A DNA stretch of 64,000 bases from Vicinamibacterales bacterium. GTDB taxonomy: Bacteria; Acidobacteriota; Vicinamibacteria; Vicinamibacterales; UBA2999. The notes below the pieces were generated by a model. It had not been told where the DNA came from. It searched no databases and saw only the letters and a program-made list of their open reading frames with translations. The first letter of the stretch is position 1; each line of letters starts with the position of its first letter. Positions 1-64,000 of this stretch are shown here, in pieces. The stretch is from positions 1 to 64,000 of the forward strand of contig JAUXWO010000055.1 of the NCBI GenBank assembly GCA_030680175.1, in the 5' to 3' direction. Both the position numbers and the translations under genes were made by a program.

Positions 1-575
1 GGGACGCGCGGCGCGGCGCCGAGCCGCTCCACGTCGCGCCGTGCGGTCATCGCGGCGCGCTGCGCCACCTCCACCACATGCCGCAGCTCCTCGATCGCCT
101 CCATCACCACGCGCTCCCGCGCATCGTCGAGCGGCGTGACCTGCTGGAGGAAGTGGAGGAGGAGCAACTCGAAGTGGGCGAGGCCCTCGAACGCGTCGTG
201 CAGGGCGGGCAGGGCGTGTGCAAGCGCATCGTGGGCGTCACGGTGCGCCTCGGCGTTGCGGTTGAGGTGATCGACCACGGCCGCGTTGAAGGCGCGCTGC
301 CGCTGCAGGTGCGGGCCAACGGTATTCCAGACGAGGCCGGCCAGGCGGCCGCGCCAGCCGGCCGCAGGGGCGGGTGCCCCGTCGGGCAGGATGTCCCACG
401 CCTCGTTGATCGGCGTGATCTGCGTCTCGTCGTACCGGGGCGGCGGATCCGGCCACGCCGCGAACGTCTGGCGCGCCAGATCGAGGGCGCTGAGCGCCTC
501 GTTGTAGCGGCGCGATGCCGCGTCGCGCTCGGCCTTGGCCTTGGTGAGAAGGGCGGCGGCCGGATCGATCGTCAT
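1..575 (-). CDS. Class I methyltransferase-like protein, N-terminal part (cut by window edge)
   Basis: Reading leftward from ATG at 575 gives at least 191 codons with no stop before the window edge. The start overlaps the thiG stop in an ATGA arrangement, so the two are translationally coupled. The visible part is an N-terminal region rich in Ala, Arg and His: a charged coiled-coil-like stretch over residues 1-40, then [13 protein letters not shown] and [11 protein letters not shown] near residues 73-106, then more helices. That arrangement resembles the helical N-terminal region of methyltransferases found in polysaccharide gene clusters, but the catalytic part lies outside the window. The identification therefore rests on resemblance only; it is not one of the usual thiG partners (thiE, thiH, thiS). 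Confidence 0.5.
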
Positions 576-1366
576 CCGCGTCCCGCGGGCGCGCCGATCA
601 CACCCTCGACCGGACTGCTGGCCGAGGCGTACATGCGGCGCGGGATCCGTCCGGCGAGGAAGGCGAGGCGCCCGGCCTCGACGGCCAGCTTCATCGCGGT
701 GGCCATTGCCACCGGGTCCCGGGCGCCGGCAATGGCCGTGTTCATCAGCACGCCGTCGGCGCCGAGCTCCATCGCGACCGCCGCATCAGAAGCGGTGCCG
801 ACGCCCGCATCCAGGATGAGCGGGACCTGCAGCGACTCGCGAATGATGCGGATGTTGTTCGGGTTCTGGATGCCGAGACCGGAGCCGATCGGCGCGCCGA
901 GCGGCATCACCGCCGCGGCGCCGAGGTCGGCGAGCTTGCGGCACACGATGGGGTCGTCGTTCGTGTAGGGCAGGACGACGAAGCCCTCCTTGACGAGCAC
1001 CCGGGTGGCTTCGAGCAGGCCCTCGTTGTCGGGGAAGAGCGTGCGCTCGTCGCCGATCACCTCGAGCTTCACCCAGTTCGACAGGCCCGCCTCGCGCCCG
1101 AGCCGCGCCGTGCGCACGGCCTCGTCGGCCGTGTAGCATCCGGCGGTATTCGGCAGCAGGAAGATGCTGGCGGTGTCGATGTAGTCGAGCAGTGATTCCT
1201 GGCTGCGGTCGGTCAGGTTCACGCGGCGGACGGCCACGGTCACCATGTCGGCGCCCGAGGCGAGGTGCGCCTGGCGCATGAGGTCGTGCGACGGGTACTT
1301 GCCCGTGCCGACGATCAGACGCGATCGGAACGTGCGGCCGGCGATGATGAACGGGGTGTCGGGCAT
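572..1366 (-). CDS. thiG: Thiazole synthase ThiG
   Basis: 264 residues starting [17 protein letters not shown], the usual ThiG length. ThiG is a TIM-barrel enzyme that joins deoxyxylulose phosphate, dehydroglycine and ThiS-thiocarboxylate to form the thiazole phosphate of thiamine in the cytoplasm. Visible family features are LIVGTGKY near the N-terminus, the Schiff-base lysine in WVKLEVIGD, the conserved [19 protein letters not shown] stretch and the phosphate-binding [12 protein letters not shown] and [14 protein letters not shown] segments. I chose the ATG at 1366; upstream in-frame codons run into a repeat array. The stop overlaps the start of the next gene by four bases (ATGA). No other thi gene is visible in the window. 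Confidence 0.95.
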
Positions 1367-1396
1367 CGTCAGGGCACTAGCAGTAGGGGCCAAAGG

Positions 1397-1530
<134 letters not shown>

Positions 1531-1598
1531 GCCTCCGCGGCCGCAGGCCGCTACGGCGAGACGCTGCGTCGTATGTTAGCCCAACCCCATTGGGCCGC

Positions 1599-2351
1599 CT
1601 ACTTCCGGCGAACGGTGCGTTCCAGATAGCCGGCGATCGCCTGATGAATGGCCGGGTCGGCCCAGGCGCGCGCCACCCCGGCGTCGACGCCGGCGAGCGA
1701 GGCGACCTGGTCGAGCACGGGCTGGACGAACGCCTGCTTGGTGAGCGCGAACGACAGGGCCGGAATGGCCGCCAGCGTCGTGGCGACGGCCAGCGCCTGT
1801 GCCATCAGGGCATCGGGGTCGCAGATCTCATCCACGAGGCCGACGGTGAGCGCTTCGTCGGGGAGCACGGTGTCGCCGCTGTTGACCAGCCGCCTGATCG
1901 CCGAGGCCGGGACGCGCGCCCGCATGATCGACAGCGGCAGCGCCGGGAACGGGACGCCGACGAGCAACTCGGGGACGCCGATGCGCCCGTTGCCCCGCGC
2001 CATGATCCGGTGATCGCACGCCGCCGCCAGAATGCACCCGCCCGCGATGGCGTGCCCGTTCACCGCGGCGACGACCGGCTTCGGGCACGTGAGCACCGCG
2101 CGGAACAGGGCGTCCATCCTCGGCAGGAACGCGCGCACATACGCTTCACCGCCCGCGGTGACGCGAAACAGATCCACCCCGGCGGAGAACGCCGGCCCGG
2201 TGCCGGTGATGACGACGGCCCGTGCGTCCCCCGCGCCGATGCCGGCCAGCGCCTCGACGATCGCGTCACAGAGCTCGATGTCGAGCGCGCTCACCTTCCC
2301 GTGCGCCAGCCGCACGACCGCCACCGCTCCCTGGTCCTCTCGTACGATCAC
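1599..2351 (-). CDS. Enoyl-CoA hydratase/isomerase (crotonase) family protein
   Basis: 250 residues with the complete crotonase fold. The oxyanion-hole segments are FSAGVDLF (near residue 55) and [20 protein letters not shown] (near residue 97). The hydratase Glu144 equivalent is present in VPELLVGVP, but the second catalytic Glu (Glu164) is not obvious at its expected place, which suggests an isomerase or another crotonase activity rather than a classical hydratase. The start is GTG at 2351. It may act on a CoA thioester in fatty-acid or amino-acid breakdown; nothing nearby fixes the substrate. It is divergent from the Nudix gene, and the shared spacer carries a heptamer array. Confidence 0.85.
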
Positions 2352-2376
2352 ACTGCACCCCCGGGGTAGAATGGTA

Positions 2377-2418
2377 ATTCGCTGTTCGCGATTCGCTGTT
2401 CGCTATTCGCTATTCGCG
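2377..2418. repeat. Six-unit 7-bp tandem repeat (ATTCGCT/GTTCGCG)
   Basis: Six consecutive heptamers (ATTCGCT, GTTCGCG, ATTCGCT, GTTCGCT, ATTCGCT, ATTCGCG) fill the divergent spacer between the crotonase and Nudix genes. On the other strand they read AGCGAAT/AGCGAAC, the motif seen in the arrays near 1463 and 14929. A TAGAAT hexamer at 2368-2373 could be a -10 element for the Nudix gene. Confidence 0.85.
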
Positions 2419-2433
2419 CCCCTTCATTCTGCA

Positions 2434-3165
2434 ATGGAATCCCTTCGCCCTGCCTCGACAGTGATTGTGCTCCGCGCGGCCGCGGACGCCCCGTTTGAAG
2501 TGCTCATGGTGCGGCGGCACGACAAGGTCGCCTTCATGGCGGGCGCGTACGTGTTTCCCGGTGGGCGGGTGGACGAGGCGGACCGGCAGGGGGCCGCCCC
2601 CGCGACCGAGGCGCCGTCGCGGTTCACCGACCTGACACCGGTGGAGGAGGCGGCGTACCGCCGGGCCGCCGTGCGCGAACTCCAGGAGGAAGCCGCGGTC
2701 ACCCTTCCGGTCGAGGCGTTGATCCCGCTGGCGCACTGGGTGACGCCCGACATCGAGATCCGGCGCTACGACACGCGCTTCTTCCTGGCGGTGGTGCCCG
2801 CGGGACAGCACGCGCAGCACGACAATCACGAGACGACGGCTCTGGCGTGGCTGACGCCGGATCAGGCGATCGTCGAGTACCGCGCCGACCGCATCCTGCT
2901 GCCGCCGCCGACGTGGACCACCTTGCGCCAGCTCGCACGGCACACGTCGCTCGACGCCGCGGTCACCTGGGCGCGCACCCGCCCCATCGTCCGCGTGCAG
3001 CCGGGGTTTCTGAAGCGCGAGGCCGACACGCTCCTCACGCTCCCCGGCGACCCGCTCTACCCGGCGATCGAGGGGTGGGAAGTGCCGGCCGAGACGCGGT
3101 TCCGGCTCGACGAGGGCCGGTGGCGGCCGGTGACGGTGGAGCCGGGTCTCGCGCCCGACGCCTGA
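2434..3165 (+). CDS. Nudix hydrolase (NUDT19-like arrangement)
   Basis: 243 residues. The Nudix box is split: YVFPGGRVDEAD near residues 37-48 and the catalytic RELQEEAAV near residue 80 are separated by a roughly 30-residue insertion. That layout is typical of NUDT19-type and acyl-CoA/CoA diphosphatase relatives rather than MutT. A C-terminal region of about 100 residues follows (TWTTLRQLARHTSL and LKREADTLLTLPGDPLYPA). It probably hydrolyses a nucleoside-diphosphate derivative, possibly CoA or acyl-CoA, in the cytoplasm; the substrate is inference. I chose ATG 2434 because the residues upstream are encoded by a heptamer array. No clear ribosome binding site is visible. Confidence 0.85.
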   Translation: MESLRPASTVIVLRAAADAPFEVLMVRRHDKVAFMAGAYVFPGGRVDEADRQGAAPATEAPSRFTDLTPVEEAAYRRAAVRELQEEAAVTLPVEALIPLAHWVTPDIEIRRYDTRFFLAVVPAGQHAQHDNHETTALAWLTPDQAIVEYRADRILLPPPTWTTLRQLARHTSLDAAVTWARTRPIVRVQPGFLKREADTLLTLPGDPLYPAIEGWEVPAETRFRLDEGRWRPVTVEPGLAPDA

Positions 3166-3169
3166 GAGT

Positions 3170-3282
3170 CGTGGGGACCGTGCGACTGACGAGGCTCGAC
3201 CAGCGCCTCTCATCGGCCGCGAGCCCGCGGGCCGCCCCACGGGCGGCCCGGTCGTGGATCGTCAACGACGCTCCACTAGTGG
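3170..3282 (+). repeat. Dispersed palindromic element, copy A
   Basis: Intergenic element beginning just after the Nudix stop. It shares CGACTGA, GACCAGCGCCTCT, a hairpin (GGGCCGCCC at 3229-3237 and GGGCGGCCC at 3241-3249, loop CAC), ATCGTCAAC and a CACTAGTGG end with copies at 13602-13714 (inverted) and 23785-23898. Confidence 0.75.
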
Positions 3283-3386
3283 ACGGTATCGACCATTTGT
3301 TCCCTGTCCGAACTGCCGATCGGACAGGGATTCCGGGCCGTTCCTACGGAACGGCCCCTTTCGATATCGACCACACACTCCACTAG
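3276..3386 (+). repeat. Dispersed palindromic element, copy B, with two hairpins
   Basis: Adjacent to copy A and bounded by CTAGTGGA on the left and TCCACTAG on the right, so it has short terminal inverted repeats. Inside are two strong hairpins: CCCTGTCCGA/TCGGACAGGG (3302-3329) and GGGCCGTTCC/GGAACGGCCC (3335-3357, loop TAC) followed by CTTTC. The second hairpin recurs at 21047-21069. The right end contains the TAG stop of the minus-strand selenoprotein gene. The hairpins may act as a bidirectional terminator between the two convergent genes. Confidence 0.7.
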
Positions 3387-4051
3387 CTGGCGGGCGGGGC
3401 CGGCTCGTCGGGCAGCTGCAGGGCCGCGCGCACGAACATCTCCTCCGGCAGCGCGCCCATGATTTCGATCGTCTCGTTGACGATCGTCTTCGGCACCCCG
3501 GTCACCTGGTAGCGCCGGGTCAGCTCCATGAACTCCGTCGCCTCGATCGCCGATGCCGTGATGTGCGGGTTGGCGAAGGCCATCTTCTGAGCCAGGACGA
3601 CCGCCCTGGGACAGTGCGGTCAAGTGGGGGTCGAGAAGACCTGCAGGTGCACGGGCGTCGTGACCCCGGCCAGCAGCGCCAGGGTGGCCGGCTCGAGTTC
3701 CAGCTCGTGGGTGCCGGCCAGCAGCACGGCCTCGACGAGCGGCACGAACTCGTACCCCGACGGTGCGCCGTACATCCGGATGCGCGTGTCCTCGCCGTCC
3801 GACAGCACGACGATGGCGGGCGACTTGTCGACGCCGTACTTCGCGCGGTCTTCGGTATCGAGGACGAAGTTCTTCTCGACGACGGTGACCTTGTCGCTGA
3901 GGGCGGCCAGCTCGTCGACGACCTGCTTGGCGAGCAGGCCCGTCTCCGACCCGCCGAACGTCTGGGTAAACAGGAGGAGCGTCACCTCTTTGGTGATGGT
4001 CGAGAGGTGCTGCTTGAGGAGCTGTTCGTCGGCCGAGGAGAGCAGGGGCAT
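3383..4051 (-). CDS. Selenocysteine-containing protein disulfide oxidoreductase-like protein (two thioredoxin-fold units)
   Basis: A 222-residue protein if the TGA at 3622-3620 is read as selenocysteine (residue 144). The frame continues without another stop from the 143-residue first part into PHCPRAVVLAQKMAFANPHI and then VTGVPKTIVNETIEIMGALP, an ordinary C-terminal thioredoxin unit with its cis-proline (GVPKT). The TGA replaces the first Cys of the active-site CPHC, giving U-P-H-C. Length and two-unit layout match archaeal/bacterial protein disulfide oxidoreductases of about 220-230 residues, cytoplasmic dithiol exchange enzymes. The N-terminal unit (residues 1-120) keeps the fold but has no cysteine, so U144/C147 is the only redox pair. 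A TATAAT box lies six bases before the ATG. The alternative, a broken gene or a base error, is less likely because a SECIS-like hairpin sits at the right distance. Confidence 0.85.
3587..3614 (-). promoter_or_regulatory. Bacterial-type SECIS hairpin downstream of the Sec UGA
   Basis: In the mRNA sense, five bases after the UGA, CUG-UC-CCAGG pairs with CCUGG-CU-CAG around an 8-base loop GCGGUCGU. The helix has five continuous Watson-Crick pairs, a 2x2 internal loop and three more pairs. The loop contains GGUC, the apical motif recognised by SelB in the E. coli fdhF SECIS, about 18 bases after the UGA. The structure lies inside the coding sequence, as in bacteria. The pairing is read directly from the sequence; SelB recognition is inference. 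Confidence 0.75.
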
Positions 4052-4057
4052 CCCGAC

Positions 4058-4063
4058 ATTATA
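4058..4063 (-). promoter_or_regulatory. Consensus -10 box (TATAAT) six bases before the selenoprotein ATG
   Basis: TATAAT followed by GTCGGG and ATG on the minus strand. The usual -10 to +1 distance would place transcription start at or next to the A of ATG, so a leaderless transcript is likely. No convincing -35 box and no Shine-Dalgarno sequence are visible. Confidence 0.5.
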
Positions 4064-4096
4064 GGCCTCGCCCCAAGCGGAGTCGAAGGGCGTGAC

Positions 4097-4576
4097 CTAG
4101 ATTTTGAACAGGTCGTCGAAGGCCTTCTTTGCGCTCGAGGTGCTGCTCGGGGCGGAGGCCGAGGAGGTTTCGCGCTCCCACGACGTGCGGGGCGTGAAGA
4201 AGGTGCAGTCGTTCGGGGCATCCTTCGGAGAGACGCGCGCGGGGATGGGCTGCGTGCATTCGAGGCTGGCGCCCGAATCGAAGTGCATGCACTGCACGCA
4301 CGAGCGCAGCGCCTGTCCGCAGCGGCCGCACTTGCTGAGCGAGAGGATCTCGGCATCCACGGGGCTGGCGCAGCTCGCGCACTTGGCCACCTCGTGATAG
4401 CCCATCATGCGGGGGTTCTTCGCGCCCTCCGATGACAGCCGGCGCGTGCCCGCCGGCGCGCCCGGCGGCCGATCGGGCCGCGCCCCTTCGGGACCGGGCC
4501 CCTTGCGATCCCCCGTCCGGGCCGGCTTCGCGCCGGAATCCTGGTAGCCGCGCTGACGATACTTGCGATCAGACAT
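4097..4576 (-). CDS. Small zinc-ribbon-like protein of unknown function
   Basis: 159 residues. The first 50 residues are basic, Pro/Gly-rich and probably disordered (MSDRKYRQRGYQDSG). The centre carries paired cysteines: CASC near residue 60, then CGRC and CVQC within about 20 residues, then single cysteines in ECTQP and NDCTFF, consistent with one or two zinc ribbons. The C-terminus is Ser/Ala-rich. There is no signal peptide. The start lies 2 bases after the stop of the upstream serine hydrolase, so the genes are coupled, and the selenoprotein starts 45 bases downstream. I do not recognise a named family; a nucleic-acid or protein-binding role is a guess. Confidence 0.7.
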   Translation of the reverse strand: MSDRKYRQRGYQDSGAKPARTGDRKGPGPEGARPDRPPGAPAGTRRLSSEGAKNPRMMGYHEVAKCASCASPVDAEILSLSKCGRCGQALRSCVQCMHFDSGASLECTQPIPARVSPKDAPNDCTFFTPRTSWERETSSASAPSSTSSAKKAFDDLFKI

Positions 4577-4578
4577 CC

Positions 4579-5706
4579 CTACTTCACCGCACGCGCCAGC
4601 TCGAGCGCCAGATCGCGCAGGTTGCCGGCGTTGCCGACGTTGGTCAGCAGCGCCACGCTGAGGCGGCGCGCCGGGTCGCGCAGCAGGTAGGTGGTGCCGC
4701 CGGTGGCGCCGCCGCTGTGCGCCACCCAGTCGCGGCCCTGCTCGTCTCGAAAGACCATCCACCCGAGGCCGTACCCCGTCAGGGTGCCGTTGGCCAGCCG
4801 CATCGGCGCGTGCATTTCGGCGATCGTCTCGGGCCGGAGGAGCCGGCCGTCGGTGAGCGCGATGTCGAAGCGGGCGAGATCCACGGCCGACGCGATGATG
4901 CCTCCGCCCGCCCATTTGATGCTGAGGTCCGCGTACGGCGCGTTGCGCAGCGGCGGCGTGCCGCCCCCGCGGACGTACTGACGCACGCGGCGTGGCACGA
5001 TCTCGTGCGGCTGCTCGAGGCTCGTCGCGCGCATGCCTGCCGGCTCCCAGATCCGCGTCCGGAGGTACTCGCCGAAGCTCAATCCCGCGGCGCGCTCGAC
5101 GACCCCCGCGAGCAGGTTGTAGCCGTAGGTGGAATACAGGTAGCGCGTGCCGGGCGCGAAGAGCAGGGGGTCGTCCTTGAAGATTGCGATCGCCGCCGCG
5201 AGCGTGGCATAGGACTCGCGGCTCTCCATCTCGCCCGGCCGGTAGTGCCGGATGCCCGAGGTGTGCGTCAACAGGTGGCGCACGGTGACGACCTGCTCGC
5301 CCTTGGACGGATACGCCGGCACGTACTTCTGGATGGGGTCGTCGAGGACGACGCGCCCGCGCTCGACGAGCTGCATCACGGCCACGGCGGCCATCGGCTT
5401 CGAAATCGACGCGATCCGGAACACCGACTCGGGGCGCACCGGGACGTCGTTCTCGACATCGGCCTGGCCGAAGCCCGCTGCCCATGCCACCTGTCCGTTC
5501 CGCGCGATCGCCACCGAGAGCCCCGGCGACGCCATGCGCTCGCGCGCGGCGCCGGCGATTCGTGCGAGCACGGCCGCCTCGGCCGGGGAGACGGTACCGG
5601 CGGCCGGTGGCGGGGACTGCGCGGCGCCGAGCCCCGCGCCCCACAGGAGCGCGACGACGGCGGCGACGACCGGCCCTCGTCTGACGAGTCGGGTCGAGGT
5701 GGACAT
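4579..5706 (-). CDS. Exported beta-lactamase-fold serine hydrolase (class C / penicillin-binding-like)
   Basis: 375 residues with a signal peptide (basic start, then VVAAVVALLWGAGLGAAQ). The three motifs of the serine beta-lactamase/DD-peptidase superfamily are present: S-x-x-K in SISKPMAAV near residue 80, Y-x-N in YGYNLLAG, and H-x-G in AHSGGATGG. Other class C-like features are ESVFRIASISK, LLTHTSGIRHY and GLGWMVFRDEQGRDW. The role is probably periplasmic hydrolysis of a peptide, ester or cell-wall substrate; resistance cannot be claimed. I chose ATG 5706 because it places the signal peptide at the N-terminus. It is the first gene of a three-gene minus-strand unit with the zinc-ribbon and selenoprotein genes. 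Confidence 0.88.
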   Translation of the reverse strand: MSTSTRLVRRGPVVAAVVALLWGAGLGAAQSPPPAAGTVSPAEAAVLARIAGAARERMASPGLSVAIARNGQVAWAAGFGQADVENDVPVRPESVFRIASISKPMAAVAVMQLVERGRVVLDDPIQKYVPAYPSKGEQVVTVRHLLTHTSGIRHYRPGEMESRESYATLAAAIAIFKDDPLLFAPGTRYLYSTYGYNLLAGVVERAAGLSFGEYLRTRIWEPAGMRATSLEQPHEIVPRRVRQYVRGGGTPPLRNAPYADLSIKWAGGGIIASAVDLARFDIALTDGRLLRPETIAEMHAPMRLANGTLTGYGLGWMVFRDEQGRDWVAHSGGATGGTTYLLRDPARRLSVALLTNVGNAGNLRDLALELARAVK

Positions 5707-5942
5707 CACGACCCGTCGGTTATGTGCTGTTGGCGCGCACAAGTCAAGTCGGCCGCGCACGAAGAGCGGGCGTTGGGCCGGATCCCCGGCCCCTCGGGAG
5801 GAAGGCCTCTCGATGCAAACATTTACACCGACACCGGCACCCAGTGCGGCTAAGATGGCGTCTTTCCTGTAAGTTTCCCATCCCTGGTCGCTGGTGCTCT
5901 AACTCAATTCGCGCATCCCAGTCCCGGCTGGAGGGAGTTCGC

Positions 5943-8012
5943 ATGTCCCGCACGTCTCGTCCCCTTGCGTCCATTCTGGGCGTGGTCCTGCTTGCCGTTC
6001 TGTGGGGTGCCGCGGCGGCCTCGGCGCAGCCCGCCCCTGCGCCCGCCGCCAAGCGCCCGATGACGCTCGTGGATCTGCTGAACATCCCCGGGGTGCTGGA
6101 TCCCCAGCTCTCGCCCGATGGCCGGCAGGTGCTGTACGTGCAGGACGCGGCGGACTGGCGGGCCAATCGGCGGATCGGCCACATCCACCGGATCGACATC
6201 ACCGGTGAGAACGCCGTGCAGCTCACCTTCGGCGAGCGCGGCGAGTCGAGCCCCCGCTGGTCGCCGGACGGCCGGCGCATCGCGTTCCTCGCGCGCCGCG
6301 ATCAGGACGCGTCCAACCAGATCTACCTGCTCGAGGCCGACGGCGGCGAGGCGCGCCGGCTGATGGCGCATCCCACCTCGCCCGGGGCGATCCAGTGGGC
6401 GGCCGATGGGCAGTCGATCTACTTCGTGGCATCGGACGCGCCGAGCGCCGAGGAGCGCGAGCGCCAGCGGCTGCAGGACGACGTGTTCGCGTTCGAGGCG
6501 AACTGGAAACACCGGCACCTGTGGCGCGTGACGCTCGACGGCGTCACGACGCAGGTGACGGCCGGGGACTTCTCGGTGTGGAGCTACGCGTTCGACGACG
6601 CCGGCCGGCGGGTGGCGCTCGCGCGAGCCCCGGGGCCCATCCTCGAGTTCGCGCTCGATCAGGAAGTGTGGGTCATGAACGCGGACGGCAGCGACGCGCG
6701 GCAGCTCACCGACAACGCGGTCGCCGAGGGCAACGTCGGACTGTCGCCCGACGGCACGCAGGTGCTCTTCACCGTCGACGCGAACCAGGCGTTCGAGCCG
6801 TACTACAACGACAAGATCTTCGTGGTGCCGGCGTCCGGCGGTCCGGCGCGCGTGCTGATGGCCGATGCCGCGCAGGAAGTGGAGCGCGCGGCGTGGACGA
6901 AGGACGGCCGCGGGATCTACTTCGTCGCCAACGTGGGGGTCACGAGCCATCTCGCGCGCGTGGATGTGCAGTCGCAGCAGGTGACGGTGCTCACCTCGGG
7001 CGATCACTCGCTGCAGGGCTGGTCGTTCGTCGCGAGCGCCGATCGCCATGTCTTCCAGGTGGACGAGCCGACGCGGTTCGGCGACGTGTGGACGCTCGCC
7101 GCGCAGCCGGGCGCGACGATGACGCGCGTGACGGACGTCTTCGGCCACCTCGATCGCGAGTTCCAGATCCCGCGGCAGGCGCGCGTGACGTGGAAGGGCC
7201 GCGACGGTGCGACCATCGAAGGCCTGCTCCACTACCCGATCGACTACACGGAGGGCCGGCGCTACCCGCTGGTCGTCAACACCCACGGCGGGCCGGCGGT
7301 CTCCGACAAGTTCGGCTTCAGCGGCTGGACCAACTACGTGCAGGTGCTTGCGGCCAGGGGCTACGCCGTGTTCCGGCCGAACCACCGCGGGAGCACCGGC
7401 TACACCGATGCGTTCCTGCGCGACATGGTGGGCCACTACTTCAACGAGGCGCAGCACGACGTCATGCTCGGCGTCGATCATCTCGTCGCCATCGGCCTGG
7501 CGGATCCGGAGCGCCTCGTGAAGATGGGCTGGAGCGCCGGTGGGCACATGACGAACAAGATCATCACGATGACCGGGCGCTTCAAGGCGGCGAGTTCGGG
7601 GGCGGGGGCGGCCAACTGGATTTCGATGTACGCGCAGAGCGACATGCGGAACAACCGCACGCCGTGGTTTGGCGGCACACCGTGGCAGGCGGACGCGCCC
7701 ATCGACGCCTACTGGGATCACTCGCCGCTCAAGGACGTGGCGCGCGTCACGACGCCGACCCTCTTCATCGTCGGCGAGGCGGATCCGCGGGTGCCGCCGC
7801 CGCAGTCGGTGGAGATGTACCGGGGGGTGAAGGCGGCCGGGGCGCCGACGGCGCTGTATCTGGCGCCGCGCGAGGGGCACAACTGGGTGGAACTGCGGCA
7901 CCGGCTGTTCAAGATGAACGTGGAGCTCGAGTGGTTCGAGAAGCACGCGATGGGCCGCGAGTACACGTGGGAGCAGGCGCCGTCCGAGGCGTCCGCTGGG
8001 GGACCACGGTAG
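5943..8012 (+). CDS. Exported S9-family (prolyl oligopeptidase-like) peptidase
   Basis: 689 residues. Signal peptide over about 1-29 (ends ASAQP). Residues 40-400 form a TolB/WD40-like beta-propeller with repeated D-P-x-L-S-P-D-G-R blades (for example LDPQLSPDGRQVLYV and SSPRWSPDGRRIAFL), and the C-terminal third is an alpha/beta-hydrolase. The catalytic triad is readable: Ser531 in GWSAGGHM, Asp614 in GEADPRVPP, His646 in EGHNW. It probably cleaves short peptides in the periplasm or at the surface. ATG 5943 has a strong GGAGGGAG six bases upstream. A TAAGAT sequence about 90 bases upstream could be its -10 box. The gene appears monocistronic, with a 400-base spacer following. Confidence 0.93.
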   Translation: MSRTSRPLASILGVVLLAVLWGAAAASAQPAPAPAAKRPMTLVDLLNIPGVLDPQLSPDGRQVLYVQDAADWRANRRIGHIHRIDITGENAVQLTFGERGESSPRWSPDGRRIAFLARRDQDASNQIYLLEADGGEARRLMAHPTSPGAIQWAADGQSIYFVASDAPSAEERERQRLQDDVFAFEANWKHRHLWRVTLDGVTTQVTAGDFSVWSYAFDDAGRRVALARAPGPILEFALDQEVWVMNADGSDARQLTDNAVAEGNVGLSPDGTQVLFTVDANQAFEPYYNDKIFVVPASGGPARVLMADAAQEVERAAWTKDGRGIYFVANVGVTSHLARVDVQSQQVTVLTSGDHSLQGWSFVASADRHVFQVDEPTRFGDVWTLAAQPGATMTRVTDVFGHLDREFQIPRQARVTWKGRDGATIEGLLHYPIDYTEGRRYPLVVNTHGGPAVSDKFGFSGWTNYVQVLAARGYAVFRPNHRGSTGYTDAFLRDMVGHYFNEAQHDVMLGVDHLVAIGLADPERLVKMGWSAGGHMTNKIITMTGRFKAASSGAGAANWISMYAQSDMRNNRTPWFGGTPWQADAPIDAYWDHSPLKDVARVTTPTLFIVGEADPRVPPPQSVEMYRGVKAAGAPTALYLAPREGHNWVELRHRLFKMNVELEWFEKHAMGREYTWEQAPSEASAGGPR

Positions 8013-8025
8013 GGCGGCTCCAAGA

Positions 8026-8058
8026 TGTAGTGTTTTGGTATTTAACCAAAGCACTACA
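8026..8058. promoter_or_regulatory. 33-bp AT-rich inverted repeat (operator or terminator)
   Basis: TGTAGTGTTTTGG (8026-8038) and CCAAAGCACTACA (8046-8058) are complementary at 12 of 13 positions, the thirteenth being G-T, with a 7-base loop TATTTAA. It lies 13 bases after the S9 peptidase stop and is strikingly AT-rich for this genome. No T-tract follows, so it is not a standard terminator. An operator or a 3' mRNA-stabilising hairpin is equally possible. A second perfect 8-bp stem, CCTGCCGA with TCGGCAGG, lies at 8068-8110. Confidence 0.6.
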
Positions 8059-8161
8059 GGTGGGTGGCCTGCCGACATCCGGAATAATAGGTGTGGCTGG
8101 TTTCGGCAGGGTCCGGCCGGGCGCCCGTCCCTGAGGCCGGGGTTCCCGAACCTCTGGCGTG

Positions 8162-8190
8162 TTGACCCTCCCCCCTACCTTCGTGATACA
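8162..8190 (+). promoter_or_regulatory. Sigma70-type promoter for the respiratory operon
   Basis: TTGACC at 8162-8167, a 17-base spacer, and GATACA at 8185-8190. It faces actA and would leave an untranslated leader of roughly 215 bases. Apart from this promoter and the adjacent operator, 8215-8412 holds only GC-rich sequence in which I see no gene. Confidence 0.55.
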
Positions 8191-8196
8191 AACTGC

Positions 8197-8214
8197 TTGC
8201 GAAAGTTTTCACAA
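8197..8214. promoter_or_regulatory. Rex-like operator at the predicted transcription start
   Basis: TTGCGAAAGTTTTCACAA is an 18-bp dyad matching the Rex consensus TTGTGAAA-N2-TTTCACAA at every defined position except the fourth. It starts 7 bases after the -10 box, so a bound protein would block initiation. Rex is an NADH/NAD-sensing repressor of respiratory genes in many bacteria. No rex gene is in the window, so the regulator is inferred. Confidence 0.6.
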
Positions 8215-8412
8215 CTATCGCCCCGCGGCCCGGTTGGGCGGTGGTGTGGTCGCCAAGCTTCCCTCGGCACAGTGTCGGATCCGGCTCTGTTCGCTCCGAT
8301 GACGAGAGCGTGAAGGGGGATTGCTCGGCCCTTTGGTGGGGCTCCGGCCCGGCCGTGTCCGCGCGCGCCCGTGCGCGGGACGGCGCAGCCGGGCGAGGCG
8401 TGCAGCAGGGAC

Positions 8413-9072
8413 ATGTCGCAGATCTTCAAACAGAGCGCCAACGCATGGTCGAAGGCCAGCATCTTCGCTCTCGTCTTCACCCTCCTGGCACTGGGGTGGG
8501 CGGTCATGGTGCTGCAGCGGTCCGACTTCGTGACGTCGGCCAACCAGTTCATCGCCCAGCCGGTCCAGTTCAGCCACCAGCACCACGTCGGCGGCATCGG
8601 CATCGACTGCCGGTACTGCCATACGTCGGTTGAGGTCGCGGCGTCGGCCGGCATCCCGCCGACCAAGACCTGCATCAACTGCCACTCGCAGATCTGGTCC
8701 GACAGCCCGTACCTCGAGCCGGTCCGCGCGAGCTTCCGCAACGACACGCCGCTCGAGTGGGTGCGGGTCCACGACCTGCCGGACTTCGTGTACTTCAACC
8801 ACAGCATTCACGTGGCCAAGGGCGTGGGCTGCGAGACCTGCCACGGGCAGGTCGACAAGATGCCGCTGATGCTGCAGAAGGCGTCGCTGCAGATGGAGTG
8901 GTGCCTCGAGTGCCACCGCAATCCCGAGCAGTTCGTGCGCCCGCGGTCCGAGGTCTTCACGATGGGGTATCAGCCGGCTTCGAGCCAGGCCGAGATCGGC
9001 CCCGCGCTCGTGAAGGAATACAACATCGCCGGCAGTTCCAACCTGACCAACTGTTCGGTCTGCCATCGCTAG
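8413..9072 (+). CDS. actA: Alternative complex III pentaheme cytochrome c subunit ActA
   Basis: 219 residues with one N-terminal transmembrane anchor (about residues 15-35, SIFALVFTLLALGWAVMVL) and five CxxCH haem-c motifs: CRYCH, CINCH, CETCH, CLECH and CSVCH. The periplasmic pentaheme domain passes electrons from the ActB/ActC quinol-oxidising module to ActE and the oxidase. ATG 8413 follows a GCAGGGAC ribosome site. It is first in an operon of thirteen genes running to coxD, behind a promoter with a Rex-like operator. Confidence 0.93.
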   Translation: MSQIFKQSANAWSKASIFALVFTLLALGWAVMVLQRSDFVTSANQFIAQPVQFSHQHHVGGIGIDCRYCHTSVEVAASAGIPPTKTCINCHSQIWSDSPYLEPVRASFRNDTPLEWVRVHDLPDFVYFNHSIHVAKGVGCETCHGQVDKMPLMLQKASLQMEWCLECHRNPEQFVRPRSEVFTMGYQPASSQAEIGPALVKEYNIAGSSNLTNCSVCHR

Positions 9073-9129
9073 GCAGGGCAGGCGTTGCGGCGATCGCACG
9101 GCTATCACGCGGGGACGGACATTCGACCG

Positions 9130-12100
9130 ATGAGTGCAGAGCAACTTGACCTGACCGCCATTCGCGCGCGGCTTCGCGACGCCGACGGCCGCCAGCCGTG
9201 GCGCAGCCTCGAAGCCGTGGCCGAGACGCCGGAGTTCCAGGCGTACCTCCACCGCGAGTTCCCGGCCAACGCCTCGGAGTGGCTCGACCCGGTCGGCCGC
9301 CGTTCGTTCCTGAAGCTGATGGGCGCGTCGCTGGCGCTGGCCGGCGCGACCGCCTGCACGGTGCAGCCGACCGAGCTGATCGTGCCGTACGTGCGGCAGC
9401 CCGAGCAGCTCATCCCCGGCCGGCCGCTCTTCTTCGCGACGGCGATGTCGCTCGGCGGCGTCGCCACGGGCCTGCTCGTCGAGAACCACGAGGGCCGGCC
9501 GACGAAGATCGAGGGCAACCCGGAGCACCCCGCGGGCCGCGGGGCGACGGACCTCTTCGCGCAGGCGTCGATCCTCACCCTCTACGATCCCGATCGTTCG
9601 ACCGTCCTCACGCAGCTCGGCGAGATCCGGCCCTGGGGCGCGTTCATCACCGCGATGCGCGCGAGCCTGTCGGCGCAGGCCGCCACGGGCGGCGCCGGCT
9701 TCCGGCTGCTGACCGAGACGGTCAACTCGCCGACGCTGGCGTGGCAGATTCAGCAGGTGCTCGCGGAGTACCCCGCGGCGCAGTGGATCCAGTGGGAGCC
9801 GCTGCCGCGTGACAACGCGCGCGCCGGCGCGCGCCAGGCCTTCGGCGAGTACGTCGAGCCCGTCTACGACTTCGAGGCCGCCGACGTCATCCTGTCGCTC
9901 GATGCCGATTTCCTCTCGGCCGGGCCCGCCGGCAACCTGCACGCCGCGCGTGGGTTCTCGGCGCGCCGCCGCATCGGCGCCGACCCCGACCGCCTCAACC
10001 GCCTCTACGTCGTCGAGCCCACGCCGTCGGTCACCGGCGGCCGCGCGGATCACCGCGTGCCGCTCAAGGCCAGCCAGGTCGGCGCGTTCGCGCGCGCCGT
10101 GGCGGCCCGTGTCGGCGTCGCGGGCGTCACGGGCAGTGCGCCCGCGGGCACCGACACGCAGGTGGCGGGGATCGCGGCGGATCTGGCCGCGCACCGCGGC
10201 CGCGCCCTCGTCGTCGCCGGCGATGCGCAGCCGGCCTGGGTGCATGCGCTCGCGCACGCGATGAACGACGCGCTCGGCAACACGGGCACGACCGTCCGCT
10301 ACCTCCCGACGCCCGAGGCCGTCCCGAGCGAGCAGCTCGCGGCGCTGCGGGCGCTCGTGGTCGACATGGAAGCGGGCCGCGTCCAGACGCTCGTCATCCT
10401 GGGCGAATCGAACCCCGTCTTCACCGCGCCCGCCGACTTCCGCTTCGCGGAGGCGATGAGCAAGGTGCAGACGCGCCTGCACTCGGGCCTCTTCCACGAC
10501 GAGACCGCCGAGCTCTGCCACTGGCACGTCCCGGGCACGCACTTCCTCGAGATGTGGAGCGACGCGCGCACGTTCGACGGCACCGCCACGATCGTGCAGC
10601 CCCTCATCCAGCCGCTCTACGGCGGCAAGTCGCCGCACGAGATCGTGGCGACGATGACGGAGCGGCCGGAGCGGAACGGCTACGACGTGGTCCGCGAGTA
10701 CTGGCAGACGCAGGCGGCGGCCGTGGCCGCCACGCCCGGCACCGAGGCGGCGGATCCGGCCGCCACGTTCGAACGCGCGTGGCGCGCGTGGCTGCACGAC
10801 GGTGTCGTGCCGGCGACGGCGCACACGGCACGCGAGGTCGCGCTCGCCGAGGGCTGGGCCGCGGGCGCCGCGCCGGCCGCGGCGGACGGCGTCGAGGTGA
10901 TCTTCCGCCACGATCCGTCGCTCTACGACGGCCGCTTCGCGAACAACGGCTGGCTGCAGGAGCTGCCCCGCCCCGTGACGAAGCTGACGTGGGACAACGC
11001 GGCGCTCGTCGGGGTGGCGACGGCGGAGCGGCTCGGCGTGGCCAACGGCGACTTCCTGGACATCACGCAGGACGGCCGCACGGTGAGCGTGCCGGTGTGG
11101 ATCGATCCGGGCCACGCGGCCGACGCGGTGACGGTGACGGTCGGCTACGGCCGCACGCGCGCCGGGCGCGTGGGCAACGGCACGGGCTTCAACGTCTACC
11201 CGCTGCGCGGATCGGCGTCGCCGTTCTTCGGCCCCGCCGAGGTCCAGAAGGGCCGCGGGCGCTACCCGCTCGTCAGCACGCAGGACCACTGGACCATCGA
11301 CGGCCGCAACATCGTCCGCTCCGAGACGCTGGAGGGCTTCAAGGCCAACCCGGCGTTCGCGAAGGACATGGAGCACCTCAAGCTCTCCGAGGGCCTGACG
11401 CTGTTCCCGGCGTGGGAGTACAAGGGCTACTCGTGGGGCATGGCCATCGACATGAACGCGTGCACGGGGTGCAACGCGTGCGTGGTGGCGTGCCAGGCCG
11501 AGAACAACATCCCCGTCGTCGGCAAGGAGCAGGTGGCCAACGGCCGCGAGATGCACTGGCTGCGCATCGACCGCTACTACTCGGGCGACCTCGAGAATCC
11601 CGACACGTATCACCAGCCCATGCCGTGCCAGCAGTGCGAGAACGCGCCCTGCGAGGTCGTCTGTCCGGTCGCCGCGACCGTGCACAACGACGAGGGCCTG
11701 AACGACATGGTCTACAACCGGTGCGTGGGCACGCGCTACTGCTCGAACAACTGCCCGTGGAAGGTGCGCCGGTTCAACTTCCTGATGTACCAGGACTGGA
11801 ACACGCCGCAGTTCAAGCTGCAGCGCAACCCCGACGTCACCGTGCGCAGCCGCGGCGTGATGGAGAAGTGCACGTACTGCGTGCAGCGCATCAATGCGGC
11901 CCGGATCAACGCCAAGCGCGAGGAGCGTGAGATTCGCGACGGCGAGGTGGTCACGGCGTGCGAGGCGGTCTGCCCGACCGAGGCGATCGTCTTCGGCAAC
12001 ATCAACGACCCGGAGAGCCGGGTCGCCAGGCTGAAGGCGAGCCCGCGGAACTACGCGACGCTGGCTGAACTGAACGCGCGGCCCCGGACGACCTACCTGG

Positions 12101-12195
12101 CGGCCGTGCGCAACCCGAACCCGTCGCTGCCGTCGAACCCGACGGTCGGCGGCCACCACGGCGCGAACGAATCGGCGACGGGGAGCGAGCACTAA
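9130..12195 (+). CDS. actB: Alternative complex III Fe-S / molybdopterin-fold subunit ActB
   Basis: 1021 residues. A twin-arginine motif (GRRSFLKLMG, residues 56-65) lies after about 55 N-terminal residues, as in other ActB proteins. The long middle (about 90-740) is the molybdopterin-oxidoreductase-like B1 domain, which in this family carries no cofactor. The C-terminal B2 domain begins near residue 770 and holds the ferredoxin cysteines: CTGCNACVVAC near 778, CQQCENAPCEVVC, CVGTRYCSNNC, CTYC and CEAVC, enough for three [4Fe-4S] and one [3Fe-4S] clusters. It takes electrons from menaquinol with ActC and gives them to ActA. ActC starts two bases after the stop. Confidence 0.95.
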   Translation: MSAEQLDLTAIRARLRDADGRQPWRSLEAVAETPEFQAYLHREFPANASEWLDPVGRRSFLKLMGASLALAGATACTVQPTELIVPYVRQPEQLIPGRPLFFATAMSLGGVATGLLVENHEGRPTKIEGNPEHPAGRGATDLFAQASILTLYDPDRSTVLTQLGEIRPWGAFITAMRASLSAQAATGGAGFRLLTETVNSPTLAWQIQQVLAEYPAAQWIQWEPLPRDNARAGARQAFGEYVEPVYDFEAADVILSLDADFLSAGPAGNLHAARGFSARRRIGADPDRLNRLYVVEPTPSVTGGRADHRVPLKASQVGAFARAVAARVGVAGVTGSAPAGTDTQVAGIAADLAAHRGRALVVAGDAQPAWVHALAHAMNDALGNTGTTVRYLPTPEAVPSEQLAALRALVVDMEAGRVQTLVILGESNPVFTAPADFRFAEAMSKVQTRLHSGLFHDETAELCHWHVPGTHFLEMWSDARTFDGTATIVQPLIQPLYGGKSPHEIVATMTERPERNGYDVVREYWQTQAAAVAATPGTEAADPAATFERAWRAWLHDGVVPATAHTAREVALAEGWAAGAAPAAADGVEVIFRHDPSLYDGRFANNGWLQELPRPVTKLTWDNAALVGVATAERLGVANGDFLDITQDGRTVSVPVWIDPGHAADAVTVTVGYGRTRAGRVGNGTGFNVYPLRGSASPFFGPAEVQKGRGRYPLVSTQDHWTIDGRNIVRSETLEGFKANPAFAKDMEHLKLSEGLTLFPAWEYKGYSWGMAIDMNACTGCNACVVACQAENNIPVVGKEQVANGREMHWLRIDRYYSGDLENPDTYHQPMPCQQCENAPCEVVCPVAATVHNDEGLNDMVYNRCVGTRYCSNNCPWKVRRFNFLMYQDWNTPQFKLQRNPDVTVRSRGVMEKCTYCVQRINAARINAKREEREIRDGEVVTACEAVCPTEAIVFGNINDPESRVARLKASPRNYATLAELNARPRTTYLAAVRNPNPSLPSNPTVGGHHGANESATGSEH

Positions 12196-12197
12196 CG

Positions 12198-13601
<1,404 letters not shown>

Positions 13602-13607
<6 letters not shown>

Positions 13608-13714
13608 GTGGGGTGCCGTTGACGGTCCACTTCCGGCCGCCCGTTGGGCGGCCCGCAGAATCGGAGCTGAGCAGAGGCGCTGGTCGCACCTCTTCAGTTG
13701 ATACACGCCACTAG
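13602..13714 (-). repeat. Dispersed palindromic element, copy C (inverted)
   Basis: Lies between actC and actD. On the minus strand it reads CTAGTGGCGTGTATC, AACTGAAGAGG, GACCAGCGCCTCTGCTCAG, a GGGCCGCCC/GGGCGGCC hairpin (13635-13653), CCGTCAACGG, and ends CCACTTAGTGG, which contains the actC stop in the other orientation. The opposite end (CACTAGGA) supplies the AGGA that is the best ribosome-binding match for actD. Confidence 0.75.
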
Positions 13715-13723
13715 GAATTCGTC

Positions 13724-14272
13724 ATGCACGTGCACGAGGAAAAAACCGGACTCTACGGCCTGATGGCCGAGTTCGATCAGGCGCAGCCGCTCGTTGACGC
13801 GGCGGTGGCCGTGATGGGCGCGGGCTACTCGAAGGTGGAGGCGTACTCGCCGTTCCCCATCGAAGAGCTCAACGACATCATTCACAGAAAGCGGACGATC
13901 CTCCCGAAGCTGGTGCTCGGCGCCGGGCTGACGGGGATGGCGAGCGGGTTCGCGCTGCAGTACGGCACGTCGGTGCTGGCGTATCCGCTGAACGTCGGCG
14001 GCCGGCCGCTGGCGACGTGGACGGCGTGGGTGGTGCCCTCGTACGAGCTGACGATCCTCTTCGCGGCGCTGACGGCCGCGGTCGGGATGATCGCGCTCAA
14101 CGGGCTGCCGCAGCCGTACCATCCGGTGTTCAACGTCGAGCGGTTCGACCGGGCGAGCTCCGACAAGTTCTTCCTCGTCGTGGAAGCGGCGGACCCGCGC
14201 TTCCAGAAGGACGAGACCACCCGGCTGCTCGAGGGCCTGGGGGCGAAGGGAGTGTACGACGTTGCGGAGTAG
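13724..14272 (+). CDS. actD: Alternative complex III subunit ActD (DUF3341)
   Basis: 182 residues. The soluble N-terminal half has the family opening (KTGLYGLMAEFDQAQPLVDAA, then a betaalphabeta-like region with YSPFPIEELNDIIH). Two membrane helices follow (about residues 62-85 and 104-128), then a cytoplasmic tail with FNVERFDRASSDKFFLVVEA and DPRFQ. It is a structural subunit of the complex. The C-terminal 11 bases overlap actE. Confidence 0.9.
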   Translation: MHVHEEKTGLYGLMAEFDQAQPLVDAAVAVMGAGYSKVEAYSPFPIEELNDIIHRKRTILPKLVLGAGLTGMASGFALQYGTSVLAYPLNVGGRPLATWTAWVVPSYELTILFAALTAAVGMIALNGLPQPYHPVFNVERFDRASSDKFFLVVEAADPRFQKDETTRLLEGLGAKGVYDVAE

Positions 14273-14888
14273 CGCCTCGATTCGCCGCGCCGCGCTGGTG
14301 CTGGCCGCCGTGGCGGTCCTGGCCGGATGCCGGCAGGACATGCACGACACGCCTCGCTACGAGCCGTTCGAGGCGAGCACGTTCTTCGCCGACGGCCGCG
14401 CCTCGCGCGCATACCCGATCGGCACGGTCGCCCGCGGGCAGCTGCGCGCCGACGACCATCTGTACACCGGCCGCGTCAACGGCGAGTTCGCCGAGACGTT
14501 CCCGTTCGCGGTGTCGCACGCCGAGATGGCGCGCGGCCAGCAGCGCTACAACGTGTACTGCGCGCCGTGCCACGGCCAGATCGGCGACGGGAACGGCATG
14601 GTCGTCCAGCGCGGGCTGCGGCAGGCCGCCACGTACCACCAGGACCGGCTCCGCGGGGAGCGGATCGGGTACTTCTACGACGTGATTACCAACGGCTTCG
14701 GGGCCATGCAGGGCTACGCCGAGCAGGTGCCCGTGCGCGACCGCTGGCTGATTGCCGCCTACATCCGCGCGCTGCAGCTCAGCCAGCATGCGCCGCTCGA
14801 GGCCGTGCGGCCGGGCGACCGGCCGCGGCTGGACCAGACGCCGGAGGAGCAGCTCGCGCCGCCTCCGACGGCCGCCACCGGGCACTAG
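14262..14888 (+). CDS. actE: Alternative complex III monohaem cytochrome c lipoprotein ActE
   Basis: 208 residues with a TTG start inside the end of actD. The N-terminus is a lipoprotein signal (LAAVAVLAGC, lipid-modified Cys near residue 22). A single haem-c site CAPCH lies near residue 100, followed by GQIGDGNGMVVQRGL and the probable axial Met in GFGAMQGYAEQV. It is periplasmic, membrane-tethered by lipid, and carries electrons from ActA toward the fused cytochrome c of CoxB. The last codons are Pro/Ala-rich. A 7-bp repeat array follows the stop. Confidence 0.92.
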   Translation: MRSSASIRRAALVLAAVAVLAGCRQDMHDTPRYEPFEASTFFADGRASRAYPIGTVARGQLRADDHLYTGRVNGEFAETFPFAVSHAEMARGQQRYNVYCAPCHGQIGDGNGMVVQRGLRQAATYHQDRLRGERIGYFYDVITNGFGAMQGYAEQVPVRDRWLIAAYIRALQLSQHAPLEAVRPGDRPRLDQTPEEQLAPPPTAATGH

Positions 14889-14894
14889 CCTCTT

Positions 14895-15031
14895 GATTGC
14901 AGATTGCAGATTGCAGATTGAGGAACTTGCGAACGGCGAACGGCGAACGGCGAACAGCGAACGGCGAACAGCGAATAGCGAACGACGAATAGCGAACGAC
15001 GAACAGCGAACGACGAAGAGCGAATAGCGAC
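14895..15031. repeat. Long 7-bp tandem repeat array between actE and actF
   Basis: About four GATTGCA heptamers (14895-14922) followed by roughly fourteen GCGAACG/GCGAATA/ACGAACA heptamers (14929-15030). The array ends four bases before the actF ATG, so that gene has no recognisable Shine-Dalgarno sequence. Confidence 0.85.
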
Positions 15032-15034
15032 GAT

Positions 15035-16219
15035 ATGACCACGGAAACCTATCAGGCGCCTGACAGCGTCTCGGGCCTGCAGACCAAGGGGATTGGCACG
15101 GCCGTGCTCGGCCTGCTGCTCACCGGCGCCGGCTTCGCGATGGCGGGCCTCGATCGCTTCTACGAGGCGTACCTCGTGGCCTACGTGTTCTGGGTGGGCG
15201 TGTCGCTCGGCAGCCTGGCGCTGCTGATGGTGCACCACCTGTCGGGCGGCGCCTGGGGCGTCGTGATCCGGCGGCCGCTCGAAGCCGCGACGCGCACGCT
15301 GCCGCTGATGGCGGTCCTCTTCCTGCCGATCGTCGCGGGGATGGGCCACCTCTATCACTGGACGCACGCCGACGCCGTGGCCGCCGATCCGATCATGCAG
15401 GCCAAGGAGGCGTATCTCAACGCGCCGTTCTTCCTGGCGCGGCAGGTCTTCTACTTCGCGTGCTGGATCGTGATGGCCACGCTGCTCAACCGGTGGTCGG
15501 CCGAACAGGACCGCACCGGCGACCCCGCGCTGGCGGTGAAGATGGCGCGGCTGTCGGGCGGTGGGCTGCTCGTCTTCGGTCTCACCGTGACCTTCGCGGC
15601 CGTCGACTGGACGATGTCGGTGAACCCGCACTGGTTCTCGACGATCTGGGGCATGCTCTACATGGTCGGCCAGGGGCTGTCGGCGCTCGCGTTCGTCATC
15701 GCGGTGCTGGTGATGCTCTCGACGGTGCCGCCGCTCGACCGCGTGGTCAACGCCTCGCACCTCCACGACCTCGGGAAGCTGCTCTTCGCGTTCCTGATGC
15801 TGTGGGCGTACCTGTCGTTCTCGCAGTTCATCATCATCTACTCGGCCAACCTCGCCGAGGAGATCCCGCACTACCTGGTGCGGTCGGCGGGCGGGTGGCA
15901 ATGGGTGGGGTGGAGCCTGGTGTTGCTGCACTTCGCGCTGCCCTACGGGCTGCTCCTGGCGCGCGATACCAAGCGCAACTTCAACCGCCTGCGCGTCATC
16001 GCGATGTGGGTCGTGGTGATTCGCCTGCTCGACTACTACTGGCACGTGGCGCCGGAGTTCCACACGACGGGCCTCTCGGTGACGCTCGTGGACGTGGCGC
16101 TGCCGATCGCGCTCGGCGGGATCTTCGTGGCCGTGTTCGCCGCCCAGCTGAAGGGCCGTCCGCTGCTGCCGCTGCAGGATCCGGGCCTGGCGAAGGCGCT
16201 GACCCATCACACGCACTAG
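15035..16219 (+). CDS. actF: Alternative complex III membrane subunit ActF
   Basis: 394 residues with about ten membrane helices. It is related to ActC but distinct: no NrfD-type quinol motif, and typical ActF stretches such as FYEAYLVAYVFWVGVSLGSL, VHHLSGGAWGVVIRRPLEA, VDWTMSVNPHWFSTIWGMLY and FAFLMLWAYLSFSQFIIIYS. It completes the membrane arm and contacts the oxidase in ACIII-caa3 supercomplexes. The start is fixed by homology only, since upstream sequence is a repeat array. Confidence 0.93.
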   Translation: MTTETYQAPDSVSGLQTKGIGTAVLGLLLTGAGFAMAGLDRFYEAYLVAYVFWVGVSLGSLALLMVHHLSGGAWGVVIRRPLEAATRTLPLMAVLFLPIVAGMGHLYHWTHADAVAADPIMQAKEAYLNAPFFLARQVFYFACWIVMATLLNRWSAEQDRTGDPALAVKMARLSGGGLLVFGLTVTFAAVDWTMSVNPHWFSTIWGMLYMVGQGLSALAFVIAVLVMLSTVPPLDRVVNASHLHDLGKLLFAFLMLWAYLSFSQFIIIYSANLAEEIPHYLVRSAGGWQWVGWSLVLLHFALPYGLLLARDTKRNFNRLRVIAMWVVVIRLLDYYWHVAPEFHTTGLSVTLVDVALPIALGGIFVAVFAAQLKGRPLLPLQDPGLAKALTHHTH

Positions 16220-16227
16220 AGACGACG

Positions 16228-16698
16228 ATGAAGGATATCGAACACGGATACGGGACGACGCCGGAGGGGGCGGGGCACGAGCACTCCGACATCGATCCGT
16301 CGTACGGCTACACGTTCGGGATCTGGCTCGCGGTGGCCATGGTCATCTCGGCGGGCATCGTCTACGGCACGTTCCTGCTCTTCGAGGGAAAGATGGTGGC
16401 GCGCGATGCGGCCGAGCAGCGGTTCCCGCTGGCCGCGGGCCGGCCGCAGGAGCCGCCGGCGCCGCGCCTGCAGACGCAGCCGTTCAAGGACGTCTACCTG
16501 CTCCGGCAGTCCGAACGGCAGACGCTGCAGACCTACGGCTGGGTGGATCAGGAGAACGGGATCGTGCGCGTGCCGATCCAGGACGCGATGCGGCTGACGA
16601 TCGAGCGCGGCCTGCCGGCGCGCGCGGAGGCGCCCGGGGCCGACTTCAACCGGGTCGTGCAGGACAGTTCGTCCGGCCGGACGGCGGGGGTCAGATAG
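16228..16698 (+). CDS. Small membrane-anchored protein of the ACIII/oxidase operon
   Basis: 156 residues. A His/Asp/Glu-rich N-terminus (MKDIEHGYGTTPEGAG) precedes one transmembrane helix over about residues 30-52 (YTFGIWLAVAMVISAGIVYG). The C-terminal part is periplasmic and contains PAPRLQTQPFKDVYLLRQ and a TYGWVDQENGIVRVPIQDAM segment that is widespread in proteins encoded beside SCO and cytochrome oxidase genes. No cofactor motif is visible. It starts 8 bases after actF, so it is in the same operon. A role in assembly or in linking the two complexes is inference. Confidence 0.8.
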   Translation: MKDIEHGYGTTPEGAGHEHSDIDPSYGYTFGIWLAVAMVISAGIVYGTFLLFEGKMVARDAAEQRFPLAAGRPQEPPAPRLQTQPFKDVYLLRQSERQTLQTYGWVDQENGIVRVPIQDAMRLTIERGLPARAEAPGADFNRVVQDSSSGRTAGVR

Positions 16699-16705
16699 AT
16701 GGATT

Positions 16706-16830
16706 CGGCGATCTCGTGATGTGGTGATGTGGTGATCTGGAGATGGGATCTCCGGATGTGGGATGTGCGGATCGATCTGGTGATCGATCTGGTGATCTGG
16801 TGATCGGTCTGCTGATCTGGTGATCTGGTG
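16706..16830. repeat. 8-bp tandem repeat (TGATCTGG/TGATGTGG) running into the SCO start codon
   Basis: Imperfect octamers such as GTGATGTG, GTGATCTG, ATCGATCT and CTGATCTG fill the spacer. The last unit supplies the GTG start of the SCO gene. Note the different period (8) from the 7-bp arrays elsewhere. Confidence 0.8.
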
Positions 16831-17673
16831 AAGTATCTGGGGATTGTGGTGATGATCGGGCTGCTGGCGGGCGTCCCCCCTGCCGCGGCGCAGGGCGACG
16901 CGCCCGGGCTGCGTCCCGCGCCCGGGCTGCCGTCGAGCACGATGCCGGCGGTGCTGACGGGCGTCGGCTTCGAGCAGCGGCTCAACACGGCGCTGCCGCT
17001 CGACCTGACGTTCCGCGACGAAGACGGCCGCACCGTGCGGCTCGGCGACTACTTCGGACGCCGGCCGGTGCTGCTCGCGTTCGTCTATTACGAGTGCCCG
17101 ATGCTGTGCACGCAGGTGCTGAACGGCCTGCTGAGCGCGATGTCGGTGCTCGACGAGACCGCGGGCCGGGACTTCGACGTGGTCACGGTGAGCTTCGACC
17201 CGCGCGAGACGCCGGTGCTCGCGTCGGCGAAGAAACAGGCGTACCTCGACCGCTACACGCGCGAGGGCGCCGCGGCGGGCTGGCACTTCCTGACGGGCGA
17301 CGCGGACGCCATCGCGGCGCTCACGGCGGCGGCGGGATTCCAGTACGTCTGGGATGAGCCGTCACAGCAGTTCGCGCACGCGAGCGGCATCGTGGTGGCG
17401 ACGCCCGGCGGGACGTTGTCGCGGTATTTCATGGGGATCGAGTACTCCCCGCGCGACCTGAAGTTCGCGCTGATGGAGTCCTCCGAGGGGCGGGTCGGGT
17501 CGCTGGCCGACCAGTTGCTGCTTTATTGCTATCACTACGACCCCGCCACGGGGACGTACGGGCTCATCGTGATGAACACGGTGCGGCTCGCCGGCGCGGC
17601 CACGGTGGTCGCGCTCATGGGGTTCGTGGTGGTGACGCTCAGGCGCGATCGACGCGCCGCTGCCGGACACTGA
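16828..17673 (+). CDS. SCO1/SenC family copper chaperone
   Basis: 281 residues with a signal peptide (VVMIGLLAGVPPAAAQG), a thioredoxin-like SCO domain and a C-terminal transmembrane helix (about 250-272, GAATVVALMGFVVVTL), so it is anchored at its end rather than its start. The copper ligands are present: Cys pair in YYECPMLCTQVLNGL near residue 90 and the distal His in SQQFAHASGI near residue 188. It delivers copper to the CuA site of CoxB. The start is GTG, formed by the preceding octamer array; an ATG a few codons downstream would damage the signal peptide. It lies 3 bases before coxB. Confidence 0.9.
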   Translation: MKYLGIVVMIGLLAGVPPAAAQGDAPGLRPAPGLPSSTMPAVLTGVGFEQRLNTALPLDLTFRDEDGRTVRLGDYFGRRPVLLAFVYYECPMLCTQVLNGLLSAMSVLDETAGRDFDVVTVSFDPRETPVLASAKKQAYLDRYTREGAAAGWHFLTGDADAIAALTAAAGFQYVWDEPSQQFAHASGIVVATPGGTLSRYFMGIEYSPRDLKFALMESSEGRVGSLADQLLLYCYHYDPATGTYGLIVMNTVRLAGAATVVALMGFVVVTLRRDRRAAAGH

Positions 17674-17676
17674 CAT

Positions 17677-18684
17677 ATGTTTTCTGGCCTTCCGTTGTTT
17701 CCCGAGCAGGCGTCGAGCTTCGCGGCCGACGTCGACGCCCTGTACTTCTTCATCATCGCGGTCTCGGCGTTCTTCGCCTCCCTGATCGCGATCCTGGTGC
17801 TGATCTTCGCCGTCAAGTACCGGCGGCGGCACGATCAGGAGGTGGGGGCGCCGATTGAGGGGTCGCTCCCGCTGGAGCTGGCCTGGTCGCTCATCCCGAC
17901 GGTCATCGCGATGGTGATGTTCGCGTGGGGCGCGCAGGTGTACTACGACCTGCGGCGGCCGCCGGCGGAAGCGCACCAGATCTACGCGGTGGGCAAGCAG
18001 TGGATGTGGAAGTTCCAGCATCTCGAGGGCCCGCGCGAGATCAACGAGCTGCACGTGCCGACGGGGCGCCCGGTGAAGATCACCGTGACGTCCGAGGACG
18101 TGATTCACTCGCTGTACTTCCCGTCGTTCCGGACCAAGATCGACGCCATCCCCGGCCGCTACACGACGCTGTGGTTCGAGCCGACGAAGCCGGGGCGCTA
18201 CCATATCTTCTGCGCCGAGTACTGCGGCACGATGCACTCGGGCATGATCGGCACGGTGGTCGTGATGGAGCCGGCGCAGTACCAGGCGTGGCTGTCGGGC
18301 GGCGCCGGCGAGGGCACGCTGGCGGAACAGGGGGCGCGGCTCTTCCAGGACCTCTCGTGCAACACCTGCCACCTCGAGACGGCGCAGGGGCGCGGCCCGT
18401 CGCTCAAGGACATCATGGGCAAGCCCGTCCAGCTCACGACGGGCGAGTCGGTGATGGTGGACGAGGTCTACCTGCGCGAGTCCATTCTGAACTCGCAGGC
18501 GAAGATCGTCGCCGGTTATACGCCGCTGATGCCCACCTTCCAGGGGCTCATCAGCGAGGAGGGCCTCGTCGCCCTCATCGAGTACATCAGGACGCTGTCG
18601 CCGCAGGCGGCCACGGCTCCGGCGGCGGCGCCCGCGCCGCCCGTCGAGGCGCCCGCGCCCGCGCCGCAGGGTGATCGGAACTAG
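17677..18684 (+). CDS. coxB: caa3-type cytochrome c oxidase subunit II with fused cytochrome c
   Basis: 335 residues: two N-terminal membrane helices (about 25-50 and 68-90), a cupredoxin CuA domain with ligands in [11 protein letters not shown] and [12 protein letters not shown] (near residues 182-193), then a haem-c domain with CNTCH near residue 229 and a methionine in [10 protein letters not shown]. The C-terminus is a Pro/Ala-rich tail. The fused cytochrome defines a caa3 enzyme, which can take electrons directly from the adjacent alternative complex III. coxA starts two bases after the stop. Confidence 0.96.
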
Positions 18685-18686
18685 TC

Positions 18687-20312
18687 ATGCTGGACACGTT
18701 GAAGCTCCCGGAACGGCACTACCTGAACAACGGTCACGGCCTGAAGTCGTGGTTGTTGACGAAGGACCACAAGCGGATCGCGATCCTCTACCTGATCTCG
18801 ATCTCGGCGTTCTTCTTCCTCGGCGGGCTCTTCGCCGTGGGCATCCGGCTGGAGCTGACGACGCCGCAGGGCGACTTCTTCCAGCCCGACACCTACAACA
18901 AGATGTTCACGCTGCACGGCGTGATCATGGTGTTCTTCTTCCTGATCCCGTCGATCCCGGCGGTGCTCGGCAACTTCCTGATCCCGCCGATGATCGGCGC
19001 GAAGGACCTGGCGTTCCCGCGCATCAACCTGCTCAGCTGGTACATCTACGTGCTGGGCGGCCTCTTCGCGCTGTTCGCCATCCTCGTGGGCGGGGTCGAC
19101 ACCGGCTGGACGTTCTACACGCCGTACAGCTCCGCGGCGTCGAACACGAACGTGATTCCGACGGCGCTCGGCGTGTTCATCGCCGGGTTCTCGTCCATCC
19201 TCACCGGGCTGAACTTCATCGTCACGATCCACCGGATGCGGGCGCCGGGGATGACGTGGTTCAAGCTGCCCCTGTTCGTGTGGGCGCACTACGCGACGAG
19301 CCTCATCCAGGTGCTCGGCACGCCGGTCGTGGCCATCACGATCATCATGGTGTTCGTGGAGCGCGCGTTCGGCTTCGGGATCTTCGACCCGCAGCGGGGC
19401 GGCGACCCGGTGCTGTTCCAGCACCTCTTCTGGTTCTACTCGCACCCGGCCGTCTACATCATGATCCTGCCGGCGATGGGCGTCATCAGCGAGCTCATCT
19501 CGACCTTCTCGCGCAAGAAGGTCTTCGGCTACAGCTTCGTGGCGTTCTCGAGCCTCGCGATCGCCGTCTTCGGCTTCATCGTCTGGGCCCACCACATGTT
19601 CGTGGCGGGTATCTCGGTGTACGCCGCGATGGTGTTCTCGTTCCTGAGTTTCTCGGTCGCCATTCCCTCGGCCGTGAAGACGTTCAACTGGACCGCCACC
19701 CTGTACAAGGGGTCGCTCACGTTCGAGGCGCCGATGCTGTACGTCTACGGCTTCCTCGGGCTGTTCCTGGTCGGCGGGCTGACGGGCCTGTTCCTGGCGA
19801 CGCTCGGCGTCGACGTGCACGTCCACGACACCTACTTCGTGGTGGCCCACTTCCACTACATCATGGTCGGCGGCGCGATCATGGGGTACCTCGGCGGCCT
19901 GCACTTCTGGTGGCCGAAGATCGTGGGCCGGATGTACTCCGAGTTCCTCTCGCGCATCAGCGCCATCCTGGTGTTCGTCGGTTTCAACCTGACGTTCTTC
20001 CCGCAGTTCGTGCTCGGCTACATGGGCATGCCCCGGCGCTATCACATGTATCCGGACGAGTTCCAGGTGCTGAACGTGATGTCGTCGGCGGGCGCCGCCG
20101 TGCTCGGGCTCGGCTACCTGCTGCCGGTCATCTACTTCCTCTGGTCGCTGAAGCACGGCGAGGTGGCCGGCCCCAATCCCTGGGGCGCCTCGGGGCTCGA
20201 GTGGCGCACGGCGTCCCCGCCCCCGACCGAAAACTTCGCCGAGGTGCCGACGGACATCCCGGAAGCTTACGAGTACACGCCGCACGTCGTTCGGGAGGCC
20301 AAGCTTGTCTGA
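18687..20312 (+). CDS. coxA: Cytochrome c oxidase subunit I (A2-type haem-copper oxidase)
   Basis: 541 residues, twelve membrane helices. The six metal-binding histidines are present, including MFTLHGVIM (haem a), [11 protein letters not shown] (CuB His with the cross-linked Tyr), WAHHMFVAG (CuB) and [12 protein letters not shown] (haem a3/a). At the end of the D-channel the motif is YSHPAVY, not GHPEVY, so the glutamate of A1 enzymes is replaced by the Tyr-Ser pair of A2 enzymes, as in Rhodothermus and Thermus caa3. It reduces oxygen to water and pumps protons. It overlaps coxC by 8 bases. Confidence 0.97.
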
Positions 20313-20991
20313 CGCAGCCGTTCACACCGGGGCCCACGGGCACGCGCACCACCCCGCGTTGCAGCATCACTTCGACACGATGCAGCAGCAGAAGGAGGCG
20401 GGCGTCCTCGGGATGTGGCTCTTCCTGCTCACCGAAATCCTGTTTTTCGGCGGGCTGTTCATGGCCTACACGCTGTACCGCATCTGGTACTACGATGCGT
20501 TCGTCGCGGGCAGCCTCGAGCTCGACCTGTTCTGGGGCACGCTGAACACCGCGGTCCTCATCGGCAGCTCGCTCACGATGGCGCTCGCCGTCCGCGCCGC
20601 CCAGACCAGCAACCGGAACCTGACCATGGCGATGATCATCGCCACGATGGTGCTCGGGACGGTCTTCCTCGGCGTCAAGGTGATCGAGTACGAGCACAAG
20701 TTCGCGGTGGGGCTCATCCCCGGACCCGGCTTCGTGTGGCACGGCAACGAGGCGCTCGGCCGCAACGTGCAGCTGTTCTTCAGCCTCTACTTCACGATGA
20801 CGGGGCTGCACGCCCTGCACATGATCATCGGCCTCGGCATCATGACCGTCATCCTGTGGATGACGTGGAAGGGCCGGTTCGACGCCGAGTACTACGCCCC
20901 GGTCGAGATGACGGGCCTCTACTGGCACTTCGTCGACATCGTGTGGATCTACCTCTTCCCGCTGCTGTACCTGGTGGAGCGCCATAACTGA
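20305..20991 (+). CDS. coxC: Cytochrome c oxidase subunit III
   Basis: 228 residues with a TTG start (GGGAGG seven bases upstream) that overlaps the end of coxA. After a His-rich N-terminus there are five hydrophobic helices; subunit III signatures are [30 protein letters not shown]-like [19 protein letters not shown], and [14 protein letters not shown] followed by [20 protein letters not shown]. It stabilises subunit I and its proton uptake. A palindromic element separates it from coxD. Confidence 0.95.
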
Positions 20992-21003
20992 TGGAGCGCC
21001 TCG

Positions 21004-21098
21004 ACGATTGCCTGCGCGTACGAACGGCTGAGCGGCCGCGATGGCCGGGCCGCTCCCACGGAACGGCCCCTTTCGCTTTCAACAGGACACGCCACTAG
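21004..21098 (-). repeat. Dispersed palindromic element, copy D
   Basis: Minus-strand reading begins CTAGTGGCGTGT and contains a GGGCCGTTCC/GGAGCGGCCC-type hairpin (21047-21069) with the flanking AAAGGGG seen in copy B. The CACTAG end lies two bases before the coxD ATG. Confidence 0.65.
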
Positions 21099-21100
21099 TC

Positions 21101-21403
21101 ATGGGACACGTTGCTTCAAAATCGATGTACTACGGGATCTTCGCGGCCCTCATGGTGCTGACGTGGATCACCGTGGCCGTGGCGTACGTCGACCTCGGTG
21201 CGGCCAACAAGGCCGTGGCGCTTGGCATCGCCACGATCAAGGCGACGCTCGTCGTGCTGTTCTTCATGCATGTGAAGGAAAGCAGCCGGCTGACGAAGGT
21301 CATTGTCGCGTCGGGCTTCTTCTTCCTGGCCATCCTGGTGGCCCTGACGATGACCGACTACGCGAGCCGGGGCTTCCTCCCCATGCCGCCCGGCCTGCAG
21401 TAA
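21101..21403 (+). CDS. coxD: Cytochrome c oxidase subunit IV (CoxD/CyoD-like)
   Basis: 100 residues with three membrane helices (about 7-27, 38-58 and 65-86) and the family signature ATIKATLVVLFFMHVKESS between helices two and three. It is a small accessory subunit of the oxidase and the last gene of the respiratory operon. ATG 21101 sits directly after the palindromic element and has no evident Shine-Dalgarno sequence; translation may depend on readthrough from coxC. Confidence 0.9.
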   Translation: MGHVASKSMYYGIFAALMVLTWITVAVAYVDLGAANKAVALGIATIKATLVVLFFMHVKESSRLTKVIVASGFFFLAILVALTMTDYASRGFLPMPPGLQ

Positions 21404-21491
21404 GACGCGGTCACCTCCGCGCGCGCGCTCGCGAACGTGCAGGGCAAGGGGCAGGCCGCCGGCCCGCGGCGCGTGATCAACGCGTAGCGCC

Positions 21492-22187
21492 CTACACGCG
21501 GGCGAAGACGTTGAAGCGATACTCGCCCATGCGGTAGCCCTCGACCCGCTGCTGGCCGATCTGGATCGCCGACGCGCCCATCTGATCGAGCATCCGCAGG
21601 AACCACAGGCGGTCGAAATACAGATGATCGAGGCCCCGATAGCGGGCCTCGTACTCGTCGGCACCCAGCGTGCCCCGCCTCAACTGCAGCGCCTCTTCGC
21701 GGAAATCCACGTCGGGCACATCGAGAATGGCCACCGCCCGCGTGGCCTTGGACGTCATGCGCGCGAGCACGCCGCGGGCGTATTCGTGATCGGGGAAGTA
21801 CAGGAACGATCCGCACGCCACGACCACATCGGCCGGTTCGGCCGGATCCAGTGACGCCGCATCGCCGACGAGCCAGTGGCCCTCGGGCATCACCTGCCGG
21901 GCCGCCGCGATCAGGGCCTCCGACTGATCGATCCCGCCGACGCGGCAGCCGGCTTGCTGCAGGGGGTAGGTGAAGGCGCCGGCGCCGCAGCCGACGTCGA
22001 ACACGGACTCGTCCTCGCGGAGTTCCAGCGTCTCGGCGACGCCGCCGATGAAGTGGCGCCAGGCGGCTTCGTCGACGCCGCCGGCCCCGGAGTCGAACCC
22101 ATCGGCGGCCAGCAACTGGGCGAGCACCGAACCCCGGGTGGGATCGAGCCGCCGCCGCGCCCAGACGTCTCTCCACGACGTGGTCAT
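21492..22187 (-). CDS. Class I SAM-dependent methyltransferase
   Basis: 231 residues. Motif I is VFDVGCGAGAF (near residue 63), followed by the acidic residue of motif II in VGGIDQSE, motif post-II in LVGDAASLDPAEP and motif IV in DVVVACGSFLYFP. The C-terminal part (GLDHLYFDRLWFLRMLD and MGEYRFNVFARV) probably binds the substrate, which cannot be told. No signal peptide. Its start overlaps the stop of the small upstream gene (ATGA). Convergent with coxD across an 88-base spacer. Confidence 0.85.
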   Translation of the reverse strand: MTTSWRDVWARRRLDPTRGSVLAQLLAADGFDSGAGGVDEAAWRHFIGGVAETLELREDESVFDVGCGAGAFTYPLQQAGCRVGGIDQSEALIAAARQVMPEGHWLVGDAASLDPAEPADVVVACGSFLYFPDHEYARGVLARMTSKATRAVAILDVPDVDFREEALQLRRGTLGADEYEARYRGLDHLYFDRLWFLRMLDQMGASAIQIGQQRVEGYRMGEYRFNVFARV

Positions 22188-22330
22188 GACGACGCACTCC
22201 CACCCTGGCGCGCGGACAGCACCTCGCCGAGCGCCGCGCCAAGCCGCGCACGGTCGGCTGCCGTCCGGACGCCCACGCGCCGTCTGGGGACGGCTGACTC
22301 GAAGCGGTGCGACACGTTCTTCACATCCAT
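22184..22330 (-). CDS. Small basic protein of unknown function
   Basis: 48 residues (MDVKNVSHRFESAVPRRRV and so on), with GAAAGG five bases before ATG 22330 and its TGA overlapping the ATG of the methyltransferase. The frame stays open upstream to an alternative start at 22498, which would give 104 residues and overlap the esterase stop. I prefer the short form for its ribosome site. No domain is recognised. It could be a genuine coupled leader-like gene or chance coding in GC-rich DNA. Confidence 0.4.
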   Translation of the reverse strand: MDVKNVSHRFESAVPRRRVGVRTAADRARLGAALGEVLSARQGGSASS

Positions 22331-22475
22331 ACCTTTCACGAGCCGCTCGCGCCTGATCGCCGGGGCCGGGCCGGCATAGGGCGCGAGATCCAGCCGCAGG
22401 AGGTGCACGCCGCTCGGGTGCACGCGCCCCGCCGACGCGTGGCCGGGCGCACCGGACAGGAGACGCGCGCGCCCC

Positions 22476-23243
22476 TTACCGCTCCCGGAGCCGGCCAAGG
22501 AAGGCGAGCACGTGTGCCACCAGGACGTCGCGGTCGAAGTCCACGGCGACCAGGTGGGCGGACCGCGGCAGCCACAGCGTCTCGACCGGTGCGCTGAGGC
22601 GCCCGGCCAGCTCCTCGACGTGCGCGCGCGGGACCGTCCGGTCGCGATCGCCGTGGACGAGGAGCACCGGACATCGCACGCGCTCGTGCAGCGCTTCCGT
22701 CTCCTGCATCAGGGCCACGAACTCCAGCAGGGACGCCAGCGGGCAGACGTCCATGCGCCGGAGATCCGCCACCACCGCGCGATCGCACACGTCGATGCCC
22801 GCCTCCTTGCGCACTTGTCGGAGGCGCGGCAGCGGGAAGGACCGCGCGGCCACACTCTGTGACACGAGACGAAGGCGGGTCCGGAAGGGCATGCGGAGCG
22901 GCGGCGCCAGCAACACCAGCGCCGACACATCGGCCGGCTGCTCCGCGGCGAGCTCCAGCGCCAGCAGTGCGCCCATGGAGCCGCCGATGACCGCCACGGG
23001 CGCGCCGGTGGCGGCACGACGCCCGGTGAACGCGTCACCGGCGGCACGCCGCCAGTGCACCCGTGTCGCGCGGGCGAGCATGCGCGCATCGTGTCCGTGT
23101 CCCGGAAGCATCGGGGCGTCGACGCGAAAGCCGGCGTCCGAGAGTGCACCTGTCAACGGCGCCAGCTCCCGTGGCGACCCGGTCAGACCGTGCAGCGCGA
23201 GCACGCCGGATCCCGCGGCGTCGTCGGAGTGAGGCCTCATCAT
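22476..23243 (-). CDS. Alpha/beta hydrolase, carboxylesterase / monoglyceride lipase type
   Basis: 255 residues, no signal peptide. The family opening GVLALHGLTGSPRELAPL holds the oxyanion-hole residues (HGLTG). The nucleophile is in GGSMGALLALE (Ser near residue 89), the acid in VHGDRDRTVP (near residue 197) and the His in PRSAHLVAVDFD (near residue 227). This matches Est30-like carboxylesterases that hydrolyse short- to medium-chain esters in the cytoplasm. The start is one of two adjacent ATGs (23243 and 23240), five bases after the ankyrin gene stop, so the two are co-transcribed. Confidence 0.88.
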   Translation of the reverse strand: MMRPHSDDAAGSGVLALHGLTGSPRELAPLTGALSDAGFRVDAPMLPGHGHDARMLARATRVHWRRAAGDAFTGRRAATGAPVAVIGGSMGALLALELAAEQPADVSALVLLAPPLRMPFRTRLRLVSQSVAARSFPLPRLRQVRKEAGIDVCDRAVVADLRRMDVCPLASLLEFVALMQETEALHERVRCPVLLVHGDRDRTVPRAHVEELAGRLSAPVETLWLPRSAHLVAVDFDRDVLVAHVLAFLGRLRER

Positions 23244-23247
23244 CACG

Positions 23248-23769
23248 TCAGGGAAGCAGCTCTCGCGCGGTCCTGCCCGAGGCATCGGTTGCCTGCTCGT
23301 CGGCGCCGGCGTCGACGAGCCGCGACACGATGCCGGGATGCCCCCCAAGGGCCGCTGCCATGAGGGGCGTCTGGTGGCGGGAGGAGCGCGCCTCGAGACG
23401 CGCGCCTCGCGCGAGCAGTGACTCGACCACCTCGCGGTGGCCCCCGGTGGCCGCCCACCCGAGCGCCGTCCACTGACGCTCCACGCCCACGCGGCGGGCG
23501 TGCTCGAGGTCCGCGCCGGCGTCGGCGACGGCATTGACGATGTCGAGGTATCCGAGGTGGGCGGCGAGCGTCAGCGGTGTCCAGCCGTCGGGGAGGGAGG
23601 CGTTCGCCGACACGCCGGCGGCGAGGTGCTCCCGGACGGCGCCGGCATCGCCTCGCCGGATCGCCTCGTCGAGCCGGCCGATGGCCGCACCATCGGCACA
23701 CGCGCTGGCGAGGATCGCCGCGAGCGCCACCGCCCGCCAACGTGGCCGCCCTGAACTGAGCCCTGTCAA
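23248..23769 (-). CDS. Exported ankyrin-repeat protein
   Basis: 173 residues. An N-terminal hydrophobic signal (WRAVALAAILASACADG) has a cysteine where a lipoprotein signal would, though the residue three positions before it is Ala rather than Leu. Four ankyrin repeats follow: GWTPLTLAAHLGYLDIVNAV, QWTALGWAATGGHREVVESL and TPLMAAALGGHPGIVSRLV are the clearest. It would act as a periplasmic protein-binding scaffold; the partner is unknown. The start is a TTG with no strong ribosome site and is uncertain. Confidence 0.8.
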   Translation of the reverse strand: MTGLSSGRPRWRAVALAAILASACADGAAIGRLDEAIRRGDAGAVREHLAAGVSANASLPDGWTPLTLAAHLGYLDIVNAVADAGADLEHARRVGVERQWTALGWAATGGHREVVESLLARGARLEARSSRHQTPLMAAALGGHPGIVSRLVDAGADEQATDASGRTARELLP

Positions 23770-23784
23770 CGGGAGCTTCGGTTC

Positions 23785-23898
23785 TCTCGTGGCGTGTATC
23801 GACTGAAGAGGTACTACCAGCGCCTCTGCTCAGCCGCGATTGTGCGGGCCGCCCAACGGGCGTCCCGGTAGTAAATCGTCAACAACACACCCTTAGTG
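23785..23898 (+). repeat. Dispersed palindromic element, copy E
   Basis: Reads CGTGGCGTGTATC, GACTGAAGAGG, ACCAGCGCCTCTGCTCAG, a GGGCCGCCC/GGGCGTCCC hairpin (23846-23866), AATCGTCAAC and CCTTAGTGG, very similar to copies A and C. Its right end contains the TAA stop of the minus-strand SEC-C gene. Confidence 0.75.
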
Positions 23899-24120
23899 GT
23901 AGTGCCCGTGCTCTGGCGACCAGACGCGGCCGGGTCCGGCGGGGGCGGAATCGTCCGTCATGGACGTGAAGCCCAGGATCAGCGCGCCGAGCATCGCGCC
24001 GACGACCGCAATCAGCATGAGCTTGCCCGAGGTGGACTGCTCGGTCCTGGTGGCGCAGCAGCGCTTGAATTTCTTGCCGCTTCCGCACGCGCAGAGGTCG
24101 TTCCGTCCAGCCTTGCCCAT
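23893..24120 (-). CDS. Small SEC-C motif protein with one transmembrane helix
   Basis: 75 residues. The N-terminus is a SEC-C zinc-binding motif (NDLCACGSGKKFKRCC, residues 7-22), as found at the end of SecA and in many stand-alone proteins. A single transmembrane helix follows (about 33-53, KLMLIAVVGAMLGALILG) and then a short polar tail ending EHGHYH. GGGGTGATGAG precedes the ATG. The motif may contact SecB, SecA or ribosomes at the membrane; this is inference from the motif alone. Confidence 0.8.
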   Translation of the reverse strand: MGKAGRNDLCACGSGKKFKRCCATRTEQSTSGKLMLIAVVGAMLGALILGFTSMTDDSAPAGPGRVWSPEHGHYH

Positions 24121-24247
24121 CTCATCACCCCAGCATCTTCACGTCGATACGCCGAGTTGCGGTGTCGGGGACCCGCACTCCTCGGATTCTACCGTGAATC
24201 GCCGGCGGGGGACGTATGGGGGTGGGGGGTGGAGAGTGGGGGTCACG

Positions 24248-24385
24248 GACAAACACGAAGATCACGATGGCCACGAAGACGACACGAACCCTCTCCTCCA
24301 AAGAACACTCTCCAGAAGAGACCGTCCATTGAAGAACGTTTTCGTGCGTCTTCGTGGCCTTCGTGACCTTCGTGTTTGTACGTGA
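24248..24385. repeat. Large imperfect inverted repeat of 9-bp units (CACGAAG family)
   Basis: The left arm (about 24248-24288) contains ACAAACACGAAGATCACG and CCACGAAGAC; the right arm (about 24340-24385) is its near-complement (GTCTTCGTGGCCTTCGTG and CTTCGTGTTTGT). Both arms consist of 9-base CACGAAGNN units. The loop is about 50 bases. The array lies in the spacer between the SEC-C and PPK2 genes, in which I see no coding sequence. Confidence 0.7.
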
Positions 24386-24399
24386 CTCCCCACTCCCCA

Positions 24400-25170
24400 C
24401 TACCCATACTTGTGTTTCATCGGCTTGACGGGCCCGGTGTAGCGCTCCTTCGCGGGCTTCGCGGGCAGCGGCGCGAGCTCAATCGGCGGGTCGTCGATGT
24501 GGAGGTCGGGCACCTGGTCGAGCAGGTGGCGGATGAGGGTGAGCCGGCCGCGCCGCTGATCGTTGAAGTCGACGACGTGCCACGGCGCGTGCTTCGTGTG
24601 GGTGGCCTCGAACATGGCCTCGCGCGCCTGGCCGTACTCGCGGAACAGCTCGCGCGCTTTCATGTCGATGGGCGAGAGCTTCCAGCGCTTCAGGGGATCC
24701 TCGGCGCGCTCGGCGAACCGCTCTTCCTGCTGCGCCTGGTCCACGGCGAGCCAGTACTTGAACAGCAGGATCCCCTCGTCGACAAGCGTGCGCTCGAAGA
24801 CGGGCGCCTGCTTCAGGAACGTGCGGTACTCCTCGTCGCTGCAGAACCCCATCACGCGCTCGACGCCCGCGCGGTTGTACCAGCTGCGATCGAACAGCAC
24901 GAGCTCGCCGGCGGCCGGCAGGTGCGGCACGTAGCGCTGAAAGTACCACTGGGAGCTCTCGCGTTCGGTGGGCTTCGCGAGCGCGACGATGTGCACCTGG
25001 CGGGGATTGAGGCGCTCGGCGATCGCGTTGATGGTGCCGCCCTTGCCGGCGGTATCGCGCCCCTCGAAGAGCACGACCATGCGCGTACCGGTGTGCTTGA
25101 GCCAGTGCGCGAGGTTGTTCAGCTCGAGCTGGAGGGGCTCGAGGTGCTTCTCGTACGCCTTCTTCTTCAT
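24400..25170 (-). CDS. ppk2: Polyphosphate kinase 2 family protein (PPK2)
   Basis: 256 residues in the single-domain PPK2 fold. Walker A is FEGRDTAGKGGT (near residue 35), the lid and Walker B are in ELVLFDRSWYNRAGVERVMGF, and substrate-binding residues are in KPTERESSQWYFQRYVPHLP and DPLKRWKLSPIDMKA. It transfers phosphate between polyphosphate and nucleotides in the cytoplasm; whether it prefers mono- or diphosphates cannot be read from the sequence with certainty. I chose ATG 25170 (MKKKAYEKHLEP), which has AGGTGA just upstream; an earlier ATG at 25218 would add 16 unconserved residues. Confidence 0.92.
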   Translation of the reverse strand: MKKKAYEKHLEPLQLELNNLAHWLKHTGTRMVVLFEGRDTAGKGGTINAIAERLNPRQVHIVALAKPTERESSQWYFQRYVPHLPAAGELVLFDRSWYNRAGVERVMGFCSDEEYRTFLKQAPVFERTLVDEGILLFKYWLAVDQAQQEERFAERAEDPLKRWKLSPIDMKARELFREYGQAREAMFEATHTKHAPWHVVDFNDQRRGRLTLIRHLLDQVPDLHIDDPPIELAPLPAKPAKERYTGPVKPMKHKYG

Positions 25171-25319
25171 CGTCACCTGGACTCCCTGTGCCTGAGCTGG
25201 ATGGCCTGCTCCCGTCATGGTATAAGAATCGACGTCAGCCACCTGGCGCCACGATGGCGGCAAGCGCATGCTTGTCGTAGGGCGCCCCCCGCCGGCTGTG
25301 CTGGACCCGCCGCCGCGGG

Positions 25320-25947
25320 GCAGGGCGACTTCCCGGCGGCGGGCGCCGCCGACGTGCGCTACCTGAACGTCCTCGACCGGCCGCTACGGCGTGTCGGGCG
25401 AGTGGCAGCGCGCCACGAGCACGAGCGTGACGCGGGTCGAGGACTTCGGCTTCCACTATCGCCTCAACCTGTTCTCGAACTTCACCTACTTCCTCGACGA
25501 CCCGGAGAACGGCGATCAGTTCGAGCAGGCCGATCGCCGGCTGGCGAGCGGCGCGACGCTGTCGCACCGGCGGACCGGCGTCTGGGCGGGCCGCCAGATC
25601 GAACACGCGGCCGGCGTCCAGCTCCGGCACGATCGACGCTCGCGCCGGCCGACGGCCGTGTCTTCGGCAGCGTCCGCCTGCGTGCCTTCGGCAGCCGTCC
25701 GCTCATCGAGGACAACAGCGTGCGGTCCGAGGCCACGCGGCTGATCTACGCCCAGGCCGGCTACCGCATCTCGCCCCGCGCGCGCGTGGTCGTCGACGCG
25801 TTCAACCTGTTCGATGCGGCCGCCAGCGATATCGACTACTTCTACACATCGCGCCTTCGCGGCGAACCCGCCGGCGGGATCGAGGACGTGCATGCGCACC
25901 CGGCGCTGCCGCGCACGGTGCGGGTGAGCCTGCAGCTGTCGTTCTGA
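25320..25947 (+). pseudogene. TonB-dependent receptor remnant (truncated, frameshifted, internally deleted)
   Basis: Receptor-like sequence is split over frames. One frame gives FPAAGAADVRYLNVLDR, the next gives RYGVSGEWQRATS and NLFSNFTYFLDDPENGDQFE (about 25382-25630), and a third segment returns to the first frame with GRVFGSVRLRAFGSRPLIED, DAFNLFDAAASDIDYFYTSR and the C-terminal beta-strand TVRVSLQLSF* (25650-25947). The plug, most of the barrel and the middle between the last two segments are missing. The final aromatic residue and strand are those of an outer-membrane barrel. It is a decayed relic with no start, directly upstream of the histidine kinase. Confidence 0.75.
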
Positions 25948-26022
25948 GCCGGGCACGGGGGCTATACTGCCGTGTATGGCTCGCCCTCGCGTCGTCCCGG
26001 GCGCAGCCGGAGACGTTCCGTT

Positions 26023-27609
26023 GTGCGCACGAACCCCCTGGCCGCGATCAACTCGGTGGCGCTTGGCATCGGCCGCTTCGCGAGCCTGACCGAGATGCTG
26101 GATCACGCCCTGGGGCAGGTCCTCGAGGTGCTGCAGACCGAGGCGGGCGGTGTGTATCTGCTGGATGAGGAGCGCGGAGAGCTGAGCCTCGTGGTCCATC
26201 GAGGGCTGTCGGAGTCGGCGTTTCGCGACTTCGACCACCTCGGGCTCGGCGAGGGCCTGTCGGGCCGCGTCGTGATGACGAACGAGCCCATCGTCATCCG
26301 CAATCTGAAGGACGATCCGCGCCTGACCCGGATGGCGGCGCGCACGGAGGGCTTCCAGGCGTTTGCGTCGGTGCCCCTCCGGTCGAATTTCAAGACCTAC
26401 GGCACGCTGAACGTGCACACGCGGGTGGACCGGGAGTTCTCCGAGCCGGACGTGCAGCTGCTGACGTCCATGGCCTCGCAGATCGGCCTGGCGGTGGCGA
26501 ACACCCGCCTCTATCTCGGCCTGCGCGCGTCCGAGCGCCGCTTCCGCGGCCTGGTCGAGAACGCGGAAGACCTGATCTATCTGACCGACCGTGACGGGCG
26601 CATCGTCTACGCCAACCACGCGCTGGCCCTGCTGCTCGGCCGCGATCCGGACGCGCTCGACGACCAGCCGCTGAGCGTGCTGTCCCTGACGCATCCCGAC
26701 GATCGGGAGGCGATGGCCGAGCGCCTGCCGCGGATGCTTCGCGGAGAGGTGATGCGTGCCGTGGAAGTGCGCTTCCTTGATGCGGATGCGTCGACCGGAC
26801 GCTGGTTCTCGCAGACGAACGTGCCGTTGCGGGACCAGTCGGGCGCGCTGACGGGCATGCAGTGCATCGCCCACGACATCACGTCGCGGCGCGACATGCA
26901 GGAACAGGTGCTGCAGGCGCAGCGACTGGCGGATCTCGGCCGCATGGCCGCGAGCATTGCCCACGAGATCCGCAACCCGCTTGGCGCGATCGTCAACTCG
27001 ATTGACGTGCTGCGGAGGGCCGGGGCCACGCAGGATCCGGAGTTGCTCAACATCCTGGCGGAGGAGGCGGAGCGCCTCAACACCATCGTGGGCGAGTTCC
27101 TGTTGTTCGCGCGCCCCCCGGCCCGGCATCCCATTCCCTGTGACGTGGGGGAGCTGGTGCAGTCGGCGGCGGCGTTGTTCCGGCGGGGGGGCGGGCTGTC
27201 CGCGGCGACGGAGCTTGGTGTGCAGTGCGACGGGAGGCTGCCGACGCTCGTGGCCGACCCGAACCAGCTGCGGCAGGTGCTGTGGAACCTCCTGGCCAAC
27301 GCGTCGGAGTCGATGGAGCACGGCCGCATCGAGCTGAGCGCCGAGGCCCTGGACGACGGCCGCACCGTGCAGATTGTCGTCGCCGATCAGGGCCATGGCC
27401 TCACGGAGGGCGCCGCGGTGTTCGAGCCGTTCTTCACGACGAAGGCCCAGGGGACGGGCCTGGGCCTGTCGATCGTGGCCCGGATCGTCGCGGATCACGG
27501 AGGGACGATCACTGCGGACAACCGTCCTGGTGGCGGCTCCATCTTCACGGTACGCCTTCCGGTCCTGGACGCGCCGGCCGATGCCCCGGGGAGGACCGGC
27601 GCGCGATGA
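26023..27609 (+). CDS. GAF-PAS sensor histidine kinase
   Basis: 528 residues, cytoplasmic, with no membrane segment. A GAF domain spans about residues 15-165 (GGVYLLDEERGELSLVVHRG and GLSGRVVMTNEPIVIRNL), a PAS domain about 185-300 (LVENAEDLIYLTDRDGRIVYAN), then HisKA with the phospho-accepting His in ASIAHEIRNPLGAIVNS, and a HATPase with the N box NLLANASES, G1 DQGHGL and G2 GTGLGLSIV. I chose GTG 26023, preceded by GGAG; a GTG at 25972 exists, but a TATACT -10 box ends three bases before it. The ATGA overlap with the NtrC-type gene shows they form a two-component pair. Confidence 0.9.
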   Translation: MRTNPLAAINSVALGIGRFASLTEMLDHALGQVLEVLQTEAGGVYLLDEERGELSLVVHRGLSESAFRDFDHLGLGEGLSGRVVMTNEPIVIRNLKDDPRLTRMAARTEGFQAFASVPLRSNFKTYGTLNVHTRVDREFSEPDVQLLTSMASQIGLAVANTRLYLGLRASERRFRGLVENAEDLIYLTDRDGRIVYANHALALLLGRDPDALDDQPLSVLSLTHPDDREAMAERLPRMLRGEVMRAVEVRFLDADASTGRWFSQTNVPLRDQSGALTGMQCIAHDITSRRDMQEQVLQAQRLADLGRMAASIAHEIRNPLGAIVNSIDVLRRAGATQDPELLNILAEEAERLNTIVGEFLLFARPPARHPIPCDVGELVQSAAALFRRGGGLSAATELGVQCDGRLPTLVADPNQLRQVLWNLLANASESMEHGRIELSAEALDDGRTVQIVVADQGHGLTEGAAVFEPFFTTKAQGTGLGLSIVARIVADHGGTITADNRPGGGSIFTVRLPVLDAPADAPGRTGAR

Positions 27610-28925
27610 TCCGGGTCCTGCTGGTCGACGACCACGGCAATGTGCGGCGTTCCATGGCGCTCGTGCTCGAGCATGAGGGGATGGCGGTGCGGGAGGCCGC
27701 CAGCGCCGCCGAAGCGCTGGCGCTCCTCAGCAACGGTGACACCGATGTGGTGGTGACCGATGTCCGCCTCGATCGCGATGCCGACGGCGCCGCCCTGCTC
27801 CGGGCCATCAAGGAGCGGGATCCCGAGATCGAGGTCATCCTGATCACGGCGTTCGGGACGATCGATCAGGCGGTCGATGCGATCAAGTCTGGCGCGTACG
27901 AGTACCTGACGAAGCCGGTGGATCCCGGCCGGCTCGCGATTACCGTGCGCCGCGCCGCCGAGCGCCGGGCGCTGTCGTCGGAGGTGCGGCTCCTCCGGGC
28001 CGAGATCGGAAACGAGGCGGAGATCATCGCGCGCAGCGCGGCCATGCAGGGCGTCGTGCGGGAGGCCGTCCGCCTCGCGGATTCCGACAGCACGGTGCTG
28101 GTCACCGGTGAGAGCGGCACCGGGAAGGAGCTCATCGCGCGCCTTCTGTACCTGCGGGGCAACCGCCGCGCGGGGAAGTTCGTCCCCATCAACTGCGGGG
28201 CGCTCCCGGAAACGATTCTCGAGAGCGAGCTCTTCGGCTACCAGAAGGGGGCGTTCACCGGCGCACTCGCGGACCGGAAGGGCCTGCTGGAGGAAGCGCA
28301 TCAAGGGGTGCTCTTCCTGGACGAGCTTGGGGAGATTCCCCACGCCATGCAGGTGCGGCTGCTGCGGTTCCTGCAGGACGGCGAGGTGCGTCCGGTCGGC
28401 GGCGCCGAGACGCGCCGGGTGGACGTGCGCCTGGTTGCGGCGACGCACCGGTCCCCGGAGGACGAGGTCGCCGCCGGCACCCTCCGTCAGGATTTCTACT
28501 ACCGGATCAACGTGATCCAGCTGCGGATTCCGCCGCTGCGGGAGCGTCCCGAGGATGTGCGGGCGCTGGCCGAGCACTTCCTCCGCCGGCTGTCGGCGCG
28601 GGTGCGACGGCAGGTCCTCGGGTTCGATGACGAGGCGAGCCGCCTGATCCGCGAGTACGCCTGGCCCGGGAACGTCCGCGAGTTGCAGAACGCGATCGAG
28701 CGGGCGGTCAACCTCTCGTCTGGAGACGTCATCACCGCGGCGGACCTCCCCGCGGCGCTGAGCCTCGCCGGCCGGCGATCGGTCGAGGTGGAGCCTGACG
28801 AGCGGCAGCGCCTGCTGGATGCGCTGCAAGGGGCGCGATGGAATCGTGCGCACGCCGCGGCGCGTCTCGGGATCAGCCGATCCACCCTCTGGCGCAAGCT
28901 GCGCGAGCACCGCATCGACGGCTGA
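27606..28925 (+). CDS. NtrC-family sigma54-dependent response regulator
   Basis: 439 residues. The receiver (1-120) has Asp8/Asp9, phospho-acceptor Asp52 in VVTDVRLD and Lys in YLTKPVD. The AAA+ domain (about 140-370) has Walker A GESGTGKE, the sigma54-contacting loop in KGAFTGALADRKG (GAFTGA intact), Walker B LFLDELGEI and the arginine finger region. A Fis-type HTH closes the protein (RAHAAARLGISRSTLWRKLREH). It activates sigma54 promoters when phosphorylated by the coupled kinase. The next gene, a TonB receptor, has a sigma54 promoter and palindromic sites, so it is the likely target. Confidence 0.94.
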   Translation: MIRVLLVDDHGNVRRSMALVLEHEGMAVREAASAAEALALLSNGDTDVVVTDVRLDRDADGAALLRAIKERDPEIEVILITAFGTIDQAVDAIKSGAYEYLTKPVDPGRLAITVRRAAERRALSSEVRLLRAEIGNEAEIIARSAAMQGVVREAVRLADSDSTVLVTGESGTGKELIARLLYLRGNRRAGKFVPINCGALPETILESELFGYQKGAFTGALADRKGLLEEAHQGVLFLDELGEIPHAMQVRLLRFLQDGEVRPVGGAETRRVDVRLVAATHRSPEDEVAAGTLRQDFYYRINVIQLRIPPLRERPEDVRALAEHFLRRLSARVRRQVLGFDDEASRLIREYAWPGNVRELQNAIERAVNLSSGDVITAADLPAALSLAGRRSVEVEPDERQRLLDALQGARWNRAHAAARLGISRSTLWRKLREHRIDG

Positions 28926-28982
28926 ACGCCGGACGATCGGTTCGATGCGGCAGCCGCATTGTGTCAATGCGGTAACCACGCC

Positions 28983-29027
28983 GCAACATCCACGCGACAC
29001 GCAATGTTGCAACATCGTGTTGCGCGT
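28983..29027. promoter_or_regulatory. Probable activator binding sites upstream of the sigma54 promoter
   Basis: A perfect 12-bp palindrome ATGTTGCAACAT (29004-29015) is flanked by ACACG and CGTGT, with further GCAACAT (28983-28989) and GTTGCG (29018-29023) half-sites. It lies about 70-100 bp upstream of the sigma54 promoter, the usual place for NtrC-type enhancer sites. Assignment to the adjacent regulator is inference. Confidence 0.6.
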
Positions 29028-29084
29028 GCGACATCTCCGTCCCGCTTCCGCCTGCAAGTTGTTGCGTATTGGCCGCGGCATGGA

Positions 29085-29100
29085 TGGCCCGCCGATTGCT
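29085..29100 (+). promoter_or_regulatory. Sigma54 promoter for the TonB-dependent receptor
   Basis: TGGCCCGCCGATTGCT matches the -24/-12 consensus TGGCACG-N4-TTGCW at all but one position, with the required 10 bases between the GG and GC doublets. It is 62 bases upstream of the receptor ATG. Confidence 0.75.
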
Positions 29101-29162
29101 GGGTGAGACGCGACATCGCATTGGCAGCCGCCGAGCTGGTGGCGTTGGGGCAGGAGGGCAGT

Positions 29163-32021
29163 ATGTGTAAGTGGCTGGTTGGCGTCGCCGCCGTGGTGGC
29201 GATGCTGGTAAGCGGCACGGGCGTGGCATTCGCACAGAACGCTCAGATTGTCGGAACCCTGGTGGATTCGAGCGGCGGGGTGCTGCCTGGCGTCACGGTC
29301 ATGGCGCGCAACGACGACACCGGACTGACGCGCACGACTGTGTCGGAGGGCAATGGCGACTTCCGCCTGTCGGCGCTGCCTCCTGGAACGTACACGGTGA
29401 CGGCGGAGCTGCCCGGGTTCAGAACGGGCACGCGCACCGGCCTCATCCTGGTGATCGATCAGACGTCGCGGGTGGACCTGACGCTGACACCGGCCGAGCT
29501 GGCCGAGACCGTCATGGTGACGGGCGAGGCGCCGCTGATTGACGCGCGGCAGTCGACGGTGTCGACCGCCGTCACGAGCGCCCAGATCCAGGACCTGCCC
29601 GTCGCCTCGCGCCGCTGGGTGGACCTGGCGATGCTGACGCCGGGCGTGTCGCAGGACAACATCCGCGGCTTCTTCTACCGCGGCAACATCAACATCGGCG
29701 CCGGCACCCGCGAGTACTCGAACGGGTTCGTCGTCGACGGCGTGAACAACACGTGGGCGCAGATGGGCGAGCCGCGCCAGAACTTCGCGATGGACTCCAT
29801 CCGCGAGTTCCGCGTGTCGCAGTCCACCTACAAGGCCGAACTCGGCCTGGCGACCGGCGGCGTGCTGAGTGTGGTCACCCGCTCGGGGACCAACCAGTTG
29901 TCGGGCTCGGCGTTCAACTTCTTCCGTGACAAGGCGCTGACGGCGAAGACCTACTTCGAGGCGGAGCGCCCGGACTTCCGCCGGTGGCAGTACGGCGGCA
30001 CGTTCGGCGGCCCGATCGTGATGGACAAGACGCATTTCTTCATCGCCGCCGAGCGGTCGGACGAGAACCAGTTCTTCACGGTGAACACCGGGGGCCGGTT
30101 CCCGCAGTACGACGGCACGTATGTGAGCGAGCAGTACCGCTGGACGTACACGGCAAGGGTCGATCACCAGATCTCGCAGACGCAGAACGTCTTCTTCCGC
30201 GGCTCGCAGGAAGTGGAGCAGCGGCCGATCATCACGGCGGGCGGCCGCGTGCACCCGACCAACAGCTTTGATTTCGGCGTGCCGCGCAGCTCGTGGGTGG
30301 CCGGGCATACCTGGATCCTCGGCGGGTCGGTGGTCAACGATCTGCGCGTGCAGTACGCGTATGCGAAGTACCAGGTATCACCGCCCTACAGCGGCGGCTC
30401 GTGGGAGCCGGGTGACTTCGGCCAGGATCGCGTCGGACAGTGCACGGCGATCTTCAACTACCCGTCGCTCGGCCTTGGCGGCTGCGGCAACAGCCAGATG
30501 GGGCCGGAGAAGCGGTACCAGATCAAGAACGACACCTCGATCACGCGCGGGGATCACCAGTTCAAGTTCGGGGCGGACTTCAGCTTCATCGACTTCCGCG
30601 GCGACAACCTCGGCTCGCCGCTCGGCAGCTGGACGTTCCCGACCGACGCGGAGTACAACGCGGCGATCCCGAGCACCTATCCGACCCAGTGGGTGAACTC
30701 GCTGCCGACCTACGCCGAGATCCCGGTGAGGCACTTCTCGGTGTACCTGCAGGACGACTGGCAGATCGCGCGCAACGTGACGCTGAACGCCGGCCTGCGT
30801 TACGACGCCCAGTTCGGCTCGTTCAACGAGGACCTGCCGGACCTGCTGGGCCGGATCGGCGACAAGCTCGGCCCGCAGTTCGCGCAGTTCCCGCTGGAGA
30901 TTCCGTTCCACCAGGGATCCGGCGACCGCGGCGACCGGAACAACTTCGGTCCCCGCGTGGGTATGGCGTGGGACGTGATGTCCGACGGCCGCACCAAGGT
31001 GCACGCCGGCTACGGGATGTTCTACGACAACCACCGCACGCTGCAGCTCTTCGGCGAGCTGACGTGGCCGCAGGCGCAGCAGATCATCATCCGCAACCCC
31101 AGCTTCCCCGATCCCCTGCAGGGGCGTTCGCGTGACGAGTTCCTGTCGACGGCGCCGCCGAACATCAACGTGCTCGCCAACGACGCGGTCAACCCGTACG
31201 CGCACCAGGCCAGCGGCGGCGTCTCGCGGATGATTGGGCAGAACCTCGGGCTCAACGTGGACGTCATCGTGGTCCGTCGCAAGTCCGACCGCGACACGGT
31301 GGACCTGAACCTGCCCGACCAGGTGACCCGGCAACGGCCCTACCCGCAGTTCGGGCGCGTGAACTACTGGCAGTACACCGCCGACAACAGCTACAACGCG
31401 CTCCTCGTGAAGTTCGAGAAGCGCATGAGCAACAACTACCAGTACCTGCTGTCGTACACGCTCAGTGAGTCCGAGGACGACGCCTTCCGGAACGTCTACT
31501 CGGACTTCTACGGCTTCAGGAAGAGCCGATTCCCCGGGTCGGCCGACCGCCGGCATCGCCTCGTTGCCAGCGGCATCGTCCAGATGCCGTACGGCATCAT
31601 GGCGTCGGTCATCGCCGACTTCCGCTCGAGCCTGCCGATGAACCCCGTCAGTGGTCTCGATCTCAATGGCGACGGCTACACCGGCGACCTGCCGGCCGGC
31701 GTCACCCCGTTCAGCGGCTGCCGCGACCTCAACCTCGACGCCATCAACGCCTTCCGCCAGTCGCGCGGGCAGGCGCCGGTCAGCGAGGTCGAGTGCCCCG
31801 GCTTCATGAACTTCGACATGCGCCTCTCGAAGACGTTCCAGATCGGCCAGACGCACGCGGTGGAGATCATCGGCCAGCTCTTGAACATCACCAACCGCGC
31901 GAACTTCAACGTGCCGAGCAACAACATCACGGCGGGTACTTTCGGCCAGTCCACCTCGCTGCTCCCCAACATCAACGCCCCGTCGCGCCAGGCGGAGATC
32001 GCGATTCGCTACCGCTTCTAG
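29163..32021 (+). CDS. Oar-like TonB-dependent receptor with carboxypeptidase-regulatory domain
   Basis: 952 residues. Signal peptide over 1-24 (ends VAFAQ). Residues 28-110 form a carboxypeptidase regulatory-like beta-sandwich (IVGTLVDSSGGVLPGVTVMARN, GTYTVTAELPGF), then a plug (about 115-230, PVASRRWVDLAMLTPGV, FVVDGVNNTW, DSIREFRVSQSTYKAELG), and a 22-stranded barrel ending in EIAIRYRF with terminal Phe. AGGAGGG precedes the ATG by six bases. It imports a large ligand across the outer membrane; the peptidase genes downstream suggest peptides or proteins. Sigma54 promoter and activator sites lie upstream, and a hairpin follows the stop. Confidence 0.93.
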   Translation: MCKWLVGVAAVVAMLVSGTGVAFAQNAQIVGTLVDSSGGVLPGVTVMARNDDTGLTRTTVSEGNGDFRLSALPPGTYTVTAELPGFRTGTRTGLILVIDQTSRVDLTLTPAELAETVMVTGEAPLIDARQSTVSTAVTSAQIQDLPVASRRWVDLAMLTPGVSQDNIRGFFYRGNINIGAGTREYSNGFVVDGVNNTWAQMGEPRQNFAMDSIREFRVSQSTYKAELGLATGGVLSVVTRSGTNQLSGSAFNFFRDKALTAKTYFEAERPDFRRWQYGGTFGGPIVMDKTHFFIAAERSDENQFFTVNTGGRFPQYDGTYVSEQYRWTYTARVDHQISQTQNVFFRGSQEVEQRPIITAGGRVHPTNSFDFGVPRSSWVAGHTWILGGSVVNDLRVQYAYAKYQVSPPYSGGSWEPGDFGQDRVGQCTAIFNYPSLGLGGCGNSQMGPEKRYQIKNDTSITRGDHQFKFGADFSFIDFRGDNLGSPLGSWTFPTDAEYNAAIPSTYPTQWVNSLPTYAEIPVRHFSVYLQDDWQIARNVTLNAGLRYDAQFGSFNEDLPDLLGRIGDKLGPQFAQFPLEIPFHQGSGDRGDRNNFGPRVGMAWDVMSDGRTKVHAGYGMFYDNHRTLQLFGELTWPQAQQIIIRNPSFPDPLQGRSRDEFLSTAPPNINVLANDAVNPYAHQASGGVSRMIGQNLGLNVDVIVVRRKSDRDTVDLNLPDQVTRQRPYPQFGRVNYWQYTADNSYNALLVKFEKRMSNNYQYLLSYTLSESEDDAFRNVYSDFYGFRKSRFPGSADRRHRLVASGIVQMPYGIMASVIADFRSSLPMNPVSGLDLNGDGYTGDLPAGVTPFSGCRDLNLDAINAFRQSRGQAPVSEVECPGFMNFDMRLSKTFQIGQTHAVEIIGQLLNITNRANFNVPSNNITAGTFGQSTSLLPNINAPSRQAEIAIRYRF

Positions 32022-32050
32022 GGCGGCCGCGCGCGCAGGACACGGGACAG

Positions 32051-32079
32051 CCGGCCGGCTCCACATCGGAGCCGGCCGG
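32051..32079 (+). terminator. Strong 12-bp hairpin after the TonB receptor gene
   Basis: CCGGCCGGCTCC (32051-32062) pairs perfectly with GGAGCCGGCCGG (32068-32079) around ACATC. No T-tract follows, so it may attenuate rather than fully stop transcription into the response-regulator gene. Confidence 0.6.
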
Positions 32080-32128
32080 GTCCATGCGTTGATGCCGTGT
32101 TTGCAGACAAGATCCGTTTACGGGTGAG

Positions 32129-32497
32129 GTGGGCGTGCGGGTGCTGGTCGTGGACGATCATCGCGGGACGCGCGAGGCCCTGGTGAAGGCGTTGTCGGCG
32201 AGCGAGTGCCACGCCTGTGGCGCGGCCGACGCCGAAAGCGCGAAGGCCCTCGTGCAGGCCGCCGAGTGGGACCTCGTGGTGTCCGACCTCAGGCTGCCGG
32301 GCGAGTCCGGCCTGGCGCTGGTCCGCTACCTCCGGGCGCAGTACCCGTCGCTGCCCATCTGCCTGATGACCGGCGACTCCCTGCGGGAACACGAGTGGGA
32401 CGAAACCGCCACGCTGTCGGTGACCGTGCTCACCAAGCCCGTGACGGTGACGGAATTGATGGCGTGTGGCCAGGTGTCCACCTGGCGCATGCGGTGA
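32129..32497 (+). CDS. Stand-alone receiver-domain response regulator
   Basis: 122 residues, only a receiver domain: Asp9/Asp10 in VLVVDDH, phospho-acceptor Asp53 in VVSDLRLPGESG, Thr in LMTGDS and Lys in VLTKPVT. No output domain, as in phospho-relay or diguanylate-free switch proteins. The start is GTG with GTGAGGTG just upstream; a GTG two codons later is possible. It is the first gene of an apparent eight-gene run (M14 peptidase starts 11 bases after its stop), so it probably takes phosphate from the nearby histidine kinase or another one. Confidence 0.85.
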   Translation: MGVRVLVVDDHRGTREALVKALSASECHACGAADAESAKALVQAAEWDLVVSDLRLPGESGLALVRYLRAQYPSLPICLMTGDSLREHEWDETATLSVTVLTKPVTVTELMACGQVSTWRMR

Positions 32498-32508
32498 CCG
32501 GAGGATTC

Positions 32509-35500
32509 ATGACCAACGAGAGACGCACTCCCCCTGCCCCGCGCCGGGCCTGGTGGCTCTGGGCCGGAGCGCTGTGCCTTGCGGCAACCGCCCTCGGGGC
32601 GCAGGCGCCGGCCCCCGCGCCTGTCCCCGGCCTCGCCGACACGTTTGCGCTCGGGCGCTTCGTGGACGACCGCAGCGGCGACGGCTGGGCGGATAGCGTC
32701 TCGGCGCGCCTCGTGATGGGCCAGGCGCCGTCGGCGTCGACCGTCGCGGCGGCGGCCGACATCGCGGGCCGCCTTGGCCTCGAGACGATGGCGATGAACC
32801 TGCCGCTCTCGACGGCCACGACCGGGCGCGCGATCGCCGTGGGCGACGCCGGTCTCGTCGAGGCCGGCATCGCGCGCGACACGCTGGGCATCGGCACGCT
32901 GGCCGCCGGTGAGGGCGCCGTGGTGGCCACGATGGCCGCCGGCGCGCCGGCCGTCGCCGTCCTCGGCGGGGATGCCGCGGGCCTGGCGTCCGCCGCGAGC
33001 CTCCTGGCGGGCCGGCTGCCGCATGTCTGGGAGCCGCGGGCGCCCACGCTGACCGATGTCGAGACCGCGGTGCGCGAGGCGCTCAGCGGCGCCGGCATCG
33101 AGCCCGCCTCGGTGCGGGTGCCCCACGTCACCGTGAAGGCCGGTGCCACCGAAATTGACCGCATCGTCGTGACGGCCGCCGTGGCGTCGGCCGCCGACCA
33201 GCGTCGCGCACGCACCACCCTCACCGCCCTGCGCGCGGCGGCGGCCAGCGACGAGGACAAGGCCCGGCTGTCGTGGCCTGGAGCCCGTGTCGTGGAGGTG
33301 CGGCTCACCGCCACCGGCGCGGCCGACGTGCGCGTGGAGCTCGCGCGGACGAAGGCTGCCGATCCCGGGCCGCTCGGCCGCCGCCCCGGGTCCGCCAACA
33401 AGGACTCGCTGGACCTGGCGTCGCTGTACGACAACGACGGCATGCTGGGCGACTCGGACAGCAACCTGATCCCCGACCGGCTCGACGTCCTCCTCGTACC
33501 GGCGGGCGAGGGCACCGCGAGGACGATCGACGTGGCGGCGCGGCTTGGTCTCGAGACCGCCGGTCTGACCGTGCCCCTGGCGCGTGCGGCCGAGGACATC
33601 GCCCGGCCCGAGAGCGAGCCCATGCTCGTGCTGATCGGCGTGACCCACCCGCTCGTGGACACCCTGATCAAGGACAAGAAGTTCGAACGCCCGGCGCTCG
33701 AGCCGGGCGAGGGCCTGCTCCAGGTGGTCAAGAAGGCCTTTGGCGAGAAGAGCACGCTCATCGTCACGGGCGGTGACGTGGCGGGTCTCGAGCGCGCGCT
33801 CACCCAGCTGGCCGAACGGCTGCCGCACATCTGGGAGCGCGGCAAGGATCGACCGACGCTGGACGATGTCGAGGACGAACTGCGTCGTGCGCTGGGCGGA
33901 CGCACGCCGGCCGGACAGGCCGCGACGGCGCTCTACAAGCTCAATCAGATTGGCGCCATGCTCGACGGACGCGATCTGGAGTCCGTGCGTGTCAGCGTGC
34001 ACGTGGAGAAGGCCGAGTCGGGTCTGGCGGCACTGGTGGAGCAGGATGCCGCCCGGCTGTTCCCGTCCGCGTCCCGCGCCGTCGTCATCGACAACATGGA
34101 CGTGCAGCACGCCGCGCCGATCGAGGTGAACGGACGCCCGATCAGCGAAGAGGTGCAGATCCCCTCGGAAGTGGACGAGTTCTGGCAGGTGTTCCGGTCC
34201 CGGGTGCTGCCGGCGGTCCGGCGGCGTCAGCCCGTGGTCGTCGAGGCGCGGCTGAGCGAGTCGCCCGAGTTGCGCCGTCGACTGGAGCAGGAGGCGCATG
34301 CCGCGCTCGTGAAGGCCGGTGCCGCGCCGTCCTCGACGGTGCGTATCCTTTCGGCGTACAAGCAGGGCTTCAGCTGGATGGACGAGGTGGTCAAGCCCGC
34401 GCTGCAGGGCAAGGCCATCAAGGACATCGTGATCCGCTTCGCCGAGATCGGGCCGCCCCCGGAGTGGACGCAGCAGGCGATGTACGCGCCGACGCGCTGG
34501 CTGCTCGAGGCGTTCCCCATCGACGAGGTGCTCGCCCGCGATCTGTCGATCGGCCTCGACCAGATTCGCTTCGAGAAGCAGCCGATCGGGTCGCCCGCCT
34601 ACGAGGTGGTGGCGACGGGTCCCGATGGCGGCGAGCTCTATCGCGGGACGTTCGAACCGAAGTTCGTCGTGCGGCCCTACTTCGACAGGTTCCCCGACTA
34701 CGAGCAGGTGCGCGTCACGACCGGCTGGATCACGGCGGCCGTGCAGAGCCGGCAGGTCGTGGATCAGCGCATCGTGACGGACCCAGAGCGATTCTGGGAC
34801 CACTTCCAGGCGGTGACGCTGCCGGCGGTCTACGACTACGTGATGGCCAACAGCGACGGCGCGCCGCGCGCCGAGGATGCCCCGCACTTCGGTGAGCTGA
34901 CGGTGGACCTGACGCTGAGCGAGCCCGAGTACCAGCTTGGCATCGACAAGGAGCAGATCTCGCCGATGGAGTCGCTCCACGAGGAGATCTACTTCGGCAC
35001 GCTGCACTTCTTCGACGTCCTCGGGCGCACCGCGCGCGGACCCGCGCTCAGCTATCCCGGACGGGTGATTCCGATCGTGCGGCCGAAGAGCGATGGCACC
35101 CCCGGTGTCGCGAAAATCAGCTTCACCGGCTTCCAGTCCAACCGTCCGGCGGTGAAGGTGGCCTACACCGAGCGCGGCGGGCGCACCGGGGAGGCGCGTC
35201 TCGACGTGCCGAAGATCGCCGTGGCGAAGCCCACGGCGCTGGCGGCCCGCGTCCGCGCCGGCCAGCCGGGCATCGCGCGGCTCGACCTGCGCGTCAAGGT
35301 GGACAGCGATCGGGACGAGCGCGCGGCGCTCGTGCGCCGGACCCGCGCGGAGCGCGTGGATGCCACCATGCTGTCGGCCGAACAGGTCGAGGCCGTGGTG
35401 GCCAATCTCCTCCGCCTTCGTGACGCGGGCCTCTACCGCGCCCAGCTGGCCTGGCCGTCGCTTGGTGAGATTCGGATCGCCGCCGGGTGGACCCACGACG

Positions 35501-36765
35501 CCGACACCTCCGCGGAACGCGTGGCGGTGCTCCGTCCCAACGGCCAGCCGGCTGCCCTGCCGGACATCACGCGGCTCCTGCCCTCGGGCTGGCGCCACGC
35601 CGGCGGCGAGATCGTGCAATGGGACACGCCCATTCCGCCGCCGGAGGCGTACGAGATCCTCGCGAAGATGTCCACCTTCCCGGAGGCGACCGTCTACAAG
35701 GTGGGTGAGAGCTACCTCGGCAAGGACGTCTGGGCGATGGACCTGATGCCGGCGGTGGACGCCACGCACTGGTCGCAGGCCAAGGCGACGACGCTCAAGC
35801 CCACGGTCGTGTATTCCGCGCGGCAGCACGCGAACGAGGTGTCGTCGACCAGCCACGTGCTCAAGATGGCCGAGCTCCTGCTCACCGACCCGACGTTCAA
35901 AGAGAAGCTGAAGAAGGTCAACGTCGTCATTCATCCGATCACGAACCCGGACGGCGCGCAGCTGGCATACGACCTGTACAAGATCACACCCGATCACATG
36001 CTGCACGCCGGCTATCTCGGCTCGCTCGGGGTGGACGTGACGTCCGACCAGTGGACGGCGGATGCGATCTACCCGGAGTCCGGGATCCGCGCCAAGATCT
36101 GGCGCACCTGGCTGCCGGATATCTTCCTGAATCCCCACGGCTATCCCAGCCATGAATGGGTGCAGCTCTTCTCCGAGTACGCGGGCTGGGTCCGGTCACG
36201 CACGACGGAGTCCCGCGACTGGTGGGGCATGCGCGGCTGGTTCATCCCCGGCTTCGGCTACCTCGACGATCCGCGCCATCCCCGGCACAAGGATGCGGCC
36301 TTCGACATCCTGTCGCGGATCACGACGAACATGAACGCCGTGCCCGACATCCGCTCGCTGAACGACCGGGCGTACGCCCGCTACCAGCGCTACGGCATCG
36401 AGCAGGACGACGAGAACTTCAAGATCGATCTCGTCGACGACGTGCTGGTCTACCGCGCGATCAAGGGGTCGCGCGCCAGTGCCACGGCGAGCGACTTCAT
36501 GGCGCGGCAGCCGAACATCACCATCTGGACGGGCGGGACCGAGGCGCCCGACGAGACGGCGTACGGCGACTGGATGACGCTCGTGGCAACGATGGGCCTG
36601 CAGTGGGACAAGGCCATCCTCGGCTACCTGTTCGAGGGTGACCACAAAGTCGAGCGGCGGGGGGAGAGCTTCTTCGGCGGCTCCACGATCACATTGAGCC
36701 GGGCGCGCCCGCCGCAGCCCGAGAAGAGCAACGATGAGCCCACGTCGGGCGTTGGTCAGCAGTAA
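32509..36765 (+). CDS. Giant exported M14-family zinc carboxypeptidase
   Basis: 1418 residues with a signal peptide (WWLWAGALCLAATALGAQA). The N-terminal half has two copies of one module, about residues 50-205 and 305-470: each opens with a D-rich stretch (DDRSGDGWAD; DNDGMLGDSDSNLIPD), continues with AARLGLET-type and VAGLERALTQLAERLPHIWE-type segments and ends with a DVE-x-AL helix. The M14 domain lies near residues 1075-1330: zinc ligands His1107 and Glu1110 in RQHANEV, NPDGAQ near 1143 and a probable third ligand in NPHGYPSHEW near 1209. It should remove C-terminal residues from peptides outside the cytoplasm. The ATG has GGAGG upstream. Coupled to the receiver gene and to hyuA. Confidence 0.88.
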   Translation: MTNERRTPPAPRRAWWLWAGALCLAATALGAQAPAPAPVPGLADTFALGRFVDDRSGDGWADSVSARLVMGQAPSASTVAAAADIAGRLGLETMAMNLPLSTATTGRAIAVGDAGLVEAGIARDTLGIGTLAAGEGAVVATMAAGAPAVAVLGGDAAGLASAASLLAGRLPHVWEPRAPTLTDVETAVREALSGAGIEPASVRVPHVTVKAGATEIDRIVVTAAVASAADQRRARTTLTALRAAAASDEDKARLSWPGARVVEVRLTATGAADVRVELARTKAADPGPLGRRPGSANKDSLDLASLYDNDGMLGDSDSNLIPDRLDVLLVPAGEGTARTIDVAARLGLETAGLTVPLARAAEDIARPESEPMLVLIGVTHPLVDTLIKDKKFERPALEPGEGLLQVVKKAFGEKSTLIVTGGDVAGLERALTQLAERLPHIWERGKDRPTLDDVEDELRRALGGRTPAGQAATALYKLNQIGAMLDGRDLESVRVSVHVEKAESGLAALVEQDAARLFPSASRAVVIDNMDVQHAAPIEVNGRPISEEVQIPSEVDEFWQVFRSRVLPAVRRRQPVVVEARLSESPELRRRLEQEAHAALVKAGAAPSSTVRILSAYKQGFSWMDEVVKPALQGKAIKDIVIRFAEIGPPPEWTQQAMYAPTRWLLEAFPIDEVLARDLSIGLDQIRFEKQPIGSPAYEVVATGPDGGELYRGTFEPKFVVRPYFDRFPDYEQVRVTTGWITAAVQSRQVVDQRIVTDPERFWDHFQAVTLPAVYDYVMANSDGAPRAEDAPHFGELTVDLTLSEPEYQLGIDKEQISPMESLHEEIYFGTLHFFDVLGRTARGPALSYPGRVIPIVRPKSDGTPGVAKISFTGFQSNRPAVKVAYTERGGRTGEARLDVPKIAVAKPTALAARVRAGQPGIARLDLRVKVDSDRDERAALVRRTRAERVDATMLSAEQVEAVVANLLRLRDAGLYRAQLAWPSLGEIRIAAGWTHDADTSAERVAVLRPNGQPAALPDITRLLPSGWRHAGGEIVQWDTPIPPPEAYEILAKMSTFPEATVYKVGESYLGKDVWAMDLMPAVDATHWSQAKATTLKPTVVYSARQHANEVSSTSHVLKMAELLLTDPTFKEKLKKVNVVIHPITNPDGAQLAYDLYKITPDHMLHAGYLGSLGVDVTSDQWTADAIYPESGIRAKIWRTWLPDIFLNPHGYPSHEWVQLFSEYAGWVRSRTTESRDWWGMRGWFIPGFGYLDDPRHPRHKDAAFDILSRITTNMNAVPDIRSLNDRAYARYQRYGIEQDDENFKIDLVDDVLVYRAIKGSRASATASDFMARQPNITIWTGGTEAPDETAYGDWMTLVATMGLQWDKAILGYLFEGDHKVERRGESFFGGSTITLSRARPPQPEKSNDEPTSGVGQQ

Positions 36766-36789
36766 GGCGCACAGGCCGGGAGGCGGCAA

Positions 36790-38802
36790 GTGAGGATTGG
36801 CGTGGATACGGGCGGCACCTTCACCGATCTGGTGCTGCTCGACGACTCGGGCCTGCGGGTCCACAAGGTGCGATCGACGCCGGATGACCCTTCGCGGGCC
36901 ATCCTGACGGGGATTCGCGAACTGGCGGGCGCGGCCCCCGTCGGCGACATCGTGCACGGCTCCACCGTGGCGACCAATGCGGTGCTGGAGCGCCGTGGCG
37001 CACGCGTGGCGCTCATCGCGACGGCGGGCTTCGAGGACGTGCTGCGTATCGGCCGTCAGACCCGTCGCGAGCTCTACAACTTCCTCGTGGCGGATCGCCG
37101 TCCGCTCGTGGACGACGGCCTGACGTTCGGCCTGCGCGAGCGTCTGGCGTACGACGGCCGCGTGCTCGACCCGCTCGAGGATGCCGACATCGACGCGCTG
37201 GTGGTCCAGGTGCAACGCTCCGGCGCCGTGGCCGCGGCGGTGTGCTTGCTGCACTCCTACATCAACCCGGCGCACGAGCAGCGCGTGGCGGCGAAGCTCG
37301 AGGCGGCCGGGTTCCTGGTGTCGGCCTCGCACGCGGTGCTCCCGGAGTACCGGGAGTTCGAGCGGTGGAGCACCACCGTCGTGAACGCCTATGTCACGCC
37401 GCTGATGGCGCGGTACCTGACGGCGCTCGAAGAGAACCTCGAAGGGTCCCGCCTCAGCATCATGCAGTCGAACGGCGGGTCCATCTCGGCGGCGCGCGCC
37501 AAGGCGGCCGCGGTGCAGACGATCCTGTCCGGACCGGCGGCCGGAGCGGTGGGCGCGCTGGCCGTGGGCCAGGCGGCCGGGTTCTCGCGCCTCATCGGGT
37601 TCGACATGGGGGGCACGTCCACCGATGTGACCCTGATCAACGGCCAGCTGGGCATGACGACGGAGTCGACCGTCGGCGACTTCCCGGTGCGCCTGCCGAT
37701 CATCGACATCCATACCGTCGGGGCCGGTGGCGGCTCCGTCGCCTACCTGGATGCGGGGGGCGCGCTTCGGGTGGGGCCGCGCAGCGCGGGCGCCGATCCC
37801 GGGCCGGTGTGTTACGGCAAGGGCGACGAGCTCACCGTCACCGATGCCAACCTGCTGCTGGGACGGCTCGATCCCGAGTTCTTCCTCGGCGGCCGGATGG
37901 CGCTCGACACCGCGCGCACGCAGGCGATCGCCGAACCGTTTGCGGCGCGCCTCGGCCTGACGGTCCACGCGCTCGCCGAGGGCATCGTCCGCGTGGCCAA
38001 CGCCAACATGGAGCGTGCGATCCGGGTCGTGTCGGTCCAGCGCGGGTTCGATCCGCGCGACTTCGCGTTGCTGGCCTTCGGTGGCGCGGGCGGCATGCAC
38101 GCGTGCGAGATCGCCGAGACCCTGAACATCGGGACCGTCATCACGCCGCGACACGCCGGCGTGCTCTCGGCGCTCGGCATGCTCCTGGCGGATGTGACGA
38201 AGGACTACTCCCAGACCATCCTGCGTCCGGCCGAATCGGCGCCGTTCGGCGAGATCGACTCACGCTTCGAGCCGCTGGTGGCGCACGCCGCTGAGGACCT
38301 GCGTGCCGAGGGGTTCGCGGGGCCGCGGGCCGTGATCGAGCGGTCGCTCGATGTCCGCTACGTCGGGCAGTCGTACGAGATCACGGTGCCGTTCACGGCG
38401 GAGTTCGCGGCGGAGTTCGACACCCGTCACGCCCAGCTCTACGGCTACGCCAATCCCGCCCGTCCGAAGGAGATTGTGAACCTTCGGGTACGCGCCACGG
38501 GCGTCACGGACAAGCCCGAGCTGCCGCAGGCGCCGGTGACCGGTGCCCATCCGCCCGAAGCAGCGCGGGTGAGCCACGCCTACTTCGGCGGCCAGGTCAT
38601 GCCCACCGGCGTGTACCGGCAGGACGACCTCGTCCCCGGCAGCACGGCGGCCGGTCCCGCGGTGATCATCGGTCCGGCGGCGACCACGGTCGTGCCGCCG
38701 GGATTCCGGTTCGAGGTCGATGGCTTCGGCAACATCATCGCCACCCGTACGGGGGCCGCGGCGCCGCGCCGCACGCGCCAGGCGGCGGAAGCCGCCGTCT
38801 AG
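36790..38802 (+). CDS. hyuA: Hydantoinase / 5-oxoprolinase subunit A family protein
   Basis: 670 residues, cytoplasmic. The ASKHA-type ATP-binding segments are present: RIGVDTGGTFTDLVLLDDSG at the start, GSTVATNAVLERRGARVALI, then FDMGGTSTDVTLINGQ, and GAGGGSVAYLDAGGALRVGPRSAG near residue 320. With subunit B it hydrolyses cyclic amides (N-methylhydantoin, 5-oxoproline) using ATP. The substrate cannot be read from the sequence; acetone/acetophenone carboxylases are relatives. GTG start with GGGAGG seven bases upstream. It lies 24 bases after the M14 gene and 15 before hyuB, consistent with breakdown of cyclised residues released from peptides. Confidence 0.92.
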   Translation: MRIGVDTGGTFTDLVLLDDSGLRVHKVRSTPDDPSRAILTGIRELAGAAPVGDIVHGSTVATNAVLERRGARVALIATAGFEDVLRIGRQTRRELYNFLVADRRPLVDDGLTFGLRERLAYDGRVLDPLEDADIDALVVQVQRSGAVAAAVCLLHSYINPAHEQRVAAKLEAAGFLVSASHAVLPEYREFERWSTTVVNAYVTPLMARYLTALEENLEGSRLSIMQSNGGSISAARAKAAAVQTILSGPAAGAVGALAVGQAAGFSRLIGFDMGGTSTDVTLINGQLGMTTESTVGDFPVRLPIIDIHTVGAGGGSVAYLDAGGALRVGPRSAGADPGPVCYGKGDELTVTDANLLLGRLDPEFFLGGRMALDTARTQAIAEPFAARLGLTVHALAEGIVRVANANMERAIRVVSVQRGFDPRDFALLAFGGAGGMHACEIAETLNIGTVITPRHAGVLSALGMLLADVTKDYSQTILRPAESAPFGEIDSRFEPLVAHAAEDLRAEGFAGPRAVIERSLDVRYVGQSYEITVPFTAEFAAEFDTRHAQLYGYANPARPKEIVNLRVRATGVTDKPELPQAPVTGAHPPEAARVSHAYFGGQVMPTGVYRQDDLVPGSTAAGPAVIIGPAATTVVPPGFRFEVDGFGNIIATRTGAAAPRRTRQAAEAAV

Positions 38803-38817
38803 GAATTGGGAACCGGG

Positions 38818-40386
38818 ATGCGTATCGATCCAATCGAGTTCGAAATCTTCAAGAACCTCTTCGTGTCCGTGGCCGAGGAGATGGGCGTCACGCTGTGCCG
38901 CACCGGCTTCTCGCCGAACATCAAGGAGCGCCTGGACTACTCGTGCGCCATCTACGATGCCGACGGCAACACCATTGCGCAGGGCGACCACATGCCGGTG
39001 CACCTCGGCGCGATGCCGCTGTCGGTGCGCGCGGCCATCGACCATGTGGCCATGGCGCCGGGTGACGTCGTCATTCTGAATGACCCGTTTCGCGGCGGCA
39101 CGCATCTGCCCGACATCACGCTCGTCTCGCCGGTGTTCCTCGGTCGGGGCGGGGCGCCCGCCTTCTATGTCGCCAATCGCGCGCATCACTCCGATGTCGG
39201 CGGGATGAGCCCGGGCTCGATGCCGCTGGCGCGCGAGGTGTACCAGGAAGGGCTGATCATTCCTCCGATTCGCCTCGTCCGCCGTGGACAGATCGATCAG
39301 GACGTCCTGGCCCTGATCCTCGCCAACGTCCGGACGCCCGACGAGCGCGAAGGCGACCTGACGGCGCAGCTGGCCGCCAATAACGTGGCGGACGCGCGGC
39401 TCCGCGAGATCGTGGACAAGTACGGCCGCCGGCGGGTCGCGACCTATGCCACCGCCGCACAGGACTACACCGAACGGGTCCTGCGGTCGGCCATCCGCGC
39501 GATTCCCGACGGGGACTATGCCTTCGAGGACACGCTCGACGGCGACGGGTTCAGCGACCGCCCGATTCGCATCGCCGTGCGGATCCGGATTCACGGCGAT
39601 GGCGCGACGGTCGACTACACGGGCAGCGACCCGCAGACCGATGGCGGCGTGAACGCGAACTACGCCATCACGCTCTCGGCGACGCTCTACGCGTTCCGGT
39701 GCCTGATCGACGAGGACACCCTCTACAACTCCGGGATCTCCCGGCCGATCGAGGTCATCGCGCCCGCCGGATCCATCGTCAACGCGCAGCGGCCGGCCGC
39801 CGTGGCCGGCGGCAACGTCGAGACGTCGCAGCGCATCACGGACGTGATGTTCGGTGCGCTGGCCAAGGCGCTGCCCGAGCGGATTCCAGCGGCGAGCCAG
39901 GGCACGATGAACAACGTCACGCTCGGCGGGACGGACCCCCGCGATGGCCGGCGGTTTGCCTACTACGAGACGATCGGCGGCGGCATGGGTGGACGCAACG
40001 GACTGCCCGGCATCAGCGGCGTGCATACGCACATGAGCAACACCCGGAACACGCCGGTCGAGGCCATCGAGCACTACCTGCCGACGCGCATCCGGCGCTA
40101 CGGGCTGCGCGAGGGCAGCGGTGGCGCCGGTCGCTACCCGGGCGGGGAGGGCATCATCCGTGAGTACGAGATGCTGTGCGACACGTCGGTGACGGTGCTG
40201 TCCGAGCGGCGCGAGCGTCCGCCGTACGGGGCGCAGGGCGGCGACCCTGGTGGCTGCGGACGCAACACCGTGATTCGTGCCGATGGCCGGGAGGAAACCG
40301 TGGGGTCGAAGGTGCAGCTGCGGCTGGGCGCCGGCGACCGGCTGCGGATCGAGACCCCGGGCGGTGGCGGCTTCGGAGCGGCGTAG
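38818..40386 (+). CDS. hyuB: Hydantoinase / 5-oxoprolinase subunit B family protein
   Basis: 522 residues. Family signatures are FKNLFVSVAEEMGVTLCRTGFSPNIKERLD, DHMPVHLGAMPLSV, DVVILNDPFRGGTHLPDIT and NRAHHSDVGGMSPGSMP, whose histidines and aspartate belong to the hydrolase metal site, then the C-terminal GGMGGRNGLPGISGVHTHMSNTRNTP and YPGGEG. It is the catalytic partner of HyuA. ATG 38818 is preceded by GGAACCGGG. The GTG/TTG codon four residues earlier is less likely to be used. Confidence 0.93.
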   Translation: MRIDPIEFEIFKNLFVSVAEEMGVTLCRTGFSPNIKERLDYSCAIYDADGNTIAQGDHMPVHLGAMPLSVRAAIDHVAMAPGDVVILNDPFRGGTHLPDITLVSPVFLGRGGAPAFYVANRAHHSDVGGMSPGSMPLAREVYQEGLIIPPIRLVRRGQIDQDVLALILANVRTPDEREGDLTAQLAANNVADARLREIVDKYGRRRVATYATAAQDYTERVLRSAIRAIPDGDYAFEDTLDGDGFSDRPIRIAVRIRIHGDGATVDYTGSDPQTDGGVNANYAITLSATLYAFRCLIDEDTLYNSGISRPIEVIAPAGSIVNAQRPAAVAGGNVETSQRITDVMFGALAKALPERIPAASQGTMNNVTLGGTDPRDGRRFAYYETIGGGMGGRNGLPGISGVHTHMSNTRNTPVEAIEHYLPTRIRRYGLREGSGGAGRYPGGEGIIREYEMLCDTSVTVLSERRERPPYGAQGGDPGGCGRNTVIRADGREETVGSKVQLRLGAGDRLRIETPGGGGFGAA

Positions 40387-40417
40387 GCGGCGGTTCATTA
40401 CACGCACGAGGAGACCC

Positions 40418-42343
40418 ATGCGACACCCGCTCCGCGCCTGCCTGCTGGTCCTGCCGTTGGGGATGACCGGCTGTGCCGGCGAGACGCCCGCGCCGCCCGC
40501 CGCCCCGATCGCCGTCGAGCAGATGCTCGACATCCGACAGCCGGGCAGCCCGTTCTGGGCGCCGGATGGCCGGACCGTCGGGTTCGTGTGGACGCGCGGC
40601 TCCGAGCGGGAGCTGTGGGCCGCGGATGTCTCGGCGGCCGAGGCCGCCGCGCCGGGGGATCCAGGACTGCGCCAGCTGGCGCCGCTGGCCGGGCGCAGTG
40701 ACGCCGTGGTGTCGCCGGACTGGCGCTTCGCCGCCTACGTCGGCACCAAGCACATCTGGCGGATCCCGCTCGAGGGGGGCCAGCCCCACCAGCTGACCTC
40801 CGCCGAAGGCGAGTACTCCGGCCTCAACTGGTCTCCGGACAGCACCCAGATCGCGTTCGTGGTGGAGACCGACGATCAGACGGACGTGGGGATCGTCTCG
40901 GCGTCCGGCGGCGACCAGCGTCTGATCGCCGACCAGTCCGTGGATGAGGACTCCCCCATCTGGGCGCCGGACTCGACACGGGTCGCCCTCCAGCGACGGA
41001 CGGCCGACTGGAGCGGCTACGACATCTGGCTGGTCGATCTCAGGGGCGGCGACGCGCGCCAGCTCGCGTCGGAACGCTACGAGCGCGGCGTGGAGGAATT
41101 CCGCTTCGACGGCAACGCGCACTGGTCGCCCGACGGCACGCGTCTCGTCTACCTCTCCAGCCGCGCCGGCTACAACCATTTGTGGATCGCGTACGCGGAC
41201 GGCCGTCCCCCGACGCCGCTGACGGACGGGGCGTTCGTGGACTACAGCCCCGTGTGGTCGCCGGCCGGGGATCGCCTCGCGTTTGTGAGCAGCCGCGTCC
41301 AGGATCTCGAGGATCGTCACATCTGGGTCGTCGCCTCCTCCGGCGGCGCCCCGGAGCGCGTGTCGCCGGATGGGTTCGCGACGAACCCGGCCTGGTCGGC
41401 CGACGGCACGCGCCTCTCCTATCTGCGCTCGAGCGCCACCGAGCCGCCCGAGATCGTCGTGGTGACCCCGGGCGAGGCCAGCGCGCGGCGGCTGACCGAG
41501 TCGCGCCCCTTCCCGGAGGCCACCGCGGGGTTCGTGACCCCGGAGGCCGTGCGCTGGCCGAGCCGCGACGGCCTCGATGTCCCCGGGATCCTGCTGCGCG
41601 ATCCGAACACGCCGCCTGGCGGACCCGGCCTGCTGTACTTCCACGGCAAGGGCGGCATCAACCTCAAGGGGTGGGGCGGCCTGCCGTACTACGCCTTCCA
41701 TCAGCGGCTGGTGCAGCAGGGGTACACCATCCTCTTCGTGAACTGGCGCGGTACGCACATCGGCTACGGCGCGGAGTTCGAGCGCGCCAACTTCCAGGAC
41801 TACGGCGGCGGTGAACTCGACGACGTCGTGACGGCGGCCGAGTACCTGGCCCGCGCCTACGGCGTGGACGCGAAGCGGATCGCCGCCTGGGGGGGCAGCT
41901 ACGGCGGTTACATGACGATGCTCGCGCTGGCGAAAGCGCCGGAGGTGTTCAGCGCCGGGATCTCGCTCTACGGCGTGTCCGACTGGGACATCTTCCTCGA
42001 CCAGAGCCAGCGCAAGCTGTGGCGGCTGCGGCTGCTGGCCAAGCTCGGCGACCCCGACGCGCATCCCGAGCGGTACGCGCGCTCCGCGGCGATCCGCGAC
42101 GCGGCGCGTGTGCGCGCCCCCCTGCTGCTGCTCCAGGGTCTGACCGACGACGGCGTGGTGCCGGCGCAGAGCCTGGACCTGCTCGACGCGCTCGTCGCCG
42201 CGGGAAAGACGACGTCGAGCTACGTCGGCTACACCGGGGAAGGCCATGGCTTCCGGCAGATCGGGTCCGTGCGCGATCTCTATCAGCGGGTCGAGCGCTT
42301 CCTGCACGAACACAACGGGCCACCCCCGGACGCCAGCCGCTGA
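40418..42343 (+). CDS. S9-family peptidase lipoprotein (dipeptidyl/acylaminoacyl peptidase-like)
   Basis: 641 residues with a lipoprotein signal (LLVLPLGMTGC). A beta-propeller (about 40-380) has repeated W-S-P-D-G/S-T blades (GLNWSPDSTQIAFV, AHWSPDGTRLVYLS), followed by the hydrolase domain. The triad is readable: Ser494 in WGGSYGGYM, Asp578 in LTDDGVVP, His610 in GEGHGF. It is probably tethered to a membrane facing the periplasm and trims peptides. The ATG has GAGGAG five bases upstream and is 31 bases after hyuB. Confidence 0.92.
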   Translation: MRHPLRACLLVLPLGMTGCAGETPAPPAAPIAVEQMLDIRQPGSPFWAPDGRTVGFVWTRGSERELWAADVSAAEAAAPGDPGLRQLAPLAGRSDAVVSPDWRFAAYVGTKHIWRIPLEGGQPHQLTSAEGEYSGLNWSPDSTQIAFVVETDDQTDVGIVSASGGDQRLIADQSVDEDSPIWAPDSTRVALQRRTADWSGYDIWLVDLRGGDARQLASERYERGVEEFRFDGNAHWSPDGTRLVYLSSRAGYNHLWIAYADGRPPTPLTDGAFVDYSPVWSPAGDRLAFVSSRVQDLEDRHIWVVASSGGAPERVSPDGFATNPAWSADGTRLSYLRSSATEPPEIVVVTPGEASARRLTESRPFPEATAGFVTPEAVRWPSRDGLDVPGILLRDPNTPPGGPGLLYFHGKGGINLKGWGGLPYYAFHQRLVQQGYTILFVNWRGTHIGYGAEFERANFQDYGGGELDDVVTAAEYLARAYGVDAKRIAAWGGSYGGYMTMLALAKAPEVFSAGISLYGVSDWDIFLDQSQRKLWRLRLLAKLGDPDAHPERYARSAAIRDAARVRAPLLLLQGLTDDGVVPAQSLDLLDALVAAGKTTSSYVGYTGEGHGFRQIGSVRDLYQRVERFLHEHNGPPPDASR

Positions 42344-42354
42344 CGCCGGCGACC

Positions 42355-44562
42355 ATGGCGCGCGCGTTCCCCCTCACGCCGTCGCTTGCCTCGCGCCGCG
42401 TGCGGCGTGCGCGCGGACACGCGGCCGCCGCCGCGGCCGTGCTGGCCGTCCTCGCCGGACCCGCCGCGGCCCAGACCCCGCCCGAACTGCGCGCGGTTCG
42501 CGCCTCCGAGCCGATCGTGCTGGACGGCCGTCCCGACGAAGGCGCCTGGGCGAACGCCCCGGTGTTCGACGACTTCATCCAGCAGGTGCCGCAGAGCGGC
42601 GCGGCGGCGACCGTGCGCACGGAAGTCCGGATCGTCTTTGACGACGACGCGCTCTACGTCGGCGTCCTCGCGCACCAGCCGCCCGGTCTGCCGATCATCG
42701 CCGATGAGCTGCGGCGCGATGCCGGCCGGATGCACGAGCGGAACGATACGTTCACGATCGCGCTCGACACGTTCCTCGATCGGCGCAACGGGTACGTCTT
42801 CTACGTGAGTCCGCTCGGCGCCGTCGCCGACTGGGCCTGCTGGGACGAGGGCCGCGTCTGGTCGCAGGATTGGGACACGGTGTGGGACGTCCGCACCGTG
42901 ATCGAGGACTGGGGATGGAGCGCGGAGATCCGCCTGCCGTTCCGCAGCCTGCGATTCGCGCAACCCGGCCCTCAGGCCTGGGGGATCAACCTCCGGCGGA
43001 TCGTCCTCGGCAAGAACGAGTGGAGCTACGCCGCGGCGGTGCCGCCAGAGTGGGGGACCTCGGCCATCGGGAAGTTCTCGTCGGCCGGCACCCTGCGCGG
43101 CCTCGAGGTCCAGCGTGCCGGACTGAACCTCGAGGTCAGTCCGTACGCGCTCGCAGGGGCCGCACAGGCGCCGTGTGCGGACGGCGGCTGCGCGACCGAT
43201 GGCGTGCGGGACATCGGCCTCGACGCGAAGTACCTGCTCACGCCGAACCTGACGCTTGACGCCACCTACAACACCGATTTCTCCCAGGTCGAGGCGGATG
43301 AGCAGCAGGTGAACTTCACGCGCTTCAGTCTCTTCTTCCCGGAGAAGCGGCAGTTCTTTCTCGAAGGCAAGGGCATCTTCGACTTCGGCGTCGGGACCGG
43401 GGACTACCGGCTGCTGCCGTTCTTCACGCGCCGGATCGGCATCGAGGCCGGGCAGGCCGTGCGCCTCCAGGGGGGCGCGCGGTTGACGGGCAAGGTGGGG
43501 CCGTACTCGGTGGGCGCGCTGGCGCTGCGCAGCGACGGACTCGAGGGCGCCCCGGGATCGACCTTCACCGTCGCCCGCGTGCGCCGAGACATCCTGCGGC
43601 GATCGAGCGTCGGGGTCATTGCCGTGGATCGACGGGTCGATGGGCGCGCCAACAGCGTCTTTGGCGCCGATGCCCACCTCGCATTCGGGGCCAACGCCAG
43701 GGTCGAGAGCTTCCTCGTGACCTCGTCGAGCCCGGAGGCCACCGATGAGGCCTGGGCGGGACGGTTGCGCGTGTCGAACGACACGGATCGGTTCGGCGGC
43801 GAGGTCGACTACCTGCGTGTCGGAAGGGATTTCGACCCGCAGGCCGGCTACGTCCGCCGGGTGGACATCGCGCGCTGGTACGGCCGCCTGCAGGCGAGTC
43901 CGCGGCCGTCTGCCGGACCGGTGCGCCAGTGGTTTGCGATCGGCAGCCTCGACTACGTGCGGACCGGGGCCGGCCGCCTCGAGACGCGGGACACGCAGGC
44001 GCAACTCCGGTTCGACTTCCACTCGGCCGATCAGATTCAGATCATCGCGGCGCGCCGGTTCGACGCCCCCGCCCGGCCGTTCCGGGTCGCGCGGACCCTG
44101 ACGATCGACCCCGGCGCCTACGGGTTCACCGAGGTGACGGCCGCCGTGACCCTCGCGCCGCTGCGGCGCGGCGCCGGCCGCGTGCAGTACCGTGGCGGCG
44201 GCTACTACGGCGGCTCGCGCCACGAGCTCACCGTGTCGAGCATCGTCAAGTCGACGCGCCATCTGCAGGCGGACGTAAACTACCAGATCAGCCGCGTGGA
44301 TGTGCCGGCCGGGGACGCCGTGACGCATCTGACCGGCGTGCGCGTGAGCCATTCGGCGACGACACGGGTCTTCACCTCGGCGCTCGTGCAGTGGAATTCG
44401 AGCACACGGGTGTTCGATACCAACGTCCGCTTCAACTGGATCTACCGGCCCGGCAGCGACGTCTACGTCGTGTTCGGGCGGACGAGCGAGGATCGGGAGC
44501 GCGCGGGCGAGCTCGTGGGCCAGAGCCTGGTCATCAAGGTCACGCGCCTGCTGCAGTTCTGA
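42355..44562 (+). CDS. Exported CBM9/DUF5916-type outer-membrane protein
   Basis: 735 residues with a signal peptide (ends GPAAAQT). Residues 45-220 are a family 9 carbohydrate-binding-like beta-sandwich (PIVLDGRPDEGAWANAPVFD, VRIVFDDDALYVGVLA, WSAEIRLPFRSLRF). The remainder is the DUF5916 region, a predicted beta-barrel (FSQVEADEQQVNFTRFSLFF, PEKRQFFLEG) ending in SLVIKVTRLLQF with a terminal Phe as in barrel proteins. Binding and passage of a ligand at the outer membrane is the probable role. It lies 11 bases after the S9 gene and 6 before the NRAMP-like gene. Confidence 0.85.
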   Translation: MARAFPLTPSLASRRVRRARGHAAAAAAVLAVLAGPAAAQTPPELRAVRASEPIVLDGRPDEGAWANAPVFDDFIQQVPQSGAAATVRTEVRIVFDDDALYVGVLAHQPPGLPIIADELRRDAGRMHERNDTFTIALDTFLDRRNGYVFYVSPLGAVADWACWDEGRVWSQDWDTVWDVRTVIEDWGWSAEIRLPFRSLRFAQPGPQAWGINLRRIVLGKNEWSYAAAVPPEWGTSAIGKFSSAGTLRGLEVQRAGLNLEVSPYALAGAAQAPCADGGCATDGVRDIGLDAKYLLTPNLTLDATYNTDFSQVEADEQQVNFTRFSLFFPEKRQFFLEGKGIFDFGVGTGDYRLLPFFTRRIGIEAGQAVRLQGGARLTGKVGPYSVGALALRSDGLEGAPGSTFTVARVRRDILRRSSVGVIAVDRRVDGRANSVFGADAHLAFGANARVESFLVTSSSPEATDEAWAGRLRVSNDTDRFGGEVDYLRVGRDFDPQAGYVRRVDIARWYGRLQASPRPSAGPVRQWFAIGSLDYVRTGAGRLETRDTQAQLRFDFHSADQIQIIAARRFDAPARPFRVARTLTIDPGAYGFTEVTAAVTLAPLRRGAGRVQYRGGGYYGGSRHELTVSSIVKSTRHLQADVNYQISRVDVPAGDAVTHLTGVRVSHSATTRVFTSALVQWNSSTRVFDTNVRFNWIYRPGSDVYVVFGRTSEDRERAGELVGQSLVIKVTRLLQF

Positions 44563-44568
44563 GTGCCT

Positions 44569-45876
44569 ATGACGTTCCGATCGCGTCTGCTGAGCATCCT
44601 GTTCTGGTCGGTCATTGCCGCGGCCTTCATCGGCCCCGGGACGGTGACGACCGCGGCGTCGGCCGGATCCTCCTTCGGCCTCACGCTGCTCTGGGCCCTC
44701 ACCTTCTCGACGATCGCGTGCCTCGTCCTCCAGGAGGCGGGCGCGCGGATCACGGTCGTCTCGGGGTACAACCTGGGGCAGGCCCTGGTGCGCCAATATG
44801 GCCACTCGGCGGCGCGCGCGGTGCCGGCGTTCGTGATGGGCGCCATCGTGCTGGGGTGTGCGGCCTACCAGGCCGGGAACATCCTCGGCGCCGTGGCGGG
44901 GCTTGAACTCGTGGCGGGCGTCTCGAGGCGCGTGCTGACGGCGGGGATCGGGCTTGTCGCGTTCGCGGTGCTGTGGCTGGGTTCGACGAAGGTCGTGGCC
45001 AATCTGCTCGGGATGGTGGTGGCCGTCCTGGGCGTCAGCTTCCTCTCGGCGGCCGTCGCGCTGCGGCCGCCGCTCGGTGCGCTGGTGAGCGGCAGCCTGG
45101 TGCCGTCGCTGCCCGATGGCGCCGGACTGCTCGTGCTCGCGCTCATCGGCACGACGGTGGTGCCCTATAACCTGTTTCTCGGGTCGGGTCTCAAGCATTC
45201 GCAGCAGATCGGAGAGATGCGCTTCGGCCTCGCCGTGGCCGTGATCCTCGGGGGCCTCATCTCCATGGGCATCCTCGTCGTCGGCACCGCCACCGAGGGC
45301 GCGTTCACGTATCCGGCGCTCGCGGCCGCACTCGAACACCGCGTCGGCGCCGCGGCGCCCTGGCTGCTCGGAATCGGACTCTTCGCGGCCGGGGTGTCAT
45401 CGGCCATCACGGCGCCCCTGGCGGCTGCGGTGACGGCGCGCAGCGTCCTCGCGTCGTCTGGCGAGCCCGGGCGATGGGCCGACGATGCGCCGCGCTATCG
45501 CCTGGTGTGGATCATGGTGCTGATGACCGGCGTGGCGTTCGGGATCGCGGAAGTCCAGCCGATCCCCGCCATCATCGCGGCGCAGGCGCTGAACGGCGTG
45601 GTTCTGCCGTTTGTGGCGGTCTTCCTGTTCATCGCCGTCAACGATCGTTCACTGATGGGCGACGCGGAGCTCAACCGCGGTCTCAAGAACGTCGTCATGG
45701 CCGCGGTCGTGTTCGTCACCCTGGTGCTCGGGGTGACGAGCGTCATGCGTGCGGCGGGCGGGGCGTTCGGCGTGGCCCTGCCGAGCGAGCGCACGTTGCT
45801 CGCGATGGCGGGCGTGGTCGCCGCGGCGATCGCCGTGCCGGTGGCGCGGGCGATCGCGCGACGGCGGGTCCTGTGA
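44569..45876 (+). CDS. NRAMP-like transporter lacking canonical metal ligands
   Basis: 435 residues, eleven or so membrane helices in the NRAMP (LeuT) fold. Helix 1 reads FIGPGTVTTAASAG where metal-transporting NRAMPs have the DPGN motif, so Asp becomes Gly and Asn becomes Thr. Helix 6 reads TVVPYNLFLGSGLKHS where the MPH(N) motif is expected, so Met and His become Val and Tyr. All four classical Mn/Fe-coordinating side chains are thus absent. The substrate is therefore open: another ion, or an organic solute released by the peptidases and hydantoinase of the operon. ATG 44569 follows the previous stop by six bases. Confidence 0.85.
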   Translation: MTFRSRLLSILFWSVIAAAFIGPGTVTTAASAGSSFGLTLLWALTFSTIACLVLQEAGARITVVSGYNLGQALVRQYGHSAARAVPAFVMGAIVLGCAAYQAGNILGAVAGLELVAGVSRRVLTAGIGLVAFAVLWLGSTKVVANLLGMVVAVLGVSFLSAAVALRPPLGALVSGSLVPSLPDGAGLLVLALIGTTVVPYNLFLGSGLKHSQQIGEMRFGLAVAVILGGLISMGILVVGTATEGAFTYPALAAALEHRVGAAAPWLLGIGLFAAGVSSAITAPLAAAVTARSVLASSGEPGRWADDAPRYRLVWIMVLMTGVAFGIAEVQPIPAIIAAQALNGVVLPFVAVFLFIAVNDRSLMGDAELNRGLKNVVMAAVVFVTLVLGVTSVMRAAGGAFGVALPSERTLLAMAGVVAAAIAVPVARAIARRRVL

Positions 45877-45922
45877 GGCCCGCCCGACACCTGTCTCATT
45901 CACCCGCGTCGAGGGGAGAGCG

Positions 45923-47146
45923 ATGCTGACGTTCTGGACCACGGCCACGCCCGAGGCCCGCCGGGCGCTCGTGGCCGCCTCCGGCGGCTGGCTGCTGAAC
46001 GCCTTCGACGTGATGCTGTACGCGCTCGTGCTCTCGGAGCTGATCGCGGCCTTCGGCATGAGCCTCGGCGTGGCGGGCCAGATTGGGTCGATCACGCTGC
46101 TGGCGTCCGCGGCCGGGGGAATCATCTTCGGCGTGATCGCCGACCGGTTGGGGCGCACGCGCGCGCTGGCGCTGTCGGTCGTCATGTATGCCGGATTCAC
46201 GGCCGCGTGCGGCTTCAGCCTCACGCTGACGCAGCTGGCCGTCTTTCGAGCGCTGCTGGGCCTGGGCATGGGCGGGGTGTGGGCGAGTGGCGCGTCACTC
46301 GTGTCGGAGACGTGGGCGCCCGCGCACCGGGGCAAGGCGCTCGGCCTGATGCAGAGTTGCTGGGCGCTCGGCTACGGGCTGGCGGCGATTGTCACGGCCA
46401 TCGTCCTTCCGACGCTCGGCTGGCGGGCGGTCTTCTTCGTGGGAGGGCTGCCGCTGCTGTTTGCGATCTGGGTCCGGCGTGCCGTGCCCGAGCCCGAGGC
46501 GTGGCGTCGTGCGGTCGCACACCCCGCCACCGGGGGGCAGGGGATCGGCCAGATCTTCCGCCGCCCGCTCCTTGGGCTGACCGTGGCGATCACGCTCATG
46601 AACGCGGCCACGATGTTTGCGTGGTGGGGGTTCAATCTGTGGATCCCCGCGTACCTGTCGTTGCCGGTCGAGCGCGGCGGCATCGGACTGTCCACGACGC
46701 ACATGTCGGTGCTCGTCGTCGCGATGCAGGCCGGCATGTGGCTCGGCTACGTCACGTTCGGCTTCGTCAGCGACGCCATCGGGCGCAAGCCCACGTATGT
46801 GGCGTATCTGGTCGCGGCCGCCGCGCTGATCCTCGCCTACGGCATCGCCCGCGATCCCTGGGTGCTGCTCGTGCTCGGGCCCTTTGTCGCGTTCTTCGGG
46901 ACCGGCTACTTCAGTGGGTTCGGCGCCATCACCGCCGAGATCTACCCGACGGCCATTCGGGCCACGGCGCAGGGATTCACCTACAACATCGGGCGGGTCG
47001 CGAGCGCGGTCGCCCCGTTTGCGGTGGGCCGTCTCGCCGACACGGCGGGGTTCGGGGCCTCGTTCACGATCACCGCACTCGCGTTCGCGACGGCCGCGCT
47101 GCTGTGGATCTGGATCCCGGAAACGCGCGGCCGCGAGGTCGGCTGA
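45923..47146 (+). CDS. MFS transporter (aromatic acid / sugar-acid type)
   Basis: 407 residues, twelve membrane helices. The helix 2-3 loop motif is GVIADRLGRTRAL and its second-half counterpart GFVSDAIGRKPTYV; helix 4 has FRALLGLGMGGVWASGASLVSE and helix 11 region has AEIYPTAIRATAQGFTYNIGR, the pattern of the aromatic-acid:H+ and sialate/organic-acid symporters. It is the last gene of the operon that begins with the receiver protein and probably imports a small product of extracellular hydrolysis. GAGGGGAGAG precedes the ATG. Confidence 0.9.
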   Translation: MLTFWTTATPEARRALVAASGGWLLNAFDVMLYALVLSELIAAFGMSLGVAGQIGSITLLASAAGGIIFGVIADRLGRTRALALSVVMYAGFTAACGFSLTLTQLAVFRALLGLGMGGVWASGASLVSETWAPAHRGKALGLMQSCWALGYGLAAIVTAIVLPTLGWRAVFFVGGLPLLFAIWVRRAVPEPEAWRRAVAHPATGGQGIGQIFRRPLLGLTVAITLMNAATMFAWWGFNLWIPAYLSLPVERGGIGLSTTHMSVLVVAMQAGMWLGYVTFGFVSDAIGRKPTYVAYLVAAAALILAYGIARDPWVLLVLGPFVAFFGTGYFSGFGAITAEIYPTAIRATAQGFTYNIGRVASAVAPFAVGRLADTAGFGASFTITALAFATAALLWIWIPETRGREVG

Positions 47147-47176
47147 CGGGCGAAGGCCTGCGGGGCCACCGCGGAA

Positions 47177-48328
47177 TCAGCAGGTCGCGCGCGCGACCCA
47201 CTCGCGGAAGAGCGAGTCGCTGACGGCGTAGCGCGGCCCGTCCTTCAGCAGGACATCCTGGCGCACGAGCGCGGCGAGCGCCGCCTGCACGGTGGACGCG
47301 CCCGGCAGGCGGTGGCGGACGCGCGCGCCGGCGGACAGGAGGCCGCGGCCCCCGTCGAGCACCGCGGCGCGGAGCACGGCGCGCTGCGCGAGCGTGAGCC
47401 GCTGCCACGCCGCCTCGAAGACGGTGTGCTGTTCGCCGAGCAGGCGCGTCAGCGTCACATGCAGATCCTCGAGCCCCGCCGTCCGCCGTCCCGCCGCCCT
47501 CACATCGTCCCACGTCTCGTGCGCGAGCCGCTGGACGTCGTAGGGGACATTGGCGCCCAGATCGACGATGGCCTCGCCGAGCCCGGCCTGGGGCCGCAGG
47601 CCGGACGCCGTGAAGCGGGCCTCGACGAAGGAGGCGAGCACGGCCGGATCGATCTTGTCGAGCCGCATCACGGGGCCGGCCTTGTAGAACGGCCGCCGCG
47701 GGCCGAGCATCCGGTCCATGACCGACGGCTCCGAGCCCGCGAAGACGTAGCCCACGGTGCGCTGGGTCTGCACGGCGGCGCGAAGCGCCTGCTCGACGCT
47801 CCCGCCGTCGAAGGCGGCGATGGCCTGGAACTCGTCGAGGGCGACGGCCACCTTCTGCCGGCGCGCGGCAGCGATGCGCCCGGGGAGCGCGAACACCTCC
47901 GCCGCGAGGCGCGCGGTATCGCGCGCGGTGCGCACGGCGGGGAACGCGAGCGACAGCCGAGGCTCCCCCGGCGGCACGCTCTCGAGCCGCAGTTCCGGTG
48001 TGACGGACCGGAACAGCTCGCCCACCCAGCGGCGCACCCGCGCGGCGGGCGTCTCCGCCTGCACGAGTGCCTGGGCGTAGGCTTCGAGGAAGCCGACGTA
48101 CGAACTGGAGGCCGCGACGGTGACCTCGACCGTGATGACACGCTGCCGCGCGAGCCGGTCCAGCACGTCGCGGATGAGCGACGACTTCCCGTAGCGGCGC
48201 GGCGAGATCAGGAAGACCTTCTGCCCGGCCTCGAGGTCGCGGACCAGGCGGTCGCGTTCCGCCTCCCGATTGGCGAAGGCGCCCGCGCCGGCGATCTCGC
48301 CATAGACGAACGGGTTCTCCTCTGCCAT
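47177..48328 (-). CDS. Archaeal-type AAA ATPase with C-terminal winged helix
   Basis: 383 residues. N-terminal NPFVYGEIAGAGAFANREAE, then Walker A SPRRYGKSSLI (near residue 45), Walker B VAVALDEFQAI (near residue 160), sensor 1 YVFAGSEPS, and a lid (AAVDLGANVPYDVQRLAHETW type). The C-terminal 90 residues look like a winged helix (LTLAQRAVLRAAVLDGG, GASTVQAALAALVRQDVL and DSLFREWV). This is the family of lone ATPases with a DUF-type helix common in archaea and patchy in bacteria, of unknown cellular role. A TATAAT box lies six bases before the ATG, and a CGTAAT/ATTACG palindrome lies just upstream, which suggests autoregulation. Confidence 0.85.
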   Translation of the reverse strand: MAEENPFVYGEIAGAGAFANREAERDRLVRDLEAGQKVFLISPRRYGKSSLIRDVLDRLARQRVITVEVTVAASSSYVGFLEAYAQALVQAETPAARVRRWVGELFRSVTPELRLESVPPGEPRLSLAFPAVRTARDTARLAAEVFALPGRIAAARRQKVAVALDEFQAIAAFDGGSVEQALRAAVQTQRTVGYVFAGSEPSVMDRMLGPRRPFYKAGPVMRLDKIDPAVLASFVEARFTASGLRPQAGLGEAIVDLGANVPYDVQRLAHETWDDVRAAGRRTAGLEDLHVTLTRLLGEQHTVFEAAWQRLTLAQRAVLRAAVLDGGRGLLSAGARVRHRLPGASTVQAALAALVRQDVLLKDGPRYAVSDSLFREWVARATC

Positions 48329-48410
48329 AACGTCATTATACGTAATGATTACGCAAGACGACGTAATCGAATCGCCGCGGCGGAATCCGTCCACGGGGGA
48401 TAATGGGGCC
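48329..48410. promoter_or_regulatory. Divergent promoters with a CGTAAT-G-ATTACG operator
   Basis: On the minus strand TATAAT (48335-48340) is six bases from the ATPase ATG. On the plus strand GATAAT (48399-48404) is six bases from the SDR ATG. Between them a perfect 13-bp dyad CGTAATGATTACG (48341-48353) abuts the ATPase -10 box, and another CGTAAT lies at 48362. The spacer is AT-rich compared with its surroundings. Confidence 0.6.
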
Positions 48411-49118
48411 ATGCAGATCAAGGATTCCACCGTGCTCGTCACCGGCGGCAGCGGCGGCATCGGCCGTGCGATCGCCGCCACGCTCGCCGCCGCGGGCGCG
48501 CGCGTCGCCATCACCGGCCGCGACCGCGCCAAGCTCGACGCGGCGGCCGCCGCCATCGGCGCCCATCCCATTCATGCCGACGTGTCGATCGAGGCCGACG
48601 TGCTGCGCACGATGGACGAGACGATCGCCGCACTCGGCCCGCTCGACGTGCTCGTCAACAATGCCGGGTTCGGCGTGTTCAAGCCGCTCGTGGAGATGGA
48701 CCGCGCCAGCTTCGAGGCCGTCTTTGCCACCAACGTCACCGGCGCGATGCTGATGGCGCGGGAAGCCGCGAAGCACTTCATTGCGCGGCAGCGCGGCAAC
48801 CTCGTGAACATCGCGTCCACATCGGCGCTGCGCGGCGCGCCGAACGGCACGGCCTACTACGCGAGCAAGTTCGCGCTGCGCGGCATGACCGAGTGCTGGC
48901 GCGCGGAGTTGCGCCCGCACAACATCCGCGTGTTCCTGGTGAACCCGAGCGAGGTGCTGACCGACTTCTCGGCGGCCGCCGGGCGCCCGCAGAAGGCCGC
49001 CAACGAGTCGAAGCTCGTGGGCGACGACATCGCCCACATGGTGAAGGCGATTCTCGAGATGCACGACCGCGGCTTCACGACGGAGCTGACGGTGTTTGCT
49101 ACCAATCCCCGGGATTGA
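48411..49118 (+). CDS. Short-chain dehydrogenase/reductase (3-oxoacyl-ACP reductase-like)
   Basis: 235 residues of a classical SDR. The Rossmann motif is LVTGGSGGIGRAIA (near residue 10), the central NNAGFG is present, and the catalytic Ser-Tyr-Lys set is in NIASTSALRG and TAYYASKFALRG. GRDR after the second strand suggests NADP(H) preference. The substrate is unknown. It is followed after 28 bases by mrpE, so it may be co-transcribed with the antiporter operon. A GATAAT box sits six bases before its ATG. Confidence 0.9.
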   Translation: MQIKDSTVLVTGGSGGIGRAIAATLAAAGARVAITGRDRAKLDAAAAAIGAHPIHADVSIEADVLRTMDETIAALGPLDVLVNNAGFGVFKPLVEMDRASFEAVFATNVTGAMLMAREAAKHFIARQRGNLVNIASTSALRGAPNGTAYYASKFALRGMTECWRAELRPHNIRVFLVNPSEVLTDFSAAAGRPQKAANESKLVGDDIAHMVKAILEMHDRGFTTELTVFATNPRD

Positions 49119-49146
49119 TCGACTACTCTGGCACCACGCGCCCCGT

Positions 49147-49686
49147 ATGGGAGTCGTCTTGCCGCTCGATGAACCGCGGTCTCCCCGGCCGGTCTCTCCG
49201 GTGCCGCGGCTCGTCGTGCGCGCGGCGGTGCTGGCTTCTGTCTGGTGGATCCTCACCGGCGGCGACGCCGGGTCCTGGGTCATCGGGGCGCCTGCCGTCC
49301 TGGCGGCCGCCGTCACGTCGGTCGCGCTCGGCCGGCCGGAGCGCTGGCGCGTCAGCCCCGCCGGCGTCGCGCGTTTCCTGCCGTTCTTTGCCTGGCATGC
49401 GCTGATCGGAAGCATCGACGTGGCGTATCGGGCGCTCCATCCCCGCCTGCCCATCGCGCCCTCCTTCGAGCACTACGAGATCCGGCTCCCCGACGAGGGT
49501 CCGTCGCGCGTGCTGTTCGTCAACGTGGTGAGCCTGCTGCCCGGCACGTTGAGCGCGGACCTCGAAGGCGACGCACTCACCGTCCATGGGCTCATCGGCG
49601 GAACCGGCACGATCGACCGGGTGAAGGCGTTGGAGGTCAGGATTGCCGCGATCTTCGATTGCGACCTGTCCGAGGGCGACCGATGA
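49147..49686 (+). CDS. mrpE: Mrp-type cation/proton antiporter subunit E
   Basis: 179 residues with two N-terminal membrane helices (about 18-36 and 40-62) and the soluble PhaE/MrpE tail containing FEHYEIRLP and SLLPGTLSADLEGDALTVHGL, the family signature. It is required for assembly of Mrp antiporters. I chose ATG 49147 because the longer frame overlaps the SDR gene. mrpF starts 22 bases downstream. Confidence 0.9.
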   Translation: MGVVLPLDEPRSPRPVSPVPRLVVRAAVLASVWWILTGGDAGSWVIGAPAVLAAAVTSVALGRPERWRVSPAGVARFLPFFAWHALIGSIDVAYRALHPRLPIAPSFEHYEIRLPDEGPSRVLFVNVVSLLPGTLSADLEGDALTVHGLIGGTGTIDRVKALEVRIAAIFDCDLSEGDR

Positions 49687-49708
49687 CGCCCGCATGGGGA
49701 GACGGTCG

Positions 49709-49999
49709 ATGAACGACTGGACCGCGGCGCTCGCGCTGTTCCTCCTGCTGAACCTCGTCGCGGGGCTCGCCAGGGTGTGGCGCGGGCCGACACCCGCGGA
49801 CCGCATCCTGGCGGCGCAGCTGTTCGGCACGACCGGCGTCGCGATCATGGCGCTGCTGGCCGACGCGCTCGACATCACGTCGCTTCGTGACGTGGCGCTG
49901 GTGCTCGCGGCGCTCGCGGCGGTCGCCATGGTGGTGTTCGTTCGCCGTGTCTGGACCGGGCAGCCCGATCCCGAGGAGGCGGCCGATGCCGGTCGTTGA
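49709..49999 (+). CDS. mrpF: Mrp-type antiporter subunit F
   Basis: 96 residues, three membrane helices, with the family signature RVWRGPTPADRILAAQLFGT and a conserved Asp in LADALDI. Small structural subunit. ATG 49709 is the only start that avoids the upstream out-of-frame stop. Its end overlaps the start of mrpG. Confidence 0.9.
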   Translation: MNDWTAALALFLLLNLVAGLARVWRGPTPADRILAAQLFGTTGVAIMALLADALDITSLRDVALVLAALAAVAMVVFVRRVWTGQPDPEEAADAGR

Positions 50000-50288
50000 C
50001 CTCCTCGCGCTCGTGCTGATGCTGACAGGCGCCGCCTTCTTCTTCGCCGGCACCGTCGGCCTCCTGCGGTTTCCCGACGTGTACTGCCGGCTGCATGCGC
50101 TCACCAAGGTGGACAACCTCGGCCTCGGCTTCGTGCTGGCCGGCCTTGCGCTGCGATCCGGCTTGCTGACCGTGGCGCTGAAGCTGCTCCTCATCTGGCT
50201 GCTGGTGCTGCTGGCGAGCACCACGGCGTGTCATCTCAGCGCCCGCGCCGCCCGGCATCTGGGCGTGGAGCCCTGGCGTCGCGCATGA
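49986..50288 (+). CDS. mrpG: Mrp-type antiporter subunit G
   Basis: 100 residues, three membrane helices; signature FFFAGTVGLLRFPDVYCRLHALTK, followed by DNLGLGFVLAGLAL. It overlaps mrpF by 14 bases and mrpB by 4, showing tight translational coupling. Confidence 0.92.
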   Translation: MPVVDLLALVLMLTGAAFFFAGTVGLLRFPDVYCRLHALTKVDNLGLGFVLAGLALRSGLLTVALKLLLIWLLVLLASTTACHLSARAARHLGVEPWRRA

Positions 50289-51238
50289 CGGCCATCCTCT
50301 GGGCGTTCGACGTCGTGCTGGCCGTGACGCTCGTCGCGCTGGCCGCGGGCGTGCTCGCCACCGCCAGCCTGTTCCGCTCCATCGTGCTCTTCATCGTGTT
50401 TGGGCTGACGATGTCCATCGCCTGGGCGCGCCTGGACGCGGTCGACCTCGGACTCGTCGAGGCCGCCGTCGGCGCGGGGCTGACCGGGGCGCTGTTGCTG
50501 AACACGCTGGGCCACATGCGCTCGCAGGCCGAGTTCACGCCGGAGCCATCGCACGGGCCGGGTGGCCGCCTCGCGCTGGCGCTGGCGGCGGGCACGGCAG
50601 GTCTCGCGATCGGCGCGGCCGTGTGGGCGTGGCCGGACGCGTTCGCCGGGCTCGGCGACCGCGTGGACACCCATCTCGCCGAGAGCGGCGCGCAGAACCC
50701 GGTGACGGCCGTGCTGCTGAACTTCCGCGCCTACGACACGCTGCTCGAGATCGGCGTGCTCGTGGTCGCGGTCGTGGCGGTGTGGGCGCTCTCCCCGATG
50801 CGCGGGCGGGTCCTCGATGCCGATCCGCCGGGCCTCGTGCTGGCGGGCTTCGTCCACCTGCTGGTGCCCGTGGTGGTGCTCGTCGCGGGCTACCTGCTGT
50901 GGATGGGCACCGACGCGCCGGGCGGCGCCTTCCAGGCGGGTGCGGTGCTTGCCGCGGCAGGGGTCCTGCTGCTCATCACCGGGCGTGTCGCGCCGCCGCA
51001 ACTCCAGGCGATCGTCGAGCGGGGCGCCGTCGTGCTCGGACTCGTGGCCTTTCTGGCCGTGGGGGTGGCCGTGATGGCCGGCGGGCACGCGTTTCTGGAA
51101 CTGCCCGATGCGTGGGCGACAACGCTCATCCTCCTGCTCGAATCGCTGCTCACGATCTCGATTGCGATCGTGCTCGTGATCCTCTTCGCCGGCGGGCGTA
51201 CCGACGCGGCGCACCCTCCGGAGGACGCGGCGCCATGA
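50285..51238 (+). CDS. Mrp subunit B fused to MbhD/MbhE-type (MrpA C-terminal) domains
   Basis: 317 residues. The first 75 residues are a DUF4040/MbhD-like unit (FGLTMSIAWARLDAVDLGLV, EAAVGAGLTGALLLNTLG). The middle (about 130-175) is MbhE-like (ESGAQNPVTAVLLNFRAYDT, LLEIGVLVVAVVAVWAL). The last 140 residues are MnhB (VPVVVLVAGYLLWMGTDAPG, GGAFQAGAVLAA). In classical Mrp systems the first two units form the C-terminus of the large MrpA. Here they are joined to MrpB instead, and no full-length MrpA is present. The gene overlaps both neighbours by 4 bases. Confidence 0.88.
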   Translation: MTAILWAFDVVLAVTLVALAAGVLATASLFRSIVLFIVFGLTMSIAWARLDAVDLGLVEAAVGAGLTGALLLNTLGHMRSQAEFTPEPSHGPGGRLALALAAGTAGLAIGAAVWAWPDAFAGLGDRVDTHLAESGAQNPVTAVLLNFRAYDTLLEIGVLVVAVVAVWALSPMRGRVLDADPPGLVLAGFVHLLVPVVVLVAGYLLWMGTDAPGGAFQAGAVLAAAGVLLLITGRVAPPQLQAIVERGAVVLGLVAFLAVGVAVMAGGHAFLELPDAWATTLILLLESLLTISIAIVLVILFAGGRTDAAHPPEDAAP

Positions 51239-51558
51239 CGCTCACCCTCTGGTACGCGTTGACGGGCGTGGCGCTGCTGGTCGTCGGCGTCTACGGCCTC
51301 GTGTCGCGCGTCCACGTCCTTCGCCAGATCATGGCCGTCAACATCGTGGGCGCGGGTGTGTTCCTGGTGCTGGTGGCCGGTGCGCACAGGCGGCCGTCCG
51401 GCGCCATCGATCCCGTGCCCCACGCGATGGTGCTCACCGGGATCGTCGTCGCGGTGAGCGCCACGGCCGTGGCCCTGGCGTTCGCCCGGCGCCTGCGCGC
51501 GGACGCGGACGAGCGCACCGATGGCGCGGCGCGAGAGGACGAGGCCCGTGCCGGCTGA
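51235..51558 (+). CDS. mrpC: Mrp-type antiporter subunit C (NuoK-like)
   Basis: 107 residues, three membrane helices, NuoK-like signature (VLRQIMAVNIVGAGVFLVLVA, then PVPHAMVLTGIVVAVSATAVAL). The tail is highly charged (RADADERTDGAAREDEARAG) and is encoded in the region that overlaps the next gene's start. Confidence 0.9.
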   Translation: MTLTLWYALTGVALLVVGVYGLVSRVHVLRQIMAVNIVGAGVFLVLVAGAHRRPSGAIDPVPHAMVLTGIVVAVSATAVALAFARRLRADADERTDGAAREDEARAG

Positions 51559-53038
51559 CGCGCCCTGGATCGTCTGGACGGTGGTGCTGCCGCTCCTGGC
51601 CGCGCCGGTCGCGTTCGTGCTCGGCCGCCGGGGTCTGGCCCCGTTCGCGGCCGCCTCCTCGCTGGGCGTGGCCGCATCCGTGGCCGCGCTCGCCTGGCAG
51701 GTGGCGGCACAGGGCGTGCAACGGCACCGGCTCGGCGGATGGGGCGCGCCACTCGGCATCGAACTCCACGCTGACGGCCTGAGCGTGCTGATGCTCGTGA
51801 TGACGGCCGTGACCGGCGTCGTGGTCAGCCTGCATGCGCACGGAACCTTCGGGCTGGGGGGGCACGAGACGCGCGAGCCGTCGGGCCGTGCGCGCTTCTG
51901 GCCGCTCTGGCTGTTTCTCTGGGGCGGCCTGAACGCCGTGTTCCTCTCGGCGGATCTCTTCAACCTCTTTGTGTCGCTCGAGCTGGTGACCCTGTCCGCG
52001 GTGGCGCTTGTGGCGCTGGCCGCCACGAGGGTTGCCGTGGCGGCGGCCCTGCAGTACCTGCTGGCCGCGATGCTCGGATCGTTGCTGTATCTGCTCGGGG
52101 TGGCGCTCGTGTACGCGACCGAAGGCACACTGAGCCTCGACGAGCTCGCCCGGGGCGCTCCGCATGCGTCAGTGGCCCCCCCGGCTCTGGCGCTCCTGAC
52201 GATCGGCCTGGCGCTCAAGACGGCGCTCTTCCCCCTGCACTTCTGGCTGCCCCCAGCGCATGCGAACGCGCCCACGCCCGTCAGCGCGTTGCTGTCGGGG
52301 CTGGTCGTCAAGGCGTCGTTCTACGTGCTGTGGCGGCTGTGGTTCCAGGCGTTCCCGGGGGTGGCGCCCTTTGAGGCGAGCATGCTGCTGGCCGTGCTCG
52401 GGACCGGGGCAATCGTCTGGGGATCCGTGCAGGCGCTCCAGGCCACGCGCCTCAAATCGCTCGTGGCCTACTCCACCGTCGCGCAACTCGGTTATCTCTT
52501 CCTGGTGTTTCCACTGGTCGGCGGGCCTGGTGGCCTGGCGGCGTGGCAGGCGTGCGCGGTGTTTGCCGTCTCGCACGCGTTCGCCAAGGCGGCGTTCTTC
52601 ATGGCTGCGGGCAACATCCGTCTGGCGGCCGGCCACGATCGCATCGCAGATCTGGATGGGATCGGCGCGCGCCTCCCCCGGTCCTTCTTCGCGGTGGGCC
52701 TTGCGAGCGTCGCCTTGATGGGGCTGCCGCCGAGCGGGACGTTCGTGGCGAAGTGGATGATGATGCGCGCCGCGCTCGAGTCGGGGCAGGCCTGGCTGAT
52801 GGTCGTCATGCTGCTCGGCGGGCTGTTCTCGGCCGGGTACTGCTTCCGCGTGCTGGCGCGCGCCTTCACGCCCCCGACCGACACGCCCCTGCAGCCCGTG
52901 CCTGGTTCGCTCGACGCCGCGGCGCTGGCGCTGGCCGTCATCGCGCTCGCCACGGGGCTGTTCGTCGCGCCCGCGCTGGACCTGCTGGCGATCGGGGCGC
53001 CGGATGTTGCCGGCCTGGGGCAGGACGGGCCGCGATGA
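51548..53038 (+). CDS. Mrp-type antiporter-like subunit D, first copy
   Basis: 496 residues, fourteen or so membrane helices of the NuoL/M/N family. The conserved helix-5 Glu is present (NLFVSLELVTLSAVALV), the helix-7 Lys is in LALKTALFPLHFWLPPAHA and the helix-8 Lys in VKASFYVLWRL, with a further Lys in TRLKSLVAYSTVAQLG. It should conduct protons or Na+. GTG start with GAGGACGAGG upstream, overlapping mrpC by 11 bases. Confidence 0.9.
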   Translation: MPADAPWIVWTVVLPLLAAPVAFVLGRRGLAPFAAASSLGVAASVAALAWQVAAQGVQRHRLGGWGAPLGIELHADGLSVLMLVMTAVTGVVVSLHAHGTFGLGGHETREPSGRARFWPLWLFLWGGLNAVFLSADLFNLFVSLELVTLSAVALVALAATRVAVAAALQYLLAAMLGSLLYLLGVALVYATEGTLSLDELARGAPHASVAPPALALLTIGLALKTALFPLHFWLPPAHANAPTPVSALLSGLVVKASFYVLWRLWFQAFPGVAPFEASMLLAVLGTGAIVWGSVQALQATRLKSLVAYSTVAQLGYLFLVFPLVGGPGGLAAWQACAVFAVSHAFAKAAFFMAAGNIRLAAGHDRIADLDGIGARLPRSFFAVGLASVALMGLPPSGTFVAKWMMMRAALESGQAWLMVVMLLGGLFSAGYCFRVLARAFTPPTDTPLQPVPGSLDAAALALAVIALATGLFVAPALDLLAIGAPDVAGLGQDGPR

Positions 53039-54519
53039 ACTGGACGTACTGGCTTCCGCTGCTCGTCGTGCTGACGTCGCTCGTGCCGGGCGTGATCATC
53101 TTCGCGCTGCCCGAAGGCCGCGTCGTAACGCGAACGGTACTGAACCTCACGGGCGCGGTGCTGAAGATTGCGCTCGTCTGGCTCATGATGCGGGAGGTGT
53201 ACGCCGAGCGGAACCCCGAGTTTCGGATGCCGCTGGTGCAGGACGTCGACCTGCTCCTGCGCGCCGACGCCCTGGCGCTGCTCTTCGTATCGTTGTCCGC
53301 GTTTCTCTGGCTGCTGACCACCATCTACGCGATCGCGTACCTGGAACGCTCCCCGAATCGAGGCCGCTTCTTCGGCTTCTTCAGCATCTGCGTCAGCGCC
53401 ACGGTGGGCATCGGCCTGGCGGGCAACCTGCTGACGTTCGTGTTCTTCTACGAGTTGCTGACGCTGTCGACGTACCCGCTGGTCGTGCACCGCGGGACGG
53501 AGGCGTCGCTTCAGGCCGGCCGCGTGTACCTGCGGTACACGATTGCGGGTGGCGCGCTGCTGCTGACTGGTGCGGTCTGGCTGCAGGCGGCCGTGGGCCC
53601 GGTGCTGTTCGACGGGGGCGACACGCTCGCACGGGCCGACCTGGACGCCGCCCCGCTGGTGGCGATCTTCGTGCTGCTCGTGGCGGGACTCGGGGTGAAG
53701 GCGGCGCTCGTGCCGCTGCACTCATGGCTGCCGGTCGCGATGGTGGCGCCCGCGCCGGTCAGCGCCCTGCTCCACGCCGTGGCCGTCGTCAAGGCAGGCG
53801 CGTTCGGCATCGTGCGTGTGGTGTACGACGTCTACGGTATCCGGCTCACGGATGCGATCGGTGTGGCCGGGCCCCTGGCGGTCCTCGCCAGCATCACGAT
53901 CCTCTACGGGTCCGTGCAGGCGCTGCGGCAGACGGATCTGAAGAAGCGGCTCGCCTACTCGACGGTGAGCCAGGTGTCCTACATCACGCTCGGGGTGACG
54001 ATCCTCGGCGCGTCGGCCACCATCGGCGGGATCGTGCACCTCGTGCACCAGGGGCTGATGAAGATCACGCTCTTCTTCTGCGCCGGCAACATCGCCGAGA
54101 CATTGCAGGTGCACCGCATCGACGAACTCGACGGCATGGGCGCCCGGATGCCGTGGACGATGGCGGCGTTCACCATCGCCGCGTTCGGGATGATGGGTGT
54201 GCCCCCGATGGCGGGGTTCGTGACGAAGTGGTATCTGGGTCTCGGCGCGCTCGAGGCCTCGCAACCCTGGGTGATCGGTGTGCTCGTGGGCAGCACCCTG
54301 CTGAATGCGGCCTACTTCCTGCCGATCCTGCACCGCGCGTGGTTCCGGCGGCCGGTGACGCCGTTTCCCGTGAGGCGGGGCCGGCTCGAAACCCATTGGG
54401 CGCTGCTGATGCCGCCACTCGTGACGGCGGCGGCGGCCCTGTTCGCGGGGCTGTTCGCATCGGCACCGCCGAGCCCGCTCGAGTGGGCGCGGCTGATTGC
54501 CGAACGGGCGTACGAGTGA
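53035..54519 (+). CDS. Mrp-type antiporter-like subunit D, second copy
   Basis: 494 residues, NuoL/M/N family. Helix 5 has VFFYELLTLSTYPLVVH with the conserved Glu, and the Lys residues lie in LGVKAALVPLHSWLPVA, VVKAGAFGIVRV and DLKKRLAYSTVSQVSYI. The C-terminal domain has MAAFTIAAFGMMGVPPMAGF and KWYLGLGAL. It overlaps the first copy by four bases and the third by four. Proton/Na+ translocation within the same complex is expected. Confidence 0.92.
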   Translation: MNWTYWLPLLVVLTSLVPGVIIFALPEGRVVTRTVLNLTGAVLKIALVWLMMREVYAERNPEFRMPLVQDVDLLLRADALALLFVSLSAFLWLLTTIYAIAYLERSPNRGRFFGFFSICVSATVGIGLAGNLLTFVFFYELLTLSTYPLVVHRGTEASLQAGRVYLRYTIAGGALLLTGAVWLQAAVGPVLFDGGDTLARADLDAAPLVAIFVLLVAGLGVKAALVPLHSWLPVAMVAPAPVSALLHAVAVVKAGAFGIVRVVYDVYGIRLTDAIGVAGPLAVLASITILYGSVQALRQTDLKKRLAYSTVSQVSYITLGVTILGASATIGGIVHLVHQGLMKITLFFCAGNIAETLQVHRIDELDGMGARMPWTMAAFTIAAFGMMGVPPMAGFVTKWYLGLGALEASQPWVIGVLVGSTLLNAAYFLPILHRAWFRRPVTPFPVRRGRLETHWALLMPPLVTAAAALFAGLFASAPPSPLEWARLIAERAYE

Positions 54520-56228
54520 TCAGTGATGCGCTGACGGCCCTGCCGTGGATCGCCGCCGTGTCGTGGCCGATGCTGGTCGCGATGGGCCTGGCGTCGTCGC
54601 GCGCGCGCGGGGTCGCGCTGGCGCTGGCGCCGTGGGCGGCGTTGCCCGCGCTCGTTCTGGCCGTGGCCGCGCCGGCGCCGGCGGATCTCCCGTGGCTCCT
54701 TCTTGGCGCGCGCTTCGAGCTCGATGACATCGGTCGCGTGTTCCTGATGTTCACCGCGACGCTCTGGCTGTCGGCCGGCGTCTACGCCCGGCAGTACCTG
54801 GACGGCGCCCCGGCGGCGCACCGCTTCTTTGCGTTCTTCCTGGTCGCGATGGCCGGCAACGTGGGGCTGATCGCGGCGGGCGATGCCGTGCTGTTCTACA
54901 CATGCTTTGCATTGATGAGCTTCGCCTCGTACGGCGTGATCGTGCACACCGGCGACCGAGAGGCGCTGCACGCGGGGCGTGTGTACATCACGCTCGTCAT
55001 CGTGGGCGAGCTGCTGATCTTCGCGGGTCTCTTGTCGTGGGCGGGGTTCACGGGTGGGACCCGCCTCATCGGGTGGACGGCCACGGCCGCGCAGATCCCG
55101 GGCCCGCTGGTGACGGGCCTGCTGCTGGTGGGATTCGGAATCAAGGCCGGCGCGGTGCCCCTGCATGTCTGGCTGCCGCTCGCGCATCCCGTGGCGCCCA
55201 CGCCCGCCAGCGCCGTGCTGAGCGGCGCGATGATCAAGGCGGGCCTCCTCGGATGGATCCGCTTCCTCCCACTCGGAGAGGCGGCATCGCCGGACCTTGC
55301 GTTCTGGTGCATGGCCGGCGGGCTGGGTGCCGCCTTCGGTGGCGCCGTCGCCGGTGTGCTGCAGGACAACCCGAAGGTGACGCTCGCGTATTCGAGCATC
55401 AGCCAGATGGGCCTGATGACGGTGGCGATTGGCGCGGGCCTGGCCGCGCCCGAGGCGTGGCCGCTTCTGCTCCCGGCGGTCGTGCTCTATGCGACGCACC
55501 ACGCGCTGGCCAAAGGCGCGCTCTTCCTCGGGGCCGGCATTGCGCAGCACCCGGGACGATCCGCAGGCGCTCGCCGCGCCATGACGGCCGGGCTCGTGCT
55601 GCCGGCCCTGGCGATCGCGGGCGCGCCCTTCACGAGTGGTGCGCTGGCCAAGCTGGCGCTGAAGGATGCGCTGCCGCCAGTCGGCGGCGCACTGGCGTTG
55701 CTGCTCTCGATCGCCGCCATCGGATCGACGCTTCTGATGGTGCGCTTCGTATCGCTGGCGCTCGCGTCAGGTGTCGGGTCACGCAGCGGGGCGCGCGCGG
55801 GAATGTGGATCCCGTGGGCGCTGCTGACGACGGCTGGCGCGGTGCTGGCCCTCGGACCGAGGGGCATCGCCGGACTGCCGGAAATGGCACCCTCGCTCGA
55901 GCCGGGCGTGATCTGGTCGCTCTCGTGGCCCGTGGCCGCCGGCCTCGTCCTGTACTGGACAGCTCGGCGGCTGTGGCCGCGCGCGCGTTCCGAGCCGCGC
56001 GTGCCCCCGGGCGATGTGCTGTGGGTCGCGACCCGTCCGTTCGCGACGTTCCGGGTACCGGTTGCCGGCGCACGAACGTCACCGGCGCTTCCCGGTGCGG
56101 TGATGGAGCCGCTCGCGCGCGCCTGGAGCGAACTCACGAGCCTCGAGAAGGGCCTGACTCGCTGGTACACGACCGGGCTCGCTCTCCTCCTGCTGCTCGT
56201 CGCTCTGACGATGGTGGTGGGAAGGTAG
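54516..56228 (+). CDS. Mrp-type antiporter-like subunit, third copy, lacking the helix-5 glutamate
   Basis: 570 residues, NuoL/M/N family with an extra C-terminal helix near residues 550-568 (WYTTGLALLLLLVALTMVV). It has the conserved lysines (GFGIKAGAVPLHVWLPLAHP; GAMIKAGLLGWIRF) and His/Lys further on (THHALAKGALFLGAGIAQH), but where the other two copies have Glu in helix 5 it has Ala132 (CFALMSFASYG). That residue is essential in other Mrp subunits. GTG start that overlaps the preceding stop. It may stand in for the N-terminal part of MrpA. A 7-bp repeat follows. Confidence 0.88.
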   Translation: MISDALTALPWIAAVSWPMLVAMGLASSRARGVALALAPWAALPALVLAVAAPAPADLPWLLLGARFELDDIGRVFLMFTATLWLSAGVYARQYLDGAPAAHRFFAFFLVAMAGNVGLIAAGDAVLFYTCFALMSFASYGVIVHTGDREALHAGRVYITLVIVGELLIFAGLLSWAGFTGGTRLIGWTATAAQIPGPLVTGLLLVGFGIKAGAVPLHVWLPLAHPVAPTPASAVLSGAMIKAGLLGWIRFLPLGEAASPDLAFWCMAGGLGAAFGGAVAGVLQDNPKVTLAYSSISQMGLMTVAIGAGLAAPEAWPLLLPAVVLYATHHALAKGALFLGAGIAQHPGRSAGARRAMTAGLVLPALAIAGAPFTSGALAKLALKDALPPVGGALALLLSIAAIGSTLLMVRFVSLALASGVGSRSGARAGMWIPWALLTTAGAVLALGPRGIAGLPEMAPSLEPGVIWSLSWPVAAGLVLYWTARRLWPRARSEPRVPPGDVLWVATRPFATFRVPVAGARTSPALPGAVMEPLARAWSELTSLEKGLTRWYTTGLALLLLLVALTMVVGR

Positions 56229-56238
56229 GGCGAATACG

Positions 56239-56294
56239 AAATGCAGAATGCGAAATGCGAAAAACAAGAACCGAACGCCGAACGCCGGACGCCG
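56239..56294. repeat. Eight-unit 7-bp tandem repeat
   Basis: AAATGCA, GAATGCG, AAATGCG, AAAAACA, AGAACCG, AACGCCG, AACGCCG and GACGCCG in series. The first three units match the array at 1397, more than 54 kb away. Confidence 0.8.
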
Positions 56295-56332
56295 AGGGCT
56301 GGTGCTACACTTCGCCTCGGAGGAGACGACCC

Positions 56333-57541
56333 ATGCGACGGCAGTCCTTGATGATCGTGGCCGTGATGGCCCTGGCGGTGGCGGCGGTCTCGGCGCAGCC
56401 CGCCCCGGCGCCGGCCGACGACCCGGTGCGGTTCCTGGTCGACCAGCTCGATCTCGAGAAATACAAGGCCACGGTCAAGGGGCTCACGGTCTTCGGCGAC
56501 CGGCGCCAGGGGACCGACCGCAACCGCGCGGCCAACGACTGGATCGAAGCGCAACTGCGGAGCTACGGCTGCACCAACGTCGAGCGGATGGACTACGAGT
56601 ACCACCCGCCGGCCCCACGGCCGCCCGGCACGCCTGCGCCGGCGGCCGCCCCGCCCCCGCCTGGGCCGCCCCGTTCGGTCGGCGGCGGCCGTCCCCGCGG
56701 CCTTCGCGGGCCGACGGGCGTCAACAACGACCCGATGCGGCAGCCCGACGAGCGGCTGCGCGAACTGAACTCGCAGCCCTCGACGCCAGGGGCACGCAAT
56801 CAGGTCTACTGCACCAAGGTCGGGACGACGCGGCCCGACGAGATGTACATCATCGGCGCGCACATGGACGGACACGGCTGGGGCGAGGCCGCCAACGACG
56901 ATGGGTCCGGCACGGCCCTCGTGATGGAGCTGGCGCGCATCTTCAGCCTGCCGGGCGTGGAGACGGAGCGGTCGATTCGCTTTGTCCTCTGGAACAACGA
57001 GGAGACGGGGCTGAACGGCGCGCGCGCGTACGTGGAGCAGCGGCAGAAGCTGCAGGGCATCGAGAACCCGCCCGGGTCCGGGCGGTACCCCGAGCCGCGC
57101 TGGCTCGGCATGATCCAGCACGACATGATGATGTTCGACCACGGCATGCCGCGCGCCGACGGCACGCTCAGCCCGGCGCAGCGGCCCGAGGCCGACGTCA
57201 ACATCGAGTTCCAGATGAACTCGAAGATGACGCTCGAGTCCCAGAAGCTGGCGTGGGCGCTGCACGCCGCCAACGCGCGCTACGCAACCGACTATCCCGC
57301 GCAGGTGGGCCCGCACATGACCAACACCGACTCGACGCCCTTCATGGACGTCGTGGCGGCGGTGAGCCTGCGGGAGAACGAACGCGGCACGCAGGTGGGG
57401 AGCGGCTGGAATCCGCACTGGCACCAGCCGACGGATCTCTACGCGACGTACTCGGACGACGACTTCCGGCTGGCGCTCAACGCCGCGCAGACGACGCTCG
57501 GGGCCGTGGCGGAGCTGACGGGGGCGAAGATCAAGAGATAG
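56333..57541 (+). CDS. Exported M28-family zinc aminopeptidase
   Basis: 402 residues with a signal peptide (MIVAVMALAVAAVSAQP). The M28 metal ligands can be read: His and Asp in IGAHMDGHGWGEAANDDGSG, the Glu pair in WNNEETGLNG, Asp in IQHDMMMFDHG and the last His in NPHWHQPTD. An unusual Pro/Gly-rich insertion (about 85-130, PPAPRPPGTPAPAAA and GGRPRGLRG) lies before the metal site. It removes N-terminal residues from peptides in the periplasm. GGAGGAG lies seven bases before the ATG, and a TACACT -10-like box precedes that. Confidence 0.92.
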   Translation: MRRQSLMIVAVMALAVAAVSAQPAPAPADDPVRFLVDQLDLEKYKATVKGLTVFGDRRQGTDRNRAANDWIEAQLRSYGCTNVERMDYEYHPPAPRPPGTPAPAAAPPPPGPPRSVGGGRPRGLRGPTGVNNDPMRQPDERLRELNSQPSTPGARNQVYCTKVGTTRPDEMYIIGAHMDGHGWGEAANDDGSGTALVMELARIFSLPGVETERSIRFVLWNNEETGLNGARAYVEQRQKLQGIENPPGSGRYPEPRWLGMIQHDMMMFDHGMPRADGTLSPAQRPEADVNIEFQMNSKMTLESQKLAWALHAANARYATDYPAQVGPHMTNTDSTPFMDVVAAVSLRENERGTQVGSGWNPHWHQPTDLYATYSDDDFRLALNAAQTTLGAVAELTGAKIKR

Positions 57542-57603
57542 GTGCCCTGGGTGCCCGGGGTGCCCGGGTGCCCGGGTGCCGAAGTGCCGGGGTGCTCTGG
57601 GGT
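57541..57603. repeat. 8-bp tandem repeat (GGTGCCCG family)
   Basis: About seven imperfect GGTGCCCG/GGGTGCC units fill the short spacer between the convergent M28 and phosphodiesterase genes. Confidence 0.75.
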
Positions 57604-57607
57604 ACGG

Positions 57608-58663
57608 CTACTGTCCGCCGCCGCCGGTGGCGCTGGCGGCCGCCGCCGCGGTGGCGGCGTCGAAGGCGGTCGTGACTGGGGTGCCGGCCCAGTCGGAGGG
57701 CTCGCGCAGGCCGAGCAGCCACAGCACGGTGGCGGCCGTGTCGACCGTTTCCACGCGTCCGCCGAGGGGGCCAGGCTGCACGCCGGCGCCCCAGGCGATC
57801 CACGGGATCGTGACGTCACGCGGATCGTCGCTCCCGTGGTTGTAGCCGTGCCCGCCGTGGTCCGCGGTGACGATCAGGGTGTAGCCGCCGCGTCCGTAAG
57901 CCCGATCCGCCAGCGCGATGATCTTCGCCACCGCCTGATCCGCCACGCGCACGGCCGAGGCGTATGCCGGGGTCATCCAGCCGTACAGGTGCCCGGCGTA
58001 GTCGGGTTCGCGCAGGTGCACGAACAGCAGGTGCGGCCGCGCGTCCGTCAGGTACTCCTCGACATCCTCCATCGTCTTGCGCGCCGACCAGCCGCCGTAG
58101 CGGCCGCCGGGCGCCTGGGAGTAGTCGAGCGTGCCGGGCTGCTGCAGGTGCTGGAACTTGGCCTTGCTGAAGAACGCCGCGGTCTGGTAGCCGCGCGCCC
58201 GTGCCACGCCGAACACGGTGGGCACTTCCACGAGGCCCCGCGCGCCGGTGCGGTTGGTGTTCCACTGCATGCCGTGCTCGGCCGGGAACTCGCCGGTCAG
58301 CATGGAGGTGTGCGACGGCAGCGTCTTGCTCGGCATGATCGTCGTGGCCGCGTAGGTCCAGCTGCCTTCACGCGCGAGGCGCTGCAGCGTGGCGGCCCCG
58401 TAGCGGTCGATGGCGTCGGGGCGCAGGCCGTCGATCGAGACCAGGACGACGTGGCGCGTGACGCCGGGCCCCGGCTGGAGCGCGGCCGCGCCAGGCACGG
58501 GCGACTCCACGACGAAGTGCGGCTTGCCGGCGCAGCCCGCGAGCACCGGCAGGCCCGCGAGCGCCCCGATCAGGGCCACACGGGCGACAGTTCCGGCGGG
58601 AACACGACAGAGCGAGCAGGACAGCGGCACGTGTGGAGGCGGCTCCAGTTCCGGGGACGGCAC
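57608..58663 (-). CDS. Alkaline-phosphatase-superfamily phosphodiesterase (nucleotide pyrophosphatase-like) lipoprotein
   Basis: 351 residues. The N-terminal signal ends in LPVLAGCAG (lipid-modified Cys near residue 44). Metal ligands and nucleophile of the type I phosphodiesterase family are present: Asp in VLVSIDGLRPDAID, nucleophilic Thr in IMPSKTLPSHTSM, Asp/His in HLREPDYAGHLYG and Asp-His in VTADHGGHGYNHG. It hydrolyses phosphodiester or pyrophosphate bonds at the periplasmic side. The start is GTG inside a GGGG-ACAGA-CCCC palindrome. The C-terminal tail is Ala/Gly-rich. Convergent with the M28 gene. Confidence 0.87.
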   Translation of the reverse strand: MPSPELEPPPHVPLSCSLCRVPAGTVARVALIGALAGLPVLAGCAGKPHFVVESPVPGAAALQPGPGVTRHVVLVSIDGLRPDAIDRYGAATLQRLAREGSWTYAATTIMPSKTLPSHTSMLTGEFPAEHGMQWNTNRTGARGLVEVPTVFGVARARGYQTAAFFSKAKFQHLQQPGTLDYSQAPGGRYGGWSARKTMEDVEEYLTDARPHLLFVHLREPDYAGHLYGWMTPAYASAVRVADQAVAKIIALADRAYGRGGYTLIVTADHGGHGYNHGSDDPRDVTIPWIAWGAGVQPGPLGGRVETVDTAATVLWLLGLREPSDWAGTPVTTAFDAATAAAAASATGGGGQ

Positions 58664-58683
58664 GGGGACAGACCCCTATTTTA
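58664..58683 (-). promoter_or_regulatory. GGGG-ACAGA-CCCC palindrome and -10-like TAAAAT upstream of the phosphodiesterase gene
   Basis: The short palindrome GGGGACAGACCCC (58664-58676) abuts the GTG start, and TAAAAT (58678-58683, minus strand) lies directly upstream of it. The palindrome resembles REP-type sequences I associate with other soil bacteria, from memory. I could not check copy number. Confidence 0.4.
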
Positions 58684-58714
58684 CCGCAGACCCTACCGGA
58701 AGAGACGCGCGGAA

Positions 58715-58740
58715 GGGGGCGGGGGTTTCGCCCCCGCCCC
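58715..58740 (-). terminator. Hairpin after the creatininase-like gene
   Basis: GGGGCGGGGG (58716-58725) pairs with CCCCCGCCCC (58731-58740), loop TTTCG, directly after the stop of the minus-strand creatininase-like gene. Confidence 0.6.
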
Positions 58741-58746
58741 AAGCGG

Positions 58747-59646
58747 CTACCTGGGCGCGGCCAGCGCCTTCCTGATGGCCGCGACGGTGTTGTTGGCGCG
58801 GAGTTCGACGATTTCCTTGCCGAGCGCGACCGTTTTCTCGACGGGCAGCAGGCTCACGCCGTTGATCGTGGCGCGGTTGGCCTTCACCCGCTGTTCGATG
58901 CGCACCGTCTCCGGGTCGTACACCATCATGATGGCGTCGATGCCGAGCTCCTCGTGCAGCCCGTCGGTGCCGTAGCTGGCGCCGAACTCGATGCCCTCCT
59001 GGATGCCCTTGGCGCGGATGAAGCGCTGCACCGACTCGTAGTCGTAGTACTCGGGGATGTAGTGGAAGCGGGCCGGGCCGCCGGCGTGCGCCGCGGTGAG
59101 TTCGGCGGCCACTTCCTTCATCGGCCCCTGGTTGCCGCCGCTGTCGCCGATGAGCACGACCTCGGTGAAGCCCATGCCGCGCAGGCTCATCGCCATGTCG
59201 GTCAGCACGCGCTTGTAGGTGTCACGCGACAGGAAGACGCTGCCCGGGGCCACCTGCGGCGCGTCGGGCCGGCCGGGTTCGAGCGTCACGATGGGCGCCA
59301 CGAGCGCGTTCCCGAGCGTGCGCGCGATCGACTCGCCGACGACCTGCAGCACGTAGTTGTGCTTGCCCGTCGCCAGGTGCGGGCCGTTCGACTCGACGCC
59401 CCCGGTGAGGATGAGCGCCGTGGTCTTGCCGGCGGCAATCGCGTCGCGCACCTCCATCCACGTGAGCTGCTCCATCCACACGCTGTCGAGCGCGTCGATG
59501 GGGCGCGGCGCCTTCATTTCGGCGGCGCGCCGCTCGGCGGCGGCGGCCTGCTGCTCGGGCGTCATCGGCGGCCGCGGCGGCTGGGCCGCGGCGGTCAGGG
59601 GCGCCGCGCACAACACGGCCATGGCGAACACCAGCGATCGAACCAT
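58747..59646 (-). CDS. Exported creatininase-family protein with altered metal ligands
   Basis: 299 residues with a signal peptide (LVFAMAVLCAAPLTAAAQP). Creatininase-family segments are recognisable: LTGGVESNGPHLATGKHNYV near residue 83, VVLIGDSGGNQGPM near residue 160, and DGLHEELGIDAIMMVYDP. At the first motif creatininase has E-x-H-G-P-H-L-P-x-x-x-D; here the His is Asn and the Asp is Lys. The metal site must therefore differ. The substrate is unknown; amidohydrolase activity on a small cyclic or amide compound is the family's general role. ATG 59646 has AGGAGG six bases upstream. It lies 10 bases downstream of uppP. Confidence 0.85.
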   Translation of the reverse strand: MVRSLVFAMAVLCAAPLTAAAQPPRPPMTPEQQAAAAERRAAEMKAPRPIDALDSVWMEQLTWMEVRDAIAAGKTTALILTGGVESNGPHLATGKHNYVLQVVGESIARTLGNALVAPIVTLEPGRPDAPQVAPGSVFLSRDTYKRVLTDMAMSLRGMGFTEVVLIGDSGGNQGPMKEVAAELTAAHAGGPARFHYIPEYYDYESVQRFIRAKGIQEGIEFGASYGTDGLHEELGIDAIMMVYDPETVRIEQRVKANRATINGVSLLPVEKTVALGKEIVELRANNTVAAIRKALAAPR

Positions 59647-59656
59647 CACTCACCTC

Positions 59657-60448
59657 CTACGAGAAGTACACGGCCAGCACGACCAGGCCGAAGAGAATCC
59701 GGTACCACGCAAACCACGCGAACGTGTGGCCCGAGACGAACGTCACGAACCGCCGCACCACGACCAGGGCCGAGACGAACGAGACCGCGAATCCGACCGC
59801 GAACATCGGGAGGTCCGCCAGCGACAGCACATCACGGCTGCCGATGAGGTCGTAGACCGTCGCCGCGCACATCACGGGGATCGCGAGAAAGAACGAGAAC
59901 TCGGTGGCCGCCCGGCGCGACAGGCCCAGGCTGTAGCCGCCCAGGATCGTCGCCCCGGATCGTGAGACGCCGGGGAAGAGCGCCAGCACCTGCGCCAGCC
60001 CCACGCCGAGCGCGAGCCGCCACGGGATCGCCTCGACCGTCGCCACGCGCGTCGGCGGCTGCCAGCGCTCGATGACGAGGATCACGATGCCCCCCACGAT
60101 GAGGGCGCCCGCGACGGTGAGCGGGTTGAAAAGATAGGTCTTGATGGCGCCGCTGAACAGCAGCCCCGCAATCGCCGCGGGCAGGAAGGCGATCGCCAGG
60201 TTCGTGAAGAAGCGCCAGCCCGGTTCGCGATTCCATCCGCGGACGTTCTCCACGAGCGTGGCGCGGTACAACCACACGATCGCCAGGATCGCGCCGAGCT
60301 GGATGAAGATGACGAACGTGTCGGCCTGGTCGCCGACGTACCCGAGCCAGTCGCTGGCCACGATCAGGTGGCCGGTGGACGAGACCGGGACGAACTCGGT
60401 GGCCCCTTCGACGAGGCCGAGAATCACGGCGATGAAGACCCAGTGCAA
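59657..60448 (-). CDS. uppP: Undecaprenyl-diphosphatase UppP (BacA)
   Basis: 263 residues, about eight membrane helices. Both active-site regions are present: LGLVEGATEFVPVSSTGHLIV at the N-terminus (Glu pair and Ser-Ser-Thr) and LALFPGVSRSGATILGGYSLG (PGxSRSG). It recycles the lipid carrier for cell-wall synthesis by removing a phosphate from undecaprenyl pyrophosphate. The start is probably TTG 60448, since the reading MHWVFIAVILGLVEG fits the family; other in-frame starts add a non-homologous N-terminus, and the nearby ATG is in another frame. Confidence 0.93.
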   Translation of the reverse strand: MHWVFIAVILGLVEGATEFVPVSSTGHLIVASDWLGYVGDQADTFVIFIQLGAILAIVWLYRATLVENVRGWNREPGWRFFTNLAIAFLPAAIAGLLFSGAIKTYLFNPLTVAGALIVGGIVILVIERWQPPTRVATVEAIPWRLALGVGLAQVLALFPGVSRSGATILGGYSLGLSRRAATEFSFFLAIPVMCAATVYDLIGSRDVLSLADLPMFAVGFAVSFVSALVVVRRFVTFVSGHTFAWFAWYRILFGLVVLAVYFS

Positions 60449-60515
60449 GCGCCCATGATACAGCCCCTTCCGCTCCCGGCCGCCGCGGGATAAACGGTCG
60501 CGCTGCCTTTCCCGT

Positions 60516-60521
60516 ATACTC
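60516..60521 (+). promoter_or_regulatory. -10 box (TATACT) for the aldolase gene
   Basis: TATACT lies 25 bases before the GTG start; a GGAGGAGG ribosome site lies between. No good -35 box is visible. Confidence 0.45.
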
Positions 60522-60546
60522 CCCGATGGCTCACGGAGGAGGATGC

Positions 60547-61506
60547 GTGCGTACCAGAATGATGTTGGCGGTCGTTGGAATGGCGTTGGCGGGCGGTCTG
60601 GTGGCCGTGCCGGACGCGCGGCAGGCACGGCTGAACCCCGTGATCGCGCTCCTCGAGCAGGGCAAGCCCGTGTTCGGGCTGTATGCGCCGAGCAACCGCC
60701 GGTTCGGCGGGCCGCAGGCGGCGGCCACGCCCGCGCCGCCCGAGAAGACGCCGCTCGACCTTGCGCGCGAGATGATGGGCGCGACGACGAGCGACTACGT
60801 GTTTGACGGCAGCCTGGAAGGCAACTTCGACCGGGCCCTGCCGGTCTTCACGGAGTTCGTCAAGGCGATGCACGAGGTGGGCGCGCGCAAGGGCACCCAC
60901 CCGTTCATGATCAAGACGCCCGACCTCGGGCCGCAGATCGGCGCGCAGATCGCGACCGAGTTGAACCTCGGCGTCAGCGGGCTGATGTTCCCGACGGTCG
61001 AGAGCGCCGCCGAACTGCGCGCGGCGATCGCCGCGATGCGCTTCGCCTCGAATGGCGGCACCCGTCCGAATGACGTGGGCATGGCGCCGGCGTACTGGGG
61101 GATGTCGGAGGCGGAGTACCGGCAGAAGGCGGACCTGTGGCCGCTCAACCCGAACGGCGAGCTGATCAACTGGACGATCATCGAGAGCAAGGAAGGCCTG
61201 GCCAACGTCCGCGAGATCGCGGCGGTGCCCGGCATCGGGGTGCTGTGGCCGGGCGCCGGCACGCTGCGCGGCGTCTTCTCGACGACCGATGCCAACGGGA
61301 AGCGCGTCCTCGACGAGGCCGCGTGGGAGAACGCGATCCAGCAGGTGCTGGCCGCGTGCAAGGAGTTCAAGGTGGCCTGCGGGTATCCGGCCAACGCGAA
61401 CGACATCGAGATGCGCATGAAGCAGGGCTTCAGCGTGTTCGTGATGGGCTGGGGCGACGCGGGGCTCAAGGCGATCGACGTCGGCCGCCGCGCGTCGAAC
61501 CGCTAG
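60547..61506 (+). CDS. Exported HpcH/HpaI-type aldolase/citrate-lyase-family protein
   Basis: 319 residues with a signal peptide (MMLAVVGMALAGGLVAVPDA). The HpcH/HpaI TIM-barrel segments are ARLNPVIALLEQGKPVFGLY, SDYVFDGSLEGNFD (in place of the usual DxEH), NLGVSGLMFPTVESAAELRA (MxPxVExAEEA-like) and INWTIIESKEGLANVREIAA (the E-x-x-x-x-N region). Relatives split 2-keto-3-deoxy acids with a divalent metal in the cytoplasm, so export is unusual. I chose GTG 60547 because GGAGGAGG lies just upstream; the ATG at 60526 is before it. Divergent from uppP. Confidence 0.85.
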   Translation: MRTRMMLAVVGMALAGGLVAVPDARQARLNPVIALLEQGKPVFGLYAPSNRRFGGPQAAATPAPPEKTPLDLAREMMGATTSDYVFDGSLEGNFDRALPVFTEFVKAMHEVGARKGTHPFMIKTPDLGPQIGAQIATELNLGVSGLMFPTVESAAELRAAIAAMRFASNGGTRPNDVGMAPAYWGMSEAEYRQKADLWPLNPNGELINWTIIESKEGLANVREIAAVPGIGVLWPGAGTLRGVFSTTDANGKRVLDEAAWENAIQQVLAACKEFKVACGYPANANDIEMRMKQGFSVFVMGWGDAGLKAIDVGRRASNR

Positions 61507-61568
61507 TGGACCCGAAGAGGCCCAACGGCGCGCGCGGGCGCTGCCGTCTTGTCGAGTGGAGCAGTGTG

Positions 61569-62375
61569 ATGAGGAGCCCCCGTCGTTTCGCGTTCGTGCT
61601 GGCCGCCCTGGTGGCGGTCGCACTCGCCTCGCCCGCGTGGGCGCAGCAGGCCCAGACCAAGCCCTACGAGCCGCAGGTCGGCCAGGAAGGCAAGGACGTC
61701 GTGTGGGTGCCGACGCCGCAGGTGCTGGTGGACCAGATGCTGGACCTGGCGAAGCTGACGCCGGGGGACTTCGTCATCGACCTCGGCTCGGGCGATGGCC
61801 GGACCGTGATCACGGCCGCGAAGCGCGGGGCCCGCGCCCACGGCATCGAGTACAACCCGGACATGGTGGCGCTGGCGAAGAAGAACGCCGCCGAGGCGGG
61901 CGTGAGCGATCGCGCGACGTTCGAGAAGGCCGACCTCTTCGAGAGCGATTTCTCGAGGGCGCAGGTCATCACGATGTTCCTGTTGCCGTCGATCAACATG
62001 AAGCTGCGCCCGACGCTGCTCGACCTCGCGCCCGGCACCCGCATCGTGTCGAACTCGTTCTCGATGGAGGACTGGACGGCGGACGAGACGGCGGAGGTCG
62101 AAGAGGACTGCACGAGCTGGTGCACGGCGCTGCTGTGGATCGTGCCGGCCAAGGTGGCCGGCACGTGGCGCATGCCGCAGGGCACGCTGCAGCTCACGCA
62201 GGAGTTCCAGCACGTGGGCGGGACGCTGGGCGAGGCGCCCGTCCGGGCCGGCAAGCTGCGCGGCGCCGAGCTGTCGTTCACCGTCGGCAACGTGATCTAC
62301 ACCGGCCGGGTCGACGGCAACACCATGCGCGGCACGATGACCGGCGGCGGTCCGTGGACCGCGACGCGCCAGTAG
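61569..62375 (+). CDS. SAM-methyltransferase-fold protein with a signal peptide
   Basis: 268 residues. The N-terminus is a Sec-type signal (RRFAFVLAALVAVALASPAWAQQ). The methyltransferase domain has motif I FVIDLGSGDGRTVI (near residue 70), the acidic residue in AHGIEYNPDM, and FEKADLFESDFS (motif II); INMKLRPTLLDLAPGTRIVSN follows. The last 100 residues form a separate beta-rich domain (GTWRMPQGTLQLTQEFQHVG). SAM is normally cytoplasmic, so either the signal is not cleaved or the SAM site is used otherwise. It starts 62 bases after the aldolase stop. Confidence 0.85.
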   Translation: MRSPRRFAFVLAALVAVALASPAWAQQAQTKPYEPQVGQEGKDVVWVPTPQVLVDQMLDLAKLTPGDFVIDLGSGDGRTVITAAKRGARAHGIEYNPDMVALAKKNAAEAGVSDRATFEKADLFESDFSRAQVITMFLLPSINMKLRPTLLDLAPGTRIVSNSFSMEDWTADETAEVEEDCTSWCTALLWIVPAKVAGTWRMPQGTLQLTQEFQHVGGTLGEAPVRAGKLRGAELSFTVGNVIYTGRVDGNTMRGTMTGGGPWTATRQ

Positions 62376-62398
62376 GCGCGCGCGCCCGTCGCCCGGGA

Positions 62399-62420
62399 CC
62401 CCCTGCACTCACACAGGGGG
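62399..62420 (+). terminator. Hairpin between the methyltransferase and GTPase genes
   Basis: CCCCCTG (62399-62405) pairs with CAGGGGG (62414-62420), loop of eight bases. There is no T-tract. Confidence 0.45.
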
Positions 62421-62448
62421 CGTGACACGCCGCCGGGGCGCCCCCTCG

Positions 62449-62477
62449 TACAATAGCAAGATGGCAGGGGGCCGGTG
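62449..62477 (+). promoter_or_regulatory. TACAAT box and five-codon mini-ORF overlapping the GTPase start
   Basis: TACAAT (62449-62454) lies six bases before ATG 62461, which opens a five-codon frame (MAGGR) ending TGA, overlapping the GTPase ATG as TGATG. The box-to-ATG spacing equals that of the selenoprotein, ATPase and SDR genes. The mini-ORF could be a translated leader, or chance. Confidence 0.35.
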
Positions 62478-64000
62478 ATGCTCGAGCGGATTGTCGATAC
62501 GGCGGCCCGGCGCCTGCTCGCCGACGAGCGCGAGGCGCTGGCCGGCCTCCAGCAGACGCTGGCCGGGCTCGGCGTGAGCGTCGAGGACCAGTCGGCGCTC
62601 GAACAATCCGTGCGGCAACTCGACCAGCTGTTCCTGCTGGTTGTCATCGGCGAGTTCAACGCGGGCAAGAGCGCGTTCATCAACGCGCTGGCCGGCGCAC
62701 GCCTGCTCGAGGAGGGCGTCACCCCCACGACCACCCGCGTCCAGATCCTCGCGCACGGCGCCACCGGGACACGCACCGCCATCGAAGCCGGCGTGGACGT
62801 GGTGACCGCGCCCGTGGCGATGCTCGAAGACATCAACATCGTCGACACCCCCGGCACCAACGCCATCTACCGCGAGCACGAGCGCCTGACGAACGAGTAC
62901 GTGCCGCGCGCGGATCTCGTGCTCTTCGTCACCTCCGCCGACCGGCCGTTCACCGAGAGCGAGCGCGCGTTCCTGCAGGTGATCCGCGACTGGGGCAAGA
63001 AGATCGTCGTCGTCATCAACAAGGTGGACATCCTCGAGACGCCGGCCGACGTGGCACGCGTGGAGGCGTTCGTCGCCGAGCACGCGCACCACCTCCTGGG
63101 GTTCGCGCCCGAGCTGTTCGCGGTCTCGGCGCGCCGCGCGCTGGCCGCGAAGCTCGGCGACCCGGCCCCACCGCTCGCGGCCGATCGCTTCGCCGACCTC
63201 GAGCGCTACATCCTCCGCACGCTGGATCAGCGCGAGCGCCTCCGGCTCAAGCTGCTCAACCCGCTCGGCGTGGGCCGGCGGCTCGTCGCGACGCACGCCG
63301 CGGTCGTGGCCGACCGCCTGACGCTGCTGGCCTCCGACCTCCAGACCATCGAGGACATCGAAGGCCAGCTCGCCGTCTACCGGCGCGACCTCGAACGCGA
63401 GTTCACCGCGCGGATGGCGGAAGTCGACAACGTCCTGCAGCAGTTCGAGAACCGCGGCATCCGCTTCTTCGACGACACGCTGCGCCTCGGGCGCATTGCC
63501 GACCTGCTGAACAAGTCCCGTATCCAGGCCGAGTTCGAGCGGGACGTCGTCGGTGACGTGCCGGCCGAGATCGAGCGCCTGGTGGGCGAGCTGATCGACT
63601 GGCTCGTCGCGAGCGAGCTCCGGCAGTGGCAGGTCCTGAGCGAGCACGTCAACCGCCGCCGCGCGGCGCACGAGGGCCGGCTCGCGGGAGACGGCAGCGG
63701 CTTCCAGTACGACCGGGCGCGGCTGCTCGACACAGTGGGCCGCGCGTCGCGGGACGCGGTGGAGAGCTACGACCGCGCGCGCGAGGCCGCGGCGCTCGCC
63801 GATTCCGTGCGGATGGCCGTGGCCGGCACGGCACTGGCACAGGCCGGAGCGGTCGGCCTCGGCACCGTGGTCGCGATGCTGGCGAGCACCACGGCCGCCG
63901 ACGTGACGGGCCTGCTGGCCGCCAGCCTCCTGGCGGTGGTCGGGCTGCTGGTGATTCCGGCGCGCCGCGGGCAGGCCAAGCGCCAGCTGCGCGAGAAGAT
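62478..64000 (+). CDS. Dynamin-family GTPase, N-terminal part (cut by window edge)
   Basis: At least 507 residues continue past the window end. All GTP-binding motifs are present: G1 GEFNAGKSAF (residues 58-67), G2 Thr in GVTPTTTRV, G3 DTPGTNA and G4 INKVD, followed by SARRALAAKLG. A long helical region then resembles the stalk/effector domain of bacterial dynamin-like proteins (QLAVYRRDLEREFTARMAEV and so on). Near the end are two hydrophobic stretches (GAVGLGTVVAMLAS and GLLAASLLAVVGLLVIPA) that probably insert in the membrane. A role in membrane remodelling or repair is inferred from the family. ATG 62478 has an AGGGGG ribosome site. Confidence 0.9.
   Translation, partial: MLERIVDTAARRLLADEREALAGLQQTLAGLGVSVEDQSALEQSVRQLDQLFLLVVIGEFNAGKSAFINALAGARLLEEGVTPTTTRVQILAHGATGTRTAIEAGVDVVTAPVAMLEDINIVDTPGTNAIYREHERLTNEYVPRADLVLFVTSADRPFTESERAFLQVIRDWGKKIVVVINKVDILETPADVARVEAFVAEHAHHLLGFAPELFAVSARRALAAKLGDPAPPLAADRFADLERYILRTLDQRERLRLKLLNPLGVGRRLVATHAAVVADRLTLLASDLQTIEDIEGQLAVYRRDLEREFTARMAEVDNVLQQFENRGIRFFDDTLRLGRIADLLNKSRIQAEFERDVVGDVPAEIERLVGELIDWLVASELRQWQVLSEHVNRRRAAHEGRLAGDGSGFQYDRARLLDTVGRASRDAVESYDRAREAAALADSVRMAVAGTALAQAGAVGLGTVVAMLASTTAADVTGLLAASLLAVVGLLVIPARRGQAKRQLREK

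Follow-up and report, generated by a model that had tools for sequence, protein, structure and literature searches.

A split-looking acidobacterial gene very probably encodes one whole disulfide oxidoreductase with selenocysteine in its active site

Protein disulfide oxidoreductases (PDOs) of the TIGR02187 family with a UxxC motif are listed as a predicted selenoprotein family in two reviews, with no mention of Acidobacteria in either (PMC9312934; PMC13188914). Three selenoprotein families were reported for Acidobacteria in a survey of 2006, which also counted two selenoproteins in the family 'homolog of AhpF, amino-terminal domain' (PMC1794560). Given these listings and counts, and an NCBIfam model that is itself named PDO_seleno_TRX, the kind of protein described below is already known. 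Among its relatives, structures are available for the PDOs of Aquifex and Pyrococcus as well as for the N-terminal part of AhpF. The AhpF N-terminal domain has a working CxxC in its C-terminal half only.

The window, i.e. the whole stretch of 64,000 nucleotides that was analysed, contains a gene for a Sec-containing PDO of the TIGR02187 family at 3383..4051 on the minus strand, with its ATG at 4051 and a natural stop at 3385..3383. Reading an in-frame TGA (3620..3622, minus strand) as selenocysteine (Sec, U) gives a protein of 222 residues, in which U144 lies within VFSTPT-U-PHCPRAVV and forms the first position of a U-P-H-C active site. The resolving Cys of this UxxC site, Cys147 (codon 3611..3613, minus strand), is the sole Cys of the protein, and a cis-proline motif, GVP, occurs at residues 185–187. 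An earlier note on this DNA had correctly located both the gene and the TGA on its first active-site Cys codon, without giving the strand; a plus-strand reading of 3383–4051 was rejected, as it yields no such protein. The further claim of this note, that the frame continues past the TGA into a thioredoxin unit with its cis-proline, is borne out by the GVP motif and by a profile match which spans the TGA.

This match, to NCBIfam TIGR02187, covers residues 7–211 of the protein and positions 3–207 of the 209 in the model, with a score of 226.3 bits against a cut-off of 185, while Pfam places a thioredoxin unit at residues 135–211. An AlphaFold model built from 34 homologues (mean pLDDT 94.6) shows two thioredoxin units, and its top PDB matches are the PDOs 2ywm and 1a8l (TM 0.88–0.91; 0.91 for 1a8l), after which the N-terminal part of AhpF (5h29) is ranked with a TM of 0.88. 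The full-length profile score, the two tandem thioredoxin units of the model and the C-terminal UxxC with cis-proline thus agree with TIGR02187. By contrast, the score against the AhpF family TIGR03140 is 68.8 bits, where the cut-off is 502.9, and the 222 residues include no reductase domain, unlike AhpF with its fused flavoprotein reductase. The N-terminal CxxC of a canonical two-site PDO is absent as well, the corresponding site being a degenerate FGGSE (residues 32–36; 3944..3958, minus strand), as recognised by comparison with homologues. An N-terminal CxxC is present in many Cys homologues and in 53/90 U forms, and the state of this site changes eleven times on the protein tree. With the CxxC of the N-terminal unit lost, Sec144 and Cys147 form the only redox pair, and a single-site disulfide reductase resembling the N-terminal part of AhpF, rather than a two-site isomerase, is therefore predicted. 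The two-unit PDO proposed in the earlier note holds for the fold, but not for the number of active sites.

The TGA occurs at the same codon in 14/14 of the closest homologues (64–73 % identity), which derive from independent assemblies, all of them metagenome bins, and nearly all of which carry an Acidobacteria label. Among the distinct homologues, 90 have TGA at this position and 76 have Cys, the latter including more distant homologues from Chloroflexota, Fermentibacterota, Calditrichota and other taxa. Retention of the TGA on this scale is well outside what chance would produce. Within the acidobacterial class of the host, the PDO was found in 108/193 genomes, mostly in the TGA form, and eight genomes that belong to other classes of this phylum likewise have U at the site. 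The Sec form is thus not unusual, as had been supposed in the earlier note, but belongs to a listed UxxC selenoprotein family that is widespread in this class. Complete selA genes are encoded in 86/91 U-form genomes as compared to 3/12 genomes with only the Cys form (Fisher p 1.5e-7), with weak or partial selA matches (G003, G064 and G092) counted as absence of the gene. Two of the five U genomes lacking a full selA (G003 and G064) have strong tRNA-Sec matches, and the remainder may be incomplete assemblies. Matches to tRNA-Sec of 45–51 bits in the Cys-only genomes were not accepted as proof of selC, since extra matches of 45–46 bits, probably to other long-arm tRNAs, are also found in the genome from which the window derives. 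The Sec/Cys state changes twelve times on the protein tree, of which at least seven changes are forced by well-supported branches, the exact number being rough, given that the tree was built quickly and contains several long branches. Second TGAs at positions 214–222 of some homologues are most likely natural stops, and a form with two Sec residues was rejected. In one subclade (L157, L158, L163, L167, L169, L173, L177, L179 and L184) the motif is U-R-F-C instead of U-P-H-C, the dipeptide that separates Sec from Cys being unusual. One homologue labelled Cyanobacteria bacterium (L024; JAIEMQ010000035.1) nests firmly within the Sec-PDO clade of Acidobacteria, and probably stems from a mislabelled bin.

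Directly after the TGA, a block is nearly invariant across fifteen close sequences and frozen even at synonymous positions. Numbered from the base after the TGA, positions +11 to +28 (3592..3609, minus strand) form the upper stem-loop of a SECIS element, CCAGGGC-GGUC-GUCCUGG, with 7 bp, a loop of 4 nt and an energy of -10.7 kcal/mol when folded alone, as supported by the fold, a consensus fold and compensatory changes. Positions +12 and +27 are paired in 91 % of the 90 U forms, 36 of which have both sides changed (C-G to G-C), but in only 37 % of the 76 Cys forms. Similarly, +18 and +21 are paired in 99 % of the U forms, with thirteen double changes, as opposed to 51 % of the Cys forms. On the tree, the +12/+27 pair switches at least seven times and the +18/+21 pair at least nine times. 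All four positions are third codon positions, so that the pairing is not explained by the protein; compensatory changes at synonymous sites, missing from the Cys homologues, identify the +11 to +28 stem-loop as the SECIS element. More distant U forms have a shorter upper stem, with mismatches at +13/+26, +16/+23 and +17/+22. The published bacterial SECIS model has a loop of 3–9 nt with an early G, a stem of 4–16 bp, a spacing of 16–37 nt and an energy of at most -7.5 (PMC13188914), into which the window element fits with its GGUC loop, 7-bp stem, 17-nt spacing and energy. Folded by itself, the longer RNA favours a competing hairpin of which the UGA is a part, and for some lengths the z-scores of single-sequence folds do not stand out. 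This lowest-energy hairpin, in which the UGA region is paired with GCGGUC, was not accepted as the SECIS, considering that homologues such as L027 (C at +3) break its pairing, whereas compensation is observed for +11 to +28. An Rfam search of the window gave nothing above the gathering scores, and the SECIS therefore had to be established by comparison.

Taken as a whole, the best explanation is that the gene encodes a TIGR02187 selenoprotein, a double-thioredoxin protein with a single Sec144/Cys147 site, to which a probability of roughly 95 % can be assigned. One alternative accepts Sec insertion, and assigns the PDO mainly a dedicated role with the product of the gene directly upstream rather than that of a general reductase. 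This gene (4097..4576, minus strand) codes for a zinc-ribbon-like, Cys-rich protein of 159 aa, which has two Cys besides those of its CASC, CGRC and CVQC motifs and for which no Pfam or NCBIfam family was matched. The dedicated role would accord with the presence of a Cys-rich gene directly upstream on the same strand (median gap 55 nt) at 59 U-form and 7 Cys-form loci of the class, as against 0/59 loci outside the class. However, the Cys-rich protein is encoded in 155/193 class genomes, compared to 108 for the PDO, and is placed elsewhere in some families, so that neither protein needs the other. On these counts and locations an exclusive link was rejected and the dedicated role is unlikely; the partnership of the Cys-rich gene with the PDO is operon-like in part of the class, and not obligate. 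The G144 bin contains two Sec-PDO copies (L029 and L030), both preceded by a Cys-rich gene of their own, reflecting either duplication or mixed strains.

That the TGA is a real stop, leaving a pseudogene or an N-terminal product of 143 residues only, is highly improbable. TGA does end genes here, as in the NUDIX gene (TGA at 3163–3165), several homologues likewise have TGA as their terminator, and the genome assembly has draft status. Against a stop stand the retention of the TGA in the 90 distinct homologues and the purifying selection on the codons past it, the dN/dS between the window PDO and ten family relatives being 0.15–0.40 after the TGA versus 0.23–0.40 before, and no looser past the TGA than ahead of it in most of these ten comparisons, which speaks against a decaying pseudogene. 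Furthermore, the truncated product would be devoid of the only active site, and a stop leaves the compensatory changes at silent sites unexplained.

The machinery for Sec incorporation is encoded in the same genome, including tRNA-Sec (64.8 bits; called as tRNA-SeC(tca) by ARAGORN), selA (517 bits), selB (321 bits in all) and selD (273 bits), all above the curated cut-offs. Four further genes of this genome have a TGA at redox sites, comprising one formate dehydrogenase and three AhpC/TSA genes. The formate dehydrogenase alpha subunit (L213; G000:C62:82634-84523) has its TGA at the canonical Sec position (GSNNIDSCNRTUHAPSVAG), followed at 18 nt by a stem with a GGUC loop, as is found at 17 nt in the window PDO gene. 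The AhpC/TSA genes L229, L230 and L231 (G000:C142 and C94) have in-frame TGAs in FTAGUTAEC, DWUPYC and DWUPYC, respectively, and are probable further selenoproteins. Several genes with in-frame TGA might also be expected from a genome-wide reassignment of TGA to Trp, Gly or Cys, but TGA terminates genes here, the in-frame cases found sit at redox Cys/Sec sites and the Sec pathway is complete, which makes reassignment more improbable still than a true stop. That the TGA is a misread or misassembled TGC or TGT can be dismissed almost outright, for while the window comes from a draft genome of 143 contigs, 14 near relatives sequenced in independent projects share the same base, as do 90 distinct sequences in total. 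The selenoprotein identity put forward in the earlier note, that of a UxxC disulfide oxidoreductase, is accordingly supported by all computational tests run. Cys replaces U in related genomes and the sel genes are present, as it had suggested should be checked, and neither of the circumstances it had named as contrary, absence of the sel genes or a misread TGC or TGT, applies, the latter being excluded by the recurrence of the same TGA in many independent assemblies.

We infer that Sec is inserted at UGA144. By analogy with Sec insertion as known in bacteria, SelA, SelD and tRNA-Sec would make Sec-tRNA, and SelB would bind the stem-loop 17 nt past UGA144 and deliver Sec, so that one protein of 222 residues would result. 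In the most likely chemistry, the selenolate of Sec144 would attack a substrate disulfide, Cys147 would resolve the mixed selenide-sulfide, and the resulting selenenylsulfide would be re-reduced, most likely by a flavoprotein of the thioredoxin reductase type. Peroxiredoxins are likely clients. A thioredoxin reductase and several AhpC/TSA proteins are encoded in the same genome; next to the PDO neither a reductase nor a peroxiredoxin gene was observed, and the electron donor and clients are thus guesses. With its one site, the window PDO should serve as a disulfide reductase or electron shuttle, and not as an isomerase. It is conceivable, albeit doubtful, that the Sec-PDOs of the host class without an N-terminal site are mesophilic thioredoxin-like shuttles which serve Sec-peroxiredoxins and exchange electrons or zinc with the product of the Cys-rich gene upstream. 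If true, this would constitute a selenium-dependent redox branch that has not been described before.

Standard gene calling would render such a gene as two fragments, or as an N-terminal half without an active site, so that annotations of this enzyme would be wrong throughout a large class of bacteria. A search of the open-access literature on selenoproteins of the PDO type, Acidobacteria and Vicinamibacter returned nothing on the window protein, and no report on the spread in the class, the loss of the N-terminal site or the covarying SECIS was found in that literature. Judged from the genome sequences, a kind of selenoprotein that was previously on published lists proves to be common across one acidobacterial class. 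With numerous Sec/Cys switches on a single tree and repeated loss of the N-terminal CxxC, the family offers a good natural experiment on the retention and loss of Sec, while the compensatory changes provide a clean sequence-level definition of the acidobacterial SECIS.

In comparison with the bacterial SECIS consensus (PMC13188914), the window element is alike in being a stem-loop just past the UGA, with a small G-first loop and a 17-nt spacing, but has its own stem sequence, with a G-C/C-G pair at +18/+21 on either side of the GU. The protein belongs to the same family, by full-length profile, as the reviewed TIGR02187 or 'homolog of AhpF N-terminal domain (Grx-like)' proteins, for which ABB15282.1 is listed as an example, and shares their UxxC, but has lost the N-terminal CxxC (PMC13188914; PMC9312934). 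With the PDOs of Pyrococcus furiosus and Aquifex (1a8l and 2ywm) it has in common two tandem thioredoxin units and a C-terminal site with cis-proline, and differs in having Sec for the first C-terminal Cys and in being without an N-terminal CxxC. The double-thioredoxin fold is likewise that of the AhpF N-terminal domain (5h29 and 1zyn), from which the window protein is distinguished as a free-standing protein with no fused flavoprotein reductase, and with Sec instead of Cys.
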